DNA from: Planctomycetota bacterium
GTDB lineage: Bacteria > Planctomycetota > Phycisphaerae > UBA1845 > UTPLA1
Reading direction: 5' to 3'
Length of the DNA stretch: 64,000 nt
Assembly (NCBI GenBank): GCA_016235815.1
Contig: JACRIM010000023.1
Span: 101,221 to 165,220, forward strand
This document shows, one piece after another, positions 1-64,000 of the stretch (the stretch's first letter is position 1; the number at the start of each line of letters is the position of its first letter). Position numbers and translations under genes: made by a program. The notes beneath the pieces were generated by a model that made no database searches, had not been told where the DNA came from, and saw nothing but the letters and a program-made list of their open reading frames with translations.

Positions 1-1647
1 CACGCCCCGACGAAATCATTCCGCCTCGGCAAATACACCATCCCGCTCAACAAACCGGAGATCCGCCTGCTTCGCAAAGGCAAACCCTTCTGGAACACCC
101 TCGGCGAGCACGGCATCTTCACCTCCGTCATTCGCGTGCCGATCACCTTTCCGCCGGAGAAATGCCGCGGCGTCGTCCTCTCCGCCATGTGCGTCCCCGA
201 CCTGCGCGGCACACAGGGCCTCTTTGCCTTTTACAGCACCCGAACCGACGCCGGCCACGAACGCACCGGCGGCGAGCAGATCCGCGTTCGCCGCGAGGGT
301 GACACCATCCGCGCCGAACTCATCGGCCCCGACAACAGCATGAAAGAAGGCGCAGGCAACGCCCGCGTTCCCTTCGTCGTGCGCATAGCAAAAGACAATC
401 GCTCCGCCACGCTCGAAATCGCCGGCGAAAAACACGCCCTTCGCCCCAGCGCCTACACCGACTGGATCACCATCCGTTTCAAGATGGGCCCCGGCGCGAC
501 CGTCACCGGAATCTGTCGCTTCATGCTCGTGCGCCTCGAACCCGAATTCGAACTGTACGCGACGCCGATCAACCTCGACCCCGAAAAGCCCGCCCTGCCC
601 ATCTCCTTCCCCGCGGCCTACAGCCCCTATCTCGCCAAGCGTTTCGGCCCCTACGCCACCCTCGGCCTCGCGGAAGACACCTGGGCGCTCAACGAACAAC
701 TCATCGACGACGACGCCTTCCTCGAACAATGCAACTCCATCGACGCCGAGCGCGAGAAACAATTCTTCGACGCCCTCGACAACACGCCGCAGGGACTCGT
801 CGTCTGCGTCTTCGACGGCACCGATCGCATCCAGCACATGTACTGGCGCTATCTCGAAGACAAACACCCGGCCCACCCGCGCAACCTTCTCGGCGCCGCC
901 TACAAAACATCCCCGCACGAAAAGACCATCGAGGAGCACTACGCCCGAATGGACGCCCTCGTCGGCGAGACCATGCGTCGCGTGGAAAAAGACAAAAACA
1001 CCATGCTCATGGTCATCTCCGACCACGGCTTCTCCCCCTTCCGCCGCGGCCTCGACCTCAACGCATGGCTCCTCGAAAACGGCTACATGAAACTCAAGGC
1101 CCCCGCCGAGCGCGGCGACGCCCCCAACAAGTTTCTCGCCCAAGTCGACTGGGCCAACACCAAGGCCTACGCCCTCGGACTCGCCGGCATGTTCATCAAT
1201 CAGAAAGGCCGCGAATCGCAGGGCATCGTGGAGAAAGGCGACGAGACAGCGCGGCTCAAGCGCGAAATCATCGGCAAGCTCACCCGCCTCGTCGATCCGA
1301 AGTCGCAAGAGATCGCTATCGTCCGCGTGCAGGACAAAGACGTTGCCTACCAAGGCCCATTCACCGAGACGGCACCCGACCTCGTCATCGGCTACAACCG
1401 CGGCTATCGCGTCTCATGGGAAACCGCCATCGGCACCATCACCGATGCTGTCTTCCACGACAACACCAAGGCCTGGAGCGGCGACCACTGCATCGACCCC
1501 GACCTCATCCCCGGCGTACTGTTCTGCACGCATAAGGTCACCAGCGAATCCCCCCGCCTCATGGACCTCGGCCCCACCGCGCTGTCCCTCTTTGGCGTCG
1601 ACGTACCAAAAAACATGGACGGCAAACCGCTGGAGGTGACGGTGTGA
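1..1647 (+). CDS. Alkaline-phosphatase-superfamily type I phosphodiesterase, 5' end outside the window
   Basis: The frame is open from base 1, so the N-terminus lies outside; 548 residues are visible. The superfamily fold is recognised from metal-site motifs: FDGTDRIQHMYW, then ISDHGF, and near the end WSGDHCIDPD, giving the Asp/His ligands of the second half of the active site. Members hydrolyse phosphodiesters or phosphomonoesters with two metal ions; the substrate here is unknown. The C-terminal part (SLFGVDVPKNMDGKPL) is the usual end of this family, so the gene is complete at its 3' end. The last 279 bp are present again at 4353-4631 with nearly all differences at third codon positions. 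A long frame on the opposite strand is a GC-codon artefact. Confidence 0.88.
   Translation, partial: HAPTKSFRLGKYTIPLNKPEIRLLRKGKPFWNTLGEHGIFTSVIRVPITFPPEKCRGVVLSAMCVPDLRGTQGLFAFYSTRTDAGHERTGGEQIRVRREGDTIRAELIGPDNSMKEGAGNARVPFVVRIAKDNRSATLEIAGEKHALRPSAYTDWITIRFKMGPGATVTGICRFMLVRLEPEFELYATPINLDPEKPALPISFPAAYSPYLAKRFGPYATLGLAEDTWALNEQLIDDDAFLEQCNSIDAEREKQFFDALDNTPQGLVVCVFDGTDRIQHMYWRYLEDKHPAHPRNLLGAAYKTSPHEKTIEEHYARMDALVGETMRRVEKDKNTMLMVISDHGFSPFRRGLDLNAWLLENGYMKLKAPAERGDAPNKFLAQVDWANTKAYALGLAGMFINQKGRESQGIVEKGDETARLKREIIGKLTRLVDPKSQEIAIVRVQDKDVAYQGPFTETAPDLVIGYNRGYRVSWETAIGTITDAVFHDNTKAWSGDHCIDPDLIPGVLFCTHKVTSESPRLMDLGPTALSLFGVDVPKNMDGKPLEVTV
1369..1647 (+). repeat. Copy A of a 279-bp direct repeat (3' end of the phosphodiesterase gene)
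   Basis: This stretch aligns without gaps to 4353-4631. I counted about 14 mismatches by eye. Apart from one codon near the end (ACG in A, AAA in B; Thr to Lys), all are synonymous third-position changes, such as GCA/GCC, ATC/ATT, GAT/GAC, CAT/CAC, AAG/AAA and GTA/GTG. Similarity stops at the stop codon on the right and at ACG on the left. Confidence 0.9.
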
Positions 1648-1715
1648 GGGGAATGATGATGTCGGATTACGAATGACAAATGACCACGAATGGCGGGCGA
1701 TGAACCGCAGAAGGT

Positions 1716-3293
1716 TTACTTGAGCTTCTCGGGATCGGTGAGGGCGAGCTTGAGCCACTGCACATAGCGAAGTGTGTACGGGTCATTTTCGTCCTTCAAA
1801 CGACGCTCCGCGAATTCGAGCAACTGTTTCTTGTCCAGGTGATCGATGCCGGTGCTGGCGAGCCCGTTCAATGCACTTTGCCGCAGGTCGGGTTCAGAAT
1901 CACACCCCTTTAGGATGTCGAATAGAACTTCTTGCCGTGTTGCAAGCGTTGGGCCCGGTTCGAGTGAATAGTCATCATTCTTAATGCCAAGTTCATACAG
2001 AATCTGACTGCGAATGAGCAGATCGCTCGGAGATTCGCTTGAGTGCGATCGATAGTCGGCGAGGAGGAGTCGAATGAACTCTTCAGAATGAGGACCATTC
2101 GCGCGGCCGTCTTTCGGGTTATATAGCCACTTCAAGTATCTATCGTGCTCCTTGAGGTCCGAAGGAAGACCGATCCACTTGGTTCGTAGGCTCTCGGCCA
2201 TGCGGTTTTTGTATTCATGGGCATGGTCCAACTTGCCTTTTGGCTTCGGCGTACGATTGGAATCCAGTTCGTCCAAAGCGGACTCGATCATCAAGATAAC
2301 GATGGGATGCTGTTCGCGGGCCAACTGGTCATTCAACAATCGGACAATAACAGCATCGCCCTTTCGGCAAAGCTTTCGTGAACAACCGTAGAGATACCTG
2401 CGTTCCTTGTAGGGAAGGCCGCTAAGGGGAATCCGTTTGTGTTGTTCGCCTTCGATCGCCGCACATAGCGATTGATTCTTGGCCTTGGTCGCCAAAATGT
2501 AGAGTCGAACCAATTGCTGCATGGCGGTCATGCGAAGCCTGTCATCACCGGGCCAATCGGTAGAGGGGAGATTCTTCCAATAGAAGTCAAAGAAGCGTTT
2601 GCAGTCGGCCTCCGAGGCCGTGGCTACTTTTTTCTCCAGGGCCTCGGACTCCAGTTGAAGGTTTCCAGCGTCGAAACCTTTCGCAAAACTCGGGCGTTGA
2701 GATAGTTTTCCAGTTGAATTGCCCAGCGCAATCACTTTTTTCAATGGGCGGCTGGGAGGTGGACAGATGACCTTGCCAACTTCATCGCCGAGGTTCTGGG
2801 GATGGCCCTGCCAGACGATTCGGCCGCCGGGAGCTACTAGCACTGCGTAGGGAATGCTAGTGACACCGGCATTACAATCGCGCGGCTGGCCGGCACAGAT
2901 GGCGTAGTCCATCTGACGTCGCTTGACGTAAGCCTCGACCTTGCCTGCGTCTTCATGTGTCACCCCAATGACGACCAGTCCGTGGGATTCGTACTGCTTT
3001 TGCAGCGTGCGGAGGCTCTCCACGTTCGCCATGCAAGGGGCACACCACGTCGCCCAGAACTCCACCACTACGAATCGGTCACGCAGCAAGTCCCATGTCA
3101 AGGGCGAGGCAACGTTGAACCAAGTCTCACCCGTAAGGCTGGGAAGCGATTTGAACACGTCCGCTGGAAGGGTCGTGGCTCCGTCGGCGATCGCATTGCG
3201 GTTGGTCAATACCCAATATCCAGTAACGGTAAACGCGGTTGCTAATACGACAATCCCCGTACGCGCAATACGTTTTCGCATAGTTGCATCCAC
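1716..3293 (-). CDS. TlpA-like membrane-anchored thioredoxin-fold protein with long C-terminal helical region
   Basis: 525 residues counted from a GTG; an ATG four codons in (3281) begins MRKRIARTGIVV and is an equally good start, and neither has a clear Shine-Dalgarno. Residues 11-29 form a membrane anchor or signal segment. The thioredoxin fold follows with FWATWCAPC (Cys84, Cys87) and the cis-Pro region TSIPYAVLV, as in TlpA/ResA-type extracytoplasmic oxidoreductases. The remaining ~330 residues look like a helical HEAT/TPR-like domain with no motif I can name. It lies 22 bp downstream of the Cys-rich secreted-protein gene on the same strand, so a disulfide-handling partnership is plausible but inferred. 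It sits inside the 2.7-kb segment bounded by the repeated phosphodiesterase end. Confidence 0.8.
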   Translation of the reverse strand: MDATMRKRIARTGIVVLATAFTVTGYWVLTNRNAIADGATTLPADVFKSLPSLTGETWFNVASPLTWDLLRDRFVVVEFWATWCAPCMANVESLRTLQKQYESHGLVVIGVTHEDAGKVEAYVKRRQMDYAICAGQPRDCNAGVTSIPYAVLVAPGGRIVWQGHPQNLGDEVGKVICPPPSRPLKKVIALGNSTGKLSQRPSFAKGFDAGNLQLESEALEKKVATASEADCKRFFDFYWKNLPSTDWPGDDRLRMTAMQQLVRLYILATKAKNQSLCAAIEGEQHKRIPLSGLPYKERRYLYGCSRKLCRKGDAVIVRLLNDQLAREQHPIVILMIESALDELDSNRTPKPKGKLDHAHEYKNRMAESLRTKWIGLPSDLKEHDRYLKWLYNPKDGRANGPHSEEFIRLLLADYRSHSSESPSDLLIRSQILYELGIKNDDYSLEPGPTLATRQEVLFDILKGCDSEPDLRQSALNGLASTGIDHLDKKQLLEFAERRLKDENDPYTLRYVQWLKLALTDPEKLK

Positions 3294-3315
3294 ACATCGT
3301 GATTAAAGCAATCGC

Positions 3316-4158
3316 TTACTCGATTATCGCGGCGTAATTCGGATTCTGACTCACGACTTTGCGATACCAGTATTCTGTTGCGTATTTGTTGAACTCCTGC
3401 CGGATGCTCTCCGGGTCCGTTTGGCCGTTGGCCAGTGCTCTGGCAATGGCCCATGCATCAAACGAAGCCTTGTACTTTTCAAAAAGCTCCTGATCGACTT
3501 GGGATAGTTCGGACTGATGAGCGGTCACATCATTCAGCACCGCACACCGTTCGCAGGGCGTCATCGACGCCAATACTCCACGGGTATCTATCGTATCCAT
3601 GAAGGTAGGAAGCATTTGAAAAATCTCGTTTGCAGCACTGGGCTGTGCGTCTTCGGCGGCAATGATCGCTGCTCCAGCGACACATCCTCCGTCTGCATAG
3701 CTGTTGGATGCAGACTGTGAATAGGTGTCGCCGCCGGACGCTGGTTGACCATCAATAACTGCTGAATACGCGTCGGAACCGAGGCGTAGCCTAATTATGG
3801 CAACTGGATGATGGGAATTACAAATTGTCTTACAATTCTGAACAGACCCGCTGCCTGGATGGTTCTGAGCTTTCGTATCGCAACAGTTATGACAATCAAC
3901 GTTGTTGTCGCATACTAACGCACACGATGTGTTTGCACCTGGGCTTTGACACGCATGTTCATTTTCCCCCTGCGGCTCGGCCTCTTCCTGACAAATGGCT
4001 CCGATTGTAATAAACGGAGTGACCAAGATCAATGCGACTACTTTCAGCCGATTAAAACGAGTGGGGGGGGGGGGATAGACATGACGAACACTCCTTTTTC
4101 GAATAGTAACCCGGGTACAAATCGGCTGGTCGGAAGTGACGGACGAACTGCCATTCAT
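3316..4158 (-). CDS. Cysteine-rich exported protein; true start probably lies across a poly-C tract
   Basis: The uninterrupted frame begins at an ATG at 4158 without a Shine-Dalgarno and gives 280 residues, but the export signal (RFNRLKVVALILVTPF) would then start ~33 residues in. A better start is the ATG at 4082-4080: AAGGAG lies 8 nt upstream (4091-4096) and it would put about ten residues before the hydrophobic stretch. From that ATG, the 12 C bases at 4074-4063 shift the frame and a TGA follows after 12 codons; one more C (13) would join it to the long frame. The mature part has many Cys in its first third (CALVCDNNVDCHNCC) and another pair later (PCERCAVL); no family recognised. It is AT-richer than its neighbours. 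Either a contingency locus, a homopolymer sequencing error, or a decayed start. Confidence 0.6.
   Translation of the reverse strand: MNGSSSVTSDQPICTRVTIRKRSVRHVYPPPPTRFNRLKVVALILVTPFITIGAICQEEAEPQGENEHACQSPGANTSCALVCDNNVDCHNCCDTKAQNHPGSGSVQNCKTICNSHHPVAIIRLRLGSDAYSAVIDGQPASGGDTYSQSASNSYADGGCVAGAAIIAAEDAQPSAANEIFQMLPTFMDTIDTRGVLASMTPCERCAVLNDVTAHQSELSQVDQELFEKYKASFDAWAIARALANGQTDPESIRQEFNKYATEYWYRKVVSQNPNYAAIIE
4063..4074 (-). repeat. Homopolymeric C(12) tract inside the start region of the Cys-rich gene
   Basis: Twelve consecutive G on the plus strand (C on the coding strand) begin in the third codon after the Shine-Dalgarno-preceded ATG at 4082. With 12 C the reading from that ATG hits TGA at 4046-4044; with 13 or 10 C it would read into the signal peptide. 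Confidence 0.9.
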
Positions 4159-4173
4159 ACCCTACACGAATGA

Positions 4174-4203
4174 AGTATATCAATTGGTCTGGTTTCGAAT
4201 CAA
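4174..4203 (-). promoter_or_regulatory. Putative sigma70-type promoter of the Cys-rich/TlpA pair
   Basis: On the minus strand TTGATT (4203-4198), an 18-nt spacer and TATACT (4179-4174). A transcript starting near 4167 would have a leader of about 85 nt before the Shine-Dalgarno at 4096-4091. Call rests on hexamer similarity only. Confidence 0.45.
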
Positions 4204-4352
4204 GAAAAATTGAAACAAAAATATAAAAACTTACTGCTCACGCAAATGTACAGATACCTATTTAGAATTAACAGCAATGTCGGGCCAATGATTAGCCGAT
4301 TATCCACCATAACCCCATCAATGTAACTGCAGTACTGAAGCACAGTTACACC

Positions 4353-4631
4353 ACGGCCCCCGACCTCGTCATTGGCTACAACCGCGGCTATCGCGTCTCA
4401 TGGGAAACCGCCATCGGCACCATCACCGACGCCGTCTTTCACGACAACACCAAGGCCTGGAGCGGCGACCACTGCATCGACCCGGACCTGATCCCCGGCG
4501 TACTGTTCTGCACGCACAAAGTCACCAGCGAATCCCCCCGCCTCATGGACCTCGGCCCCACCGCGCTGTCCCTCTTTGGCGTCGACGTGCCAAAAAATAT
4601 GGACGGCAAACCGCTGGAGGTGAAAGTTTGA
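4353..4631 (+). pseudogene. Displaced 3' fragment of a phosphodiesterase gene (copy B of the direct repeat)
   Basis: In-frame codons for the last 92 residues of the phosphodiesterase ending at 1647 are present here with their own TGA (4629-4631), but no start codon or upstream part. The frame reads open for a short way upstream into unrelated AT-rich sequence. Differences from copy A are almost all synonymous, so this copy evolved under selection as coding sequence before being cut off. It is either the original 3' end of the gene at this locus, displaced by an insertion that brought its own end, or the reverse. Confidence 0.85.
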
Positions 4632-4740
4632 TTCGCAAGTAATCGCAGTTACGCGCGCCGCGCATTCCCTCCCCTTACAAAGGGGAAGGCCAGGGTGGGG
4701 TTATTGAATGTGACATTCTCGCTTGATTTCCCGAAGAATT

Positions 4741-5775
4741 CTACGACCCCGCCTGAATCGGCCCCTCAAGCTGCACAACCTTCTTCCGCGTGAACTTCTT
4801 CCCGCCCTTCAACGCCACGTTCACCACCACCTCATATCGCCCCGGCTGCTTGTACTCATGCAGCGGTGATTCATCGCGCGATTCGCCGCCGTCCCCGAAG
4901 AACCACTTCTGCTTCGTCGCCTCCGGAATCGCCCGCAACTCAAACTGCACCGCCAGCGGATTCTCCCCCGTCGCCGATCGCGCCCGAATCCGAATCCACG
5001 GCCGCTCCTTCGTCACTGTCGCGAAGAACCGCCACACAAACTTCGGCTCGATTCGCCGATGCTGGCCGGGCAATTCCTGTTCCTCCACAAACATCTTTTC
5101 ATCACGCAGCCACTTGATGCACTCCTTCGTCTGGTCGCGCAGAAAATCCGTCGAGCCGTAGATCACCTTCACCGGCTGCCAGCGATCCAGCCGATCCGTC
5201 GGCACATCCATGTAGCGCTTGTCAAACGACCCCTGCCGAATGGCGATGGCCCGAAACACATCCGGATTCCGCAGACCCGTGTGCAGGATCGCATAAGAAC
5301 CCGCCGACCACCCCGTCATGAAGACCTGCTCCTCCGCAATCTTGTAGCGCCCCTTCACCTCCGCCACCATCGCAAGGATCGTCTGTTCATCCTGCTGTTG
5401 CAACGCAATCTGCTTGGCAGGCTCGGGCGTCATGTCTCCCTTTGCGCCCGACAGCGTCGGCGCGGCCACCACGATCCCCTGATTCTCCGCGAACAGCGCC
5501 CACTCCCGCATCTGCAACTGCGCCGTGTCATACGGCCACGTCCCATGGCAGAGCACCAGCAGCGGCCACGTCCGCGCGGGCGTGTAACGACTCGGCACGT
5601 AAAGCAAATAAGGCTTCTGCGTCCGCCCCTCCACGGCCTCAAGGATCGGCGCCTGCGTCGGCAGCGATTCCATGGATGGGCAACCGCACAGGGCCAGCAA
5701 ACCCAATACCGTCCACGCACGCACGATCCGCCAGGAGCGAACCGTCCTTTGCTTTCCAGAACCGAATGTCGTCAT
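4741..5775 (-). CDS. Lipoprotein alpha/beta hydrolase (PHB-depolymerase/feruloyl-esterase-like) with C-terminal PKD-like domain
   Basis: 344 residues. An N-terminal signal ends in a lipobox (LLALCGC), so the enzyme is probably an outer-face lipoprotein. The alpha/beta-hydrolase core shows an oxyanion-loop region LLVLCHGTWP and a nucleophile elbow GWSAG, as in poly(3-hydroxybutyrate) depolymerase/LpqC-type esterases; the exact ester substrate cannot be read. The last ~75 residues (WFFGDGG ... LHEYKQPGRYEVVV) resemble a PKD domain, used for polysaccharide or surface binding. A TATAGT hexamer ends 5 nt before the ATG and there is no Shine-Dalgarno, suggesting a leaderless message. Downstream lies the displaced phosphodiesterase fragment. 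Confidence 0.8.
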   Translation of the reverse strand: MTTFGSGKQRTVRSWRIVRAWTVLGLLALCGCPSMESLPTQAPILEAVEGRTQKPYLLYVPSRYTPARTWPLLVLCHGTWPYDTAQLQMREWALFAENQGIVVAAPTLSGAKGDMTPEPAKQIALQQQDEQTILAMVAEVKGRYKIAEEQVFMTGWSAGSYAILHTGLRNPDVFRAIAIRQGSFDKRYMDVPTDRLDRWQPVKVIYGSTDFLRDQTKECIKWLRDEKMFVEEQELPGQHRRIEPKFVWRFFATVTKERPWIRIRARSATGENPLAVQFELRAIPEATKQKWFFGDGGESRDESPLHEYKQPGRYEVVVNVALKGGKKFTRKKVVQLEGPIQAGS

Positions 5776-5780
5776 GCCGG

Positions 5781-5786
5781 ACTATA
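5781..5786 (-). promoter_or_regulatory. -10 box 5 nt upstream of the hydrolase ATG (possible leaderless start)
   Basis: TATAGT on the minus strand, spacer CCGGC, then ATG at 5775. No Shine-Dalgarno fits between them and the -35 is weak. Confidence 0.35.
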
Positions 5787-6015
5787 GTACGCGATCAACC
5801 CTCCCGCACTGCATCGCACGCAGCCCCGCGCGTGAGAGATGCCTTCTCGGTGTTGAAAAACCGCTTGCGAACGTCCGGCGCGGAAGTAAGTCATGAGTCC
5901 CGCCGCCCGATGTCGGCGACGTGGCCTCCGGCGACTGAATCCGCATCCCGGGTTTCGCGCGGATGACTCCGGTGTTCAGTCATTGATAGGTGCAGATGAT
6001 CTTGTTCAAGAGGCG

Positions 6016-6072
6016 AAAAAAAGAACCTCTCGATTCCGGCCGGCGTGTGAACGCGCCGGAATCGAAAGGTTC
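6016..6072 (-). terminator. Rho-independent terminator of the prepilin-like gene
   Basis: On the minus strand an ~18-bp stem (arms 6055-6072 and 6023-6040, core GATTCCGGC/GCCGGAATC) is followed directly by a run of seven T (6022-6016). It starts 23 bp after the stop of the gene at 6095. Confidence 0.88.
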
Positions 6073-6094
6073 CATGACCATTGTCGTAGCGGAG

Positions 6095-7171
6095 CTATTC
6101 CGCGCTGCCGCCACCGGCGAGCGACTTGGGCCGTAAGCGGCCGAACCAGATGTCCTGCATCTCATCAAAGGAAGCCTGGTTGATCTCAAACGAGCTTCCG
6201 CCGCTCATCTTGTACGGTCCGATGTAGCCGTCGGCCTGCGCACCGGTCGCACCGGCCCGATCCTGGATCGCCGCAACATGGCCGTCGGCGAAGAGCATAT
6301 TCGCAAACCCGCCGACGTAGTCGCCGTTACGGGGCTTGTGCAGCGGAGCAATGTCGTTGTACTCATGCCCCTTCTGGCCTGCATTCCCGGTGACCCCGCT
6401 GTAATCCACGGTCATCCCATCCGTAAAGGACTCCACCGTAAAGTCGCCCGTCTTCAACACGTCGGAGCCTGCGAACTGGTTGACCGTCTGCGCATAGGCA
6501 GCCGTCACCGTGGCCTCGGCGGCATCACCCACGCGCGAATCACCAAGGATCGGAATCTTGTCAACCGGCGCAGCCGTGCTGCCCAGATGTCGGGAGTTCA
6601 ATGGTCCATCGCCGTCGTTCGGAGATTTCGGTGGATCGCTGGGATCGCCATCAATGCCATAGCCGTCCGCGGCCGTCGGATCGCCGCGAACAAATTGCCA
6701 TGTTGCGGCATAGTTGGTGTTGTACCCCTTTTGCCACATCTCTTTGGATTTGATGCCGACGACCGCGGCCGGAACCGGGCCGGCCCGGCCGGGATTCGCA
6801 ACGCCCGTCGTCGAGGCGCCGGTGTAATCGCCGACCTTCTCATTGATCTGGTACTTGTTGGCGGGGCAGAGCATCTTGCCGGGCGTACCAACCTTGAGGT
6901 TGATCACATCCGCCACCCATCCGACCTCGCGCACGTCACCATCGCGCAGATGATCGAAGGCTCCGGAGGTCCGTTGGCCGTTGGGGTCGTTCGACGCCCG
7001 CATTTCAAACGCCGTCCCAAAGGTGCGCAGGTACATCCCGCAGGTGGCCGCTTTGGAACTCTCCCGCGCGCCGGACAGTGCGGGAAGGAGTATCGCCACG
7101 AGAACGAGAATGATCGAAATCACCACCAGCAATTCGATCAGGGTGAACGCTCGCACGTGTCTCTTCTTCAT
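6095..7171 (-). CDS. Type II/IV pseudopilin-like protein (planctomycete prepilin family)
   Basis: 358 residues from the ATG at 7171, chosen because AGGAG precedes it at normal spacing and because the prepilin motif then sits at the N-terminus; a longer frame to 7255 adds 28 unrelated residues. MKKRHVRAFTLIELLVVI is a classic class III signal: basic leader, cleavage before Phe, Glu at +5, then a hydrophobic helix. The C-terminal NMLFADGHVAAI matches the H-x9-DG-type end of the large planctomycete prepilin-like families. Role: probably a surface or secretion pseudopilin processed by a prepilin peptidase. Stands alone with its own strong terminator. Confidence 0.88.
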   Translation of the reverse strand: MKKRHVRAFTLIELLVVISIILVLVAILLPALSGARESSKAATCGMYLRTFGTAFEMRASNDPNGQRTSGAFDHLRDGDVREVGWVADVINLKVGTPGKMLCPANKYQINEKVGDYTGASTTGVANPGRAGPVPAAVVGIKSKEMWQKGYNTNYAATWQFVRGDPTAADGYGIDGDPSDPPKSPNDGDGPLNSRHLGSTAAPVDKIPILGDSRVGDAAEATVTAAYAQTVNQFAGSDVLKTGDFTVESFTDGMTVDYSGVTGNAGQKGHEYNDIAPLHKPRNGDYVGGFANMLFADGHVAAIQDRAGATGAQADGYIGPYKMSGGSSFEINQASFDEMQDIWFGRLRPKSLAGGGSAE

Positions 7172-7368
7172 GTCATCTCCTGCAGAAATGGGGCCAACGA
7201 GTTCCCCCCGGGAAAGGGGGGCCACACGCAAGACCGAATGTAGAGGTGAATTCACCGATTACCAGTCAAGATTACATGAAGTCTGTGTGACCATGTCTTA
7301 ACAATCGCCCGTCTTCGTGCCGATCGGTGGACCCCGCCCGCCTGGTTCATTTCCGGTTCCCATGATGC

Positions 7369-7374
7369 TATAAT
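7369..7374 (+). promoter_or_regulatory. -10 box (TATAAT) of the TPR-hydrolase gene
   Basis: Perfect TATAAT 62 nt upstream of the ATG at 7437; a poor -35 (TTCATT region) lies at about 17-18 nt. The leader ends with a Shine-Dalgarno AGGGAG just before ATG. Confidence 0.45.
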
Positions 7375-7436
7375 GCCCCCGGCGAATCGCCCGATCCGCC
7401 CCATGCCGAACGACGGTTTCATTTAGGGAGAGCACC

Positions 7437-9008
7437 ATGAACACCTCACCATTTCAATCCAAGAACCCGATCCGACTCCTGGCGATGGCCGCGCTGCTCG
7501 CAGGCCTGGTCGCACTTCCGGTGCAGGCCGGCGACGATCCAGACCCGCAAAAGCTCGCCCAGGAAATGGAAGCCGCCTACCGCGCCGGCCAGTATGACAA
7601 GGCCCTCACCCTCGGCGAGAAACTGCACAAGCTCGACGACGACAACCCCACCCACATGTACAACCTTGCCTGCCTCAACTGCCTCGTCGGCAAGAAGGAC
7701 AAGGCCTACGAGTGGCTCGACAAGGCCGTCGACGCCGGTTGGAAGGAAGCCGACCAACTCGCCAACGACGCCGACTTCAAGACCATCCGCGGCGAAGACC
7801 GCTTCCGCGCCATCGTCAGCAAGGTCCGCAACGCCAATTCATCGAAAGCCGACAAGAAAATCGAGAAGAAGAAGCCCAAGAAGGATGACGACGACGAAGA
7901 TGACGACGGCGACGACGATGATGACGATGATGACGCCGACAAGAAACCCGCCAAGGTCGAAAAGAAGTCACCCAAAAAAGAAGCCAAGGATGATGACGAG
8001 GACGACGAGGATGACGACAAAGGCGATCAGGCGGAAAAGAGCGAGCAGGTCCAGGAACTGACTCAGCAGCTCATCGCCGCGGCCGAAGCTAAGGAATACG
8101 ACAAAGCCCTGAAGCTCGCGCTGAAGGCCCAGAAGATCGCCGACGTCGGTCTCACCAACTACAACGTGGCATGCATGTACTCGCTCAAGGGCGACAAAGA
8201 CAAGGCCTTTGAGTATCTCGAACGCGCCATCAAGAAGGGCGACTTCCCGCGGAGCATCACCGATCAAATGGAAGGCGACTCCGACCTCGACAACATCCGC
8301 AAGGATGCCCGCTACGAAAAGATGGTCGCCCTCGCCAAAAGCGGCAAGGCCAAAGGCGGCGACCGACGCACCGGCGGCAACATGCAAAAGGCCGAATTCA
8401 AGTGGAAAGTCACCCTCCCCAAGAAGCACGACGCCGATGAGAAAACCCCGCTGATCGTCGTGCTCCACGGCGCAGGCGGCAACATGAACGAGGCCGCCGC
8501 GACCTGGAAGAAGGCCGCCGACAAAGCTGGTGCCATCCTATTGACACCGCAGGGCACCATGAAGCAGGGCGACGGCTTCAACTGGGGCCAGGACATGGAC
8601 ACCGTCGAAGAAAACGTGTTGATGGCCATCGACAAGGTCGCAAACGAGCACAAGATCGACAAGTCGAAGATCGTGCTCGCCGGTTTCAGCCAGGGCGCGA
8701 TGATGACCTGGAGCCTGGCCCTGCGAAACCCCGACACCTTCTGCGGCATCATCCCGGTCTCGGGCCCGTGCAATGCCAAGTCGGATTCCGCCTTCGACGA
8801 CGCCGATCTCGCGAAGCTGAAGATCTACACCATCCTCGGCGGCGAGGACAAGGCCGAGATGCTCAAGTCCGCGAAAGATGCCGCCAAGAAACTGGAAAAG
8901 AAGGGCGCGAAGGTCAAGGTCGCCGAGTTCGAAGACCTCGGCCACGCCTACCCCGAAAACACCGATGCCGAACTGGGCAAGGCCCTCAAGTTCGTTATGG
9001 CCGACTGA
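7437..9008 (+). CDS. Secreted TPR protein with Asp/Lys-rich linker and C-terminal alpha/beta hydrolase
   Basis: 523 residues with a Sec signal peptide (cleavage near VQAGD). The order is: a TPR-like module with a NxACxxxLxGxKDKAxEWL pattern (about residues 40-135), a highly charged D/K/E-rich linker (about 140-205), a second copy of the TPR-like module (about 210-300), and an alpha/beta hydrolase (about 320-520). The hydrolase has LHGAGG (oxyanion region), GFSQG with nucleophile near Ser419, an Asp in LGGEDK and a His in LGHAYP, matching phospholipase/carboxylesterase or PHB-depolymerase-like esterases. The duplicated module suggests internal duplication with the linker between copies. Followed by a good terminator. 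Confidence 0.82.
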   Translation: MNTSPFQSKNPIRLLAMAALLAGLVALPVQAGDDPDPQKLAQEMEAAYRAGQYDKALTLGEKLHKLDDDNPTHMYNLACLNCLVGKKDKAYEWLDKAVDAGWKEADQLANDADFKTIRGEDRFRAIVSKVRNANSSKADKKIEKKKPKKDDDDEDDDGDDDDDDDDADKKPAKVEKKSPKKEAKDDDEDDEDDDKGDQAEKSEQVQELTQQLIAAAEAKEYDKALKLALKAQKIADVGLTNYNVACMYSLKGDKDKAFEYLERAIKKGDFPRSITDQMEGDSDLDNIRKDARYEKMVALAKSGKAKGGDRRTGGNMQKAEFKWKVTLPKKHDADEKTPLIVVLHGAGGNMNEAAATWKKAADKAGAILLTPQGTMKQGDGFNWGQDMDTVEENVLMAIDKVANEHKIDKSKIVLAGFSQGAMMTWSLALRNPDTFCGIIPVSGPCNAKSDSAFDDADLAKLKIYTILGGEDKAEMLKSAKDAAKKLEKKGAKVKVAEFEDLGHAYPENTDAELGKALKFVMAD

Positions 9009-9132
9009 TGCGCCTCCCGAACCGGGCATTGGATATTTCAGTGGGGCGGGCCTCCGTGCCCGCCACGGCATGCTGGGACGCCTGCACCACTCAACCATTC
9101 AGGCTCTGACAGCCAGTGTGATCGGCAACACC

Positions 9133-9165
9133 AAGCCCGCCGAGGAAACTCGACGGGCTTTTTTT
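9133..9165 (+). terminator. Rho-independent terminator after the TPR-hydrolase gene
   Basis: AAGCCCG-C-CGAG, loop GAAA, CTCG-A-CGGGCTT followed by T residues. Confidence 0.85.
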
Positions 9166-9245
9166 GTCCCAGTCCCACGGCCACCCCAGCCAACGCCTCG
9201 GCACATCGCTATTACAGGGCCTTCCATGATTACCCCATTACCCAT

Positions 9246-9274
9246 TTGCCCACATAGGGAACATGGGCTATACT
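9246..9274 (+). promoter_or_regulatory. Promoter of the toxin-antitoxin pair, placed for a leaderless mRNA
   Basis: TTGCCC, 17-nt spacer, TATACT. Six nt separate the -10 box from the ATG at 9281, so the expected transcription start falls on the start codon. Confidence 0.5.
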
Positions 9275-9280
9275 GACATC

Positions 9281-9562
9281 ATGGCCACAGCTCCCGAAAC
9301 CAGACAAGCCGATGAACGCGGCCGAATCTCCCTCGGCGCCGAGTTCGCCCATTGCACGTTCCTCGTCGAGAACGACGGCGGCACGATCATCATCCACCCG
9401 GCCCGCGTGATTCCCGAGCGCGAGGCATGGCTGTACGAAAACGAAACAGCCCTCGCCCGTGTTCGAACAGGGTTGGCACAGGCACGCGACAAAAAATTCG
9501 CCAAGCCGCCGTCACTCGACGCCGCGCGACGCCTTGCCCGGCGAATGGGCGACGATGAGTAG
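9281..9562 (+). CDS. Probable type II antitoxin
   Basis: 93 residues from ATG 9281. An in-frame ATG at 9263 exists but lies upstream of the -10 box, so 9281 is preferred. The N-terminal half (RGRISLGAEFAHCTFLVEN) looks like a short beta-rich AbrB/MazE-like DNA-binding fold. The C-terminal half is helical and basic and ends ARRLARRMGDDE, typical of an antitoxin's toxin-binding tail. It lies 15 bp upstream of a RelE/ParE-like gene in the same direction, which is the main support. Exact antitoxin family not certain. Confidence 0.6.
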   Translation: MATAPETRQADERGRISLGAEFAHCTFLVENDGGTIIIHPARVIPEREAWLYENETALARVRTGLAQARDKKFAKPPSLDAARRLARRMGDDE

Positions 9563-9577
9563 GTACACGGCATCGAC

Positions 9578-9934
9578 ATGAGCCAACGCTTCACGCTGAT
9601 TTGGACCGACGAAGCCGCCGCGACGTTTCACGATTTGCAGAAAGCCGCCCTTCGCAGTCTTGCGACCCGCGGCAAGACCGACAAGAAGAAATCCTCGAAA
9701 CAAGAGGGGCTGTTCAAACAGATCGTCAAGTGTCTCAGCCTCCTGGAGGCCAACCCACGACACCCCGGTCTCAAGACCCACGAGTTCACGTCGATCGAGC
9801 ATCCCTTTAAGAAAGGCGAGAAAGTCTTCGAGGCCTACATTCAAAACAGAACACCCGGCGCGTACCGCGTGTTCTGGTGCTACGGACCGGACAAGGGCCA
9901 AGTCTCGATCATCGCCATCACCCCGCACCCGTGA
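9578..9934 (+). CDS. RelE/ParE-superfamily toxin-like protein
   Basis: 118 residues. The C-terminal GAYRVFWCYG and SIIAITPHP match the last strands of RelE/ParE toxins, which either cleave mRNA on the ribosome or poison gyrase; which one cannot be told. An inserted Lys-rich loop (GKTDKKKSSKQEGLF) makes it slightly longer than the usual 85-100 residues. It follows the antitoxin by 15 bp, so co-transcription and mutual neutralisation are expected. Confidence 0.65.
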   Translation: MSQRFTLIWTDEAAATFHDLQKAALRSLATRGKTDKKKSSKQEGLFKQIVKCLSLLEANPRHPGLKTHEFTSIEHPFKKGEKVFEAYIQNRTPGAYRVFWCYGPDKGQVSIIAITPHP

Positions 9935-9973
9935 TGGCCACGCATTCCGCACACCTCGGAACGTCGCGGTCCA

Positions 9974-11125
9974 TCACTTCTCCCCCATCGCCGTCTGCAA
10001 CGTAAGAATCGTCAACCCCGTCACATAATTCGCATCCCCCTCCAACCACCGATCCTTCTCATTCAACCAACTCCCATCCGGCCGTTGCAGCGAGATGATC
10101 TTGCGGCAAAGCTCCATCCGCCAGTTGTGCGGCGTGCCGCCTGCGTCGGTGATCACCGGCTGCCCCCACGCATACAAGGCGCGGGCGAAGACGTGGTAAT
10201 AGTAGTACAGCCCCTCGTGGCTGCGCTTGCCGGGCAGGTTCGGGTTCTCATTCAGCGTGTAGTGATTTCTGATCCACTCGATGCACGCCAGGATACGCGG
10301 GTCATCCTTCGTCAGCCCCGCGTACAACATGCTCTTGAAGCCGGCATAGGTCATCGACCCATACGACCGCGGCGGACCCATGGATTCGAACAACCCCTCG
10401 TTCGCCTTGGATACGCCGCCGTCGGTGGGCGTGTAGATGAAGCCGCCATCGGTCGCGCCGCGGGCGAACTTCTGATCGTTCGTCTTCTCCAGCATCTGCG
10501 AGCGCGACACAAACACCAGCGCCTTCTGATAAACCGGATCATCCTTCGACAGCCCGCTCTGGTGCAACGCCTCCAGCATCATCTGCGTGTTGGACAGGTC
10601 GGGCCGCTTCTTGCTGTTGTAACCAGCACCGCCATACCAGGTGTCGCTCGTCTTGATCTTCTCGGCGTCGTCGTATTGCAACTTCGTGAGAAAGGCCTGC
10701 GCCTTGGCGACGCGCTGGCCGGCCGCATCCTTCGGCAGCGACGCGAGGAACATCAACACCACGGACGTCTGATAGTTCGCCAGGTTTTGCTTGCGGTCAT
10801 AGATGCCGCCGTCGGATTGCTCGTGGCGGAGGATCGACGCGAGGGCACGTTGCACAATCGGGTGCTGCGGGCCATACGCCACGTCCTGCGCGAACGCCTG
10901 CCCCACAATCGCCGACACCGCCGGGCCATAGTTGGCCGTCCACCCGCCATCCTTCTCCTGAGTGCGAGCAAGATAGGCAAGCCCCTTGTCGATGGCCTTC
11001 TGCGTCTCAGCGCGAAGCTCGGGCGGAAGTTTGGCGGCGTTACTGGGTGCCTGGGCGAGCGATGCACCGGCAAACGCGAGCACGATCAGACATGCGATGG
11101 AGCACGTTTGTCGATTTGCATTCAT
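9974..11125 (-). CDS. Exported prenyltransferase/squalene-oxidase-repeat protein
   Basis: 383 residues from ATG 11125; an upstream in-frame GTG is rejected because it would bury the signal peptide (ACLIVLAFAGASLAQA) and because AGGGA precedes the ATG. The mature protein shows terpene-cyclase-type QW-like repeats: DGGWTANYG, SDGGIYD, TDGGFIY and, at the end, LQRPDGSW. The alpha6-barrel fold is shared by squalene cyclases, but an exported version without a visible DXDD acid motif is unlikely to cyclise squalene. In planctomycetes such proteins are common and of unknown function. Confidence 0.8.
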   Translation of the reverse strand: MNANRQTCSIACLIVLAFAGASLAQAPSNAAKLPPELRAETQKAIDKGLAYLARTQEKDGGWTANYGPAVSAIVGQAFAQDVAYGPQHPIVQRALASILRHEQSDGGIYDRKQNLANYQTSVVLMFLASLPKDAAGQRVAKAQAFLTKLQYDDAEKIKTSDTWYGGAGYNSKKRPDLSNTQMMLEALHQSGLSKDDPVYQKALVFVSRSQMLEKTNDQKFARGATDGGFIYTPTDGGVSKANEGLFESMGPPRSYGSMTYAGFKSMLYAGLTKDDPRILACIEWIRNHYTLNENPNLPGKRSHEGLYYYYHVFARALYAWGQPVITDAGGTPHNWRMELCRKIISLQRPDGSWLNEKDRWLEGDANYVTGLTILTLQTAMGEK

Positions 11126-11371
11126 GTAGACGGATTCCCTTCTCTGCACGCCGAAGTGTAGCCTCTCACCTCCCCTGAAACTCGGCGATCTTGGCGACTG
11201 GTTGGATACAGGCAGTTTGAGTCGCCGGGTTATCGCAACTCGTTAGCACTATGAGTAAGACAGGTAAGTCGGCATGAATCGTAGCGCCTTCTGCGCAGAC
11301 CAACGCCTCGCAGGAATATAGTCGGCCATTTCAGATGTTCCTTTGCGAGTTAATTTTCACGTGATTGGGAG

Positions 11372-11782
11372 TCACGTCAAAAGCCTGCTAGTCGAGGTCG
11401 TACCGAGCAGCGAGGTTTGTAACGCTGGGATTGTCGCAGGGAAGTATCGTTGGAGCTCGCCGACAAACAGCCCAAGCTCCTCGCGGTCCATCGCACCAAA
11501 GATACCCACCCACTTGGTATGCATCTCTTCAATCTTGGCTTTTTTGTATTCGCGTGAGACTTCTCCAGCTATCGCGCCGACAACGGCGACACCTAAGCCG
11601 ATGAGCCAATGTCCTCCGATGGCTGCTGCCGCACCAGCACCAAGCCCAGCTCCCTCCGCAAGTGTCGCACCCTTCTCGATGCGAACGCCAAGCTTAACGA
11701 GTTGCTGAACATCGTTTGAAAACTGAATAGTGATGGCCGATGGGCCGGGTCCGGTTCGACCTGTGGCAAGATAATTACTCAT
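11372..11782 (-). CDS. Small protein with a glycine-rich membrane-inserting segment
   Basis: 136 residues, unrecognised family. A central Gly/Ala-rich stretch (AEGAGLGAGAAAAIGG then LIGLGVAVVGAIAGE) looks like a glycine-zipper or hairpin membrane insertion, followed by a charged amphipathic helix (REYKKAKIEEMHTKW). AGGAG lies about 11 nt before the ATG. It is the last of three same-strand small genes (12665 to 11372) that may form one transcript. Confidence 0.55.
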   Translation of the reverse strand: MSNYLATGRTGPGPSAITIQFSNDVQQLVKLGVRIEKGATLAEGAGLGAGAAAAIGGHWLIGLGVAVVGAIAGEVSREYKKAKIEEMHTKWVGIFGAMDREELGLFVGELQRYFPATIPALQTSLLGTTSTSRLLT

Positions 11783-11831
11783 CTGCTCTATTCTCCTGGG
11801 CTCTGCTTGGCCCTCCTTGGCGCGTTCGACT

Positions 11832-12164
11832 TTAACGACGCGATCCGCGCGCGCCTGTGTAAGGATTCACATTCGGGTAATTCGACCAATTGTTTTGTGA
11901 AATTCCGTCGGGGTAGGAGCGATTGTGCCCGGGCACGTATGTGCCGTCGGACCGCTGGTATGGACTTACCGTCACATCGCGGTTAACGCCTGTGGGAAAA
12001 CCCGCGCCTGTTGCGTATGGGTAGTACGAAACCTCTCCAGGCTTAGCGGAGAAATTCGGGCTGGAGCTCGACGACGATCCCAGCTTCATCAAACCTCGCG
12101 TGACGATTAAGGCGAGAAAGATCACGATCCATCGCCCGGATTTGCCCGATTCATTATCGCTCAT
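11832..12164 (-). CDS. Membrane-anchored small protein with a YxRSDGTYVxGHxRSxPDG motif
   Basis: 110 residues from ATG 12164 (GGAG 6 nt upstream; a TTG four codons earlier is rejected). One N-terminal transmembrane helix (RWIVIFLALIVTRGLM) is followed by a Ser-rich spacer and then PYQRSDGTYVPGHNRSYPDG and NYPNVNPYTG. This tyrosine/glycine-rich motif recurs at the ends of many small bacterial secreted proteins, sometimes phage-linked; its function is not established. Second gene of the three-gene minus-strand group. Confidence 0.6.
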   Translation of the reverse strand: MSDNESGKSGRWIVIFLALIVTRGLMKLGSSSSSSPNFSAKPGEVSYYPYATGAGFPTGVNRDVTVSPYQRSDGTYVPGHNRSYPDGISQNNWSNYPNVNPYTGARGSRR

Positions 12165-12269
12165 AGAATTCTCCAATCTTTCACCCTCAACGTCGTACTG
12201 TCTGTTTCACGCCACGGGCCGGTTAACCCCAGCGGCTGAGCTTTTGTGCCAAGTAGTACTGTTGCCGTA

Positions 12270-12665
12270 TCACAATAGCGAAAGCCACGCCACGCCGTTG
12301 ATTTCAGCCACCGCTTTCAGGGTTTCTTGTTCCTCCTGTGGAAGCAGTGACCAGCCTTTACGAACTTGACTGGTGAGGGTCGCCACCCTTGCCTCGGTAG
12401 GCATTTCCTTGTAGACAACATACTCAGCCAATGCGTTCACCGCATCGTTGGATGGCAATCTCATGAACGGTGCTATCTCCAGCCAGACGACGACCTCGGC
12501 TTTTGGCTTTAGACTTACAATGTATCGCGTTGCGAGAGCTCCGTAGAGCGCTGCTTGGTGTAATGACGTCCCGTCGGGAATTTTTTTTGGATCAAGATCG
12601 GAGATGTGCTTGTGATAGGACTTGGTCATTGCGTCTCGGATTCCCTGTGAACCAAAGATTGCCAT
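12270..12665 (-). CDS. Hypothetical small protein
   Basis: 131 residues from ATG 12665, chosen because AAAGGA lies 7 nt upstream; a GTG 24 bp earlier lacks one. No signal peptide and no family recognised. The sequence is mixed helical (RLPSNDAVNALAEYVVYK; LPQEEQETLKAVAEINGV) with a central hydrophobic strand region. Probably first gene of the group running to 11372. Confidence 0.5.
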   Translation of the reverse strand: MAIFGSQGIRDAMTKSYHKHISDLDPKKIPDGTSLHQAALYGALATRYIVSLKPKAEVVVWLEIAPFMRLPSNDAVNALAEYVVYKEMPTEARVATLTSQVRKGWSLLPQEEQETLKAVAEINGVAWLSLL

Positions 12666-12849
12666 TATTAAGATCCTTTCAGTCGCCACTTGTTCGCCTA
12701 GGCCCTAACCGTCGCTCTCGCCGTTTCGCTCCAGGGGGTCGCTGCAGCGACCGATTCAGCCATAGTACCATGTAGTGGGCCGTCTTTCCTGCCTCATTGC
12801 CTAAATATACTACAACCTCCTACCCTTGCAAAGCAAAACATCGACCGCA

Positions 12850-13023
12850 TTACAAGCCGGTTTACCGGCCTTTCCCGGGAGGGCCACTAGGCCAGTCCAT
12901 GAGGTCTGGTCAATGAGGTGATTCGACCAGATGGAGGAGGAAGGGGGCGCGGAGCGGTTCGCAACCCCGGCCCTCGAAGGGCCGGGCTGGCAGCCCTTCG
13001 GGAAAGCACCGTGAACGGGGCTG
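12850..13023. repeat. Composite intergenic repeat, copy 1 (left of the DUF642 gene)
   Basis: Two blocks are shared with 13985-14284: one around GCCGGTTTACCGGCCTTTCC plus a GGCCAGTCC...GGTCTGGTCAA stretch, and one around GCCGGGCTGGCAGCCCTT and CCGTGAACGGGGCTG. Both blocks contain short inverted repeats. No gene seen in 12690-13036 otherwise. Confidence 0.7.
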
Positions 13024-13036
13024 GACGCTGCCATCG

Positions 13037-13801
13037 TCACGGGCAGGGCACGCCGTTCAGAAGGTCGCTCACGAACATGTCGAGATCGTTCGAATCAATG
13101 CCGCCCACACCGTCCATGTTTGCGCAGGCGCACGCGCCCGGCGCGAGGAAGCAGTTGACGAACGGTTGAATGTCGCCGCCGTCCTTGAGTCCATCGGCGT
13201 TCATATCCCCCGGGCATTGGCAGAGGACCTCCGTGATCGACACGTTGTCGAGCGCACACAGGAAGTTGTTCGCCGCGCTCCCGTTGAAGAACGTGATCGT
13301 GGTCGTGGTGCTCGTCGCCGTGAAGGGCACCGTAAACAACTTCCAATTCAGCATGTTCGTCGGGCCGATGGGGTTGGTGTAACCCACGCGGGCGCCGCCG
13401 TTGATGCTGAGATCCACGGTAGCGGGGAAGAAGGGGCCGCCGGTGGCCGAGCCGACGTAGAAGCTGAGTTGATAGACCCCGCCGATCATCGTCGCGACGT
13501 TTTGCGTCACCCCACTGGTACTCGAATTCGACGTGACGCCCGCGAGGTCGGTCCATTGGTTCCCGCTTTGGGCCTGGAACACGATGCCGCTCTGCGTGAA
13601 GGTTCCGCTGACCACCGATGAGTCGACGCCCACCACGGTCCACCCCGTGATGCCCGTTGACCCGCCCGCAAAATTGGTGAATCCGCCGGAGGGGACGATC
13701 GGAACCTCGAACGAACCGTTTACGATTGGAAATGCCTTAGCCGGCGCGGCCGCCAGCGTCAGCACCGCTACGCACGCCACGGTCAGTCGAATTGCCCGCA
13801 T
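13037..13801 (-). CDS. Secreted DUF642-like beta-sandwich protein with dockerin-like C-terminus
   Basis: 254 residues from ATG 13801 (GGAGGGG just upstream); the frame continues to 13930 but only the shorter form starts with a signal peptide (RLTVACVAVLTLAAAPAKA). The body begins NGSFEVP and contains TGWTVVG and YQLSFYVGSATGG, the pattern of DUF642/galactose-binding-like carbohydrate-associated domains. The last ~60 residues hold two EF-hand-like loops (CPGDMNADGLKDGGDIQPF and CANMDGVGGIDSNDLDMF), as in type I dockerins, here probably a calcium-stabilised anchoring or sorting domain. Flanked on both sides by related repeat blocks. Confidence 0.82.
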   Translation of the reverse strand: MRAIRLTVACVAVLTLAAAPAKAFPIVNGSFEVPIVPSGGFTNFAGGSTGITGWTVVGVDSSVVSGTFTQSGIVFQAQSGNQWTDLAGVTSNSSTSGVTQNVATMIGGVYQLSFYVGSATGGPFFPATVDLSINGGARVGYTNPIGPTNMLNWKLFTVPFTATSTTTTITFFNGSAANNFLCALDNVSITEVLCQCPGDMNADGLKDGGDIQPFVNCFLAPGACACANMDGVGGIDSNDLDMFVSDLLNGVPCP

Positions 13802-13984
13802 GGTATTCCCCTCCAGATGTGTCGGCCCCAAGGCCGACGGACGCCGAACTCCGTCACCGTTAGCCGGCGGCACTGAGACGTTCTCGCTGAGGTAGCTCGC
13901 CACCGTCAGATAAGGCCGGAAACCGGGCATGATACCATGAATAAACTACAACGACTTACTTAACACTGGCTCTAAAGAAAGGCC

Positions 13985-14284
13985 CGAGCCACAGGCCGGT
14001 TCACCGGCCTTTCCCGAAGGGCTAATAGGCCAATCCTTCAGGACTGGTCAACAACGCAACCCCTCTAATTTTTCCTTCCTCCCCCTCCGGTCGGCGTTGG
14101 CGACCGGACGGGGAAGCATCGTAGGGTCCGCTGTGCGGACCATGAAGGGGAGGTTAGCGTTTGTTTTGAACCGTCCGTGAATGGGCACGTTCGCTCGGCC
14201 AACGTGGTCCGCACAGCGGACCCTACCTGTTCGACGGGCCGGGCTAACAGCCCTTGGGGAAATCCCCGTGAACGGGGCTGAAAA
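13985..14284. repeat. Composite intergenic repeat, copy 2, interrupted by two GGTCCGC palindromes
   Basis: Left block (13988-14056) and right block (14241-14284) match the two halves of 12850-13023. Between them lie two copies of the dispersed palindrome with core GGTCCGCxxxGCGGACC (14120-14143 and 14204-14226, opposite orientations). No gene is visible in 13931-14476. Confidence 0.7.
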
Positions 14285-14362
14285 ACTCTGCAGCCATCCG
14301 ATTGCGCCGCGAGGAACGATTGCACCACTTAATGTGCCACCCCTGCCTCGTTCGGTTGATAC

Positions 14363-14445
14363 CACGGGTCAACCGAGTTGACCCATGCCACCCAATGCAG
14401 TTCTCATGCGATCCCACGGGTCAACTACGTTGACCCATGCCACCC
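14363..14445. repeat. Two copies of the GTCAAC...GTTGAC palindrome repeat
   Basis: CCACGGGTCAACCGAGTTGACCC-like units, each followed by ATGCCACC; a third copy in inverse orientation is at 63069-63098. Arms are constant and the loop varies (CGA, TAC, TT). Confidence 0.7.
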
Positions 14446-14476
14446 TTTCGAAAACAACGATTCGCCGCACGCACCA

Positions 14477-15223
14477 TCACGTCTCCACCGTCAGCGTATT
14501 ACTCGCCGCGCTTTCACCACCCACGTTCACCGCCGTGACGTAATACTGCACCGTCGTGTCGAAGGCCTGCGACGCAAAGAGTTTACTGGTCGGCGTCTTC
14601 ACGCCCGTCTCAAAGAGTTTGAACGACGAGTCGCCCGGCGCCTTGCGATAGAGGCGGTAGAAATCGGCGACGCCGGTCGTGGCCGATGGAACCGGCGGCG
14701 TCCACACCAGTTTCATCATGTTTGACACTCCCGACGCCGTCTCGGCGAGATTCGTCGGCGCGGCCGGCGCGGCGAGGGCGAAGATCGGCCAGGCCCGGTA
14801 GTGCACCTCGTAGATGGCGGCGCGATCGTCGGCATCGCGAAAGGTGATGTTGAGGTTGATCAGCTCGATGCCCGTGACGATCGCGTAGTTATCCAGGCGC
14901 GTTTTGACCGTGTCGATGAGCGTGAACGCACCATGCGCGGAGGAATCTCCGAGCCGCGGGTTCGATGTCTGTCGCAGCGCGCGGGCGACGACCAAGATGG
15001 TGAACCGCGCGCCCAGCCGGTCGGGCCACGTCTCCGGCGCGGTCGGCTCTTCAACAAATGCGACGAAGGCCGACGGCGTCCGCTCGCGAAGCATCGCATC
15101 GCGCAGCGCCGCGCGGTAGTCGCCCGACACGCCCTTGACGACGGCGAATGCGGGCGAGCCGCTGATGGTCGCGCCGGCGAGGCGCGTGATGATGGCGGAT
15201 TCGAGATCACCGAGGCGGGACAT
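14477..15223 (-). CDS. Mu-like gp37 (DUF1834) protein fused to a C-terminal fibronectin type III domain
   Basis: 248 residues from ATG 15223 (AAGGAA upstream). Residues ~1-150 (MSRLGDLESAIITRL ... YEVHYRAWPI) match the DUF1834/gp37 family of Mu-like phages, a small protein encoded just after the head genes. Residues ~160-248 (PTNLAETASGVSNMMKLVW ... YYVTAVNVGGESAASN) form an FN3 domain, often used on virions to bind carbohydrate or cells. It is the last gene of the head cassette; no tail sheath, tube or tape-measure gene follows. Confidence 0.72.
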   Translation of the reverse strand: MSRLGDLESAIITRLAGATISGSPAFAVVKGVSGDYRAALRDAMLRERTPSAFVAFVEEPTAPETWPDRLGARFTILVVARALRQTSNPRLGDSSAHGAFTLIDTVKTRLDNYAIVTGIELINLNITFRDADDRAAIYEVHYRAWPIFALAAPAAPTNLAETASGVSNMMKLVWTPPVPSATTGVADFYRLYRKAPGDSSFKLFETGVKTPTSKLFASQAFDTTVQYYVTAVNVGGESAASNTLTVET

Positions 15224-15291
15224 GGGGATTCCTTGAAAAGTCAAAACGTCGAAAAATCGAAAAGTCGAAATGGAGCGGCCGAGGGGGTTTT

Positions 15292-15360
15292 AGAGCCGCG
15301 ACCGCGAGGAAGCGGGTGTTCTCGATTCGGAGAACCCGCTTCCTCACGGGCGCGGCTCTG
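15292..15360. repeat. Large imperfect hairpin between the gp36- and gp37-like genes
   Basis: The left arm (15292-15321) is nearly the reverse complement of the right arm (15331-15360, AGAACCCGCTTCCTCACGGG then CGCGGCTC). The right arm recurs at 16005-16032 in the next intergenic gap. It could fold as an RNA hairpin in the cassette transcript. Confidence 0.7.
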
Positions 15361-15364
15361 ACTG

Positions 15365-15808
15365 TCACAAATCCTCCAACTCATCGCGGGTCATGCTGCG
15401 CGGATTCGTCCGAACATCCGCAATCACGCCAAGCGACGTCGGCTCGGCCCGCGCAATCGTCGCGGGCAACTGCACCTGCCCTGCCGCCACGCGGGCCAGC
15501 CACTCGACGGCCTCGCTTCGACGGCGCACCACGTCCGTCGGCACCGGCGGCCGCCTGCTGTGCAAGCGATACGACACCAGATCGAGCACGAAGGTGCGCA
15601 ACACATTCTGCAATTCGCTTTCGCCGGACAAATCGACCGGCACGCGATACCGCGCGGCGAGATAACTGTTCACCTCGCCCTCGGCGCCGAGCAGGGCCTG
15701 ATTCACCTTGTTCACGTCGGCCGAGCCGCTGCCTGCGTCATCGGTGAGCTGCACATAGGTCGGAGTGCCGAGGAAGAGTTCGATGTCGGTGTTCGTGATA
15801 TATGCCAT
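15365..15808 (-). CDS. Mu-like gp36 (DUF1320) head-completion protein
   Basis: 147 residues, the usual length. The start MAYITNTDIELFLG and the helical pattern ALLGAEGEVNSYLAARYRVPV are typical of DUF1320/gp36 of Mu-like phages, which sits at the head-tail connector. Its intact frame and place next to the capsid gene support the assignment. Confidence 0.78.
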   Translation of the reverse strand: MAYITNTDIELFLGTPTYVQLTDDAGSGSADVNKVNQALLGAEGEVNSYLAARYRVPVDLSGESELQNVLRTFVLDLVSYRLHSRRPPVPTDVVRRRSEAVEWLARVAAGQVQLPATIARAEPTSLGVIADVRTNPRSMTRDELEDL

Positions 15809-15827
15809 GAGACGCTCCGATGTAAGA

Positions 15828-16032
15828 CATGGTCCGCACAGCGGACCCTACGTAATTCAACGAATTTCGAATGACGAATTACCAATTACAAAAGTGCTGC
15901 TCCTCACGCGGGAGCCTTTGGTAATTCGTCATTGGACATTGGTAATTCAGCAGCGCGGCCGAGCTTTCGCCCGACCGCGCCGCGCTTCCTTACTCTCCGG
16001 CCAAAGAACCCGCTTCCTGACGGGCGCGGCTC
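15828..16032. repeat. Intergenic repeats inside the phage cassette
   Basis: Contains one copy of the dispersed GGTCCGCACAGCGGACC palindrome (15828-15851), an AT-rich stretch with an inverted pair (GACGAATTACCAATTA / TTGGTAATTCGTC), and a copy of the AGAACCCGCTTCCTGACGGG unit (16005-16032). These are chromosomal-type repeats, not phage genes. Confidence 0.65.
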
Positions 16033-16039
16033 GGATTGT

Positions 16040-16954
16040 TTACGTGAAGTCCGTCAACACGGCATATTGCCAGTAGCCATAGGCCATGCGATACCGGGCG
16101 CGGACGCCGTAGAGAAACTTCTCGCGGCGGAAGCCCTCGTCCGATTCATCCGTCAGCGCGTTGAACTCCACCGGCTCGCGATCCTGAAAGATGAACGGCC
16201 GCACCACGCCATCCGTCTTCAGCAGGTACCACTTGCTCTTGTCGGTGAGCCACGGCATCGAGATGACGCGAGCGATGCCCTTGAGGACATTCGTGCTGTC
16301 GCCGAGCACCGTCGCGTTGATCGCCTGCGACGCCGTGAAGAGCATCGTCGGCGGCACCACGCAGACCAGCCCGCTCGCCGAGACCAGCATCGGCTCGCCC
16401 TGATCGTCCTTGAAGGTCAGCATCTGGGCGATGGCGACCTTCAGCGCCTCCTGAAATTCGGCGACGGTCGGGGCGTTCTCATTCGACGCATCAAAGGTGA
16501 GCGCGTTGTTCTGATTGCCCGACGCCCCGGAGACGTGCGCCGCGTTGAAGAAGCTGACGCCGTCATAGGCGTTGTTGCCCGCCGTCTCCCCGGCGATGAG
16601 CAGTTGCGAGACGAGATAATCCTTGTGCGTCGCGGCGCGTTGGGCCAATTCGGCCACGCGCAGACGAATCTGCCCGGTCTGGTCGTCGCTGATCTCGTCG
16701 CGGTCGACTTCGATTGTCGCCTCGTACTTGAGATTCCGCAGCGAATAGCTCTCGGTGCGCAGACCCGCGGCAAGACGGCCCGTGCCCCATTCGCGGATGC
16801 GCGGCACGGTGCCGAGCCAACGATAGGTCTCGCGGTCGGTCGTCGAGATGACACGCGTGCTGAGTTCGCCGAAGTGCGTCGGCGTGGCGTCGAAACGATT
16901 GAAGAACTCGCTTCGCAGGCCCTTGGTGAGTAACCCGGTATTGATGACGGCCAT
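16040..16954 (-). CDS. Mu-like major head protein (gpT)
   Basis: 304 residues, normal for the Mu gpT family. Typical features are the N-terminal LLTKGLRSEFFNRF, the WLGTVPRIREWG motif, LRNLKYEATIEVDRDEISDD and the C-terminal FLYGVRARYRMAYGYWQ. It should form the icosahedral capsid shell. It lies between the decoration-like gene and gp36, as in Mu-like gene order. Confidence 0.9.
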   Translation of the reverse strand: MAVINTGLLTKGLRSEFFNRFDATPTHFGELSTRVISTTDRETYRWLGTVPRIREWGTGRLAAGLRTESYSLRNLKYEATIEVDRDEISDDQTGQIRLRVAELAQRAATHKDYLVSQLLIAGETAGNNAYDGVSFFNAAHVSGASGNQNNALTFDASNENAPTVAEFQEALKVAIAQMLTFKDDQGEPMLVSASGLVCVVPPTMLFTASQAINATVLGDSTNVLKGIARVISMPWLTDKSKWYLLKTDGVVRPFIFQDREPVEFNALTDESDEGFRREKFLYGVRARYRMAYGYWQYAVLTDFT

Positions 16955-17006
16955 GAGAAATCCTCCTTTGGAGTGTGTCGTTTCCAGTTCGTGGTCTTAA
17001 GACGAG

Positions 17007-17765
17007 TTACGGCAGTTCGAAGAAACGGATGGTGAGCAGCCCGCCGACGCCGGCGCTGGACGAGGCCGAGCCGACCTTGGCCCAGATGCGCAGGTTCTTG
17101 GCGACATCGCGCCCGAAGAGCGAGAGATTCGCCGGGACGTGCGCCGACAACGTCGCGAGATTGAAGGCGCTGACGATTTGCGTCGGATTCGTGTTGTCGG
17201 TGCCGACATCGAGGTTGCCGGAGTTCGGGACGGTGTTAAAGCTGACCTGGGCGCTGACCACTTTGATCGCCCGCTGCGTGATCATCACCGGGTTGGTCGT
17301 CGCGGAACCGACGGCACTGGCCAACGGCACGGCCACGACTTGCTCGTTCTGCGGCATCGCCAGCGGCAGGATGCGCACGATCCCCTGATTGCTGCCAATG
17401 TGGGCGATCAGGATTCCGCAGTAGCTGCCGCCGAGTTGATTCGATGCACTGGTGGTTTCGTTGTCAGCGGCATAGACCGGCGCGCCGGCCCAGGCCTGCG
17501 TGGCCCCGGCGACGGGCAGGACGAAATCGCCCTGCGTATAGAGGCGGACGAACTGCTCGCCGCCCGCGCCACCGGCGGTGTTGTCGATCTCCTCGTAGGC
17601 AATGCCCGCAAAGAGATCGCCGGCAACGAGGTTGCGGGCGAAGCCGCTGGTGCGCTCGATGCCGACGAGCGCGCCTTTGTAGATGCGCGCCGACGCGGCA
17701 ACGGGAAACGTTCGCAGTTCCTGATCGACGTAGCGGGACAGTTCACGATTGGCGGTGATGGCCAT
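17007..17765 (-). CDS. Putative capsid decoration/cement protein
   Basis: 252 residues, family not firmly recognised. The N-terminal ~120 residues (FPVAASARIYKGALVGIE ... LYTQGDFVLPVAG) resemble DUF2190-like capsid-stabilising proteins, and position between protease and capsid genes is where Mu-like phages encode a small head protein. The second half (VMITQRAIKVVSAQVSFN onward) is beta-rich and ends with TIRFFELP; it may be an added outer domain. Function assigned mostly from context. Confidence 0.6.
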   Translation of the reverse strand: MAITANRELSRYVDQELRTFPVAASARIYKGALVGIERTSGFARNLVAGDLFAGIAYEEIDNTAGGAGGEQFVRLYTQGDFVLPVAGATQAWAGAPVYAADNETTSASNQLGGSYCGILIAHIGSNQGIVRILPLAMPQNEQVVAVPLASAVGSATTNPVMITQRAIKVVSAQVSFNTVPNSGNLDVGTDNTNPTQIVSAFNLATLSAHVPANLSLFGRDVAKNLRIWAKVGSASSSAGVGGLLTIRFFELP

Positions 17766-17893
17766 GATGGATGCTCCTTTCAGTTTTTAGTTCAAGAGAG
17801 AATGAATTTCGTCTCATGTCATTGCGTTTATTCAACATGCCACCGGGGTCTCCGGGGCGACTCTTCGACTCGCGCTTCCGTGCTCGGATTACG

Positions 17894-18841
17894 TTATGAC
17901 GCCGCGTCGCGCACGGCGGCGTGAACAAATGCCTCTTCCGTGCAGATTCGCTCGAGGATGGATTTGTTTGCCCGCCACTCGGAGCGGGCCGATTGCTCAA
18001 CGGCGCGGCGACGGGCATCTCCGGACGGCGCGGTCGCGGGACCGGTGAGTCGCCCCAGCGGCACGATCAACGGCGCGGAGGCCTCCCAGCGGTCGAACTC
18101 GGCCGGGTCGCGCTCGGCAAGAGTCAGCGCCCATTCGCGCTGAGCGGCCGTCAGCTTGCCGGCGAACATGGCCCTCTCGACGCGCGCCGATGCATCACGA
18201 AGCGATTCACTGCGCTGCAACGAGCGGATGCGCTGCGCCGCGGCGACAAGCACAAAGTCCTCCGTCGCCGATTCATCCAGCGAAAGCAGCCGGCGCAACT
18301 CCACCGATGGGTCTTCGTTCGTCGGCGTAACTCGGTTGATGACCGGCTTCATCCCGACGATGGCGGGCTTGTTGGTCAGCGCGATCGAGTGCAGCGCGAC
18401 GACGCGGCGATCCTCGCGGCGAATCAACGCGACCGGCGACAAGTAGCGATAGTGCCGCGCGGCGAGCTTCTCGGCAGCCTCGGCCGTCCACTCCACCTCG
18501 GCCCAGAGACCCGGCGTGGTGTTGGCCTGCGCCGCCTCTTCAGGCGAAACGATGACAAGTTTTTTCACCCAGCCCGCCGCCGGTGCGAGGCCGGTGGGCG
18601 AGCTGTATGCGCCGCCGAGGGTTTGGTGTTCGTAGTCGATGGGCAGATCGGTGCCGTGCTCGCGAAAAGCGGCGATGGTCGCGGCGGCCGATTGCTCGTC
18701 AACGACGAACGAGCCGGCCGTGCTTTTCACATCGCCCCAGGGGACGACGAGGATTCGCCCGGGCACCAGCGGATCGGACAGCGCGGCCGATTCCATGACG
18801 ACTTGTTCGAGGTCGGTGTCGAACGTGGATTCGATGGACAT
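17894..18841 (-). CDS. Mu-like prohead protease/scaffold (gpI-like)
   Basis: 315 residues. Motifs LPIDYEHQTLGG, APAAGWVKKL and YRYLSPVALI followed by LHSIALTNKPAIVGM are the conserved core of the Mu I-type protease, with the catalytic region in the first ~160 residues. The C-terminal half is helical and charged and likely acts as the internal scaffold that is removed on maturation. Gene order (portal, protease, capsid) agrees. Confidence 0.85.
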   Translation of the reverse strand: MSIESTFDTDLEQVVMESAALSDPLVPGRILVVPWGDVKSTAGSFVVDEQSAAATIAAFREHGTDLPIDYEHQTLGGAYSSPTGLAPAAGWVKKLVIVSPEEAAQANTTPGLWAEVEWTAEAAEKLAARHYRYLSPVALIRREDRRVVALHSIALTNKPAIVGMKPVINRVTPTNEDPSVELRRLLSLDESATEDFVLVAAAQRIRSLQRSESLRDASARVERAMFAGKLTAAQREWALTLAERDPAEFDRWEASAPLIVPLGRLTGPATAPSGDARRRAVEQSARSEWRANKSILERICTEEAFVHAAVRDAAS

Positions 18842-18935
18842 GAGAGTCTCCTTTCAAATTGGACGATTGCCTTGAGTCTCGTGATCGATGAAGTTCAAAT
18901 TACCAATTCCCAATTACAAAATCCGTGCGGGCGAG

Positions 18936-20243
18936 TTACGGTTTTCCTCCACCGGCGTCGGTTCTGCCCGCAAGCGTTGGTTCGCGCTCATTCGCCTCTG
19001 GGATGCCGAGCGATGCGTGCGCCCAGCGGCTCGGCACGCGCGCGCCGAGTTGGTTCACGGCCACATCGAGAACGCGGGCGAGCTTCTCGGTGTCCTCGCG
19101 CGGATCGAGAATCCGCTGAAAGTGCGGCACCGGCGCATCGGGCCCGAAGCGCAGTCGCACCAGCGGTGTGAGCAGATCGCGGCGAAGTGTCTGCGCCTCC
19201 TTGCGCAGATCGTCGTCGCGGATGTCCATGCGGACGTGATCGTGGACCTTGGCCGCGCCCGCGCTGGCCAGCATTCGCGCTGTGTCGGTGGTCAGCGTCT
19301 GGCCGAGCCAGGCCTTGCTGATCTCGCGGTCGAAGTAGAGGCACAGGTTCTCATACAGATTCACTTCGCCCGGCGTGCGCGACTGAATGATCTCGAGCTC
19401 GACAGCCTTTGAGAAAATTCCCGTCGCATCGGCCCCCAGGTTCTTGAGCATGTCCAGCAGTTCGCGCTTCTCCTCGGGCGAAGCGGTCGGGCCATAGCGG
19501 GCGATGCGCACCGGCATCCCGAAGATCTCCGCGAAGATCAGCCAGTCCTTCAGGGCGAAGTGTTTGCCCAGATAGGCAAGGGCCGTCGCGCGCAGCAGCC
19601 CGCCGCGGGCCGGGTGCTGGTTCCGCGCGTGCGGCGTGTGCACGATGAATTTGTCGGGCGGAAGCGGAATGCCGTCGAACTTCGATTCGTCGGTCAGGAT
19701 GCGAATCTCACCGAGTTCGCCGAGCGCGATGCGGGCAAAGTCGACGGGCACGAGTTCGGCAAGAGCGACGCCACCTGCATCGCCGCGCCAGACAAGCTCC
19801 ACCAATGCAAGATTTCGCCCCACCGCCAGCGACAAGTGCGCGAGCGATTCCTCCACGCCCGGCGTGCGCCGCAGCACATCATCGCAATAGCCGGCCACAT
19901 CGTCGGCAAGCCTGCGGTCCGCGCTTCGGCCGGCGCGCCAGCCGGGCAGTTCGGCCGCCGAGACGATCTGCCAGCGCAGACCGGTCACGGCGAGTCGCCG
20001 GGTGTTGGCGACACTGAAAAGATGCGCGTCCTTTTCTTCCATCTGCTCGAACAGCGCGAGCTGAGCGCCGAGATCACCCGCGTCGGCCTGTTTGAAGAGC
20101 GACACAAGCCGCGACGGCGTGAGTCCGTCGGCCGGGTAATCACGAAAGGTGTCTTCCTTTCGACGGTGCGTGATGAGGCCCGGGCGCGGCATTCGTGCAG
20201 GAGCGCGACGTACGGCAAGGGCGAGTCGTTCGATGAGTTTCAT
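18936..20243 (-). CDS. Mu-like portal protein (gp29-like, DUF935)
   Basis: 435 residues from ATG 20243 (GGAG upstream). The open frame continues to 20639 but that part overlaps the terminase gene and reads as an antisense artefact. Motifs typical of DUF935 portals: DGLTPSRLVSLFKQADAGD, MEEKDAHLFSV, VTGLRWQI, KFIVHTPHARN and KDWLIFAEIFGMP. It would form the dodecameric DNA channel of the prohead. 31 bp separate it from the terminase gene. Confidence 0.85.
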   Translation of the reverse strand: MKLIERLALAVRRAPARMPRPGLITHRRKEDTFRDYPADGLTPSRLVSLFKQADAGDLGAQLALFEQMEEKDAHLFSVANTRRLAVTGLRWQIVSAAELPGWRAGRSADRRLADDVAGYCDDVLRRTPGVEESLAHLSLAVGRNLALVELVWRGDAGGVALAELVPVDFARIALGELGEIRILTDESKFDGIPLPPDKFIVHTPHARNQHPARGGLLRATALAYLGKHFALKDWLIFAEIFGMPVRIARYGPTASPEEKRELLDMLKNLGADATGIFSKAVELEIIQSRTPGEVNLYENLCLYFDREISKAWLGQTLTTDTARMLASAGAAKVHDHVRMDIRDDDLRKEAQTLRRDLLTPLVRLRFGPDAPVPHFQRILDPREDTEKLARVLDVAVNQLGARVPSRWAHASLGIPEANEREPTLAGRTDAGGGKP

Positions 20244-20274
20244 CTTCGGTCTCCGTGATTCGTTGATTGACACG

Positions 20275-21570
20275 TCACCAGGCTCCTTCGCGGGCAAAGG
20301 CCGACGGCTCGACGGTCGTGAACTCGATGGGGCCGGTGTCGCATTCCGCGGCGTGCAGGCCGAGCGCCGCCGCCCAGAATCGGTCGGCGTGCCCGTCGCC
20401 CGCGCGATCGGCGTCGTAGCGAATGTGGCCGGTCGCCGTGGTGATGCGGCTGACCGAGTGCCAGTCGCGTGCGATGGCATCGTCGACCGGAATGCGAAGG
20501 AGCCCGCGCTCGGCGCAGACGCGGAGTCGGCCGGCGAGCTGCGCCTTGAGCGCGGGTGTGAAGGAAAGCCCTTCGACGCGATGCTCGCCGAAGCGAGTGG
20601 TAAGAGTCTCCGCAAGTTGCATCCCCAGCCCGCTTGCATCGATGCAGCAGCGGCGGACGCAGGCGCGGCCGAGCAGTCCGTTGAGTATCTCTTCCTGTTG
20701 CGCGAACGGTGCGTTGTCGAATGTCAGCACACCGCGCGTGGTGAAGGTGTCACCCGTCTTCTCCCAAATCCAGATGGCCGTGAGATCACGGCGGCGGCCG
20801 ATATCGACGCCGAGAAAAATGTCAGCGCGTTTGCGATTGAGGGCGCGGTCGTCCTGCAACGTGCCGAGGTTCACATCGTGGCAGCGGCGGATGATCTCAT
20901 AGGGCATGAAACTGGTGGATTCATCCACGAACTCGCAGCAGAACTCCTGTCGCCATGCAACGTCGCCATCGATGCCCTTGCGGAGCGATTCGCGGTCGAC
21001 CTCCAGCCCCTGGCCAATCGCTTCGTCGAGCGTGAGCGTGCTCGTCGTGAACGCCGGATTCTCGGCGAGGCGGTGAAACATGTTCTTGCAGCCGCGCGGC
21101 GTCGATGCGATGTCGAGCTGTCCGTCGCCGCGAAGAAGCGTGGGAAAAAGCGACGCCCAGATGCCCTCGTCGTCGGCGTGCATGGCGAATTCATCGAGAA
21201 AGACATCGCCGGTATAACCGCGGGCCGTCAGCGGATTCGCGGGCAAACCGATGACGCGCACGCCGTTGGGAAGCGCGATTTCAAGTTGGCGAAGCGACGT
21301 GTCCTTGAAGAAGGAGGATTGAATCGTGTCGGTGTACACCCGCAGTGCATGGCAATGCTGTCGAACTTTTCGCATGGCCTCGCGGCTTTGGCGCTGGCCC
21401 GCGGAGAGGATGATCTGATTACGATGATGCGTGAGCGCCCGAACAAGGCGGCGCAGCGTGAAGGTAAAACTCTTGCCCGTCTGCCGCGCCCAACAATTCC
21501 ACGTGAACCGCGCCCGGCGCAGCACGGCATCGCGCTGATAGGCCAACAGATTGATGCACGAACCATCCAT
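20275..21570 (-). CDS. Mu-like terminase large subunit (gp28-like)
   Basis: 431 residues; AGGGAG upstream of ATG 21570. The ATPase has a Walker-A-like ARQTGKS (about residues 28-34) and a Walker-B VFLDEF; the RNase-H-like nuclease begins GVDIGRRRDLTAIW and has a second acidic site in IDASGLG. It would pump DNA into the prohead. No small-terminase gene precedes it; the next gene upstream is divergent and unrelated, so the cassette starts here. Confidence 0.87.
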   Translation of the reverse strand: MDGSCINLLAYQRDAVLRRARFTWNCWARQTGKSFTFTLRRLVRALTHHRNQIILSAGQRQSREAMRKVRQHCHALRVYTDTIQSSFFKDTSLRQLEIALPNGVRVIGLPANPLTARGYTGDVFLDEFAMHADDEGIWASLFPTLLRGDGQLDIASTPRGCKNMFHRLAENPAFTTSTLTLDEAIGQGLEVDRESLRKGIDGDVAWRQEFCCEFVDESTSFMPYEIIRRCHDVNLGTLQDDRALNRKRADIFLGVDIGRRRDLTAIWIWEKTGDTFTTRGVLTFDNAPFAQQEEILNGLLGRACVRRCCIDASGLGMQLAETLTTRFGEHRVEGLSFTPALKAQLAGRLRVCAERGLLRIPVDDAIARDWHSVSRITTATGHIRYDADRAGDGHADRFWAAALGLHAAECDTGPIEFTTVEPSAFAREGAW

Positions 21571-21718
21571 CCCTTTTTCTCCCTACGACACCTATCAATC
21601 TTGCTCAGTGTTTCATCGCGGCTGTGATTTTCTGTAAGTGGTTGAGTGGACGCGGGTTGGCGTGAACCCGATGGCTGCGTCGGCGAACTGACATGCCGCG
21701 CGTTAAACTGATCAATTC

Positions 21719-22855
21719 ATGGCTATTCAATCGATCATCAGCGTTACACTGTTTTTCGCGTCGGCGGCAACGGCGCAGTCGCCCACCGTCTTCCTCGCCC
21801 GCCCCGGGCAGGTCGTGGCGCTGGTCGATTCCAACGCCGATGGCGACTTTCTCGACTTTGCCGAAACACGCACCTACGCCGCCGCCTTGCCCGCGGGGAT
21901 CGGCGCGATCGCTGCACGTCCGAACCGGCTGTTGGTCGTCGACGGCTCGACGGGCGGCCTGCGTTCGCTGGTCGATCTCAACGGCGACGGCGATGCACTC
22001 GATTTCGCCGAGGTATCGCAATACGGCATTGCCCCGGCCGCGCCGCCGGGACTCGTCGCCATTGCGTGCCAATCCGATGACACTTGCTATTGCGTGGACA
22101 CCGCGTCGGGCAATCTGATCCGCTTCGTCGATCTCAATCACGATGGCGACACCCTCGATTTCGCCGAGGCAACGGCCGTCGCGAGCGGGCTAGGGGCAAC
22201 GGTCGCGCTGTCGGTGCGGCCCGACGGCGTCATCCTCGCGGCGCTGTCGCTCACCACGACCCCGGTGATGATCCTGCAGGATCGAAATGCGGACGGCGAC
22301 TTCTTCGATTTCGCCGAGTCGATCAGCTATGTGGAAAACGCAGCCGCCGGCGCAAGCCTCGCAGCGGTCACCGACACACTCGCATTTCTCGCCCGGCTCG
22401 CAGACCAGCGCGTGCTCGCCCTCCGCGACCTGACCGGCGACGACGACGCACTCGACTTCGGCGAAGTGACAACGTGGGCCGAGGGGATCGCCGGCGCAAG
22501 TCGCGTGGCGGTCGAATCCGATGGCGGCGTGCTCGTCGCATGCACCGATGCCGGCGGAAGTGTTTGGCGTTTGCGCGATCGTAATAACGACGGCGACGCG
22601 CTGGACTTCGGCGAAGCGCTGATCGTCGCAACGGGCTTCACGTCGCCAAGTGGAATCGCCGTGCAACCGACAACGACGACTTGCATTGCGGGCGACATGA
22701 ACAACGACGGCGCGGTGGACCATGCAGACGCACCACTGCTCGCCGCGGAACTTCTCGCCCCGGGCAATTCGCCGTTGTGCCGAAGCGACGTCAACGGCGA
22801 CGGCGGGCTGGACGGTCGGGACATTCGGGCCTACCTGCTCGCGGGATTTCCTTGA
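21719..22855 (+). CDS. Secreted protein with six DxNxDGDxxDFxE calcium-loop repeats and a dockerin-like end
   Basis: 378 residues with a signal peptide (IISVTLFFASAATAQ). Six repeats of ~45-50 residues each carry an EF-hand-like loop: VDSNADGDFLDFAE, VDLNGDGDALDFAE, VDLNHDGDTLDFAE, QDRNADGDFFDFAE, RDLTGDDDALDFGE and RDRNNDGDALDFGE. Six repeats suggest a six-bladed beta-propeller with a calcium site in each blade. The C-terminus (CIAGDMNNDGAVDHADAPLL ... DVNGDGGLDGRDI) is dockerin-type. A surface or extracellular structural or binding role is likely. Divergent from the phage terminase. Confidence 0.8.
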   Translation: MAIQSIISVTLFFASAATAQSPTVFLARPGQVVALVDSNADGDFLDFAETRTYAAALPAGIGAIAARPNRLLVVDGSTGGLRSLVDLNGDGDALDFAEVSQYGIAPAAPPGLVAIACQSDDTCYCVDTASGNLIRFVDLNHDGDTLDFAEATAVASGLGATVALSVRPDGVILAALSLTTTPVMILQDRNADGDFFDFAESISYVENAAAGASLAAVTDTLAFLARLADQRVLALRDLTGDDDALDFGEVTTWAEGIAGASRVAVESDGGVLVACTDAGGSVWRLRDRNNDGDALDFGEALIVATGFTSPSGIAVQPTTTTCIAGDMNNDGAVDHADAPLLAAELLAPGNSPLCRSDVNGDGGLDGRDIRAYLLAGFP

Positions 22856-23084
22856 ACGGCCATTTTCCCGCCGTAAATCCAAAGTGGACAACAAGTTAGG
22901 TCACTCCGTCATCTTGGGCCTCCGAGCGGGTAGCATTACGTAAAGCTAGGATGTTCCCGTAATAACAGCCGCCGCATAACGAACGCGCGGTGTGGGGATT
23001 TACACGACCTTCGTTTTTTGAGAACATCCCCCGTTTCGCCAAACCCCATCGGCCAAGTGGCCGGGGCGATCCAAGCGAGTTGGA

Positions 23085-24275
23085 ATGAGTCACACAACAC
23101 CGACCACACTCCTGACCGGCGCGACCGGTTTCCTGGGGCATTTCATTTTGCGCGAATTGCTCACCCGCGGCCGACGCGTCGTGACTGTGCTTCGCGCGCC
23201 GCTCGATGAAACGCGTCAACGCCTCTGGACGATGATGAATCGCATCGGCGTGGATTGCGACCACTACGAGCAATTGGGGCTGTTGGTCACGCGCGAAGGT
23301 GCCCTGCCGGATGATTTGCCCGAAAGCAACTGGGGCGCGACCGACGACATTCTCTCCTGCGCGGCGAGTCTTCAGCTTCACTCGAACGGAAACGGCGAAC
23401 CCTTCCGCACCAATGTGAACGGCATCGAGATGCTGCTCGACTGGGCCCGCCGACATCAGGTCCACAGGTTCCACGCCGTGAGCACCGCCTACGTCTGCGG
23501 TGGCCACAAGGATGGCATTCGCGAAACGCTTCACCCCGAGCCGCCGACCTTTCAAACCGACTACGAGCGATCGAAGTGGACGGCCGAGCAGTTGGTCACC
23601 GAGTGGGGCAGGCAGCCGGGCCACATCGTCACGCTTCTGCGGCCGAGCTTCCTGATCGGCCATTCCGAGACGGGCTACACCACGCAGTTCGGCGGGTTCT
23701 ATCAATTCGCCCGCATCGTCGCCATGATGACGGAACACTTCCGCCACGAGCACAAGCCGACAAACGGCGACGCGACGTGCATCCCTCACCGAATTCCGGG
23801 GCGCAAGACGGACCCCGTGCAAAATCTCGTGCCGGTGGATTTCGCCGCACGAATCGCGGCGGAGGTCGTGCTGGATCCTTCGCTGCACGGTCGAATCTAT
23901 CACCTCACCGACCCGAACCCGCCGACCTGGGACGACTTCCGCGTGTGGCTGGAGAAGTACTTCAACATCTACGGCGGCGAATTCATCGATTCAGGCGAGT
24001 TGTCAAACGGCCGTTCGCGGGCCGAGTCCCTGCTCTGGGAGAAGTACGACCTGCTCCTTCCCCGACTGCATCACCATGTGCTCTTTGACCAGCGCAACAC
24101 GCGCGACGTGATGGACCGGCGCGGCATCGAATTCCCGCGACTCGATCAATCGCGCTTCAATCGGCTGCTCGACTACGCGGCAACCCAAAAGTGGGGCCAA
24201 AAAAACGGCCGCGACCACAACGGCACGCAACGGAAATCGAAAGATCGCAAGCCCGCAAGCGTGGCCTCGCTCTAA
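23085..24275 (+). CDS. Extended SDR / thioester-reductase-like NAD(P)-dependent protein
   Basis: 396 residues. N-terminal Rossmann motif LLTGATGFLGHFILREL, a conserved AVSTAYVCG (Ser) and the catalytic YERSK place it in the extended SDR group of male-sterility/fatty-acyl-CoA-reductase/thioester-reductase proteins (NAD_binding_4). Typical substrates are acyl thioesters or NDP-sugars; this cannot be resolved here. The C-terminal 60 residues are basic and probably disordered. No good Shine-Dalgarno. The stop overlaps that of the convergent transporter gene by 4 bp. Confidence 0.82.
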   Translation: MSHTTPTTLLTGATGFLGHFILRELLTRGRRVVTVLRAPLDETRQRLWTMMNRIGVDCDHYEQLGLLVTREGALPDDLPESNWGATDDILSCAASLQLHSNGNGEPFRTNVNGIEMLLDWARRHQVHRFHAVSTAYVCGGHKDGIRETLHPEPPTFQTDYERSKWTAEQLVTEWGRQPGHIVTLLRPSFLIGHSETGYTTQFGGFYQFARIVAMMTEHFRHEHKPTNGDATCIPHRIPGRKTDPVQNLVPVDFAARIAAEVVLDPSLHGRIYHLTDPNPPTWDDFRVWLEKYFNIYGGEFIDSGELSNGRSRAESLLWEKYDLLLPRLHHHVLFDQRNTRDVMDRRGIEFPRLDQSRFNRLLDYAATQKWGQKNGRDHNGTQRKSKDRKPASVASL

Positions 24276-25723
24276 TCCCCAAACCACTTCACGCACAGCA
24301 CCAGCCAGATCGTCGCCAAGATATCAATGACAATCCCCGTCGCCGCCATCTTGCGCAGCGGGACCATTCGCGTGCCATAGACCAGCGCGTTCGGCGGCGT
24401 CGACACCGGCAGGGCGAATCCAAGGCTCGCGGCAAGCGCGACCAGCCAGATGGCCTGCGCCGCCGACATGCCAAGCCCTTCGGCGAGCGAGCCTGCGATC
24501 GGCACCATGAGCGAGGCCGTCGCCGTGTTGCTGGTGAGTTCACTGAGCAGCACCGTCACCCCCGCGAGCGCCAGCATCATCGTGAAGGAGCCGATCTTCA
24601 TTCCGGCAACGGCGTGCGCCAGCGAATCCGCCGCGCCGCTCGTTTCCAGAATCTTGCCGAGGCTCATGCCGCCTGCGATCAGAAAGAGCGTGTCCCAGTC
24701 GAGCATCTGGAAATCGTGGCGATCCAGAAGCGTTCGCCGCGCCGCGCCGACCGGCAACACGAACATCACCCACGCCAGCCCGAGCGGAACGAGCGACTCG
24801 GGAAGATATCGCTTGAGGAAAATCGCCGCCGGAGCGTTCACCTCCGACACGCTGATGACAAGCCCGGGAATGAGCCACAGCAGCACCGCAAGGCCGAACA
24901 GAAAAACCGTAACGCGTCGTTCCACAACGGACGATTCCGCCCGCTGCCGCGCGGGTCCAACATCCGTCACCACATACTCGTCGATCCACTCGGCATGTCT
25001 CGCATCGCCGTCGGCGCGCTTTCCCCATCGCACCGCCGCCCACAAAACGCCGACACCAATGAACGTCGTCCCGATCCAGACCGGAAGCCCGACACGGAAC
25101 CAACCGAGGAACGAGACGGCCGGATCAATTCTCTTCATCGCTGCATAGCCGATGAAATTCGGCGCCGTCCCGACCGGCGTGGCCATGCCGCCGAACGTCG
25201 CACCCCATGCCAGCGCAATAAGCACCACCCACGGGGCAGACGTGCGCTTGGCAAGCGTGATCGTGAGCGGCAGCATCATCGCCGTCACGGCCGTGTTGTT
25301 CTGCATCGTGGAAATCGCCCCGGACACCAGCAGGATGACGAGCGCCACGCCGATCGGCGAATGCTGATGCCGCCCCCATTGCACGCGCAGAATCCAGTCA
25401 AAAGCCCCGTGCTTGTCTAGCCCGCGGGCCAGCAAGAACGCGCCGAGGAAAAGAAACACGACAGGATCAGCCCACGCCGTCAGCGCGTCCTTCCAGTCAA
25501 GCAGACCGGTAAACGTCGCCGCGATCGGAATACCCAGCGCAACGATTCCGAGCGGCGCGACTTCAGAAATCCAAAGTGTGAGCGTGGCGAGGACAATACC
25601 GGCCGCGCGACGAACCGAATCGGACGGATGCCAGGGAGTCGCCGTGGCCAGGCAAAACAACGCGGCCGCAACGAGAAACGGGATGGCTCGGTGTCGCGTC
25701 GCGGCAGGCGTAGTCACAAACAA
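24272..25723 (-). CDS. SLC13/DASS-family anion or dicarboxylate transporter
   Basis: 483 residues with about 11-12 hydrophobic segments. Family signatures: LWISEVAPLGIVALGIP near the N-terminus, SGAISTMQNNTAVTAMMLP and the repeat-related SELTSNTATASLMVPIAG with the SNT motif, and the end FALPVSTPPNALVYG. Members cotransport Na+ with dicarboxylates, citrate, phosphate or sulfate. The start is TTG (25723) or the GTG two codons later; no ATG fits before the first helix. Confidence 0.9.
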   Translation of the reverse strand: MFVTTPAATRHRAIPFLVAAALFCLATATPWHPSDSVRRAAGIVLATLTLWISEVAPLGIVALGIPIAATFTGLLDWKDALTAWADPVVFLFLGAFLLARGLDKHGAFDWILRVQWGRHQHSPIGVALVILLVSGAISTMQNNTAVTAMMLPLTITLAKRTSAPWVVLIALAWGATFGGMATPVGTAPNFIGYAAMKRIDPAVSFLGWFRVGLPVWIGTTFIGVGVLWAAVRWGKRADGDARHAEWIDEYVVTDVGPARQRAESSVVERRVTVFLFGLAVLLWLIPGLVISVSEVNAPAAIFLKRYLPESLVPLGLAWVMFVLPVGAARRTLLDRHDFQMLDWDTLFLIAGGMSLGKILETSGAADSLAHAVAGMKIGSFTMMLALAGVTVLLSELTSNTATASLMVPIAGSLAEGLGMSAAQAIWLVALAASLGFALPVSTPPNALVYGTRMVPLRKMAATGIVIDILATIWLVLCVKWFGD

Positions 25724-25806
25724 AGCATGACCGGGGAATGGCCGAAGGGCAACTCAGCCGACACTTGAATGGCGCCGCCGGACGTCGCGTCGTCGTTTGA
25801 GGATCG

Positions 25807-27219
25807 CTAGGAAGCCGCGCCGCTCGGTCCGACTTCGATGTTCAATTTGTCCGGCGTCAGACCGTATCGATCGATGCGATATTTGAGCTGGTCGCGGGAA
25901 ATGCCGAGCATCTTGGCGGCGCGCGTCTGGTTGTAGTGCGTGGCGACAAGCGCCTGACGGATCAGGTCTTCCTCGAGTTCGGCCAATGTCATCCCGCCGG
26001 GCGGGAGCTTGACGAGCGAAGAGGTGGGCGCCGTGTCCGTCTGGTTCGACTGGCCGACGACCAAATCCTGCGCGGTAATGTCCGGCCCTTTGGAGAGCAA
26101 AACGGCCCGCTCAATCGTGTTTCGCAGCTCGCGCACGTTTCCCGGCCAGTTGTAGCGCATGAGCTTATCAATCGCGTCGGGCGTGAGGCTTTGAATCGGC
26201 TTGCGAAACTCGCGGGCATAAACATCGGTGAAATACTCCGCGATCAAGCGCACGTCATTGCCGCGCTCGCGCAGGGGCGGCAGATCGATGCCAATGACAT
26301 TGAGTCTGAAATACAAATCCTCCCGAAATCGTCCCTCGCTGATAAGCTTGTTCACGTCGCGATTCGTCGCGGCGATGACGCGCACATCGACCTCAATATC
26401 CTTCACACCGCCGACCCGTCGGAAGCTTTTTTCCTCGAGAAAGCGGAGCAGCTTCGCCTGCAGCGTCGGCGGCATGTCGCCGACCTCATCAAGAAAGACA
26501 GTGCCGCCATCAGCCAGTTCGAGCAAGCCTTTCTTTTGCTGCCGCGCATCCGTAAAAGCGCCGCGCTCATGGCCGAAAAGCTCGCTCTCCAGCAGCGTCT
26601 CCGTAATGGCCGTGCAGGTAATGTTCATGAACGGCCGCGCCGCGCGATCGGAGTTGTAATGCACCGCGCGGGCCACCAGATCCTTGCCGGTGCCGCTCTC
26701 GCCGCGAAGAAAAACCGTGGATGTCCCGCTCGCGGCCACGTCGTGGATGAGCGCGAAGAGCCGCGTCATCGATTCGCACTGGCCGAGAATGCGTGAGAAG
26801 CCGAACTTGTCCTTCATCTGCGCGCGGAAGTCGCGAACTTCGCGGCGCAGCGCCGTTGTTTGCAGCGCCTTCACGACCGTCAGCATCAGCTCATCCATCT
26901 TGAACGGCTTGCTCACATAGTCATAAGCGCCAAGCCGCATCGCCTCGACGGCATTCTCCACGCTCGAAAAGGCCGTCATCATCACCACGACGATGTCGCC
27001 ATCGTGCTCGCGAATCTGACGCAGCACGTCGAGTCCGGTCATATCGGGCAGTTTGTAATCCAGCATGACGAGGTCGAAGATCTGATTGCCGACCATCGAC
27101 AAGCCGCTCGCACCGTCCTCGGCTTCCTCGACGCCCAGGCCCTCCTCCTGGAATCGTTGTCGAAGGGACCAGCGGATGAGCTTCTCATCTTCGATAATCA
27201 AGATGCGTGCTTTGCTCAT
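25807..27219 (-). CDS. NtrC-family sigma54-dependent response regulator
   Basis: 470 residues. Receiver domain 1-120 with phospho-acceptor Asp54 (LVMLDYKLP) and Lys104 (SKPF). AAA+ domain ~142-375 with Walker A GESGTGKD (173-180), the sigma54-contact GAFTDA loop (220-225), Walker B GGTVFLDEVGD and the R-finger region. C-terminal Fis-type HTH (NQTRAAKMLGISRDQLKYRI). Its ATG overlaps the kinase stop (ATGA), so the two are translationally coupled. It should activate sigma54 promoters in response to the globin kinase; rpoN is also in this window (53044-54591). Confidence 0.93.
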   Translation of the reverse strand: MSKARILIIEDEKLIRWSLRQRFQEEGLGVEEAEDGASGLSMVGNQIFDLVMLDYKLPDMTGLDVLRQIREHDGDIVVVMMTAFSSVENAVEAMRLGAYDYVSKPFKMDELMLTVVKALQTTALRREVRDFRAQMKDKFGFSRILGQCESMTRLFALIHDVAASGTSTVFLRGESGTGKDLVARAVHYNSDRAARPFMNITCTAITETLLESELFGHERGAFTDARQQKKGLLELADGGTVFLDEVGDMPPTLQAKLLRFLEEKSFRRVGGVKDIEVDVRVIAATNRDVNKLISEGRFREDLYFRLNVIGIDLPPLRERGNDVRLIAEYFTDVYAREFRKPIQSLTPDAIDKLMRYNWPGNVRELRNTIERAVLLSKGPDITAQDLVVGQSNQTDTAPTSSLVKLPPGGMTLAELEEDLIRQALVATHYNQTRAAKMLGISRDQLKYRIDRYGLTPDKLNIEVGPSGAAS

Positions 27220-28400
27220 GCCGCACCGCCCAATTCCACGGTGACGCGCGTGCCCTTCCCGACCTGGCTTTCAATGCGCAGGTCACCGCCGTGCGAGTCA
27301 ACGATTCGTTTGCAGATGGAAAGGCCCAGGCCGGTGCCCCGCGCCTTGGTCGTGTAAAACGGCTCCAACACCTTGGCTAATTGATGCGGGCTGATCCCGC
27401 AGCCCGTGTCTTCGACGACGATTCGCGTGGCGCCGCTGTCGCGTGTGACGCGGCAAAAAATCTCGCCGCCATCCTCGCAGGCGTGCGCGGCATTCAGGAA
27501 CAGATTCGTCAAGACCTGTTGCAACTGCGCTTCATCGACGTGCACGGCGTGACCCCGCCCGGCGCCATCGTAATGCACCTTTACCGATTGCAGCGACGGC
27601 TCTTCGCGAAGCACCATCAGACAGTGCTCGATGATGCGCCCGACGTCATGAACCGCACGTTCCGGCGGCTTCGGCCGCGCATAAATCAGCAGGTCCTTCA
27701 CCGCGGCATCGAGTCGGTCGATCTGGCGAAGCGCCTCCGCGATGATCTCTTTATGTGGGTTGTTCTTGTCCATTCCCGCGCCAAGGACCTGAATCGCGCC
27801 GCTGATGCCCGCGAGCGGATTCTTGATCTCATGGGCCAATGATGCCGCGAGTTGCCCGATCGTCGCAAGGTGTTCGGACTCGCTGATTCGCGCCTCGTAT
27901 TCAGCGCGCTCCAGCTCCTGCATGCGCTTGACCAGATCCTCGCGATAGGTCTGATTCATGATCGCGAGTTCCAGATCGAGCAGCTTGTTCAACGACGCAG
28001 ATCGCGCCGCAAGTTCATTTGGCGGACTCTGACAGGCAAGATTCTCGATCAACGCCAGACGAACGATCGTCATCGCCGTGAACATGTAATGCTGAGGAAG
28101 CTCAACCTGCACATGCACGCGCCCAATCCGAGAATGCCGCGCGAAATACTCCTCGTCATAGACGCCGCTGAACAACTCGGTCAGCCAAACCAGGAGGCTG
28201 GCCTTGAGGCGAGAAACGCTGGCCTCGCTGCCACCGAAAACAGCCCGGGCATTCGGGTGGTTGAGGATCGCGTCGTAGAACCGGTCAACAACGGAAGGGA
28301 GTGCGGCCGATAACGGCTGGAGAAGGCCCTTCAGAACCTGGGCATCGTGGCTGTCAAAACCGACGTAACGCTTCATGTCCTCGAACAGCTCGCTGGGCAT
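27216..28400 (-). CDS. Globin-coupled sensor histidine kinase
   Basis: 394 residues from ATG 28400. The open frame reaches 29132 but the extra part lacks protein-like sequence, and a TATACT box 6 nt upstream fits a leaderless start here. Residues 1-155 form a protoglobin domain, with a likely haem proximal His96 in RIGRVHVQVELP. After a short coiled coil comes HisKA with phospho-acceptor His190 (LAASLAHEIKNPLAGI), then a HATPase with N box NLFLNAAHAC, G1 VEDTGCGIS, F box FYTTK and G2 GTGLGLSI. No transmembrane helix, so a cytoplasmic O2 (or NO/CO) sensor that phosphorylates the NtrC-type regulator encoded next. Confidence 0.9.
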   Translation of the reverse strand: MPSELFEDMKRYVGFDSHDAQVLKGLLQPLSAALPSVVDRFYDAILNHPNARAVFGGSEASVSRLKASLLVWLTELFSGVYDEEYFARHSRIGRVHVQVELPQHYMFTAMTIVRLALIENLACQSPPNELAARSASLNKLLDLELAIMNQTYREDLVKRMQELERAEYEARISESEHLATIGQLAASLAHEIKNPLAGISGAIQVLGAGMDKNNPHKEIIAEALRQIDRLDAAVKDLLIYARPKPPERAVHDVGRIIEHCLMVLREEPSLQSVKVHYDGAGRGHAVHVDEAQLQQVLTNLFLNAAHACEDGGEIFCRVTRDSGATRIVVEDTGCGISPHQLAKVLEPFYTTKARGTGLGLSICKRIVDSHGGDLRIESQVGKGTRVTVELGGAA

Positions 28401-28406
28401 CCCGTC

Positions 28407-28412
28407 AGTATA
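28407..28412 (-). promoter_or_regulatory. -10 box 6 nt before the globin kinase ATG
   Basis: TATACT on the minus strand, spacer GACGGG, ATG at 28400. The -35 (CTCACC at 17 nt) is poor. Suggests a leaderless kinase-regulator mRNA. Confidence 0.4.
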
Positions 28413-28458
28413 GGGTCGCTGGACAGGGTGGTGAGAATCCGCAGGCGGAGGGCCTAAT

Positions 28459-28800
28459 TCAGCCGAGGCGGAGGCTCGTCGCCGCTGCGACAGGCTCGTT
28501 TCGGACCTGGGCGCAGTCTTTTCGCCACCGGCAATCGGGATTGCAGCCCGTCTGGAACTCCCCAAAACAGCTTCGGTAGCCTTCGTGAGCCTGCCATCGC
28601 CAGATGAGGTCGACATTGGGCATCCAGCCGGTTCGGACTCCGAGGCGGACGGCCTTTTCGCGGGTGATCCTCGGAATAACCGCGGGCGGGGCACAATCAT
28701 GGCGTTCCCCGATTGCAAGAAGGGTGCCATCAAATCGTGCAGATGGCTCAGATGACAGAACGCCAGTTGTAAGCGTGTGTTCCATGGTTTTTCTCGCCAT
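28459..28800 (-). CDS. Small conserved-looking Trp/Cys-rich protein upstream of the globin kinase
   Basis: 113 residues counted from ATG 28800; ATGs at 28827 and 28785 are alternatives and none has a strong Shine-Dalgarno. I do not recognise the family. The C-terminal half looks like a real folded motif: ITREKAVRLGVRTGWMP, VDLIWRWQAHEGYRSCF and TGCNPDCRWRKDC. The three cysteines of CNPDCRWRKDC plus the nearby SCF could bind metal or form disulfides. Codon third positions are strongly GC. It reads toward the kinase with 58 bp between them, so it may belong to the same redox/oxygen unit. Confidence 0.5.
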   Translation of the reverse strand: MARKTMEHTLTTGVLSSEPSARFDGTLLAIGERHDCAPPAVIPRITREKAVRLGVRTGWMPNVDLIWRWQAHEGYRSCFGEFQTGCNPDCRWRKDCAQVRNEPVAAATSLRLG

Positions 28801-29121
28801 CGCACCGTCAGCCGCGAAGAACGCCATGCTGGAAGTTCCGCAGTAACTGCGAAAATTCCCGCAATCACCGAGGCCGAATCCGTCTCCCCCACCGGATGCG
28901 GGCCGCCGGCTTCACCGTGCCATGGGGCGGTAAGAGTTGTATCGAACTGGTAATCGGACAACTTTGGCTGAAAATCAGGAATATTGCGTGGCTGGCGCGC
29001 CGCGTGATCGGCTAGACTTCCAAGGACGGCCATCGACCGGCCTGTCGACCGGCCCCGGCCCGCCCGAGTCCCTTCGTTCCGTGGCGTAGTCCCCTTCGCC
29101 GCCACGGTGGAGGCCGCCGTC
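28801..29121. other. Intergenic region between the kinase side and the Cys-rich/hemerythrin side
   Basis: 321 bp between divergent units. I searched by eye for a sigma54 -24/-12 element (TGGC-N8-TTGC) upstream of 29122; the nearest is TGGCTGGCGCGCCGC (about 28988-29002), which keeps GG-N10-GC but little else. No confident promoter. Confidence 0.4.
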
Positions 29122-29472
29122 ATGTCGCCCAATCTCGACCGAATCCGCGCCCGACTTCGAAATGCAATCTGCCCGACCTGCGTGCGTTACACCGCCGCGC
29201 ACACGTGCAGCCTCGTGCCGCCGCGCACCTGCTCGGTGTTCAAAAACCTGGACACCATCGTGGGAATTGTCGTGCGGACGCACTCGCGATCCGTCGAGCC
29301 TTACGCCCAGGCGGTGCGCGAACGCGTCTGCAGCGCCTGCCCGTGTGAAGACAATCACGGGTGTTGCCCGATGCGCGACGGCATCGACTGCGCCCTCGAC
29401 ACCTATCTGCCAATCGTCGTGAACGAAATCGAAGCGGAGTTGGACGCCATTCGGCGGGATTCCGCGAACTGA
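29122..29472 (+). CDS. Ten-cysteine small protein, partner of the hemerythrin-like gene
   Basis: 116 residues from ATG 29122 with GGAGG at good spacing. Ten Cys: 17 and 20 (ICPTC), 29, 37, then 70, 73, 75 (VCSACPC), 81 and 82 (GCCP) and 90. No signal peptide, so the cluster is more likely a zinc or Fe-S site than disulfides. C-terminal third is an amphipathic helix. Family not recognised. It precedes the hemerythrin-like gene by 37 bp on the same strand and is opposite the globin kinase, so a role in oxygen, NO or iron chemistry is inferred from context. Confidence 0.68.
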   Translation: MSPNLDRIRARLRNAICPTCVRYTAAHTCSLVPPRTCSVFKNLDTIVGIVVRTHSRSVEPYAQAVRERVCSACPCEDNHGCCPMRDGIDCALDTYLPIVVNEIEAELDAIRRDSAN

Positions 29473-29509
29473 GCCGCGCGCCGGCGCGGCCGCAGCAGGG
29501 AGAATCCGC

Positions 29510-29962
29510 ATGAATCCGGAAACACTTGCATCGTGGATTCAGACTGAACACGCCAAGATTGATGCGCTTGCCGTGGAGCTTCAGGAAAAAGTGGCCGTCA
29601 TTCCCCGGGCGCATCAACAGCAATGGATTACCGACGTGCGCGCGTCCTTCGACGATTTCTCCGGTCACGTGCACCGGCACCAAACCCTCGAAGAACAAGA
29701 CGGCTACATGACGGCCGTAGTCGAGCAGCGACCAACGCTCTCCCGCGAGGTCGAACGGCTGGCCCACGAACACGGCGAACTCGAACAGATCATGGGCGGC
29801 ATCAAACGCCAGCTTACCGAACTGTCCCCCGACGACGCCCTCCTGATTCGCGACGCCTGCCGGCGCATCCAGAATCTCCTGCTCTATCTGGAACACCACA
29901 CCAAGGAAGAAAACCTGATGGTGATGTCGGTGTTCCAGATGGACCTGGGGACGGATGATTAG
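29510..29962 (+). CDS. Hemerythrin-like (HHE cation-binding) protein
   Basis: 150 residues; AGGGAG upstream of ATG. Four-helix pattern with the di-iron ligands placed as in HHE proteins: TEHAKIDAL (first helix His), GHVHRHQTLEEQDGYM (His/Glu pair), LAHEHGELEQIM and YLEHHTKEENLMV. Such proteins bind O2, sense or store oxygen, or repair NO-damaged iron centres (RIC/YtfE-like). Cytoplasmic. Together with the ten-Cys protein it looks like the output of the divergent globin-kinase system. Confidence 0.85.
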   Translation: MNPETLASWIQTEHAKIDALAVELQEKVAVIPRAHQQQWITDVRASFDDFSGHVHRHQTLEEQDGYMTAVVEQRPTLSREVERLAHEHGELEQIMGGIKRQLTELSPDDALLIRDACRRIQNLLLYLEHHTKEENLMVMSVFQMDLGTDD

Positions 29963-30020
29963 AGAGAGCCACACGGTGCTTCGTCGAACAACAAAACGGC
30001 GTTGTCAATACCCAACCACT

Positions 30021-30094
30021 GATCAGGCGGCTTCCCAGGCCTTTTGATCAGGCGGCTTCCCATGCCTTTTGATCAGGTGGCTTCCCAGGCCTTT
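30021..30094 (+). repeat. Three tandem 25-bp repeats
   Basis: Units start at 30021, 30046 and 30071, each GATCAGGYGGCTTCCCAKGC followed by CTTTT; two substitutions among copies. Confidence 0.9.
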
Positions 30095-30147
30095 GTCGTT
30101 GTTGATTCTCGAAACGTGGGCTCCTCCCTCAATGATTAGCGTCCGCG

Positions 30148-30380
30148 GTCTGGGGTTTGGGTCTGAGTTCTAGGGTCTGAGTTCTAGGGTCTAGGGTCTA
30201 GGCTCTAAGTCTTGCGCCTTAGGTCTGTGACTGGGGTTGGGGTTTGGGGGTTGGGGTTTGGGAGTTGGGGGTTGGGGGTTGGGGGTTGAGGATTGGGGGT
30301 TGGGGGATTGGGGTCTGTGATTTGAGATCTGAAATCTGATATCTGAGATTTGAGATCTGAGATTTCAAATCTGAGATAGG
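30148..30380 (+). repeat. Low-complexity GGGTTTGGGG / GGGTCTA / ATCTGAGATTT tract
   Basis: The first part repeats CTAGGGTCTGAGTT units, the middle consists of G-runs separated by TT or TTT (many G-quadruplex-capable tracts), and the end repeats GATCTGAGATTTGA-like 7-8-mers. The last type recurs, inverted, inside the gene at 30546. No gene in 29963-30545. Confidence 0.85.
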
Positions 30381-30545
30381 ACGCCTGAAATCCATTTCCC
30401 TATCGACGATCGCCAGTCCCATTCAACCCGGCCGCCTGAAAAATGGCCCCTGTATCCCTTCCATTTCCAATCGGCTCGGCCACGAGAGCCGACCTTGCCG
30501 ACACGCTGGCATTAAGCGCCCCGCCCGTATAGCTTTTCGCGTGCC

Positions 30546-31238
30546 ATGAAATACTCCCGTTTCGAGGATTTGCCGGTCTGGAAAACCGCCATCGACCTAG
30601 CCGTGCGAATCTATACGCTGACCAACAACCCATCCTTTTCCATGAAAGGTGATTTAAGCGATCAACTCCGCCGTGCCGCGCTGTCTGTATCAAACAACAT
30701 CGCCGAAGGATTTGAACGAGGCACAACGGCCGAGCTGCTTCAGTTTCTCTACATCGCGCGAGGGTCGGCCGGGGAGGTTCGATCCATGCTTCATTTTGTT
30801 GAACAGTTCTTCGGCGCCGACCCATCGCGGCGTGCATCAGGCAACCAGGCCGCGACTGCCGCTGCGCCGCGAAGCACATTGAAAAATACGCCGTCCGGCG
30901 AGTCGAAACTGAAATCTCAAATCTCAAATCTCAGATTGGATTCCTCGAAACTCACAATCGAACTCGCGCACATCAGGGAGCTTGCCGAGTCGTGTTCCCG
31001 ACAGATTCGAGCCTGGGCCGATTCGCTGCAGAACTCTGACATCTCCGGTCAGCGGCACCTCACGGACCAATCGCACGCAGCCTACCAGCAGAAACGCCGA
31101 GCCGACGCTTTCATGAAGCAAATCGATGAGACCGTCAATGCCCGGGTGGCCGAGTGGAGCAGGAAGAACCAATCGCGTGCCCAGGGCGAGAACCAGTCAA
31201 CATCCGATCCCATCTCAGGCTCTCCCCACAATCTGTAA
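30546..31238 (+). CDS. Four-helix-bundle protein (S23/23S intervening-sequence type) with repeat-derived insertion
   Basis: 230 residues; family members are usually ~115-130. The start (YSRFEDLPVWKTAIDLAVRIY), DQLRRAALSVSNNIAEGFERG and EFLYIARGSAGEVRSML-like segment are standard for the S23 four-helix-bundle family. Between helix 3 and helix 4 an insert of ~50 residues contains SKLKSQISNLRLDSS, encoded by the ATCTCAAATCTCAAATCTCAG repeat that also fills 30300-30380 in the other orientation. The C-terminus is extended with a charged tail. Function of stand-alone S23-type proteins is unknown; some relatives are nucleic-acid-binding partners of diversity-generating retroelements, but no reverse transcriptase is nearby. 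Confidence 0.75.
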   Translation: MKYSRFEDLPVWKTAIDLAVRIYTLTNNPSFSMKGDLSDQLRRAALSVSNNIAEGFERGTTAELLQFLYIARGSAGEVRSMLHFVEQFFGADPSRRASGNQAATAAAPRSTLKNTPSGESKLKSQISNLRLDSSKLTIELAHIRELAESCSRQIRAWADSLQNSDISGQRHLTDQSHAAYQQKRRADAFMKQIDETVNARVAEWSRKNQSRAQGENQSTSDPISGSPHNL

Positions 31239-31303
31239 CATCATCTTTTTTCTTGTCAGACCCGCCCCACCCCCCGTCTAGGGACTACCGGAGAACCACC
31301 ACC

Positions 31304-31768
31304 ATGCCTCGAAACCGCGTTCGTTCGTCCCTTATGTTGGCCCTCGGAATCCTCCTGCCCAACCTCGGCGCAGGCGGCGGATGCCCCGCCGGGCTGCCCG
31401 GCCTCGGTGGACCGCCGGCCGCCCTCATCGGCACTTGGCGCGCACAATTCGTCGACCCCACCTTCGGTGCCGGCCAGGTCGAACTCATCATCCAGGCAAA
31501 CGGCACCTTCCAACAGCAAACCGCCTATGCCGCCGGCGCGCTCATCACGATCTTCGGCACCGTCCGCGTTATCCCCGAGCAGGCGATCCTGCGCCTCGAC
31601 ACGCAGGGCGGCGTCCCCCAACAAACCTGCGGCCCCCTGGGCTGCACAGACATTCTGTACCCCTCCGAAACACACAACTACACGCTGCCCAATGCGAACA
31701 ACCTCACCACGCATAACATCAATTGCGGGCCGACAGAGTGCACCTACAACTACGTGCGCATCACCTGA
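31304..31768 (+). CDS. Small exported (lipo)protein, lipocalin-like pattern
   Basis: 154 residues from ATG 31304 with GGAG 10 nt upstream; the frame is open to 31154 but the shorter form starts with a signal peptide (SSLMLALGILLPNLGAGGGC) whose Cys could be lipidated. The mature part begins IGTWRAQFVDP and alternates strands (ELIIQANGTFQQQTAY), resembling small lipocalin-like or META-type beta domains. It has four further Cys near the end (TCGPLGCTD, NCGPTECTY), probably disulfide-bonded. Family not recognised. Confidence 0.6.
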   Translation: MPRNRVRSSLMLALGILLPNLGAGGGCPAGLPGLGGPPAALIGTWRAQFVDPTFGAGQVELIIQANGTFQQQTAYAAGALITIFGTVRVIPEQAILRLDTQGGVPQQTCGPLGCTDILYPSETHNYTLPNANNLTTHNINCGPTECTYNYVRIT

Positions 31769-31861
31769 CGCTCTGGACCGACGTTCACACACCGGCAGCC
31801 GCAAAAGCCACAAAATCGGTTACAATTCATAGCGACCGCACCTCCCAATTCAGCAATCGCT

Positions 31862-33319
31862 ATGAATCGAATTCACCGACTCCACCTGTCCACCCTCGTC
31901 GCCTTGATCGCGGGGTGCGCTCAAACACAACACTCCCAATCCACGAATCACGCCGCTTCGCCCGCGCCTTCCAACAACCGGCTCGTCGGCATCATTCAAG
32001 GCAGTGACAATCGACCCGCCCCCGGCACCATCGTCGTCATCGCCCATGATCTCGATGGCACGATCTACTACTCCGGCGGCACTGCGGTCGAACCCGTCGA
32101 ACGCCGCGCCGTCGATCTCCCCGGCGCCTTCGTACCCAAAGGCACGACCGTCGCCAGGACCATCACCAACGAAAAAGGCGAATATCGATTCGAAGGGCTT
32201 GCGGAAGGTTGCTACTCCCTCGTCGCCGTCCACCCACAACACGGCAGCTATCTCGGGTTCAAGATGGTCGGCTCAAACGGCGAGCTGACACTACGGCTCA
32301 ATCCCATCACCACCCTCGAAGCAAAAATCGACGGGCTTAACTTCGATCCGAAATGGCACTACGTAAATCTCGAGGCCGACTCGCCGATCATGAATCTGGC
32401 GCTTGAGCTTCGCATGGAACAAAAAGACACGACGACGATCTTCACGACCTCACCAGTGCCGGACCAGCATGCATGGTATCTCGTGGTCTGGGGACGAAAC
32501 GCATCACGATCGTTCACCGTGCCGCTCATGAAGAAGCATCTGGGCGAGCTTAAGCCGGGTAAACTGAACAAAGTCGCGATTGATCTTGCGTCAGGTGATG
32601 CCCTCGATGGTCGCGTCACCGATAAGGACGGCAAACCAATGCCGGACGTGGCCGTCATCGCGCGGCCCAAGAGCAACCCCATTGAGGCGTGCGCCGCGTT
32701 CACCAATGCCGACGGCCGCTATCGAATCGTCGGCCTCGCGAGCGGCCCGCACAAACTCGAAGCCGTTCGCCACCAACTCCGCAGCGAAATCGGCTGCGGC
32801 GAAGGGCCGTATGACGTCGCCACCTCAAAAGAAATCAGCCTGCCACTTGCAAGCGCGTCCGACGCCGACTTCCAAATCGACGCACTGGTGCCGCAATTAA
32901 AAACCGGCGACATGGCCCCTCAGTTCGGCGGCACCACGGTCGACGGCCCCACGATCTACCTCAAGGACTATCACGGCAAAGTCGTCCTCCTCGACTTCTG
33001 GGCCACCTGGTGCCGCACCTGCCTCGCCGATCTCAAATACATCGCCGCCCTTCAGAAAGAACTGGCCCCGCAAAACAACTTCGCCGTCATCAGCATCAGC
33101 CTCGACAAAGACCCGCACGCCGTGTCGCGCTTCCTCGAACGACAAAAAATGCCGTGGCCGCAAATCGTGGGTGGGCCCGCCGATCGCAACCTGATCGCCC
33201 GAACCTACAACGTCACCTCCACACCGACCACCATCCTCATCGACCGCAACGGCAAGGTCGCCGCCCAACACATCCCCGGCGAATCCCTGCGGGCCGAAGT
33301 GATGAAGCTGTTGAAATAA
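31862..33319 (+). CDS. Lipoprotein with carboxypeptidase-regulatory-like domains and a C-terminal TlpA thioredoxin domain
   Basis: 485 residues. Signal with lipobox LVALIAGC. Two carboxypeptidase-regulatory-like beta domains (about 40-140, ending GEYRFEGLAEGCYSL, and about 240-330, with GRYRIVGLASGPHKL) precede a TlpA/AhpC-type thioredoxin fold starting GDMAPQFGGTTVDG and holding FWATWCRTC (Cys384, Cys387) and TSTPTTILID (cis-Pro loop). Likely anchored on the periplasmic side as a reductase or resolving partner. It shares the WATWCxxC core with the protein at 1716-3293 but otherwise differs in architecture. Confidence 0.87.
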   Translation: MNRIHRLHLSTLVALIAGCAQTQHSQSTNHAASPAPSNNRLVGIIQGSDNRPAPGTIVVIAHDLDGTIYYSGGTAVEPVERRAVDLPGAFVPKGTTVARTITNEKGEYRFEGLAEGCYSLVAVHPQHGSYLGFKMVGSNGELTLRLNPITTLEAKIDGLNFDPKWHYVNLEADSPIMNLALELRMEQKDTTTIFTTSPVPDQHAWYLVVWGRNASRSFTVPLMKKHLGELKPGKLNKVAIDLASGDALDGRVTDKDGKPMPDVAVIARPKSNPIEACAAFTNADGRYRIVGLASGPHKLEAVRHQLRSEIGCGEGPYDVATSKEISLPLASASDADFQIDALVPQLKTGDMAPQFGGTTVDGPTIYLKDYHGKVVLLDFWATWCRTCLADLKYIAALQKELAPQNNFAVISISLDKDPHAVSRFLERQKMPWPQIVGGPADRNLIARTYNVTSTPTTILIDRNGKVAAQHIPGESLRAEVMKLLK

Positions 33320-33619
33320 CCACACCCCTGCGGCCCCATACGCACCAGTCGCGCCGAAATCCCCCAAACTGACTCGCAGGGAGCGATTGGGAATTCAATC
33401 CTGTTTTTTACTAACCGGCATAAAAGTTGCATTGTCTAGGAGAAGAGGACCATGTACGCTCCACAGGCGGCCCCGCTTTGCAATGAAGCCGTGGGCGCGC
33501 GCATCGCTCCCTGGCCAAGCCGTTGCAGTGTCCCGCCGCTTGAACATGACAGTCGGCCCGCCCCAACAACCCACGGGCGCTGTCGGCGCACTCATTTTAA
33601 TTCTCGATGGAGGTATCCC
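33320..33619. other. Gap upstream of the FG-GAP protein
   Basis: 300 bp. An ATG at 33452 with its own GAGGA box is in frame with the gene starting at 33620 and would add 56 residues before the signal peptide; it could be a leader or a misleading start. Nothing else identified. Confidence 0.35.
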
Positions 33620-35062
33620 ATGAACCGAGTTCCCGCGCAGCGCTTGATAATCCGCATGTCCTCAGTCATCGCGACGATTTGTCTATTGATGTTGATCAGC
33701 GCGACCTCTCCGGCCGGCGCGCAATGCCAGGATCAGGAACAGGCGAAGTTAATCGCCTCGGATGCGATTACCAATGGGCAGTTCGGTACTTCAGTTGCCA
33801 TCTCCGGAGATATCGCCGTTGTCGGCGTAGAGGCCGACGATGATGCATGCCCCGGTATCGCGAATTGCCTGTCCGGATCAGTGTATGTATTCGAGAAAAT
33901 AAATGGAATATGGATGCTGCAATCAAAGTTGACCGCGTGGGATGCAAGCTCAGGCGATCGTTTCGGGCATTCGGTTGCCATCGAAGGTAACACGCTGGTC
34001 GTTGGCGCATACATCGCCGACGCCCCCGGCGTTGGGGGAGCCGGTGCCGCATATGTCTTTGTACGCTCCAATGGGGCTTGGATTCCCCACACCAAGTTAA
34101 CTGCTGAGCAGGCTCGGAACTTCACCTGGTTTGGAATCTCAGTAGCTCTCACTGAAAACACGATCGTCATCGGTGCATCGAATGACTATGCAGTAACTCC
34201 TTCGGGCAACAGAACCGGAGTTGTTTATGTATTTGCCCGAGATGGAAACTCATGGAGCCAGCAGGCACGGCTGGTAGCGGCCGACCCCGGACCAGACGAC
34301 AGATTCGGTCGTTCCGTTGCAATCTCGGGAGACACCATTGCCATCGGAGCACAGTGGGACGATTTCTCCGGCCTGACCAATGCCGGATCCGCGTACATCT
34401 TCGAGCGATCGGGCACAACATGGACTCAACAGGCCAAAATCACCGCTTCGGATGCCGCCACCGACGATTGGTACGGACGCAATTTGGCACTTGAAGGCGG
34501 TACCTTGGTCGTCGGCGCGTCCCAACACACTACCCCCGCCGGACATTGGGCTGGCCAGGGGTACATTTATGTACGGCAGGCAGGTCAATGGATCGAACAG
34601 GCCAAACTGGTTGCGCCCAACAACATCTACAGCGGGTACTTCGGCGAGTCGGTCGCCCTCTCCGGCGACACCGCCATCTTCACAAGCCTGTATGACAAAG
34701 GTGGCCCATCGTCGACCGGCTCTGCGTATGTCTTTACACGCACCGCTGGCACCTGGACCGCCCGGGCAAAAGTCAACGCCTCCGATGCCATGGACGGAGA
34801 TTATTTCGGCTACTTCGTTGCTCTGTCCGGAGAAACGGCCATTGTCAGTGCCAACCAAGCGGACTATTTCGGAATACAGAACGCCGGCACCGCCTACATC
34901 TTTCAGGCCGGAAGCGACCGCGACTGTGACGGCCTCCTCGATGCGCATGACAATTGTCCCACCCGTCCGAATCCGGATCAGGCCGATTCCGACGGCGACG
35001 GCCGAGGCGACGTCTGTGATCTATCCGCTGCAAATCCTGATGCGTTGTCGCCGGTCGAGTAG
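33620..35062 (+). CDS. Secreted FG-GAP beta-propeller protein with a thrombospondin type 3 tail
   Basis: 480 residues from ATG 33620, which has GGAGG at ideal spacing and starts a signal peptide (SSVIATICLLMLISATSPAGA). About seven repeats follow the pattern DxFGxSVAISGDTxxVGAxxDD...GSAYVF, i.e. FG-GAP/integrin-alpha-like blades (for example DRFGRSVAISGDTIAIGAQ). The end holds one thrombospondin type 3 calcium repeat (DCDGLLDAHDNCPTRPNPDQ; DSDGDGRGDVC). Extracellular or surface; a binding role is probable. Confidence 0.88.
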   Translation: MNRVPAQRLIIRMSSVIATICLLMLISATSPAGAQCQDQEQAKLIASDAITNGQFGTSVAISGDIAVVGVEADDDACPGIANCLSGSVYVFEKINGIWMLQSKLTAWDASSGDRFGHSVAIEGNTLVVGAYIADAPGVGGAGAAYVFVRSNGAWIPHTKLTAEQARNFTWFGISVALTENTIVIGASNDYAVTPSGNRTGVVYVFARDGNSWSQQARLVAADPGPDDRFGRSVAISGDTIAIGAQWDDFSGLTNAGSAYIFERSGTTWTQQAKITASDAATDDWYGRNLALEGGTLVVGASQHTTPAGHWAGQGYIYVRQAGQWIEQAKLVAPNNIYSGYFGESVALSGDTAIFTSLYDKGGPSSTGSAYVFTRTAGTWTARAKVNASDAMDGDYFGYFVALSGETAIVSANQADYFGIQNAGTAYIFQAGSDRDCDGLLDAHDNCPTRPNPDQADSDGDGRGDVCDLSAANPDALSPVE

Positions 35063-35185
35063 CCGTTGACACTCTTGGTGGCAGAAACATTCAATTTCAG
35101 GCACGCCGCCGGTCGCCCCCAGGATTTGCTCGACGTCGAAGCCCTTCGCACCATAAAATCATCCACACCAAGGGTTGATTGACGC

Positions 35186-35410
35186 ATGGCCGTTTCGCCC
35201 AGCGAACTGTTCCGTCGTCAGGCTTCCGAGCAGGCCGAGCGGCAGGCCATCCTCGATTTTGTAAAGGTGCCCGCCGCCGAAAAAATCCGCCTGCTTTGGG
35301 ATGCAATCCAATTCCTCCACACGCTGCGCCCACCGACCACGCCCAGCAACGAACCCGGCGCTCCCGCAACCGCCACGCGCGATTCCACGCGCGGACAAAT
35401 CGCGGAGTGA
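35186..35410 (+). CDS. Hypothetical small protein
   Basis: 74 residues, unrecognised. Mostly helical N-terminal two thirds (SELFRRQASEQAERQAILDF; AEKIRLLWDAIQFLHTLR) and a Pro/Thr-rich tail. Codon third positions fit the genome. The Shine-Dalgarno is weak (AGGG about 11 nt upstream). Confidence 0.5.
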   Translation: MAVSPSELFRRQASEQAERQAILDFVKVPAAEKIRLLWDAIQFLHTLRPPTTPSNEPGAPATATRDSTRGQIAE

Positions 35411-35557
35411 GTCCCCTCACTCCCCGGCCAAACGAATTGATTTAGCCCACGCTACGCAGAATCGCCGCTTCCTCCCCATTCGTAATTCCTTAACCCCAGC
35501 AGATTTGGGTATTTAGGTTGCCACAGCCCAAAAACGCCGCTATCCTGCCCCACTTAA

Positions 35558-37447
35558 ATGGAACTGCCCAAAAGACCCTATGGTGATGAGTACGTCCGTC
35601 CCGGCGCGTACCGCGAACTGACCGCAAAGCTCGCCGCGAACCCCAAGATGCGCGAGCTGTCGGCGTCCATTTTCTACGCCTTCGACAACCGCACGCGCCT
35701 CCTCCCCTTCCTTTTCGCCGATTGGCGGATCATCCCCGCCGGCGTGCGCACCATCTGCGACGCCCTCGACGCCGCCGGCCTGACCAACTCCCGCATCATC
35801 TTCCAACTTTGGAACCCCAACGTCCGCCCGAGCAAGACGCTCCTCGACGGCCGCCTCCCCGACGTGGTCATGGTCAGCTCCATGCAGATCCACGCCCAGC
35901 AAGCCTACAAACTCGTGGCCGACGCATGCAGCATCCCGGAAGACAAACGCCCGCTCGTCCTCTGCGGCGGGCCCAAATCCATCTACGAACCGTGGGACTA
36001 TTTCGGCCTCGGCGAAGACGGCCGAACCAATGCCGACGCCTGCGTCACCGGCGAGAGCTACGTCCTGCTCGAACTCATGGACCGCCTGCTCGAATACAAA
36101 GGCCCGCGCGATTCCCTGCGCCAGGCCTTCCTCCGCGCCCGCGATGAAGGCGCCCTCGAAGAAATCCCCGGCCTCGTCTATCGCCTCGACCCGCCCGGCG
36201 GCCGCGAAGCGCACCTGGTCGACACCGGCGTGCAGCGCCTCGTGCAGTTCATGGATGAATATCCGCTGCCCCTTGCGGCCTACCGAAAGATGGAGCCGCC
36301 GCACAAACGCGAGTCCATCGGCGCACGGCCGATCCCCGCGGAAGATATTCATAAGCGAGCGAGGATCAACTCCCTCATCATGACGCACGGCTGCAAATTC
36401 CGATGCAGCTACTGCCCGATTCCCGCGTACAACCAAAACACCTTCCGATTCAAATCACCCGAGCGCCTCGGCGACGAAATGCTCGCTTTGAATCGCGAAT
36501 TCGGCCTGAAGAACTTCTTCGGCACCGATGACAACTTCCTCAACAAGCGCGAAACCGTCGAGGAAATCGTCGAGCACCTGTCCAAGCGCCGCGCCGATGA
36601 CGGCCGCCGCTTCCACAAAACCGTCCGCTGGGCCACCGAGGCCACGATTCACGACGCCTACAAGTGCATCGACCTCATGCCGCGCATGAGGCAGGCCGGC
36701 CTCCGCGCCCTCTGGTTCGGCGTCGAAGATCTGACGGGCACCATGGTGAAGAAAGGCCAGGCCGGCACCAAGACCGCCGAAGTCTTCGCCGCCATGAACA
36801 ACGAAGGCCTCTGCCCGATGCCCATGATGATGCATCACGACGGCCAGCCGCTCCACACGCCGGGAAAACTCTACGGCCTGCTCAATCAGGTGCGCTACCT
36901 GCGAAAGCACGGCGCGATCAGCGTGCAGATCACCGTGCTCACGCCCGCCGTCGGAACGAATTTCTTTGACAAGCCGTATGAAGAAAAAATGGTCTTCAAA
37001 TCCATCGGTGGCCGGCGCGTCGATGAAGCCCAGTTCGACGGCAACCACGTCGTCGCCAGCAGCGAGAGCAAGCCCTGGCTCAAGCAGATGAACCTCATCC
37101 TCGGCTACGCCAGCTTCTACAACCCGATCAGCCTGCTCGGCGCAATGTTCATGCCCAAGCGCCGCCTCGCCGGTGCTGATATCGGCATGCAGCTCATCGG
37201 CATGGCCGCGACCGCCAAGACGGCCCTCGATTCCCTCCGCTGGGGCTGGCGTCTCTGGCGCGGGCCGATTGAACATTGCCCCGGCGTCCCGCAATCGAAG
37301 CTGCCGATCGTGAAGGCCCGCCCGGATGAGATCGAGCGAATCCGCACGTCGTCGATTCCGCCCGATTCCCACGAAGCGTGGGCGATGCGCGACAACAAAC
37401 CCGCCAAATCCGCCGGCACCCCACTCCCCATCCTCGCCGCCGGTTGA
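35558..37447 (+). CDS. Radical SAM protein with N-terminal B12-binding-like domain
   Basis: 629 residues. The N-terminal ~200 residues (VVMVSSMQIHAQQAYKLV ... LVLCGGPKSIYEPWDYF ... ACVTGESYVLLELMDRLL) have the Rossmann pattern of the cobalamin-binding domain used by class B-like radical SAM enzymes. The radical SAM core follows with CKFRCSYC (Cys279, Cys283, Cys286), then NFFGTDDNFL and LWFGVEDLTGTM. The C-terminal ~150 residues are partly hydrophobic (ILGYASFYNPISLLGAMFM). Substrate unknown; relatives methylate or rearrange lipids, phosphonates or natural products. No obvious partner genes beside it. Confidence 0.87.
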   Translation: MELPKRPYGDEYVRPGAYRELTAKLAANPKMRELSASIFYAFDNRTRLLPFLFADWRIIPAGVRTICDALDAAGLTNSRIIFQLWNPNVRPSKTLLDGRLPDVVMVSSMQIHAQQAYKLVADACSIPEDKRPLVLCGGPKSIYEPWDYFGLGEDGRTNADACVTGESYVLLELMDRLLEYKGPRDSLRQAFLRARDEGALEEIPGLVYRLDPPGGREAHLVDTGVQRLVQFMDEYPLPLAAYRKMEPPHKRESIGARPIPAEDIHKRARINSLIMTHGCKFRCSYCPIPAYNQNTFRFKSPERLGDEMLALNREFGLKNFFGTDDNFLNKRETVEEIVEHLSKRRADDGRRFHKTVRWATEATIHDAYKCIDLMPRMRQAGLRALWFGVEDLTGTMVKKGQAGTKTAEVFAAMNNEGLCPMPMMMHHDGQPLHTPGKLYGLLNQVRYLRKHGAISVQITVLTPAVGTNFFDKPYEEKMVFKSIGGRRVDEAQFDGNHVVASSESKPWLKQMNLILGYASFYNPISLLGAMFMPKRRLAGADIGMQLIGMAATAKTALDSLRWGWRLWRGPIEHCPGVPQSKLPIVKARPDEIERIRTSSIPPDSHEAWAMRDNKPAKSAGTPLPILAAG

Positions 37448-37599
37448 CCGCTGCGTAGTCGAAATATTCTTTTCTTCCTAACCCTCGACAACGTCGTAAC
37501 ATGACGCTGTCAGTAGATTGCCGATCCCGAAATTATTTGCCTTTCCTGCGACACCGGTTATTCTTGCTATTGAAGTGCTCGGGCAACCGGGGGAGTGCT

Positions 37600-37803
37600 T
37601 CGGGCCGATGTGTTGTGGCACCGGTCAAAGATCCGCCTAGGTGGATTTCCAACCGGTGAGCCAAGTGTGGCACCGGTTTCCAACCGGTGAGTCTTTGTGG
37701 CACCGGTTTCCAACCGGTGAGTGGTAACACAGGTCGAAGATCCGCATGGGTGGCTTTCCAACCTGTGAGTCTCTGTGGCACAGGTTTCCAACCTGTGTGC
37801 ATG
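37600..37803. repeat. Array of CCGGTTTCCAACCGG palindromes
   Basis: At least five partial or full units. Full units are GGCACCGGTTTCCAACCGGT and, at the end, GGCACAGGTTTCCAACCTGT, in which both arms change together. Related units occur at 61237-61370. No gene in 37448-37943. Confidence 0.8.
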
Positions 37804-37824
37804 GCTTATTGAAAGGAGCTTCGC

Positions 37825-37850
37825 AGATAAAAGTAGAATGACCCCGATTT
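37825..37850 (+). repeat. Dispersed 26-bp motif, copy 1 (AGATAAAAGTAGAATGACCC)
   Basis: Near-identical to 38471-38498 and 63233-63258 (core AAAAGTTGAATGACCCC). Lies about 95 bp before the small membrane protein gene. Confidence 0.7.
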
Positions 37851-37943
37851 CTCCTCTGGCAGTGAGCCTGGAGTAGCGTCCGCAGGTGGTGCGGCATCCG
37901 AGCAAGGAGCCGAACAATACGTCCTGACACCATTGACCGGCCT

Positions 37944-38252
37944 ATGCTAAAACGAGACCCACTGTTTAGCTTGTTGTTGTTTTCGGATGCGGTCGCCTTC
38001 ATTGGAGTCGTGTCTGGTGTGATATCGGGGGCTTATGACGCAATGTTTTGCATTGTGTACGGTGGCGTAGGATTGCAAATCCTCCAAGCCCCTGTTCTCG
38101 CATGGGGATTTATTTCTTCCTTGAGACTTGGCCATGGAATCAGGGCTGCCATCAATATTCTGCACGGCCCGATTATGTGGGTGTTGTGGTATATATTTAA
38201 TCATAATATGTTCGGCGTTAGACGTTTGTTGTTTCCCAATACAACGCCGTGA
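37944..38252 (+). CDS. Small integral membrane protein, hypothetical
   Basis: 102 residues with three or four hydrophobic segments (FSLLLFSDAVAFIGVVSGVI; VGLQILQAPVLAWGFIS; IMWVLWYIFNH). AT-richer than surrounding genes, so probably acquired. No family recognised; no clear Shine-Dalgarno. Confidence 0.5.
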   Translation: MLKRDPLFSLLLFSDAVAFIGVVSGVISGAYDAMFCIVYGGVGLQILQAPVLAWGFISSLRLGHGIRAAINILHGPIMWVLWYIFNHNMFGVRRLLFPNTTP

Positions 38253-38470
38253 GGGAACCTGCTCTTGACGGGAATGGAAACGACTCCCATCCCGTTTGCC
38301 CGCTCGTCCGACTACGAAACTGCGGAATAGAATCTCTAAACCACTTGCCCAATAAACGTGGGGAATCACAGTAGGACGATGAGTAAGATGGCGTGCCCTT
38401 TGATCCCAAACCAATTGTCAGCCCAACTGGCAGCTTACGAGTTATGACAAATGGCTAAGACCCTATTAAC

Positions 38471-38498
38471 AGATAAAAGTTGAATGACCCCTATTTTT
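38471..38498 (+). repeat. Dispersed 26-bp motif, copy 2
   Basis: AGATAAAAGTTGAATGACCC followed by CTATTTTT; about 45 bp before the start of the membrane HExxH protein gene. With copy 1 it brackets the small membrane protein gene in direct orientation, 646 bp apart. Confidence 0.7.
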
Positions 38499-38542
38499 CC
38501 ACCAAGACCCGGGCAATAATCATTTTCGGAAGGCCGCTCTGC

Positions 38543-39757
38543 ATGAAAAAATCAGAGCTATTGAGATTATGGAGGCAGTCACATAAGCCGCCAGCAAATC
38601 GGCATCAATTAAGGGTAATGGCACTACTCGGGGCCAACATTGTGGCAATTGCCTCAGCAGTTGCCTGGGGGCTGACTCAATCGTATTGGGTTGAAGTTCG
38701 GCGAACACCATATAGCGTGCGAACTGAGCGCGGTTGCCTCATTGTTCGACACGAGACGCCCATTGCCTTGGCCTGGAGTCCGCCGAACGCCCTTGAAAAC
38801 GCAGTGCGCTCAATCGATCAAGGATTTGACTGGACTCATGGACGTGTCGCTGGCCGCTTACAGCGAGTAGAAAACGATTGGGATCCAGCGGATGCAATCC
38901 AATGGGGGTTCGTACTGCCGCATTGGCGTGCTGAACCGAATCAGGCGGATTTTGATCGTGGTGTTGGCTGGAATCGGAATCAAGTATTGCTGCCTCTCTG
39001 GTTCCTTGCCGCGCTTGGGTGGCTGTTGTTTTGTGTTGTACGCTGGAGGTATTCAGTTACGGAGCGTATTGCCAATAGTCTCTTGGCCATTGACGGTGCC
39101 ACCGAAAAAACTTGTTTCAAGCACCCGCGCGGATGCACACGACCGATGTTAAAGCGTGCCCTCATCGTAGTAGGTGTTGCACTGACTTCGTGGACCACAG
39201 GGCATTTTCTGTTCGGAACAACTGTGTACAATTCTAGCGCTCGACTTGCAACAAATCTAGAAATACTGGCACTACCCGACACGGACGAAACCAGTTGGAA
39301 TATCGACTCCCCCGGACTTGAACCAGCCATTGTCGGTTCCGATGCTTTCAAGAAACATGTTTCAGAGGGAATTGGCCTTCTCAAGGCAAAGGATGTAGCG
39401 GGCTATCGCCTGTTGATTGGAAATGTAGGACGAATTTATCAAGGGGACACCACCCTCGCGCATCCTAATCAATCGCCGCCCTCGATTGAAATGAACTTAG
39501 ATCGATATTATTTTTCCATGATTTCGTTCGCCGGAACCCTTGTCCACGAGGCGTGCCATTGTAAACTGGCGCGTCGTTCGGGGTCGTTTGGAATATCGGG
39601 CGATTCAGCCAGTGCGGGCACCGAAGCCGAGCTTGCGTGTATGCAAATCGAAGTAAAGACTTTACGCACACTCGGTGCACCCCATTGGGAGATAGCTGCC
39701 ATTGAAAGTCAGAATGGAACACATTGGAGGCACTCCCCTCGCAAATATGAGCAATAA
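38543..39757 (+). CDS. Membrane protein with C-terminal HExxH (zincin-like) motif
   Basis: 404 residues from ATG 38543 (GGAAGG upstream). An N-terminal helix (MALLGANIVAIASAVAWGL), a second (LPLWFLAALGWLLFCVV) and a third (ALIVVGVALTSWTTGHFLF) flank a first extracytoplasmic domain with VRRTPYSVRTERGCLIVRH. The C-terminal domain has TLVHEACHCKLARR (His335, Glu336, His339), a zinc-protease HExxH, with a possible third ligand Glu in GTEAELACMQ about 22 residues on. Putative membrane-tethered metallopeptidase; no named family. Base composition is lower in GC than most neighbours. Confidence 0.6.
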   Translation: MKKSELLRLWRQSHKPPANRHQLRVMALLGANIVAIASAVAWGLTQSYWVEVRRTPYSVRTERGCLIVRHETPIALAWSPPNALENAVRSIDQGFDWTHGRVAGRLQRVENDWDPADAIQWGFVLPHWRAEPNQADFDRGVGWNRNQVLLPLWFLAALGWLLFCVVRWRYSVTERIANSLLAIDGATEKTCFKHPRGCTRPMLKRALIVVGVALTSWTTGHFLFGTTVYNSSARLATNLEILALPDTDETSWNIDSPGLEPAIVGSDAFKKHVSEGIGLLKAKDVAGYRLLIGNVGRIYQGDTTLAHPNQSPPSIEMNLDRYYFSMISFAGTLVHEACHCKLARRSGSFGISGDSASAGTEAELACMQIEVKTLRTLGAPHWEIAAIESQNGTHWRHSPRKYEQ

Positions 39758-40116
39758 CCCTATGAGCGGAATGGGGGGCATTCAACATTGTTTGGATGAA
39801 AGAGGGCAAGGTTTTTTTCCGCCCCCCATCGGCCCTCGTGAACGACACACGCTACCTCCACGACCCAATTGCCATTCAGGCGAAAAAGCGGTCGGGAGTC
39901 GATTGCTGTGGCATGCCTTAATGGTCCCGGTGTCGGCCACCCCCCCTCCCCATAGCCCCCGCCCCGGTAAAACCCGCTTCCCAGCCCCGTCCAGCGGGCC
40001 ACCCCCAAAAACCGATTTTTTCAGGACCCGCACACACCGTACATATTCTATATTTGACCAACGCACCCGCTCGACGATGGAAGCGGTGCCGATGGGGGTC
40101 TTGAAAAGGATGGCTC
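39758..40116. other. Intergenic region without an identified gene
   Basis: 359 bp, pyrimidine-rich in its middle (runs of C at about 39945-39965). It ends with AAGGA about 8 nt before the GTG start at 40117. No convincing promoter or repeat. Confidence 0.4.
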
Positions 40117-42312
40117 GTGGTCGCGAGCAGCGTCAAACACCCCAGCGCCCGTCGTACCGCGTCGCTTGTCGCCGCGACCTTCCTGGCGATCTTCGCCTGC
40201 GCGTGTGAGACTCAGGTCCTCCCCGATCCAACGGACTCGGGAACGCCCTCACAGGACCAGGACCCCAACGTTCGAAACGTCGATCCACCGCCGACCGGCG
40301 ATTCAACCACGCCCCCCGACAATCCACCCCCGCCGCCGCCACCACCGGTCTATCCCGATGTCTTCGTGCTCAAGAACCGCCAAAAGGTCATCGGCCTGCC
40401 CGCATGGATCGAAGGCGCTGAATACGACAGCCTCGCCTTCAGCCTCAACAGTCCGCCCGTGCATGGCACGCTCGTCGGCACGCCGCCGAACCTGACCTAT
40501 TACCCCGCCGCCGATTACGAAGGCCTCGACGCCTTCACCTACTCCGCCACCGACGGCACGACCACCGTCCACCGCGCCCTCACCATCTCCGTCGCCGCCA
40601 GCTTCGTCCCGCCCGTCGGCATCTCCGCGCCGGATTTCGGCATCACCCAATCGCATCGGATGTACGCCGGCCAGGAATACAACTTCGGTGGACGAATGAT
40701 GCCCTACCCCGACGCCGGCAACGGGCCTTACACCCACTACATCGACTTCGACATCGGCGACGATCAAGACAACGAGTTCGGTACGCCCGATCGACCTCGC
40801 CGCCGCATCCCGAACGACCTCCCCGCCGGCAGTGTCGTGGAGTTGCACGGCAACAACGTCGCCACGCTCTCTCGCTACGTCATCACCGGCGAAGGAACGG
40901 CGGACCGCCCCATCTTCATCCGCGGGCCGAGCGTCACGAATAAGACCCTGTTCCGCCGCCCGATGTCCGTCGAGGGCAATTACATCATCTGCGAGAACCT
41001 GGAGTTCGATGCCCAGGACTTCGTTACCGGCATGGTCGGAGCCAATTGGTTCGTCGTCGTCGCCAGCCAGCTGCCGCCCTACAAAGTCTTTCACCACGTG
41101 GCCCTGCGACATACGGTCATCCGCGATCAGCCGACCAACGACACCGAGAACCCGTTCGGCGTCGTCGTCGGCGTCGGCACCTATGACCCGTCCCTCAACG
41201 ACCCCAACATGCTCATTGAGAACGTCGTCATCTACGACGTGGAGATTCGAAACTTCTCCCAGTGGAACAACCTGACCGGCTCCAACGACTACGGCGGTTG
41301 CCTCCTCGCCGGCAACACGCGAAACCTCTGGGTCATGGATTGTCATATTCATCATCTGCGCGGCGACGGCGTCAGCGTCTGCCGGGCCAATGCAGCCTCC
41401 GACCAGACGCCCGCGCGGCAGGTCTACGTCGGCCGTAATTATCTGCACAACTTCAAGGAGAACTGCATCGACTACAAGCACGGCGTCACCAGCGTCGCCT
41501 CGCAAAATATCTGTCACACCGTGCGCACCTCCAACTCCTCCCAGGGGTCGGCCATCACCATCCACGACGACGACCGCACCGCCGACTGGCCCGGCAGCGA
41601 TGACATCTGGCTCATCGGTAACGCCATCTACGACGCCGAGATCGGCATTCACCACGAGAACATCGGTTTGCTCCCCGCGGGCAAGTCGGCCCGGTCCTAC
41701 ATGATCGGAAATCTCATCTATGACATCCGCGCCATCCTCGGCAACCCCGCCCTGCGCGGATGGGCCATTCAGAAGGGACAGGAGGCCCAGTCTCGAATCA
41801 TCGGAAACACCATCCGCCGCTGCGATCAGGGAATCTCGCTCGGCTTCTCCGCACTTATCAATCCCGACCATTGCACGCAGGTCGTGCGGAACAACATCAT
41901 CGCCGACCTGAACGAGCGGCTTCTCCAGACCACCGGCCAACATGCCCAGCACGTGTACGTCGTGCCGGACACCATCGACTCATTCACGACGCTGGAAAAC
42001 AATCTGCACTTCGAGTCGACGGGCCTGGTTCGCTACAACATCGTCAAACCCGGCGGCATCACCGCCAATTACAACACGATCACCGATCTGTTCGCCGACA
42101 CCGGATTCGGCGCTGGCTCACTCATCGGTGACCCGGCCTTTTCCTCCGACTTCCACTTGCTACCCACCAGCATCGCCCTCAGCGCCGGCCTGGCCGATTC
42201 GGCCTACTCCACCTTCCAACAGCGATTCGGCTTGTCGATCAATTTCAATCTCGACGGTCGTCCGAAAGTTCCCGGTGTGTACGACATCGGCGCACTCGGC
42301 ATCGCCCCGTAG
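40117..42312 (+). CDS. Lipoprotein with right-handed beta-helix (polysaccharide-lyase-like) and cadherin-like N-terminal domain
   Basis: 731 residues from GTG 40117 (AAGGA upstream). Signal with lipobox-like FACAC. A Pro-rich linker (PPDNPPPPPPPPVYP) leads into a tandem-type Ig/cadherin-like domain (FVLKNRQKVIGLP ... DAFTYSATDGTTTVHRALTI). From ~residue 200 parallel beta-helix repeats follow (ENLEFDAQDF; NVVIYDVEIRNF; VMDCHIHHLRGDGVSV; IIGNTIRRCDQGISLG), as in pectate-lyase/PbH1 proteins. Likely surface polysaccharide binding or degradation. Ends 7 bp from the convergent DUF4091 gene. Confidence 0.83.
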   Translation: MVASSVKHPSARRTASLVAATFLAIFACACETQVLPDPTDSGTPSQDQDPNVRNVDPPPTGDSTTPPDNPPPPPPPPVYPDVFVLKNRQKVIGLPAWIEGAEYDSLAFSLNSPPVHGTLVGTPPNLTYYPAADYEGLDAFTYSATDGTTTVHRALTISVAASFVPPVGISAPDFGITQSHRMYAGQEYNFGGRMMPYPDAGNGPYTHYIDFDIGDDQDNEFGTPDRPRRRIPNDLPAGSVVELHGNNVATLSRYVITGEGTADRPIFIRGPSVTNKTLFRRPMSVEGNYIICENLEFDAQDFVTGMVGANWFVVVASQLPPYKVFHHVALRHTVIRDQPTNDTENPFGVVVGVGTYDPSLNDPNMLIENVVIYDVEIRNFSQWNNLTGSNDYGGCLLAGNTRNLWVMDCHIHHLRGDGVSVCRANAASDQTPARQVYVGRNYLHNFKENCIDYKHGVTSVASQNICHTVRTSNSSQGSAITIHDDDRTADWPGSDDIWLIGNAIYDAEIGIHHENIGLLPAGKSARSYMIGNLIYDIRAILGNPALRGWAIQKGQEAQSRIIGNTIRRCDQGISLGFSALINPDHCTQVVRNNIIADLNERLLQTTGQHAQHVYVVPDTIDSFTTLENNLHFESTGLVRYNIVKPGGITANYNTITDLFADTGFGAGSLIGDPAFSSDFHLLPTSIALSAGLADSAYSTFQQRFGLSINFNLDGRPKVPGVYDIGALGIAP

Positions 42313-42319
42313 ACGTGAA

Positions 42320-45300
42320 TCACTCCGACCAGATCAGATTCCCAAGGCAACGCGGGTTGTAACTATGCCTCGGCACCCGCGCCCAATCGGAGTATTCCCC
42401 CCGCGTCGGTTCCAGTCGCGTGATGTTCAGCCCCCACACCGATTCAGCCGCCGCCTTCCCAAATGACTGAAGCGGAATCGCCAACTCCGCCGTCCAACCA
42501 TACGCCGTCCGCTGCACCGCGTACGCAGGTTCCCCCGCCGGCCACGGTTCGCGCCGACAGATCGGCGGCTTCACCCCCACGCCCTTCTCGAACACCGCCA
42601 GCCCGTTCGACTTGATCACCACATGATACAACTCATCCGGCCGCGAACCGCCGTTCGTCGGATCGAGAAGAATCTCCACGAGGTCCTCACCCACCGGCAT
42701 CAATCCGTCATACTCGATGTCGCTGGTGATTCGCTTCGGCTGATCGTCGGCGCCTTGCACCGTCGGCGATGCGGCATGAAGTCCGACAAACAAATGCGTC
42801 TTGTCATGACCAAAATAGGCGACGGTCTGGCTTGCCGCGCGCGGCCGCGCCGCCGCGGACAACAGACCCTTCGTGAATTCATCCGGGCTGATCGCGCCCG
42901 AGGCGCCGGTGATCAGTCGAAAATCCCCGGCCGTGTTGAACTCGCTCGGCACCCAGTCCGTCAGACTTCCATCGATGGTCGGCGGCGCATCCACCGGGTT
43001 GGCCCGCACTAGACTCAGCACGCAATCCGCCTGCACCTCGCCCGCCTGATCCGTGTCGTAGGCGATGCGCTGGACGTAATGCCCATCCAGATCGCACGGA
43101 AGAATGTTCTCAAACTCCCACGACAACGTCCGACGCACCGTCTGCCACTCGTCCAGCGGGCCGACCGGAAGCACCGATTGCCGCGCGCGACCGCCCGGAG
43201 GAAGCGCGCCGACCTTCAGCTCTCCCTGCACGGCGACGCGCATCTCATTACGAATCGTCACATCATGCGTCACCACCAGGCTGCGACCCGGGCGAGTCTG
43301 CCCGGTCAGTGAATCGCTCACCGGACGACGAACCATCGAAATGCGCGTGGACTCCGGCGTCACCTCCACCCCGCGCGTCGCCGCAAGAAACTTCGCCCAC
43401 GCCGCCCGATTCGTGGCACGATCGATCGACTGCTTCGGTTGCTCGCTCACTGCGAACGACACCTCGTCGAGCAATAGCTCCCTCGCAAGGTGCCACACCG
43501 ACGGGTCATCCGCCCGCCGCCGATAGACGCCGTCGAGAAAATTGTCCCCATATGCCTCCGTCCCCCACGACTTGATCAGCGACTGCCCCAGCAGCCGCGC
43601 CGTCTCCGAATAACCGAGCACATCCAACAATCGAAGGAGCTGCACATCCTGCAGGCCCTGTTGAAGCTGCTTGAGCCGCAGCGACGGGAGTGGCTGCTTC
43701 AACCCAGCGAAATCCCCGGGATAGACCAGCCATGCATCGCTCGGTGCTCTCCGGTCAACAATCGGTTCGTCGAGCGCCTTTGCCGGCCAGCTCGTCGCCC
43801 GGTCGATCATGATGGCGTCCGCGCCTTCGAGAAACGCCTGCATCGGCAGGCTTCGTGCATGGGTTGACGGCGCCTCCACCGCCAGACTCCCGACAAACGG
43901 CGGCTGCCCGGGGCACAACCACAGCTTCTTTTCAGCCGCCCGCGCCTGCTCCAGCGTCGCCCGATGGTGATACCGCGCCGGCGTCGCCCACACATCGACG
44001 ATCGACGCGACATCGTCATGGCGATACTCCAGCCACCCGAACGACAACATGGATTGCGGTATCAATGTTGAAACAAACGCATTGCGCGGAGCCAAGCCGG
44101 CCGGATTGAGAATCGCCGCGATGCGCCGGAATTCGCTCATCTCCGCCGCGCTCGTCTCCGGCCCTCGCGCAAGATCAAACCACACCCAGCTCTTCGGCAA
44201 CCACCCCTTCACGGAAAAGTGCGACGAACACTCGCGAACGTAATCGCGAAGCACCGATGCATACGCCGCCGATTGCACGCCGTCATACTGCACCGGGTCG
44301 GGCAACTGCAGATCAACCGGCATCGGCCAGCCGCAGGCAGCGCGTCCATCCCCGTACGCCGTGCCATTGATAAGCGGCTCACAAAACGCGTCGTACTCCG
44401 ACCAGTCCACCGACACCTTACCGCTCACATCCTGACTCAGCCGCGGCCGCACCTCGGTCGTGAACGGCGACAATCCGTGTTCGTGCAGCACCTTAAACGC
44501 CGCCACGATCGCCTCGCGCGTTCCTTCTTCCTCCAGCGCCGCCCGCACATTCGCCGTATCCCCGCCGGAATGCGACGTGATGATCGGCCCAAGCTGCACG
44601 CCCGCCAGCACCGGCACCAGCGTCTCCACCGGCACATACACATCGCGCACGATCAAATCCACGGGAACGCGCAACTCCGCCGCACCCACCGAATGAATCG
44701 TGATCGCCGACACATACTCCCCCGGCCGAAGGTCGCGCGGAACTGATAGCTCAATCCAGATCGCCACATTCCGTCGCGGAGGCAGATCAATGGGCTGTCC
44801 GTTCCGCGGAGCATCGAGCGGCACCAGCGCGTCTGGAATCTCCCGACGACGCGAACCACCCACGCTGCGAAGGTACCAATTCGGATAACGCTCCACGGTG
44901 ACCGGCCACTGTCGATACATCCGCACCGCATCCCGCGTGATGGTCTTGGCCGTCGACGTTTCGTCGGGCTGCGTCGACGCGACACGCGTTTGCGGATTCT
45001 CGTTGAAATCCTCCGCCACCAACTCAATCCCCGCCGCCGGCGAGTCCAGTGTTGAGATCATCAACTGAAACGCCACGACCGAGTTCACCGCCCCCGAAAT
45101 CCGCACGCGCCCCGTGGTGGCATCGAAGAACATGGCATCCGCCACCCGCACATCCGCCATCAGCCGCTGCGACGGCCCCACCGCCGACACCGATGGTGGA
45201 ATACCAACGACTTTCGGCCGACCACAGCCGCCCCATGCAATCAGGACAAAGCCGATCACGATGTGAACGCGCCATCGTCCTCGTCGCAGGAGCAAGTGCA

Positions 45301-45325
45301 ATAATCTGGCGCGGGTAGTATTCAT
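42320..45325 (-). CDS. Lipoprotein DUF4091 (GH123-like) glycoside hydrolase with C-terminal CBM9-like domain
   Basis: 1001 residues from ATG 45325; the frame continues to 45568 but the lipoprotein signal (VIGFVLIAWGGCGR) sets the start. The middle is a TIM-barrel-like region with KGWLPKSWVWFDLARGPE and the typical DUF4091 stretch LKQLQQGLQDVQLLRLL; family members resemble GH123 N-acetylgalactosaminidases. An N-terminal beta-sandwich precedes it. The last ~250 residues begin PPTIDGSLTDWVPSEFN and contain TAELAIPLQSFG, a CBM9/DOMON-like carbohydrate-binding pattern. Divergent from the NapH-TPR gene. Confidence 0.82.
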   Translation of the reverse strand: MNTTRARLLHLLLRRGRWRVHIVIGFVLIAWGGCGRPKVVGIPPSVSAVGPSQRLMADVRVADAMFFDATTGRVRISGAVNSVVAFQLMISTLDSPAAGIELVAEDFNENPQTRVASTQPDETSTAKTITRDAVRMYRQWPVTVERYPNWYLRSVGGSRRREIPDALVPLDAPRNGQPIDLPPRRNVAIWIELSVPRDLRPGEYVSAITIHSVGAAELRVPVDLIVRDVYVPVETLVPVLAGVQLGPIITSHSGGDTANVRAALEEEGTREAIVAAFKVLHEHGLSPFTTEVRPRLSQDVSGKVSVDWSEYDAFCEPLINGTAYGDGRAACGWPMPVDLQLPDPVQYDGVQSAAYASVLRDYVRECSSHFSVKGWLPKSWVWFDLARGPETSAAEMSEFRRIAAILNPAGLAPRNAFVSTLIPQSMLSFGWLEYRHDDVASIVDVWATPARYHHRATLEQARAAEKKLWLCPGQPPFVGSLAVEAPSTHARSLPMQAFLEGADAIMIDRATSWPAKALDEPIVDRRAPSDAWLVYPGDFAGLKQPLPSLRLKQLQQGLQDVQLLRLLDVLGYSETARLLGQSLIKSWGTEAYGDNFLDGVYRRRADDPSVWHLARELLLDEVSFAVSEQPKQSIDRATNRAAWAKFLAATRGVEVTPESTRISMVRRPVSDSLTGQTRPGRSLVVTHDVTIRNEMRVAVQGELKVGALPPGGRARQSVLPVGPLDEWQTVRRTLSWEFENILPCDLDGHYVQRIAYDTDQAGEVQADCVLSLVRANPVDAPPTIDGSLTDWVPSEFNTAGDFRLITGASGAISPDEFTKGLLSAAARPRAASQTVAYFGHDKTHLFVGLHAASPTVQGADDQPKRITSDIEYDGLMPVGEDLVEILLDPTNGGSRPDELYHVVIKSNGLAVFEKGVGVKPPICRREPWPAGEPAYAVQRTAYGWTAELAIPLQSFGKAAAESVWGLNITRLEPTRGEYSDWARVPRHSYNPRCLGNLIWSE

Positions 45326-45429
45326 GTACGAGGCCGGGCTATCATAATGATTGGCGCGAATCACGCGCACGTCCCCGGGTGCCGAAAAAACCGCACGCAT
45401 CGACGCTCCCGTTCGCATTGAGCCGCTGA

Positions 45430-47700
45430 ATGAATACCACCGCATCACCGCCGAACACCCAACGCGACTGCACCACCAAGTCCCGCCGCGTCTCACTCCC
45501 GGTGGTATCGGCCGGCCCCGACGGAAAGGCCATTCGACCATCCAAGTCCGGCAAGTGGCGGGCGGCATCGCTGCTCGCCGTCCATGTACTCGTCCTCGCC
45601 CACGTCGCCCACTGGCTCATCAAGGGCAAAACCCTCACCCCCGTCGAGCCGTCCGAATCCATGGAAACCATCCGCACCGGCGCAATCAACGCCGGCTTTG
45701 TCTTTTTCGCCGTCGCCATCGCACTTACGCTCATCTTCGGCCGATTCGTCTGCGGCTGGGCCTGCCACCTCGTCGCCTATCAAGACCTCACCCTCTGGGT
45801 GCTCAAGAAGCTGCACCTTCGCCCAAAGCCCTTCCGATCCCGCCTGCTCATCTTCGTCCCCGCCTTCGCGGCCTTCTACATGTTCTTCTGGCCCGCCGTG
45901 TATCGCATGGTCGTCGGTCTGCCACATCCAGAGCTGACGTGGCACCTCTCTCGCACCGGCTTCTGGGACACCTTCCCCGATTATGGCATCGCCATCCTCA
46001 CCGTCCTGCTCTGTGGCATGGCCATCATCTACTTCCTCGGAGCCAAAGGTTTCTGCACCTACGCCTGTCCCTACGGCGCGCTCTTCGGCATTGCCGACAA
46101 AGTCGCCGTCGCCCGAATCCGCGTGACCGACGCCTGCCAACAATGCGGCCACTGCACCGCCGTCTGCACCTCCAATGTCGACGTCGCCCGCGAAGTGAAA
46201 CTCTACAAAATGGTGGTCGACCCCGGCTGCATGAAGTGCCTCGACTGCGTCAGCGTCTGCCCCAACGACGCCCTCTACGTCGGCTTCGGCACGCCGTCCC
46301 TTTTCGCCAAAGCCTCTGAGCCACCCAAGTCCTCCAAGTACGATCTCACATTCGCCGAAGAACTCTTCGCCGCCATCATGTTCGTCGGCGCGTTCTTCGC
46401 CTACCGCGGTCTTTACGGCAACGTGCCGTTCCTGCTCTCACTCGGCGTGGCCGGAATGTTTGCATTCCTGCTGCACAAGGCCGCCCAGATGATCTACCTC
46501 CCCGATGTCATGCTTCAGCGCATCCGGCTGAAGCTCGACGGCCGCGCCCAACCCGCCGGCCGCGCCTTCATGGTTGGAGTCGTGCTGCTCCTCGCCTTCA
46601 CTGCCCACTCAGGCTTCTGGCGTTATCACGATTACCTCGGCCAGCGCATCGTGGCCGAACTGCCCGGCAGCAACTTCGGCTGGCAGCGCGATGCAAACTA
46701 CTTTGCTACGCTCGCTCCTGACGATCGATCACGCGCCGCCGATGCGCTCGCTCACCTGCGCGCCGCCGAACGCTGGGGCCTGATGCACCCCGTCGATAAC
46801 GACATCCAAATCGCCTGGCTCGAACTCATCACCGGTGCCCGTGACGACGCCGCCACGCGCACCCGCCGCGTCGCCGAAGCCCATCCCGACGACGCCGGCT
46901 TCTGGGTGAAGTGGGCCAACACGGAAACATTCCTCGGCCGTTTCGACATCGCTCGCATCGCTTTCACCCGCGCCCTCGAAATCGAAAAAGCCCGGCGCGA
47001 ATCCATGCGCAAGAAACTCCCCGACGAGCCGCTTCCCGAATCGGCACACGTCTGGACCGAGTGGGGCCTGTTTCTCGCCGACCGGGGTGATGCCACCGGC
47101 GCGCGGGCCGCGCTCTCCGCAGCCGTGCAACACGATCCAACCTCATCCCTCGCATGGCTCGCATGGGGGTCCTTCCAAATTAGCACGATGGAGCTCGACG
47201 CCGCACGATCCTCGCTCATCAAGGCCGTGCGCCTCAGTCCCGACAATCGCCCCGCCATCGAACTGCTCGAACGCATCGTCCGCGAAGATCAGAACTTCGC
47301 CGCCGCCGTGAAAGACTATGAGCAAGCCGCCGCCGCACAGCCCGACCGCCTGATCTTTCGCCACAACCTTGCCCACAGCCTTGCCCGCGTCGGCCGCTAT
47401 CCCGAGGCAATCGCGATCTATCGCGCGATCCTGACCGAACGCCCCGCCGCCGCGGGCATCCGCGCCGAACTCGGCGCAACGCTCATGGCCACCGGCGATC
47501 TAACCGGTGCGGTAAACGAATACGAATTGCTCGTGAAACAAATGCCCGACGATGCCGAAGCCAACCTTCGCCTCGGCATCCTGTATCAACAGGCCGGCCG
47601 CACCCCCTACGCCATCACCCAACTGGAAAAAGCATCCAAGCTGGGCGGCCCTGAAGCCGACACCGCCCAACAACTCCTTCAGGAACTGCGCAAGCCGTAG
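45430..47700 (+). CDS. NapH/NosR/CcoG-like membrane polyferredoxin fused to C-terminal TPR repeats
   Basis: 756 residues. About five N-terminal membrane helices carry the family's CGWACH (Cys108, Cys112) and CTYACPYG motifs, then two 4Fe-4S sites: Cys236/239/242/246 (DACQQCGHCTAVC) and Cys267/270/273/277 (PGCMKCLDCVSVC). Two more helices follow, and from ~residue 420 to the end there are about seven TPR-like repeats (for example AHVWTEWGLFLADRGDATGA; GYQQAGRTPYAI-like end). The electron-transfer half resembles NapH/NosR/RdxA; the periplasmic TPR tail suggests docking of a partner. No nitrate or nitrous-oxide reductase gene is adjacent. Confidence 0.85.
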   Translation: MNTTASPPNTQRDCTTKSRRVSLPVVSAGPDGKAIRPSKSGKWRAASLLAVHVLVLAHVAHWLIKGKTLTPVEPSESMETIRTGAINAGFVFFAVAIALTLIFGRFVCGWACHLVAYQDLTLWVLKKLHLRPKPFRSRLLIFVPAFAAFYMFFWPAVYRMVVGLPHPELTWHLSRTGFWDTFPDYGIAILTVLLCGMAIIYFLGAKGFCTYACPYGALFGIADKVAVARIRVTDACQQCGHCTAVCTSNVDVAREVKLYKMVVDPGCMKCLDCVSVCPNDALYVGFGTPSLFAKASEPPKSSKYDLTFAEELFAAIMFVGAFFAYRGLYGNVPFLLSLGVAGMFAFLLHKAAQMIYLPDVMLQRIRLKLDGRAQPAGRAFMVGVVLLLAFTAHSGFWRYHDYLGQRIVAELPGSNFGWQRDANYFATLAPDDRSRAADALAHLRAAERWGLMHPVDNDIQIAWLELITGARDDAATRTRRVAEAHPDDAGFWVKWANTETFLGRFDIARIAFTRALEIEKARRESMRKKLPDEPLPESAHVWTEWGLFLADRGDATGARAALSAAVQHDPTSSLAWLAWGSFQISTMELDAARSSLIKAVRLSPDNRPAIELLERIVREDQNFAAAVKDYEQAAAAQPDRLIFRHNLAHSLARVGRYPEAIAIYRAILTERPAAAGIRAELGATLMATGDLTGAVNEYELLVKQMPDDAEANLRLGILYQQAGRTPYAITQLEKASKLGGPEADTAQQLLQELRKP

Positions 47701-47718
47701 CCAGGCGATACAAGGAAG

Positions 47719-48660
47719 CTAATTGGTCCCCTGCGGTGTCGCCATCGCATGTTCGGCCAATGTGTGAACCGCCATGGAAATGAACGGCGGATACAACTTC
47801 TTGATCGCGGCGCGATAGGCATCGCTGTCGATTTGCTTGATGATGCCGGCGACCGGCAGGAAGTCCTCTTTCTTCACGACCTTCTCATCAGAGAGCAGCG
47901 ATCGCTCGGCAAAGTGAAAGCCGACCGACGAATCCTTCGTCACCCGGACAATCGACCACTTCTCCATCGATGCCACCTGCCGATAGACGCTCACACGAAA
48001 TCGCACCCGCACCGCCGCATCGGCCCCCAGCTCCTTCAGCATCTCTTTTTCCACCTGCTCAATCGACCGGCCGTCCTTCGTGCCGAGAATCAGGTCAAAT
48101 CCCTTGGCCGGCTCAATCACCAACAGGCGCGGCACGCCCACATCCGTCCCCGCCACGTTAAAGGCATGACCCAGATCAACATGCCCCGGCTTGCCGAAGT
48201 TCAGACTCTTGTACGCCTTCGTCGCCTTGATCGACTCGGGAGAAACGAACCGAATCCCCTCGGCCGCAGCCCGCTCCGAGAAGTAGCGATACATCTCGTC
48301 GGGGAATTCCTTGCGAAGTCCTTCCTCGATCTGCACGCGAATCCGCCCAGCGCCGGCCATCGACGTGGCAAATCCGATCGGGATGAACTCGTGAATCACC
48401 ACGCCCGGCTGATTGTCGGAAAGCGATTCGAGCTTCTCCGTCACATACTCAACCGCGAACTCCAGCAATGCGACGTTCTTGAAATCCCGCGCAGCGACGC
48501 TGTTCGGATCATGCTCCCAGTATGACGGAGCGGCCTCTTTCACCTTCGCCGCATCATCCAGATTTGCCTTGCTCAGCGAAGACGCGGGCTGATGACACCC
48601 GACCAAACCGATAAGACCCAATACAACGACGATCGAGTGCCGCCACATCCGTAAGATCAT
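47719..48660 (-). CDS. Hypothetical lipoprotein
   Basis: 313 residues; AGGAG precedes ATG 48660. Lipobox GLVGC. The rest is a mixed alpha/beta soluble domain (FKNVALLEFAVEYVTEKLES; VVIHEFIPIGFATSM; GVPRLLVIEPAKGFDLIL) with no recognised family; it resembles in outline planctomycete lipoproteins annotated only as hypothetical. Convergent with the NapH-TPR gene. Confidence 0.7.
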   Translation of the reverse strand: MILRMWRHSIVVVLGLIGLVGCHQPASSLSKANLDDAAKVKEAAPSYWEHDPNSVAARDFKNVALLEFAVEYVTEKLESLSDNQPGVVIHEFIPIGFATSMAGAGRIRVQIEEGLRKEFPDEMYRYFSERAAAEGIRFVSPESIKATKAYKSLNFGKPGHVDLGHAFNVAGTDVGVPRLLVIEPAKGFDLILGTKDGRSIEQVEKEMLKELGADAAVRVRFRVSVYRQVASMEKWSIVRVTKDSSVGFHFAERSLLSDEKVVKKEDFLPVAGIIKQIDSDAYRAAIKKLYPPFISMAVHTLAEHAMATPQGTN

Positions 48661-48738
48661 GAAAATCTCCTGTGATTTCGCGCCCCGAAGTCACGCGATA
48701 AGTCGAAAAGGATAGCGCGTTGTCGAAATCAATTCCAC

Positions 48739-51009
48739 TCAACGGGCACGCCGTCGCACAGCGCCCCATCCAAGGCTCATAACGGCAAAAAACGCGCCCA
48801 GCATGAGAGTGCTCGGCCCGCTCGCCCCGCAACAGGCCGTTGTAGAGGGCGGTATCTGCGTCCCAGGGTCGTCGCTCACCGCTGGCGCGGCGTCACACAG
48901 ATCTCCAATACCATCGCCATCGGTGTCGAGTTGATCCGCATTCGCCGCCGCGGGGCAATTGTCGCAGACATCGCCGTCGCCATCTCCATCGCCATCGGCC
49001 TGATTGGCATTGGCCGTTCCCACACAATTGTCGCATGCGTTGCCCTTGCCATCTCCATCGCTGTCGGTCTGACTGACGTTGGAGACGCTGGGACAATTAT
49101 CGAAACGACTCGGAATACCGTCGTTGTCCTGCGAATCCAGAAAGAACATCACCGCGAGCTGATCGGTGATCGAAACAGGAGTGTTGCAACGATAAGTCAG
49201 CCCGTCCAGCTTGTTCTCATTCTGAATGCCCGTCGTGGAGCTTGAGCCGAACTCATTCCCCGCGTCCAGAATCTGCACAAGAATGTCGCCATTGTCGAAC
49301 AGGATGATTTCAAACGTCCGGTCGTCGCCGGTTGGCGTATCGTAGTAATAGTAGTTTCGCCACAGCGCAACAAAACAAGCACCGGGATATCCACCATAGG
49401 GACACTGGCCTGACGGAAAGCTCTGCGTATAGGCCGTCGCATTCGGAAAACCCGATAGGGTTTCCGTCAACCCGTCCCACGCCGCCGCAACCATGTTGTC
49501 CGGGCCGTTCAGCGAGGGCAGCGAACATTCATTGAAGCCCATGCTGTTCGTGGAAGATGCATCCACGATCGACAGGTATCCGTTCCGCGCCATGAACAGA
49601 TTGGAATGCGGCAGGCCATAGTAGTTAAATGGGAACCCAATCGCGATCGGTCCGACCGTACCGCCCATCGTGTTCTGAGCGGTGCCCGTCACGCTAATGT
49701 CGATCCACTGGAACGGCGGCCCACCCACGGTCTTCGAATCAATCACGCGATAACCGAATGCATCATGCCCCGTAATCCCCGGCTTCGTGTCACAGGCGTC
49801 GCCGATGCCGTCGAAGTCCGCATCCTGCTGGCCAGAGTTCGCCGCGAGCGGACAGTTGTCGCACATGTCGCCGACGCCGTCGACATCAACATCGCTGTAT
49901 GCAAAGGTGTACATCTGAAGCGACCAGCTATTAAGCGTCCCGCCCTCCATGTCCGTGTCATCAGCGATCCGGAGAATCCACGTGCCGTTAGGGTTCTCCC
50001 CTTGCACGGCAAAAAGCGATTCCTCCGGCGACACCGAGCCGACCGACATCATGTTCACATACAACGCATCCGTCACCATATCGTCGTTGTTCGTATACGG
50101 AACCAATCCCTCGATCCCCGCAAACGGCGTAAACGTCATGTTCGAAAAGCCATTGGTGATTCCAGTGCCATTGTCAGTCGTCAACGTCACGATCGTGCCG
50201 GCCGGCGATGTCAGCGAGATCTCCAGGTTACCGCAATCCACGTGATCCAGGTCCATCTCAACGGCGACCAACAAAATCCGCCCGGTCACGCCCGCAACAA
50301 CCATCGTTGAAGAAACTACCGGCGTACCGGAAGCACTGATGGTCACAGGATCGCTGTTTGTAAAGGTCGGAGGAGTGACGCCGAGTGGGAACTGTGGCCG
50401 CTCCGACAGAGTCGTTATAGTCACCGACCAGCCGTCGAGCGATCCGCCGTCACCCGTGAAATCATCGGATATCGTCAATGTCCATACGCCGTTCGCGTTG
50501 CCGCCAAAAATGGTTGAAACAATCGGGATAATGTTCAACCCTTCCTCCGGCACAAGATTCGCCGCCACCACGTTGTTGGCATAGGGATGATCCGTCACCA
50601 GACTTGCGTTCGAGGCGTATGGAACATCCCCGCCGGGGTTCGCCTGATCATCCCAAACCGTCCCGTTGAAAACGTTGTCCGCAAATCCGCCGTTGTCCGT
50701 CGTCAGCGTACAGGTGACGCCATCGGGCGAGGTCAGGGCGATATCCAGATTCGCGGCCTGCGTATGTGTGATGAACGTCTGCACATCGACATCCCACATC
50801 GTGCCCGACACTCCCGACACAACAATCTGCGACGTGTACACCCCCGGTGCGCCGCTACTGATGGGAACAACGGTGGTGCTTGTAAATGTCTGTGTTTGCG
50901 ACGGACACCCCGGCGGCGTTGGCGCAGGGATCGCCATCGCAAGACCGCTCAAACCAGCAACCAGAGCGCACGCAATGAGCGGGGAAATCCCATGCCGACC
51001 TAATAGCAT
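48739..51009 (-). CDS. Secreted protein with two P-domains, thrombospondin type 3 repeats and a C-terminal sorting tail
   Basis: 756 residues from ATG 51009 (GGAG upstream), which starts the signal peptide (LIACALVAGLSGLAMA). Two proprotein-convertase P-like domains: residues ~45-200 (NLDIALTSPDGVTCTLTTDN ... GVWTLTISDD) and ~215-360 (NLEISLTSPAGTIVTLTTDN ... GTWILRIADD). Then TSP3 calcium repeats, a NIDO/Gevin-like beta domain (FMARNGYLSIVD ... NMVAAAWDGL), more TSP3 repeats, and a tail of Cys-Cys, a hydrophobic helix and RRRAR, as in PEP-/MYXO-CTERM-type anchors. No protease domain is attached to the P-domains. Confidence 0.85.
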   Translation of the reverse strand: MLLGRHGISPLIACALVAGLSGLAMAIPAPTPPGCPSQTQTFTSTTVVPISSGAPGVYTSQIVVSGVSGTMWDVDVQTFITHTQAANLDIALTSPDGVTCTLTTDNGGFADNVFNGTVWDDQANPGGDVPYASNASLVTDHPYANNVVAANLVPEEGLNIIPIVSTIFGGNANGVWTLTISDDFTGDGGSLDGWSVTITTLSERPQFPLGVTPPTFTNSDPVTISASGTPVVSSTMVVAGVTGRILLVAVEMDLDHVDCGNLEISLTSPAGTIVTLTTDNGTGITNGFSNMTFTPFAGIEGLVPYTNNDDMVTDALYVNMMSVGSVSPEESLFAVQGENPNGTWILRIADDTDMEGGTLNSWSLQMYTFAYSDVDVDGVGDMCDNCPLAANSGQQDADFDGIGDACDTKPGITGHDAFGYRVIDSKTVGGPPFQWIDISVTGTAQNTMGGTVGPIAIGFPFNYYGLPHSNLFMARNGYLSIVDASSTNSMGFNECSLPSLNGPDNMVAAAWDGLTETLSGFPNATAYTQSFPSGQCPYGGYPGACFVALWRNYYYYDTPTGDDRTFEIILFDNGDILVQILDAGNEFGSSSTTGIQNENKLDGLTYRCNTPVSITDQLAVMFFLDSQDNDGIPSRFDNCPSVSNVSQTDSDGDGKGNACDNCVGTANANQADGDGDGDGDVCDNCPAAANADQLDTDGDGIGDLCDAAPAVSDDPGTQIPPSTTACCGASGPSTLMLGAFFAVMSLGWGAVRRRAR

Positions 51010-51164
51010 CACAGTGAGGCTCCAGAAGTAATCGCGAGAAGCGGCCATCGGCCCGAACCGACTCGATGGCCGCTGAGCCGTTATTATACCCGGGATCGTG
51101 TCGGATACGCCAACGCATTTCGCGTCGGTGCATCGCGGAACTCTGCCAATTACGAGGCACAACC

Positions 51165-52481
51165 GTGGAGTGGATGTTGGGGATCATTCTGGGACTCATC
51201 ATCGGCGCTGCCGCGGGCTACGCCTTTGGAGTGCTCCGTTCCCGCCGCAACGCTGACGGCGACTCCTCCGCCGTCGCCGACCTCGCCGGCGCACAAGCCG
51301 CCCTCGACGAAGTCCGCAGGCAAATCACCGGCAAAGACGCCGAGCTCGCCGCCCTTCGCCAGGCCCTTGAGAACGAAAAAGTCTCCGGTGCCGACGCCCG
51401 CGCCCGACTCGAATCCGCCCGCGAACACTTCGCCGAACAGCGCCGCCAGATCGCCGAGATGGAAACAAAAGTGAAGGAAACCTTCGGCGCACTCTCCGCC
51501 GAGGCCCTCAAAGGCAACAACGAACAGTTCATCACCCTCGCCGACGCCAAGCTCAAGCCCCTCCGCGAACAACTCGAACGCTACGAGAAGAACATCATCG
51601 AGCTCGAAAAGACCCGCGCCGAGGCCTACGGCGGTCTCAACAAACAGCTTGAGTCCCTCTCCCAAGCCGAACTCCGCATCACCCACGAGACCGGCCAGCT
51701 CGTCGCCGCCCTCCGCCAAAGCGGCACAAAGGGCAAGTGGGGCGAAGTCACGCTGCAACGCATCGTCGAACTCTCCGGCATGACGCCCTACTGCGACTTC
51801 GACACCCAGGCGTCGCAGGAGAGCGGCCAGCGCCCCGACCTCGTCGTCCGTCTCCCCGGAGAACGCACCCTCGCCATCGATGCAAAAGTCAACACCTCCG
51901 CCTATCTCGACGCCGCGAGTGCCACCAACGATGACGATCGAAAACGCCACCTCGACCGCTACATCGCCGCCGTCCGCACGGCCATCAAAGCCCTCTCCGG
52001 CAAGGAGTATTGGAAACAGTTCTCCCCCGCCCCCGAATTCGTCGTCATGTTCATGCCCGGCGAGGCCTTCTTCTCCACCGCCGTCTCGCTCGACCCCGAC
52101 CTGCTCTACAACTCCGCCGACAGCCGCGTCATCCTCGCCTCACCCACCACACTCATGGCATTGCTCATGGCCATCCGCCACGGCTGGCAACAGCAACAAG
52201 TCGCCGAAAACGCCGAGCGCATCGCCGAGGCCGGCCGCGAACTCTACGACCGCCTCCGCACCTTCGCCGACCACCTCGACGGCGTCCGCGCCGGCCTCAG
52301 CAAAGCCGCCGACGCCTACAACAAAGCCGTCGGCAACTGGGCCGGTCGAACACTGCCCAGCGCGAAAAAACTCAAAGACCTCGGCGCAGCCGACACCGGC
52401 GCAGAAGTGGCAGAGTTGGAATTACTGGAAACCCCCCTCCGCGCCGTCCCGACCGAGTTCCGCCTGGCGAATGGTGAGTGA
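51165..52481 (+). CDS. rmuC: RmuC-family DNA recombination protein
   Basis: 438 residues from GTG 51165 (GAGG 7 nt upstream); ATG 51174 is the alternative. An N-terminal membrane helix (MLGIILGLIIGAAAGYAFGV) is followed by a long coiled coil (~30-150) and the RmuC nuclease-like core: KWGEVTLQRIVELSGM, RPDLVVRLPGERTLAIDAKV and EFVVMFMPGEAFF, all family hallmarks with the PD-(D/E)XK-like D...DxK. RmuC limits inversion and recombination at repeats. Given the many palindromic repeats in this genome that role is of interest, but this is inference. Confidence 0.92.
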   Translation: MEWMLGIILGLIIGAAAGYAFGVLRSRRNADGDSSAVADLAGAQAALDEVRRQITGKDAELAALRQALENEKVSGADARARLESAREHFAEQRRQIAEMETKVKETFGALSAEALKGNNEQFITLADAKLKPLREQLERYEKNIIELEKTRAEAYGGLNKQLESLSQAELRITHETGQLVAALRQSGTKGKWGEVTLQRIVELSGMTPYCDFDTQASQESGQRPDLVVRLPGERTLAIDAKVNTSAYLDAASATNDDDRKRHLDRYIAAVRTAIKALSGKEYWKQFSPAPEFVVMFMPGEAFFSTAVSLDPDLLYNSADSRVILASPTTLMALLMAIRHGWQQQQVAENAERIAEAGRELYDRLRTFADHLDGVRAGLSKAADAYNKAVGNWAGRTLPSAKKLKDLGAADTGAEVAELELLETPLRAVPTEFRLANGE

Positions 52482-52627
52482 GCGACAGTTCACAACGCAA
52501 TGCAATTGCAGAGTCATCAAACGCGGCATGAAATCGAGCCGTGTCCGTAATATCGCGAACGACTTGGAATGGAACACCACCACAAGTTGCGAATGCAATT
52601 AGCCCCGAATGGGGCGTCGGACTGTAG

Positions 52628-52647
52628 CCACGGGCGCGAGCCCGTGG
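52628..52647. repeat. Intergenic palindrome CCACGGGC-GCGA-GCCCGTGG
   Basis: Eight-bp arms with a 4-nt loop, within a gap (52482-52732) that has no gene but contains more GC-rich inverted pieces (CCCCGAATGGGG, CCCCGGAGGGGG). Confidence 0.6.
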
Positions 52648-52732
52648 TTAGTTCGCGTGAAAAGTCAAAAGCCCCGGAGGGGGCGACGGAGCCTTGCCTT
52701 ATCCAAAGTCAATTTCAACCGCCCCACTGTCA

Positions 52733-52939
52733 CTAATTCAAAGGCTTCGTCTCTCCCCGTCGGTATTCGCCCAGCGCCTCGTCGGCCATGGAGGTCAGCG
52801 GTCCCTGACTCCGTTCCAACGCAGCCTGCCAACGGTCCTCGGCCTTCAATTCCTCAAGAATAAACGCCGCAAATTCCTCCTGTTGCTCAGGGGGCATCTG
52901 CCGAATGTGGTCAAAAGCGTCTTGAAGTGATCGAACCAT
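52733..52939 (-). CDS. Small antitoxin-like protein without an adjacent toxin
   Basis: 68 residues. The pattern (MPPEQQEEFAAFILEELKAE, then WQAALERSQGPLTSMADEAL and EYRRGETKPL) is that of many small planctomycete and cyanobacterial proteins found before RelE/ParE-type toxins. Here no toxin frame follows on the same strand, so it is an orphan. TAGGAT lies exactly 6 nt before ATG with no Shine-Dalgarno, suggesting a leaderless mRNA. Confidence 0.6.
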   Translation of the reverse strand: MVRSLQDAFDHIRQMPPEQQEEFAAFILEELKAEDRWQAALERSQGPLTSMADEALGEYRRGETKPLN

Positions 52940-52945
52940 GCCACA

Positions 52946-52975
52946 ATCCTACTACACGCGGCTCGCCTATGTCGA
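52946..52975 (-). promoter_or_regulatory. Promoter of the orphan antitoxin (leaderless layout)
   Basis: TCGACA (52975-52970), 18-nt spacer, TAGGAT (52951-52946), 6 nt, ATG at 52939. Confidence 0.5.
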
Positions 52976-53043
52976 GAACAAAACAGAATTGACTCGCACC
53001 AAGAAATGCCAAAAGACGTTGGCACACAATCGTAAGAACCGCC

Positions 53044-54591
53044 TCAGTGAACCTTCCGCTCCCGATTCGACGGAATCCCCAACTGCGCCCGATACTTCGC
53101 CACCGTCCGCCGCGCCACCGGCGTCCCGCTCGCCTCCGACAGCTTCTGCGTGATCTCATCATCCGTCAGCGGCCGGCGCTTGTCCTCCGCCTCGATGATC
53201 TCTTTCACCTTGTGCTTGATGCTGTTCCAACTCTGCCCATCCCCGCCGTCGGTCTCCCGCGGGCCGCTGGTGAAGAACATGCGCAGCGGATAGATCCCGC
53301 GCGGCGTCTGCAGATACTTCCCGTCCACCGTTCGGCTGATCGTCGAGGGGTCGCAATTGAACTCATCCGCCAGATCGCGCATCCGCAGTGCATTCATAAA
53401 CTGCGGGCCGAAGTCGAAAAACTCTCGCTGCCGTTCCAGAATCACCTTGGCAATTTCCAGCAGCCGCTGCCGCCGATAGGCGATCGCATCAATGATCACA
53501 CCGGCCGACTCGATCCGCTTCTTGATGTACTCGCGCGTCTCCTTGTCGGCGTCCTTGTCACTGAGCATCTCGCGATACTGCGCTGAAATCCGCAGCCGCT
53601 GTGTGTTGCCCCGCGCCAGCTTCACCGTATAGCCGTCGCCCTGGTCGGCATACTCCACAATGATGTCCGGCGAAACCTTCGGCACATCATTCGACCGGTA
53701 CAACAAGCCGGGATGGTGATTCAGCTTGCCGATCACCTTAAGCGCCGCCCGTATGTCCTCGATGGAGCGCCCCGTCGCCTTCGCCACTGCCGGGAAATTG
53801 TTCTTCGCCAGCGTCACCAGATGATGCCGGACGAGTTCCTCGCAGAGCGAGTCCTCCACCTCGATCGCCTGAAGCTGGATCAACAGGCACTCCGTCAGAT
53901 CCCGCGCCCCGACGCCGGCCGGCTCCAATGTCTGGAGCAGCTCCAGCGCCTTCTCCAGCACCGCCGCATCGATCGGCGGATGCTGCGACCACGCAATCTC
54001 TTCCATCAGGTGCGCCATCTGCTCCGGCGTGCGCGTCATGATCAACGGCGTCGCCTCGTCCGACTCGCCATTCTCGCTCGACGGACGATGCTCCGACTCC
54101 ATCCGCAGATAGCCGTCGTCGTCCATCCAGTCGATCAGCACTTCGCCCGCCGCGCGCGTCGCGTCGTCCGTCTCAATCAATCCCCACTGCCGCATCAGCG
54201 AATCACGCAGGCTCTCGCCGCGCGATTCCGTATTGGCCATCGCGTCAATCTTGACGTCGCGCTCGCCCTCCCCGCGCGCCGCGCGACCATACGGCAAATC
54301 GCCGTGGTCATAGTCCATCTCGCGCGACATCCGCTCCAGCCGCTCAAAACTCTCGGCCTCCGCGCGGTTCGCCTCGGTGTTCAGCGGCTCGTCCTTCTGC
54401 TCCTGCGGCTCGCGATCGATCTCGATCTCGGCCTCTTCGAGAACAGGGTTCTGCTCCAGCTCCTCGCGAACCCGAGCCTCCAACGCCAAAAGGGGGAGCT
54501 GCAAAATCTCCATGGATTGAATAAGCTGCGGGGTCAGCCGCTGCTCAAGTCGCATCTGCTGCGACGGAATCATGGAGAGTGAATGTGCCAT
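53044..54591 (-). CDS. rpoN: RNA polymerase sigma54 factor
   Basis: 515 residues from ATG 54591; the frame is open further but region I must start at the N-terminus. Region I: MRLEQRLTPQLIQSMEILQL. An acidic region II follows (~60-190), then the core-binding and HTH regions (ALRMRDLADEFNCDPSTISR), and the RpoN box near the end (ARRTVAKYRAQLGIPS). It directs transcription from -24/-12 promoters and needs activators such as the NtrC-type regulator at 25807-27219. Not in an obvious operon. Confidence 0.95.
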   Translation of the reverse strand: MAHSLSMIPSQQMRLEQRLTPQLIQSMEILQLPLLALEARVREELEQNPVLEEAEIEIDREPQEQKDEPLNTEANRAEAESFERLERMSREMDYDHGDLPYGRAARGEGERDVKIDAMANTESRGESLRDSLMRQWGLIETDDATRAAGEVLIDWMDDDGYLRMESEHRPSSENGESDEATPLIMTRTPEQMAHLMEEIAWSQHPPIDAAVLEKALELLQTLEPAGVGARDLTECLLIQLQAIEVEDSLCEELVRHHLVTLAKNNFPAVAKATGRSIEDIRAALKVIGKLNHHPGLLYRSNDVPKVSPDIIVEYADQGDGYTVKLARGNTQRLRISAQYREMLSDKDADKETREYIKKRIESAGVIIDAIAYRRQRLLEIAKVILERQREFFDFGPQFMNALRMRDLADEFNCDPSTISRTVDGKYLQTPRGIYPLRMFFTSGPRETDGGDGQSWNSIKHKVKEIIEAEDKRRPLTDDEITQKLSEASGTPVARRTVAKYRAQLGIPSNRERKVH

Positions 54592-54759
54592 TCTCTGACC
54601 TGCTAACTGGTTGGCTCTGCGGCAGTTAGAAACTCTCGCCGCCCTAGAATCTTCGGAGACGCTGCCACGCGCCTCCAGCACAATTATATGATCGGCCCGG
54701 AAAAATGCCCGCACAATCGGTCGCTGGGCACGGAAGTTGCTAGGGCAAGTCCGATACAG

Positions 54760-56682
54760 TTAGGGGGACAGGGCGCTCAGAATCTGCCGGCATTCGTTCC
54801 GCCGCGCCGCGACCGCCTTCGAAGGCATTCCCTCGGTCGACGCAAGGTACCGCTGAAAGGCATCAACAGCCTCCGCCCGACGATTCTGCTCCGAATACAA
54901 ACTGCCCAAATAGAACCACGCTTCCAAAACATCCGCCGTCGCAGCCGTCGCCAGGTCCGGCCGTAGCGACTCAAGGTCTTCCAGCGCCTGCGTCTTGCGC
55001 CCCGCGAGATAGTGCAGCACCGCGATGTTCTTCGTGAATCGCGCACGATAATACGGCGTCGCCCGAATCGCCTCGCGATAAACGAGAATCGCCTCGTCAT
55101 ACCTCCGTTGCTGCTCGAATCCAGAAGCCAGCAGGTCCCACGCGAAGTCCAGTTCCGGCCGAATTGCCAGCACCTTTCGCAGATTCTCCTCCGCCCGCGA
55201 ATACAACCCATCCGCAATCTGCACGCGGGCCAGCTCAATGTACGGAAACGAAAACTCCGGATTCAGCTCGATCGCGCGCTCCAGCGCCTTTCGCGCATCC
55301 TCCATCCGCCCGGCCTGCCGATAGGCAACACCCAGCATGTACGTACTATGGCTCGAAGCACGGTCCGTCTTGATGCCCCGCTCCCAGAGCGCCATCTCGC
55401 TGCACCACGCCCGGTTGTAGTCCAGCGTCAACGGAACCATCACCACCGCCGCAAGCAAGCCCGCCACCAGCGCGACGCGCTCCGCATTCGCAGACATCAT
55501 CGCCCGCGCCGCCCGCAGGATCCCCGCCCCCACCACGACAAACGCCCCCATGACCGACAAATACAAATAGCGATTGTTAACGATTTGATCCGGCAGAAAA
55601 ACGCGAATGTCAATCGCAAGCACGAGCGGCACAACAAACCACAACAGCCCGAATTGCAACTCCGCCGACTTGCGAATCATCGGCCGCACCACATTGACCA
55701 GTACAACCAACAGCACCAGCGGACCCCAGAACGTCATAAGCGACATACTCGAATTCGTCACCGGCCGCAGCGGATTGTCCGGGCCGAGTAGCACCGGAAA
55801 AAAAGTCTGTCGCAGATAGAACACGATCACGCTCGGAGCCGTCGCCAGCATCCCCACCAACCCCGGCGCACCCGGCGCCGTCTGCCGCATCTGCCCAAGA
55901 ACCATGAACCGCACGGGAATGTAGATCGCAACCAGCACCGCATACGGAATCGCCGCAACGATGGCAGCGCGCATTCGCCCGCGCGACCCTTCCTCGCCGC
56001 GAATCCAATGCGTGAAAAACACAATCGCCGGAAACGTCACCGCCGCTTCTTTGCTCAGCAGCGCCAATGCGTACGCCCCCAACGCATACCACCGCAACCC
56101 CGGCCGCGCCTCATCCTGCGACCGCAAATGCAAGAGATACGCCGTCAACAAAAACGCCGAGAGCAGCACATCCGTCACCCCCGAGATCCACGTCACCGAT
56201 TCCACATGCGCCGGATGCACGGCGAACACCCACGTCGCAATCGCGCATACCACCGGGTGTATCCGCAACTGCCGCAACACGCGGTACACCAACCACGTCA
56301 CCACCGCATGCCCCAGAATGCTCGTCAAATGCCAGCCAATCGTCTCCAGCCCGAACAACTGGTAATTCACAATCAGCCACACCACAAACGTCGGCCGCCA
56401 ATAGTTGCTCCACGCCTGCCCCTTGTCCCCCTTGAACCCCCACACGTCGGAAACCAGCGCCTTGCCGTAATACGCCGGATTCTGAATCAGGTGGTTCTCG
56501 ACAATCTGCGTCCGGTCGTCATAGACCCACTCCCCCCGCAGCGCATTGCAAAACGCCGCCGCAATGAGCACGAACGCGATCACCACCACCGCGCGGTCCG
56601 AAAACGCGCCGCTGCTGCTCGACTCGCGCAACGATTCGCTCGATGGTGCGGTATCCTGAATGGTGGATTCTGTGGATGACAT
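54760..56682 (-). CDS. TMTC/GT-C-like multi-pass membrane protein with C-terminal TPR repeats
   Basis: 640 residues. About ten hydrophobic segments occupy ~30-430. The first loop (GEWVYDDRTQIVENHLIQNP) and VFAVHPAHVESVTWISGVTDVL match the TMTC/DUF1736-type protein glycosyltransferase-like family, with LLSKEAAVTFPAIVFF. From ~440 there are about five TPRs (HSTYMLGVAYRQAGRMEDA; SFPYIELARVQIADGLYSRA; FYLGSLYSEQNRRAEAVDA). Family members are thought to add sugars from a polyprenyl-phosphate donor to proteins. The divergent GT2 gene (56706) is a dolichyl-phosphate-sugar synthase-like enzyme that could make such a donor. Confidence 0.82.
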   Translation of the reverse strand: MSSTESTIQDTAPSSESLRESSSSGAFSDRAVVVIAFVLIAAAFCNALRGEWVYDDRTQIVENHLIQNPAYYGKALVSDVWGFKGDKGQAWSNYWRPTFVVWLIVNYQLFGLETIGWHLTSILGHAVVTWLVYRVLRQLRIHPVVCAIATWVFAVHPAHVESVTWISGVTDVLLSAFLLTAYLLHLRSQDEARPGLRWYALGAYALALLSKEAAVTFPAIVFFTHWIRGEEGSRGRMRAAIVAAIPYAVLVAIYIPVRFMVLGQMRQTAPGAPGLVGMLATAPSVIVFYLRQTFFPVLLGPDNPLRPVTNSSMSLMTFWGPLVLLVVLVNVVRPMIRKSAELQFGLLWFVVPLVLAIDIRVFLPDQIVNNRYLYLSVMGAFVVVGAGILRAARAMMSANAERVALVAGLLAAVVMVPLTLDYNRAWCSEMALWERGIKTDRASSHSTYMLGVAYRQAGRMEDARKALERAIELNPEFSFPYIELARVQIADGLYSRAEENLRKVLAIRPELDFAWDLLASGFEQQRRYDEAILVYREAIRATPYYRARFTKNIAVLHYLAGRKTQALEDLESLRPDLATAATADVLEAWFYLGSLYSEQNRRAEAVDAFQRYLASTEGMPSKAVAARRNECRQILSALSP

Positions 56683-56705
56683 GAACGCGATGTAGGATAC
56701 CCGTC

Positions 56706-57452
56706 GTGGCGAATCTCACCAACGCATTCGGCTCCCTCTCCGTCATCATCCCGGTCTACAACGCCGAGCGCGAAGTCGAGAAAACCCTCGACGAAGTACA
56801 GGCCTACCTCGAATCAACCGGCCTCCCCCACGAAATCCTCGTCGTCGCCGACGGAAACACCGACCGCACCGCCGACCTCGTCCGCCGGCGCGGCCGCGGC
56901 GTGCAGCTTCTCTGCAACGAACAGAATCGCGGCAAAGGCTTCTCCGTCCGCCGCGGAATGCTCGCATCAAAAATGGACTGGGCCCTCTTCATGGACGTCG
57001 ACCACTCCACCCGGATTGAGAACCTCGACGCCTTCGCGACTCATGCCGACAACGCCGACGTCATCATCGCCTCGCGCCGCGTCGCCGGCGCACGCATCGT
57101 CCGCGAGCAACATCGCATCCGCCAGGCCCTCGGCAAGACCTTCCCCTACCTCGTCCGCGCCCTCGTCCTGCCGGAAATCTCCGACACCCAGTGCGGCTTC
57201 AAACTCTTCCGCCGATCGGCCGTCGAAAAGATCTTCCCCGCACAAACCGTAGAGCGTTTCGCCTTCGACGTGGAGCTTCTCCTGCTGGCCCGCGCCCACA
57301 ACCTGCGCATAAGCGAAGTCCCCATCGACTGGGACAACCCCACCAGCAGCACCCTCCGCATCGGCCGCGACGCCACCCGAATGCTCCTCGACGTCATGAA
57401 ACTCTTCTGGCAATTTCGAATTCGCGGCGTACACCCCAAACCCCGCCCTTGA
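56706..57452 (+). CDS. GT2 glycosyltransferase, polyprenyl/dolichyl-phosphate beta-glucosyltransferase-like
   Basis: 248 residues from GTG 56706. GT-A motifs: LSVIIPVYNAEREVEKTL, EILVVADGNTDRTADL, NRGKGFSVRRGML, the DxD-like FMDVDHST, DTQCGFKLFRRSAVEKIF and the late VPIDWDNP. These match ALG5-like polyprenyl-phosphate glucosyltransferases. It starts 23 bp from the divergent TMTC-like gene. TAGGAT 7 nt before GTG and no Shine-Dalgarno suggest a very short or absent leader. Confidence 0.87.
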   Translation: MANLTNAFGSLSVIIPVYNAEREVEKTLDEVQAYLESTGLPHEILVVADGNTDRTADLVRRRGRGVQLLCNEQNRGKGFSVRRGMLASKMDWALFMDVDHSTRIENLDAFATHADNADVIIASRRVAGARIVREQHRIRQALGKTFPYLVRALVLPEISDTQCGFKLFRRSAVEKIFPAQTVERFAFDVELLLLARAHNLRISEVPIDWDNPTSSTLRIGRDATRMLLDVMKLFWQFRIRGVHPKPRP

Positions 57453-57458
57453 ACTCAC

Positions 57459-57908
57459 TCACGACGCCTTCGATTGCACCGACGCCTGCGCAAAATGCGC
57501 CGCAATCCGCCGGTAAAACTCCTGCGCCACCGCCTGCTCCGCCACGATCACCTCATCCGCACCCAATCGCAGCGCCTCCAACCCCGTCGACGTGTACCGC
57601 GTGCTCGCCACGATATGAATCTCCGGCCGAATCGCGTTCGCCCTTTCCGTCGCCCGCAGCGCCGCCTTCTCATCCGGTATCGCCAGCGCCAAAACCCGCG
57701 CCGTCAGCACCCCCGCCTCGCGAAGCACCGCCTCCTCCGAAATATCCCCCTCCACCACCGGCACGCCCAACGCCCGCTGCGCCGCGCACGTCTCCGCGTT
57801 CAACTCCACCACCACATACGCCAACCCGTGGCTCTCCAGATACTCCGCGATGAATCGCCCACCCACCCCGAATCCCGCTATGATGACATGCTCGCGTAAC
57901 GATTTCAT
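57459..57908 (-). CDS. TrkA-N (RCK) NAD-binding domain protein
   Basis: 149 residues from ATG 57908; a much longer frame to 58706 is antisense to truB and rejected. Rossmann motif HVIIAGFGVGGRFIAEYL, acidic end of strand 2 in VVVELN, then GDISEEAVLREAGV and LALAIPDEKAALRATERANA, the standard RCK/KTN pattern of K+ channel and Trk regulators. It has no transmembrane helix and no channel gene beside it. TATAAT lies exactly 6 nt before ATG (leaderless layout). Convergent with the GT2 gene, divergent from truB. Confidence 0.85.
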   Translation of the reverse strand: MKSLREHVIIAGFGVGGRFIAEYLESHGLAYVVVELNAETCAAQRALGVPVVEGDISEEAVLREAGVLTARVLALAIPDEKAALRATERANAIRPEIHIVASTRYTSTGLEALRLGADEVIVAEQAVAQEFYRRIAAHFAQASVQSKAS

Positions 57909-57914
57909 TCCGCC

Positions 57915-57920
57915 ATTATA
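57915..57920 (-). promoter_or_regulatory. Perfect -10 box 6 nt before the TrkA-N ATG
   Basis: TATAAT, spacer GGCGGA, ATG. The palindromic core TTATAA could also serve the divergent truB gene. Confidence 0.5.
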
Positions 57921-57947
57921 AACGCTCGCGCTGAACCAACGCCGACC

Positions 57948-58670
57948 ATGACCGACGCTGCACCGCCTACCCCCAACGGCCTCCTCAATCTTTACAAGCC
58001 CGTCGGAAAAAGCTCCGCCAATTACGTCTATCGCCTCCGCCGCGTCTTCAACCTGCGAAAGGTCGGCCACGCCGGAACCCTCGACCCCTTCGCCGACGGC
58101 GTCCTCGTCGCCTGCATCGGCCGTGGCACCAAACTCGTCGAACGCCTCATGAACCTCCCCAAACACTACCGCACCACCCTCCGCCTCGGCGTCACCAACG
58201 CAACCTACGACACCGAGAAACCCTTCGACCCCGTCCCCGGCGCAGCTGCCCCCGATCGCAGTGCCATCGAAACGGCACTCACCGCCATGACCGGCCGCAT
58301 CCAACAAGTCCCCCCCTCCTTCTCCGCCGTCCGCATCGGCGGCGTGCAAAGCTACAAACTCGCCGCCCGCGGCGCGCCCGCCCCGCGCCAGCCGAAGGAA
58401 GTCCGCATCGATCGCATCGACATCCTCGCCTACGACTACCCCACCCTCACCCTCGACATCCACTGCGGCCGCGGCACCTACATCCGCGCCATCGCCCGCG
58501 ACCTCGGCCGCATCCTCGCCTGCGGTGCCTGCTGCGAAACCCTCCAGCGCACCGCCGTCGGCCCCTTCCGCGTGGAAGACAGCGTCGACCTGCAAACCGC
58601 CCCGCCCGACGACGTCCGCGCCGCCCTCCTCCCCCTCGACGAAGCCCTCCGCCTCCTCGAATCCCCGTAG
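57948..58670 (+). CDS. truB: tRNA pseudouridine(55) synthase
   Basis: 240 residues. TruB motifs: GLLNLYKPVGKSS, KVGHAGTLDPFADGVLV with catalytic Asp46, LPKHYRTTLRLGVTNATYDT, VPPSFSAVRIGG and CGRGTYIRAIARDLG. It forms Psi55 in the T loop of tRNAs. It lacks a C-terminal PUA domain, as in the shorter bacterial TruB forms. The stop codon TAG (58668-58670) is part of the first copy of the 55-bp tandem repeat that follows. Confidence 0.94.
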   Translation: MTDAAPPTPNGLLNLYKPVGKSSANYVYRLRRVFNLRKVGHAGTLDPFADGVLVACIGRGTKLVERLMNLPKHYRTTLRLGVTNATYDTEKPFDPVPGAAAPDRSAIETALTAMTGRIQQVPPSFSAVRIGGVQSYKLAARGAPAPRQPKEVRIDRIDILAYDYPTLTLDIHCGRGTYIRAIARDLGRILACGACCETLQRTAVGPFRVEDSVDLQTAPPDDVRAALLPLDEALRLLESP

Positions 58671-58828
58671 GGTCCGCTGTGCCGACCATGGCCCCTTGGC
58701 GCTCAACTTATGTTAGCCCCCGTAGGGTCCGCTGTGCGGACCATGCCCCCTTGGCGCTCAACTTATGTTAGCCCCCGTAGGGTCCGCTGTGCGGACCATG
58801 CCCCCTTGACGTTTAATATTTGTTAGGC
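58667..58828 (+). repeat. Three tandem 55-bp repeats containing the GGTCCGC palindrome
   Basis: Units start at 58667, 58722 and 58777. Each is GTAGGGTCCGCTGTGCGGAC plus CATGCCCCCTTGGCGCTCAA plus CTTATGTTAGCCCCC. The third diverges after CCCTTG (TTGACGTTTAATATTTGTTAG). Further single copies of the palindrome: 14120-14143, 14204-14226, 15828-15851, 60195-60217. Confidence 0.92.
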
Positions 58829-58834
58829 TATAGT
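58806..58834 (+). promoter_or_regulatory. Promoter of the sigma-region-2 protein gene, formed in the diverged third repeat
   Basis: TTGACG (58806-58811), 17-nt spacer, TATAGT (58829-58834); then GGGAG before ATG 58856. In the two intact repeat copies the corresponding hexamer is TTGGCG and no -10 is present. Confidence 0.6.
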
Positions 58835-58855
58835 TAGGTATTCTCGGGAGCCGCC

Positions 58856-59737
58856 ATGTCCACCGTCGCCGACACCATCCCCCTCGATGCCCTCTCCGCG
58901 CGCCAACGCCGCCGCGTCCAGGAAAACCTCCCCCTCGTACAGCTCACCGTCGATCGCATCAAGGCCGACCCCACCGGACAACGCGCCCCCTCCGACGTTC
59001 GCGATCTCATTCAGGAAGGTTCTCTCGCCCTCGCCGAAGCCGTCCGCAACCACGACCCCACACGTCACGGCGATTTCGCCACCTACGCCATGGCCCGCGT
59101 CCACCAGGCCGTCGGCCGATTCCTTAACGAAGATGAATCACTCATCCGCGTTCCCTACATCGCCCAGCGCCGACATCGCAGCCGCTCGCACGATCCGCGC
59201 GAAGCCTCACCCCGCACTGACGACGCACCCGCCGACCGCGAGCGCCTCCGGCCCGACCGCATCCCCTCCATCAAAACGCGCGGCAGCCTCGCCAACGGCA
59301 TCCTTCATTCGCGCTTCCCCCACGTCGGCTCAACCAACGTTCGCCCCGGACCCACCCTCAACATCGCACTCCGCCACCGCATCGACCGCGCCCGCCGCCG
59401 CGCCATCGAATGCCTTCTTCGCGATGCCGGCCGCGACATCGGCGAACAGCGCGTCATCCACGCTTGCGACGCACATCGCTGGTCGATGCTCGACCCGTCC
59501 CAACAAACCTCATTCCGCGCCCTCGCCCTGTTGCTCAACTGCGCCCCCTCGCGCCTTTTCCGCTGCGAAAAACGCCTCCGCGAAACCATGGCCGCCGTGC
59601 TCGCCGCCGACCGCGCGTTTAACCGCCTCGTCGAACTCGCACGAATCCGCCGCCACGGCTGGCGACACATCCTCGACCCCGAGGACTACACCTTCCTCCG
59701 CCACGGCCCGGCCGCCGCCATCGACTTGCAAACCTGA
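58856..59737 (+). CDS. Divergent sigma70-family protein (region 2 only clearly conserved)
   Basis: 293 residues. Residues ~15-100 match sigma70 region 2: VQENLPLVQLTVDRIKAD, VRDLIQEGSLALAEAVRNHD (core-binding 2.1-2.2) and GDFATYAMARVHQAVGRFLN (2.3-2.4-like), with RVPYIAQRR next. The middle (~105-170) is Arg/Pro-rich and looks disordered. A second helical region contains LALLLNCAPSRLFRCEKRLR, which may be a decayed region 4 HTH. A regulator that binds core RNA polymerase is likely; whether it initiates transcription is unclear. Lies between truB and arfB on the same strand. Confidence 0.65.
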   Translation: MSTVADTIPLDALSARQRRRVQENLPLVQLTVDRIKADPTGQRAPSDVRDLIQEGSLALAEAVRNHDPTRHGDFATYAMARVHQAVGRFLNEDESLIRVPYIAQRRHRSRSHDPREASPRTDDAPADRERLRPDRIPSIKTRGSLANGILHSRFPHVGSTNVRPGPTLNIALRHRIDRARRRAIECLLRDAGRDIGEQRVIHACDAHRWSMLDPSQQTSFRALALLLNCAPSRLFRCEKRLRETMAAVLAADRAFNRLVELARIRRHGWRHILDPEDYTFLRHGPAAAIDLQT

Positions 59738-59764
59738 CCGGCCATCGGGTTATACTTCGCCCCC

Positions 59765-60193
59765 ATGTCGATGATCCGCATCACGCCCCAGCTCTCCATC
59801 CCCGAACGCGATCTGCGATTCTCCTTCACCACCAGCGGCGGACCCGGCGGGCAAAACGTCAACAAGGTCGCCACCCGCGCGGTGCTCAACTTCAACATCG
59901 ACCGCTGCGAAGCCCTCAGCGACGATCAGCGCGTCGCCATCCGCATCGCCCTGTTCACGCGAATCTCGAAGGAAGGAAACCTCCGCCTCGTCTGCAATCG
60001 CTTTCGCACGCAGGAGAAAAACCGAAAACTCGTCCTGGAAGTGTTCGCCCAACTGCTCGCCACGGCCCTTCGCCCCCGCCGCACGCGACACGCCACGAAA
60101 CCCACCCACTCCTCAAGGCATCGCCGCCTCGAAAGCAAACGCGCCCGCAGCGTCATCAAGAAATCCCGCCGCGCCCGCGCCTCCGATGATTAA
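59765..60193 (+). CDS. arfB: ArfB/ICT1-type peptidyl-tRNA hydrolase (ribosome rescue)
   Basis: 142 residues. Has the RF1-type catalytic loop SGGPGGQNVNKVATRA (GGQ at 28-30), the core RLVCNRFRTQEKNR, and a basic C-terminal tail (RRLESKRARSVIKKSRRAR) that enters the empty mRNA channel of stalled ribosomes. Length fits the family (~140). TATACT lies 8 nt before ATG with no Shine-Dalgarno, so the message may be nearly leaderless; ATG 59771 is an alternative start. Confidence 0.92.
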   Translation: MSMIRITPQLSIPERDLRFSFTTSGGPGGQNVNKVATRAVLNFNIDRCEALSDDQRVAIRIALFTRISKEGNLRLVCNRFRTQEKNRKLVLEVFAQLLATALRPRRTRHATKPTHSSRHRRLESKRARSVIKKSRRARASDD

Positions 60194-60194
60194 C

Positions 60195-60217
60195 GTAGGG
60201 CCCGCTGTGCGGACCAA
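60195..60217. repeat. Dispersed GGTCCGC palindrome, single degenerate copy
   Basis: GTAGGGCCCGCTGTGCGGAC between the arfB stop and the convergent kinase gene; it may act as a bidirectional transcription stop, but there is no T-run. Confidence 0.6.
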
Positions 60218-60222
60218 ACTGA

Positions 60223-61128
60223 TCACGCATACGTCGTCAACCGCCGAAACTCCGCCAACCGCCGCTCAACTTCCGCCTTCTCCGCCGCCTTGATCGAATC
60301 CAGCGAAAAGCTCTCAATCGTGATCGACGCAATGCACGCCCCGCGCGCCATCGCCGACTTGATGCTCTCCACGTCGCTCTTCCCCACTGACGCCAAATAC
60401 CCCATCAGCCCGCCCGCGAAGCTGTCGCCCGCACCGGTCGGATCCACCACCTTCGTCGTCGGATACGCCGGCAATACAAAAAGCTGATCCCCCGTCACCA
60501 GCATCGCCCCGTGCTCACCCTTCTTGATCACCGCGAATTTCGGCCCCAGCTTCAGCACTTCCTTCGCCGCGAGAATCAGATTATTCGCCCCCGTCAGCAT
60601 CCGCGCCTCGCCGTCGTTGAGCACCACGCCATGCACCTCGCCCAGCGTCTTTACCAACTCGGCGCGATGATCCGAAATCCAGAAGTTCATCGTGTCGCAC
60701 ACGATCAACTCCGGCTTCGACAATTGGCGGATGAACTCGCGCTGCACCGCCGGGTGCGTGTTCGCCAGAAACACAAACCGCGAATCCCGAAACGCCGCCG
60801 GAATCGTCGGCGCTGCTTCGGCAATAATGTTCAAATCCGTCCGCAACGTCTCGGCCGAATTCATGTCCCCGATGTACTTCCCCGACCACCGAAACGTCTT
60901 CGACCCCTTCCGCGTCTCCAGACCGGCCGTATCGATCGGCCGCGTCTTCAACAGATCGCGAAACCCCGCCGGGAAATCTTCACCGACCGCCCCAACCAGC
61001 CGCACCGGCGACAGCAGCGACGCCGCGAATGCAAAATAAACCGCTGATCCGCCCAACACATCCGGCGCCTTGCCGTAGGGCGTCTCAACAGTGTCAATTC
61101 CAATAGTTCCAGTGACGAGCAGGGACAT
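60223..61128 (-). CDS. PfkB-family carbohydrate kinase
   Basis: 301 residues from ATG 61128; upstream open frame consists of repeat sequence. PfkB signatures: GGSAVYFAFAASLL near the N-terminus, VGAVGEDFP, and the C-terminal DPTGAGDSFAGGLMGYLA with the catalytic Asp. Phosphorylates a sugar or nucleoside with ATP; the substrate is not readable. Convergent with arfB. Confidence 0.9.
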   Translation of the reverse strand: MSLLVTGTIGIDTVETPYGKAPDVLGGSAVYFAFAASLLSPVRLVGAVGEDFPAGFRDLLKTRPIDTAGLETRKGSKTFRWSGKYIGDMNSAETLRTDLNIIAEAAPTIPAAFRDSRFVFLANTHPAVQREFIRQLSKPELIVCDTMNFWISDHRAELVKTLGEVHGVVLNDGEARMLTGANNLILAAKEVLKLGPKFAVIKKGEHGAMLVTGDQLFVLPAYPTTKVVDPTGAGDSFAGGLMGYLASVGKSDVESIKSAMARGACIASITIESFSLDSIKAAEKAEVERRLAEFRRLTTYA

Positions 61129-61236
61129 AGCGTGTCTCACTTCTTTGAGTTCTGTTTCGTTGCGTTCCGCTAGTTTCGATGAATGCCGTGGACGGGTCAA
61201 CCAATGGGCACTGGTCAAGTGTAACGTGGTACAACC

Positions 61237-61370
61237 CGCCACATGGCACCGGCTTTCAACCTGCCACATGGCACAGGTTTTCAACCCGCCATGTGGCACC
61301 GGTTTTCAACCCGCCATGTGGCACCGGTTTTCAACCGGTGTACTGTGCGACAGGTTTTCAACCTGTCGAC
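61237..61370. repeat. Second array of CCGGTTTTCAACCGG-type palindromes
   Basis: Five units with TTTTCAA centres. Intact palindromes are CACCGGTTTTCAACCGGTG and GACAGGTTTTCAACCTGTC; others have only one arm preserved. Same family as 37600-37803. No gene in 61129-61462. Confidence 0.8.
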
Positions 61371-61462
61371 ACACCCTCCCATGGGGCAAGAAAAAAAACA
61401 TCGGCGGAACAACCGCCCCCGGCTGTGTTTCGCAGCCAAAGGTAGATCGGTGTCACCTACTT

Positions 61463-62917
61463 TCACCGCGGATCATGCCGATCACGCACCCTCCTCCGCA
61501 CCACCCGCGCCGACGGATCATGCCGATCCAAATCCCCGCGCGGATACTCCCGCTCCCGATCCCACAAATAATAAACCGGCGGCTCGCCGATGATCTGCCG
61601 AAACGCCCGTGCCAACTCGCCTCCCTGCCGCACTCGCGCCCGATACGACGCATCCCCGCGCGCCACGCGCACCCAATCCCGCACCGTCTTCTCCACCAGC
61701 GCCCGCACGCGCGGACACCGCCCCACCTGTCGCTCGAACTCATCCGAAAATGGATCGAGCTTCCACTGATTCAACCGCTCCAGCAGCGCCACCCGACCGC
61801 GCGGCATCGGGCCGCGCCCCACGCGCGTCATGCCGGCCCGCTCGAACACCGGGTTCACCGCCCCCATCGTCGCAAGGCACTCCACAAACCGCACCCCCGC
61901 GCGCGGCAGCGTCTGCCGCACAAACCAATGCCCCAGCCCGCACCCGCGAATGTCCGGATGCATCACCAGCCGCCGCAGGATGCGCAGCTCCCGGTTCAGC
62001 CGCCGACCGTTTCGCACAAAGCGACCGCAGGTGCACCAATTCCGCATCGCCAATTCCAGCGGCGCATGCGCAAAAACAATGATCCCCAGCGGCTCCGCGC
62101 TCGGCCGCTCGCGCATCAGGAACACCCGGTCCACAAACCCCAGCCCGTCGCGATGCCGATAGTGCATCGGCGCGAAATGGCGATAGTCCGCCACGCCGCC
62201 CGGCTCAATCACCATCCGCCGTTGCAACGAAATCGCCCGCCCCATCACCCCCGTGTCGGCCACACTCGCATCGGTGCCGCCCAGCCGCAAAATTTTGTCC
62301 GGCCGCAAGTCCTCGATAATGTCCTCGTGCGCCGTGGCCACGACGAGAATCAATCCCTCACGCGTGACCAGCTTGCGCAGGTTGTAGGCCATCGCCTTCG
62401 CCGCCCGCCGATGCAGCACCGAGGCAAACTCGTCGCACAAGATCGGCACACGCTTACAGGATGACATCGCCTCCCCCACAGCCCGCGCCAGCGCCGCTCG
62501 AAACTTCTCCCCATCCGAAAGATCGCCGTACCGCCGCAGCCACAACCGCGGCTCGCCCAGCCCGCACGCCGTAAGAATCTCCAATGCCGTGCGAAGCTCC
62601 CTCCGCGGCGCGACCGCATCAACAATCGCCCGATCCTCCGCGAACCGCCCGCGCCCCACCCAGCGCACCGCGCCAACCTCCTCGGCCAGCGCCGCCAGCA
62701 CCGAACTCTTCCCGCTCCCCGATGGGCCGGTCACCAGCAAAATCCACCCCGCCCGCAACTCCACGCGCAGCCCATCAACCACCGCAAACGGAGCCTCCCG
62801 CGCCGGCACCCCAAAGTCCCAACAAACCTCCCGCCGCCGCGGCGTCATCCCCACAAACGCCGGCTCCCGAATCACCCGAACAACAGCCCGAACCCCAGCC
62901 CCAGTCTTCTGCGCCAC
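61463..62917 (-). CDS. ABC-type ATPase fused to an acetyltransferase-like domain (COG2401-like)
   Basis: 484 residues from GTG 62917, preceded by GAGGAGG. The N-terminal ABC ATPase has Walker A TGPSGSGKSS (63-72), the signature YGDLSDGEKFRAALARAV and Walker B VPILCDEFAS; Q-loop and H-loop (ATAHEDII) are present. There is no transmembrane partner. From ~residue 240 a GNAT-like region follows (LGIIVFAHAPLELAMRNW; RRLVMHPDIRGCGLGHWFV with the acetyl-CoA-loop pattern). This architecture matches COG2401 proteins, known from phages and mobile regions as well as chromosomes, function unknown. Confidence 0.78.
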   Translation of the reverse strand: MAQKTGAGVRAVVRVIREPAFVGMTPRRREVCWDFGVPAREAPFAVVDGLRVELRAGWILLVTGPSGSGKSSVLAALAEEVGAVRWVGRGRFAEDRAIVDAVAPRRELRTALEILTACGLGEPRLWLRRYGDLSDGEKFRAALARAVGEAMSSCKRVPILCDEFASVLHRRAAKAMAYNLRKLVTREGLILVVATAHEDIIEDLRPDKILRLGGTDASVADTGVMGRAISLQRRMVIEPGGVADYRHFAPMHYRHRDGLGFVDRVFLMRERPSAEPLGIIVFAHAPLELAMRNWCTCGRFVRNGRRLNRELRILRRLVMHPDIRGCGLGHWFVRQTLPRAGVRFVECLATMGAVNPVFERAGMTRVGRGPMPRGRVALLERLNQWKLDPFSDEFERQVGRCPRVRALVEKTVRDWVRVARGDASYRARVRQGGELARAFRQIIGEPPVYYLWDREREYPRGDLDRHDPSARVVRRRVRDRHDPR

Positions 62918-63285
62918 AATGCACCTCCTCTAAAACCTAACATTTCCCAAACACAAGCATCGTAGCGACCCCGCACGCGAATTGCAATAGTTCGCAATAA
63001 TAAATTACTCCTGGTCCGCAACCCCTTGCCCCATCACCACTTGCGCCGCACGACTCAACACCGCACAGGGTGGCATGGGTCAACTTGTTGACCCGTGGCA
63101 ACACAGAATAACGCCCCCTCAATCCCCGCCCGGCAGGGCGCACGTTTGTAGCCGGTGGTTTCAACCACCGGCACCAACACCCCCAATAAACTCCCGCGTC
63201 CGGAGGACGCACGAACCGTCGGCACTTCAACTCAAAAAGTTGGATGACCCCGAATTCCCACTACTATTATCTCAATCAGGCCCAA
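62918..63285. other. Intergenic region with GTTGAC palindrome and other short repeats
   Basis: 368 bp. Holds a copy of the GGGTCAAC...GTTGACCC repeat (63069-63098), a TAGCCGGTGGTTTCAACCACCGGC hairpin (arms CCGGTGGTT/AACCACCGG, about 63150-63174) and the third copy of the 26-bp AAAAGTTGAATGACCCC motif (63233-63258). No gene. Confidence 0.6.
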
Positions 63286-63882
63286 TCAAGGTTTGGGCTC
63301 AAGTACATGCTCCCATTTCTTCCCGTTCCAACGTGTTATTCTCGCACCATGTATCTGGCTCGCCCAGAGTGAATTGTCCTTGGGATTCCAGAAGGGTTGC
63401 GATTCCGCACCCTCGGGTTTGATTTCCTTGATGAGCTTTCCCTCGGTTGGATCATACAGTCGAAAAACAAAATCATCGGAATATGCCAAGGTCTTGCAGT
63501 CCGGACTCCAGACTGGGGATGTATAGTGATCTAATCTGCCGAGCTTGCTGACCTTGCCGGTGGCAACTTCAACAACTGCAATGGTGTACCGAACTCCCTC
63601 GATCATTGCTTCTTGAGCGACCTCACAGGCAAGCCATTTGCCGTCGGGCGACGCATGGATTGAAGAAACCCGCGGCAAGACACACAGCTTTTGAGGAGGT
63701 CGATTGTCAAAAAAAACACGAAACACGCCATCCTGATCCGTCACCTTGTCATCGTAATTATTTCCCGATCCAAGCCAGACTGACTCACCCTCATCGGCCC
63801 ACTCGAATGAACCGGGATTGAACGGAAAATCAAATATGGCATTCTCGGTCGTTCTAGTATCTAAGTAGCACCGCAGAATGAT
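63286..63882 (-). pseudogene. 5'-truncated TolB/WD40-like beta-propeller gene
   Basis: The frame stays protein-like upstream to an in-frame TGA at 63885-63883 without an ATG; 198 residues remain (…FPFNPGSFEWADEGESVWLG…, ASPDGKWLACEV, SPVWSPDCKTLAYSDD, QPFWNPKDNSLWASQ). The SPDGKxLA / SPDxKTLAYS pattern is typical of TolB-like propellers. Only about three blades are left, so the N-terminal half has been lost. A GTG at 63744 could still start a shorter product. The break is next to the transposase start at 63945, which points to IS insertion. Confidence 0.65.
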
Positions 63883-63944
63883 TCATTCGATCCGGTCCAA
63901 TTGGTCGACCTTTGAAGAGACGGCGGAGCCGTCGGGAGGTCGTC

Positions 63945-64000
63945 ATGGGACGTGGGATCAAGTTGACCGAGGCGGAGCGCGAGGCCTTGGACTTGCTTCG
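63945..64000 (+). CDS. N-terminus of an IS630-type transposase (cut by the window end)
   Basis: 18 codons are visible after a Shine-Dalgarno GGGAGG (63934-63939): GRGIKLTEAEREALDLL. This matches the usual opening of IS630/winged-helix transposases (GRPIxLTxEERxxLExL). The element's left end should lie between about 63860 and 63940; IS630 elements target TA. Too little sequence for firm family assignment. Confidence 0.5.
   Translation, partial: MGRGIKLTEAEREALDLL

What the first reader, a model, noticed from the sequence alone, without database searches (positions are those of the whole stretch)
14477..21570. Intact Mu-like head and packaging cassette without tail, lysis or transposition genes
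Terminase, portal, protease, decoration-like, gpT capsid, gp36 and gp37-FN3 genes are all open and in Mu order, but no small terminase, gp30, tail, lysis, repressor or recombinase is present, and normal genes flank both sides. Random decay would be expected to damage frames; seven intact head genes suggest selection for making and filling a capsid, e.g. a gene-transfer-agent-like particle, a tail-less satellite, or a capsid used for something else.
Basis: partly seen in the sequence, partly recalled or inferred. Interest (0 to 1): 0.7.

Follow-up and report, generated by a model that had tools for sequence, protein, structure and literature searches.

The report
Tail-less gene-transfer particle of planctomycetes
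A planctomycete genome carries a virus-derived set of head and DNA-packing genes that almost all relatives in its order have also kept, and these genes likely build tail-less particles that would carry pieces of the cell's own DNA, predicted to be a separately evolved kind of gene transfer agent.

Summary
Confirmed: seven intact Mu-type head and packaging genes lie on the minus strand (14477-21570); no small terminase, gp30, tail or recombinase gene was found beside them. They are not a decaying prophage. Of the order's 65 good genomes (114 searched), 59 have matches to large terminase, portal and capsid (58 without G081, whose copies look prophage), against 4 of 391 other genomes of a phylum sample for the portal. 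Selection is purifying (median dN/dS 0.146, 64 comparisons), terminase motif residues are fixed, and distances follow the host's RpoN. The set is often split: portal and capsid lie about 2 Mb apart in G067's single contig. In 19 relatives 'gp37' is an in-frame fusion of the tail terminator with the distal-tail (Dit) protein; tailed relatives keep these as separate genes around tube and tape measure. So the tail was cut out. The window's copy is reduced further: terminator half plus an FN3-like end; no hub found. Best reading: a domesticated, tail-less gene transfer agent of independent origin. Particles, cargo and delivery are inferred, not shown.

The parts
20275..21570 (-). TerL, large terminase: predicted ATPase and nuclease of the packaging motor
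   Evidence: Terminase_6N/6C about 1e-14; Walker A 43 of 43 aligned (one row gapped), Walker B 44 of 44 and three nuclease Asp 44 of 44 (motif roles recalled); match in 78 of 114 order genomes
18936..20243 (-). Mu-type portal protein (DUF935)
   Evidence: Portal_Mu 1e-85; solved phage portal 8rka 2e-52; match in 95 of 114 order genomes
17894..18841 (-). head maturation protease/scaffold (Mu I protein)
   Evidence: Mu-like_Pro 8e-51, phrog_328
17007..17765 (-). head cement/decoration protein
   Evidence: phrog_1731 4e-20; Phage_cement_2 just below cut-off
16040..16954 (-). major capsid protein (gpT)
   Evidence: Mu-like_gpT 1e-56; solved gpT capsid 8rkc 9e-32; match in 90 of 114 order genomes
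15365..15808 (-). head-tail adaptor gp36
   Evidence: Phage_Mu_Gp36 5e-23
14477..15244 (-). gp37: terminator half of the terminator-Dit fusion seen in relatives, with an FN3-like C-terminus in place of the Dit half
   Evidence: Phage_Mu_Gp37 1e-6; matches only positions 1-168 of the 278-column fusion profile; fn3 E 0.02, below cut-off; fusion in relatives

Best explanation
The seven genes are a phage-derived head-and-packaging set, kept by purifying selection among relatives and inherited mostly with the host across an order of Planctomycetota, and they likely build tail-less capsids that would fill with pieces of host DNA and so act as a gene transfer agent. Shown: intact genes, order-wide retention, purifying selection, agreement with a host gene, dispersal over unlinked loci in relatives, invariant motor residues, and a terminator-Dit fusion in relatives where tailed phages have tube and tape measure. 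Inferred mechanism: gpT and cement, processed by the I protease, form a head on the portal; TerL, without a linked small terminase, pumps in DNA until the head is full; gp36 and gp37 close the neck. In relatives the Dit half, the hub and the proteins coded after it (f15-f19, function unknown) would sit straight on the neck as a zero-length tail. In the window's genome no hub was found and the Dit half is gone, so the FN3-like end of gp37 and the cement protein are the candidate contacts with a recipient. Release by lysis and uptake by recipients are assumed.
Against: No particle, packaged DNA or transfer has been seen. No lysis gene, regulator or small terminase was identified for the window's set, and none was searched genome-wide. 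GTAs are described as capsid plus tail (PMC11841831 passage), although some Bartonella particles were once reported tail-less (PMC9662315 passage); a head without hub has no obvious delivery route. Three good genomes (G055, G057, and G098 of the window's own family) have TerL and portal matches but no capsid match, and G003 has none of the three, so the set can be lost. The hub has no match in 86 of 114 genomes. Portals of three f8 genomes' phage-type copies (G070, G081, G082) fall inside the order's clade, next to f3, and the capsid tree is less clean (f7 needs 2 changes, f8 needs 7), so exchange with phages, or a second domestication in f3, is likely. The capsid-RpoN correlation inside f3 alone is not significant (p 0.07). 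dS is above 1 in 23 of the 64 comparisons, so their ratios are rough. The window's genome has no close relative among those held, so its own dN/dS rests on distant pairs.
Confidence: 0.6

Rival explanations
1. The head set is domesticated, but for a job other than gene transfer: for example packing DNA without delivering it, sparing kin, interfering with infecting phages, or a capsid with another cargo.
For: No tail tube, tape measure, sheath or hub was found in the window's genome, so delivery is unclear. Many relatives lack the hub while keeping head genes.
Against: TerL and portal with invariant motor residues argue for active DNA packaging, and the relatives that keep the hub show selection on it (dN/dS 0.12-0.16 in 4 pairs), which fits attachment to something outside.
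Confidence: 0.22
2. The set supplies heads to, or borrows tails from, resident tailed prophages or an injection system in the same cell, as a satellite-helper pair.
For: Some genomes also hold tailed relatives or their genes (G070, G082, G102, G103, G111).
Against: The tube of L137 is matched in 4 of 114 genomes, tape measure over cut-off in 7 of 114, sheath in 4 of 114, none in G000. No integrase or repressor was seen by the set, and it follows the host. Other tail families were not searched.
Confidence: 0.07
3. An order-specific phage lineage keeps reinfecting these hosts and leaves similar head remnants.
For: Prophage copies branch inside or beside the order's clade in portal and capsid trees; one viral contig has a capsid 68% identical (L323) beside tail-type genes.
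Against: One portal copy in most genomes that have it, agreement with host RpoN within families, a QueD gene downstream in 8 of 12 f1 loci, and a terminator-Dit fusion in 19 order genomes but in none of the 6 viral loci that match the profile.
Confidence: 0.07
4. A decaying prophage remnant that happens to be intact in this one genome.
For: Missing tail, lysis and control genes; partial losses in G098, G055, G057.
Against: Order-wide retention, low dN/dS and the stop-codon expectation in relatives.
Confidence: 0.02

Closest known systems
RcGTA and relatives (Rhodogtaviriformidae), the model gene transfer agents
   Same: Phage-derived structural genes, vertically inherited and often split over loci (definition read in PMC9662315 section 3); large terminase kept.
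   Different: Mu-type head (gpT, DUF935 portal); sequence search of solved structures returned Mu-type heads and no RcGTA chain for capsid or portal. RcGTA particles have a 49 nm tail (PMC9662315 passage); here tube and tape measure are gone. No small terminase identified.
Mu-like phages with the gpT/DUF935 head module
   Same: Head module order and sequence: portal 2e-52 and capsid 9e-32 to solved gpT-type heads.
   Different: No transposase, repressor, gp30, tail or lysis gene seen at the locus; the best-ranked of 214 matching phage records has 37% capsid identity, and all 214 are under 60%.
Tailed Mu-head prophages of the same order (L137, L147) and viral contigs L316-L321
   Same: Homologous TerL, portal, protease, gp36, terminator, Dit, hub and f16/f15 proteins, not every one detected in every contig.
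   Different: L137 and L147 have gp30, tube, tape-measure-position gene and separate terminator and Dit genes; the cassette has these ends fused or Dit lost.
Other GTAs (Bartonella BaGTA, Brachyspira BhGTA, Desulfovibrio Dd1, Methanococcus VTA)
   Same: Domesticated phages that package host DNA (named in passages of PMC9662315 and PMC11841831).
   Different: Different hosts. Their head families were not compared here.
Prophage of the planctomycete Zavarzinella formosa with a TerL near the RcGTA-like group (PMC7947584 passages)
   Same: Planctomycete host, TerL discussed in connection with GTAs.
   Different: Class Planctomycetia, described there as a predicted intact prophage; not compared by sequence here.

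Membership tests
Gene transfer agent (definition of PMC9662315, section 3) | uses tailed-phage-derived proteins | tested here: met
   Pfam, PHROGs and PDB sequence matches
Gene transfer agent (definition of PMC9662315, section 3) | genome fully endogenised, often over multiple loci | tested here: met
   no mobility genes among flanking proteins scanned; TerL, portal or capsid apart in G067, G010, G043, seven f7 loci and 11 f3 TerL places. In the window itself the seven genes are together
Gene transfer agent (definition of PMC9662315, section 3) | mostly vertical inheritance, co-diversification with host | tested here: met
   Mantel with one host gene, RpoN; family clades in the portal tree, less clean for the capsid; exchange with phages near f3 likely
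Gene transfer agent (definition of PMC9662315, section 3) | own genome cannot be fully packaged | tested here: inconclusive
   loci megabases apart in G067 could hardly share one particle, but head size is unknown
Gene transfer agent (definition of PMC9662315, section 3) | encapsidates mostly random host DNA | not testable with these tools
   needs particles
Gene transfer agent (definition of PMC9662315, section 3) | DNA is delivered to other cells | not testable with these tools
   needs transfer assay
Rhodogtaviriformidae (RcGTA family) | homology of structural genes to RcGTA | tested here: inconclusive
   no RcGTA chain among sequence matches of capsid or portal in the PDB; distant relation not excluded
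Mu-like prophage (features recalled) | transposase, repressor, tail and lysis genes beside the head genes | tested here: not met
   flanking proteins scanned are cellular or unassigned; tube, tape measure and sheath searches gave none in G000
Phage satellite of PICI/P4 type (features recalled) | integrase and replication module, mobile element | tested here: not met
   none among flanking proteins scanned; follows the host

The most novel reading that the evidence does not exclude
A gene transfer agent native to one order of Planctomycetota, evolved separately from all described GTAs from a Mu-headed long-tailed phage. Its ancestor cut out the tail tube and tape measure and welded the tail's top ring (terminator) to its bottom ring (Dit), giving a zero-length tail. 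Lineages such as the window's then dropped the tip too and keep a head-only DNA carrier, delivered by a route that needs no tail.
Probability: 0.5. Interest if true: 0.88.

Novelty: new variant of a known kind. Interest (0 to 1): 0.8.

Why it matters
It would add a phylum, an independent origin and a new architecture to the few known gene transfer agents, and show that a particle can lose its tail and stay under selection for packaging DNA. Presence in 59 of 65 good genomes of an order can be set beside the 57.5% of 1,423 alphaproteobacterial genomes reported to carry RcGTA-like clusters (passages of PMC9662315 and PMC11841831). It makes a direct question testable: how can a tail-less capsid move DNA between cells? 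It also gives marker genes (the fused terminator-Dit, the stand-alone TerL) for finding such elements, which prophage callers would probably discard as remnants.

Tried and rejected
Decaying prophage: rejected on order-wide retention and dN/dS. Tail genes elsewhere in the genome: three profile or protein searches, and a hub search, found none in G000; other tail families were not searched. Sigma-70-type promoters and intrinsic terminators: no promoter site, terminator-like sites fewer than in shuffles. Sigma-54-type sites: no more than chance (69 found, 75 expected) and none in the gap just upstream of terL. Functions for accessory proteins: the representatives scanned gave no useful Pfam or PHROG match. 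The f3 genes f14, f9 and f20 were read for membrane or lipoprotein signs (f20 TM-like segments in 9 of 9, f9 a lipobox in 7 of 10, f14 a TM-like segment in only 1 of 8), so a lysis role is a guess. The match of gp37's first half to the phage terminators is weak by profile-profile comparison (hhalign probability 28% and 25%); it rests on HMMER (E 4e-5, 6e-4), Pfam and the fold. YN00 gave no value for many pairs, so the ratios quoted are NG86. The hub model (pLDDT 73, pTM 0.53) matches hubs with low TM-scores, so 'hub' rests also on gene order. Literature: nine searches; no listed title or abstract start describes a planctomycete GTA or a domesticated Mu head. Lists were capped, only open PMC papers are held, and no supplements were read. 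Read: PMC9662315 section 3 and passages; PMC11841831, PMC7947584, PMC8987985 and PMC8597652 passages; the rest as search listings.
Full report
Observation. Neighbours that gave a match are ordinary cell genes. The genome (G000, 4.58 Mb, 95% complete) gives one match each for TerL, portal and capsid.

It is a feature of a whole order. With the window's proteins as queries in 114 genomes of the order, portal is found in 95, capsid in 90, TerL in 78. Family f3 has little or no match to that TerL, but carries another terminase (phrog_38, 3e-92) in 18 of 19 f3 genomes searched; G020 and the control G000 had none. Counting either terminase, 59 of 65 good genomes have all three parts; 3 have TerL and portal (G055, G057, G098), 1 capsid and TerL (G094), 1 TerL (G030), 1 none (G003). 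These are matches of any kind: G081's portal and TerL belong to a tailed prophage (L147), so 58 is the safer number. Outside the order the portal is in 4 of 391 other genomes of a phylum sample, at 27-34% identity. The capsid is in 8 of the roughly 233 non-order genomes of a class sample (233 is my subtraction), two of them (G128, G137) at 55-57%.

It is under selection in relatives. Ten same-genus pairs give 64 gene comparisons with a median dN/dS of 0.146 and a maximum of 0.344 (NG86). Of 80 possible, 13 lacked the gene in one genome and 3 held N; dS is above 1 in 23 of the 64. Under no constraint G107 or G108 would have gathered about 25 stops; they have none. In TerL the Walker A residues are invariant in 43 aligned sequences (the truncated G095 is the gap), Walker B and three nuclease aspartates in 44 (the 44 include the G081 prophage; motif roles are recalled).

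It is inherited mostly with the host. Protein distances of portal, capsid and TerL follow those of the host sigma factor RpoN, a gene in the same window: Mantel r 0.744 (51 genomes), 0.599 (51) and 0.760 (40), all p 0.0002, and also when shuffling only inside families. Inside f3 alone the capsid is not significant (p 0.07). I left out G081 and the loci marked as extra copies. The portal tree puts f1, f3 and f7 each in one clade at 100% bootstrap; f8 needs one extra change, because G081's copy sits with the other phage-type copies next to f3. The capsid tree is less clean: f1 and f3 are clades, f7 needs 2 changes and f8 needs 7. So exchange with phages has probably occurred, and f3 may be a second capture or a replacement.

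It is scattered through chromosomes of relatives. In one-contig genome G067, TerL and portal lie at 2.44 Mb and the capsid set at 0.42 Mb. In one-contig G035, TerL-portal lie at 0.05 Mb and gp36, gp37 and hub at 3.80 Mb. In G010, TerL is 72 kb from the portal; in G043, portal and capsid are 21 kb apart. In f7 no portal locus has the capsid genes next to it (0 of 7). In f3 the terminase is next to the portal in 1 of the 11 portal loci fetched (G021); at the 11 f3 TerL places fetched there is no portal or capsid, and no neighbour family recurs in three or more of them. A phage could hardly live like this; an endogenised system can.

No tail was found elsewhere. The L137 tube is matched in 4 of 114 genomes, each of which also has a phage-type portal copy. 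Tape measure PF10145 is over cut-off in 7 of 114 and sheath PF04984 in 4 of 114; none of these is in G000.

Mechanism. Inference from the anatomy: heads assemble and fill by TerL through the portal; [quoted passage not shown] The neck is then closed by gp36 and the terminator domain. Where Dit, hub and the following proteins remain, they would attach directly to the neck. In the window lineage an FN3-like end of gp37 takes their place. How such a particle leaves one cell and gives DNA to the next is unknown.

Comparison. By the published definition of GTAs (PMC9662315 section 3), three of six features are met, one is inconclusive and two need particles. The head is Mu-type; the best-ranked phage record has 37% capsid identity and all 214 matching records are under 60%. 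The nearest viral capsid, 68%, lies in a contig with tail-type genes (L323). I therefore file it as GTA-like, not as a proven GTA. No paper listed in nine searches describes it (see Tried and rejected).

Noticed in passing
L122-L131, L143, L242, L243 (family f3): The f3 version mostly has an acetyltransferase-like gene between portal and protease and small genes after gp36 (f14, f10, f9, f20), of which f20 looks like a membrane protein and f9 like a lipoprotein, possibly lysis genes.
   Followed up: partly
L138, L202, L205: Extra scrambled copies in f8 genomes G082 and G070: protease on the opposite strand, then cement, capsid and, in two of the three, portal. Unclear whether degenerate or another rearranged set.
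   Followed up: no
L134, L135, L136: Mu-head prophage-like loci with tape-measure-sized genes coexist with the cassette in f1 genomes G111, G102 and G103; L134 starts with a LexA/CI-like repressor (my reading of the sequence).
   Followed up: partly
window 25807-29132: A protoglobin-domain histidine kinase beside a sigma-54 response regulator, about 4 kb upstream of the cassette; RpoN itself is at 53044-54714. No sigma-54-like site was found just upstream of terL.
   Followed up: partly
window 21719-22855: Divergent gene for a dockerin-domain protein next to terL; genes of the same family lie upstream of terL in G098, G112 and G105.
   Followed up: no
window 37668-37789 and 61244-61332: Short repeated units like TGGCACCGGTTTCC in two places, the second with 25-base spacing.
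   Followed up: no
G128, G137: Two genomes of another family outside the order have capsids 55-57% identical: a possible second lineage with the cassette.
   Followed up: no
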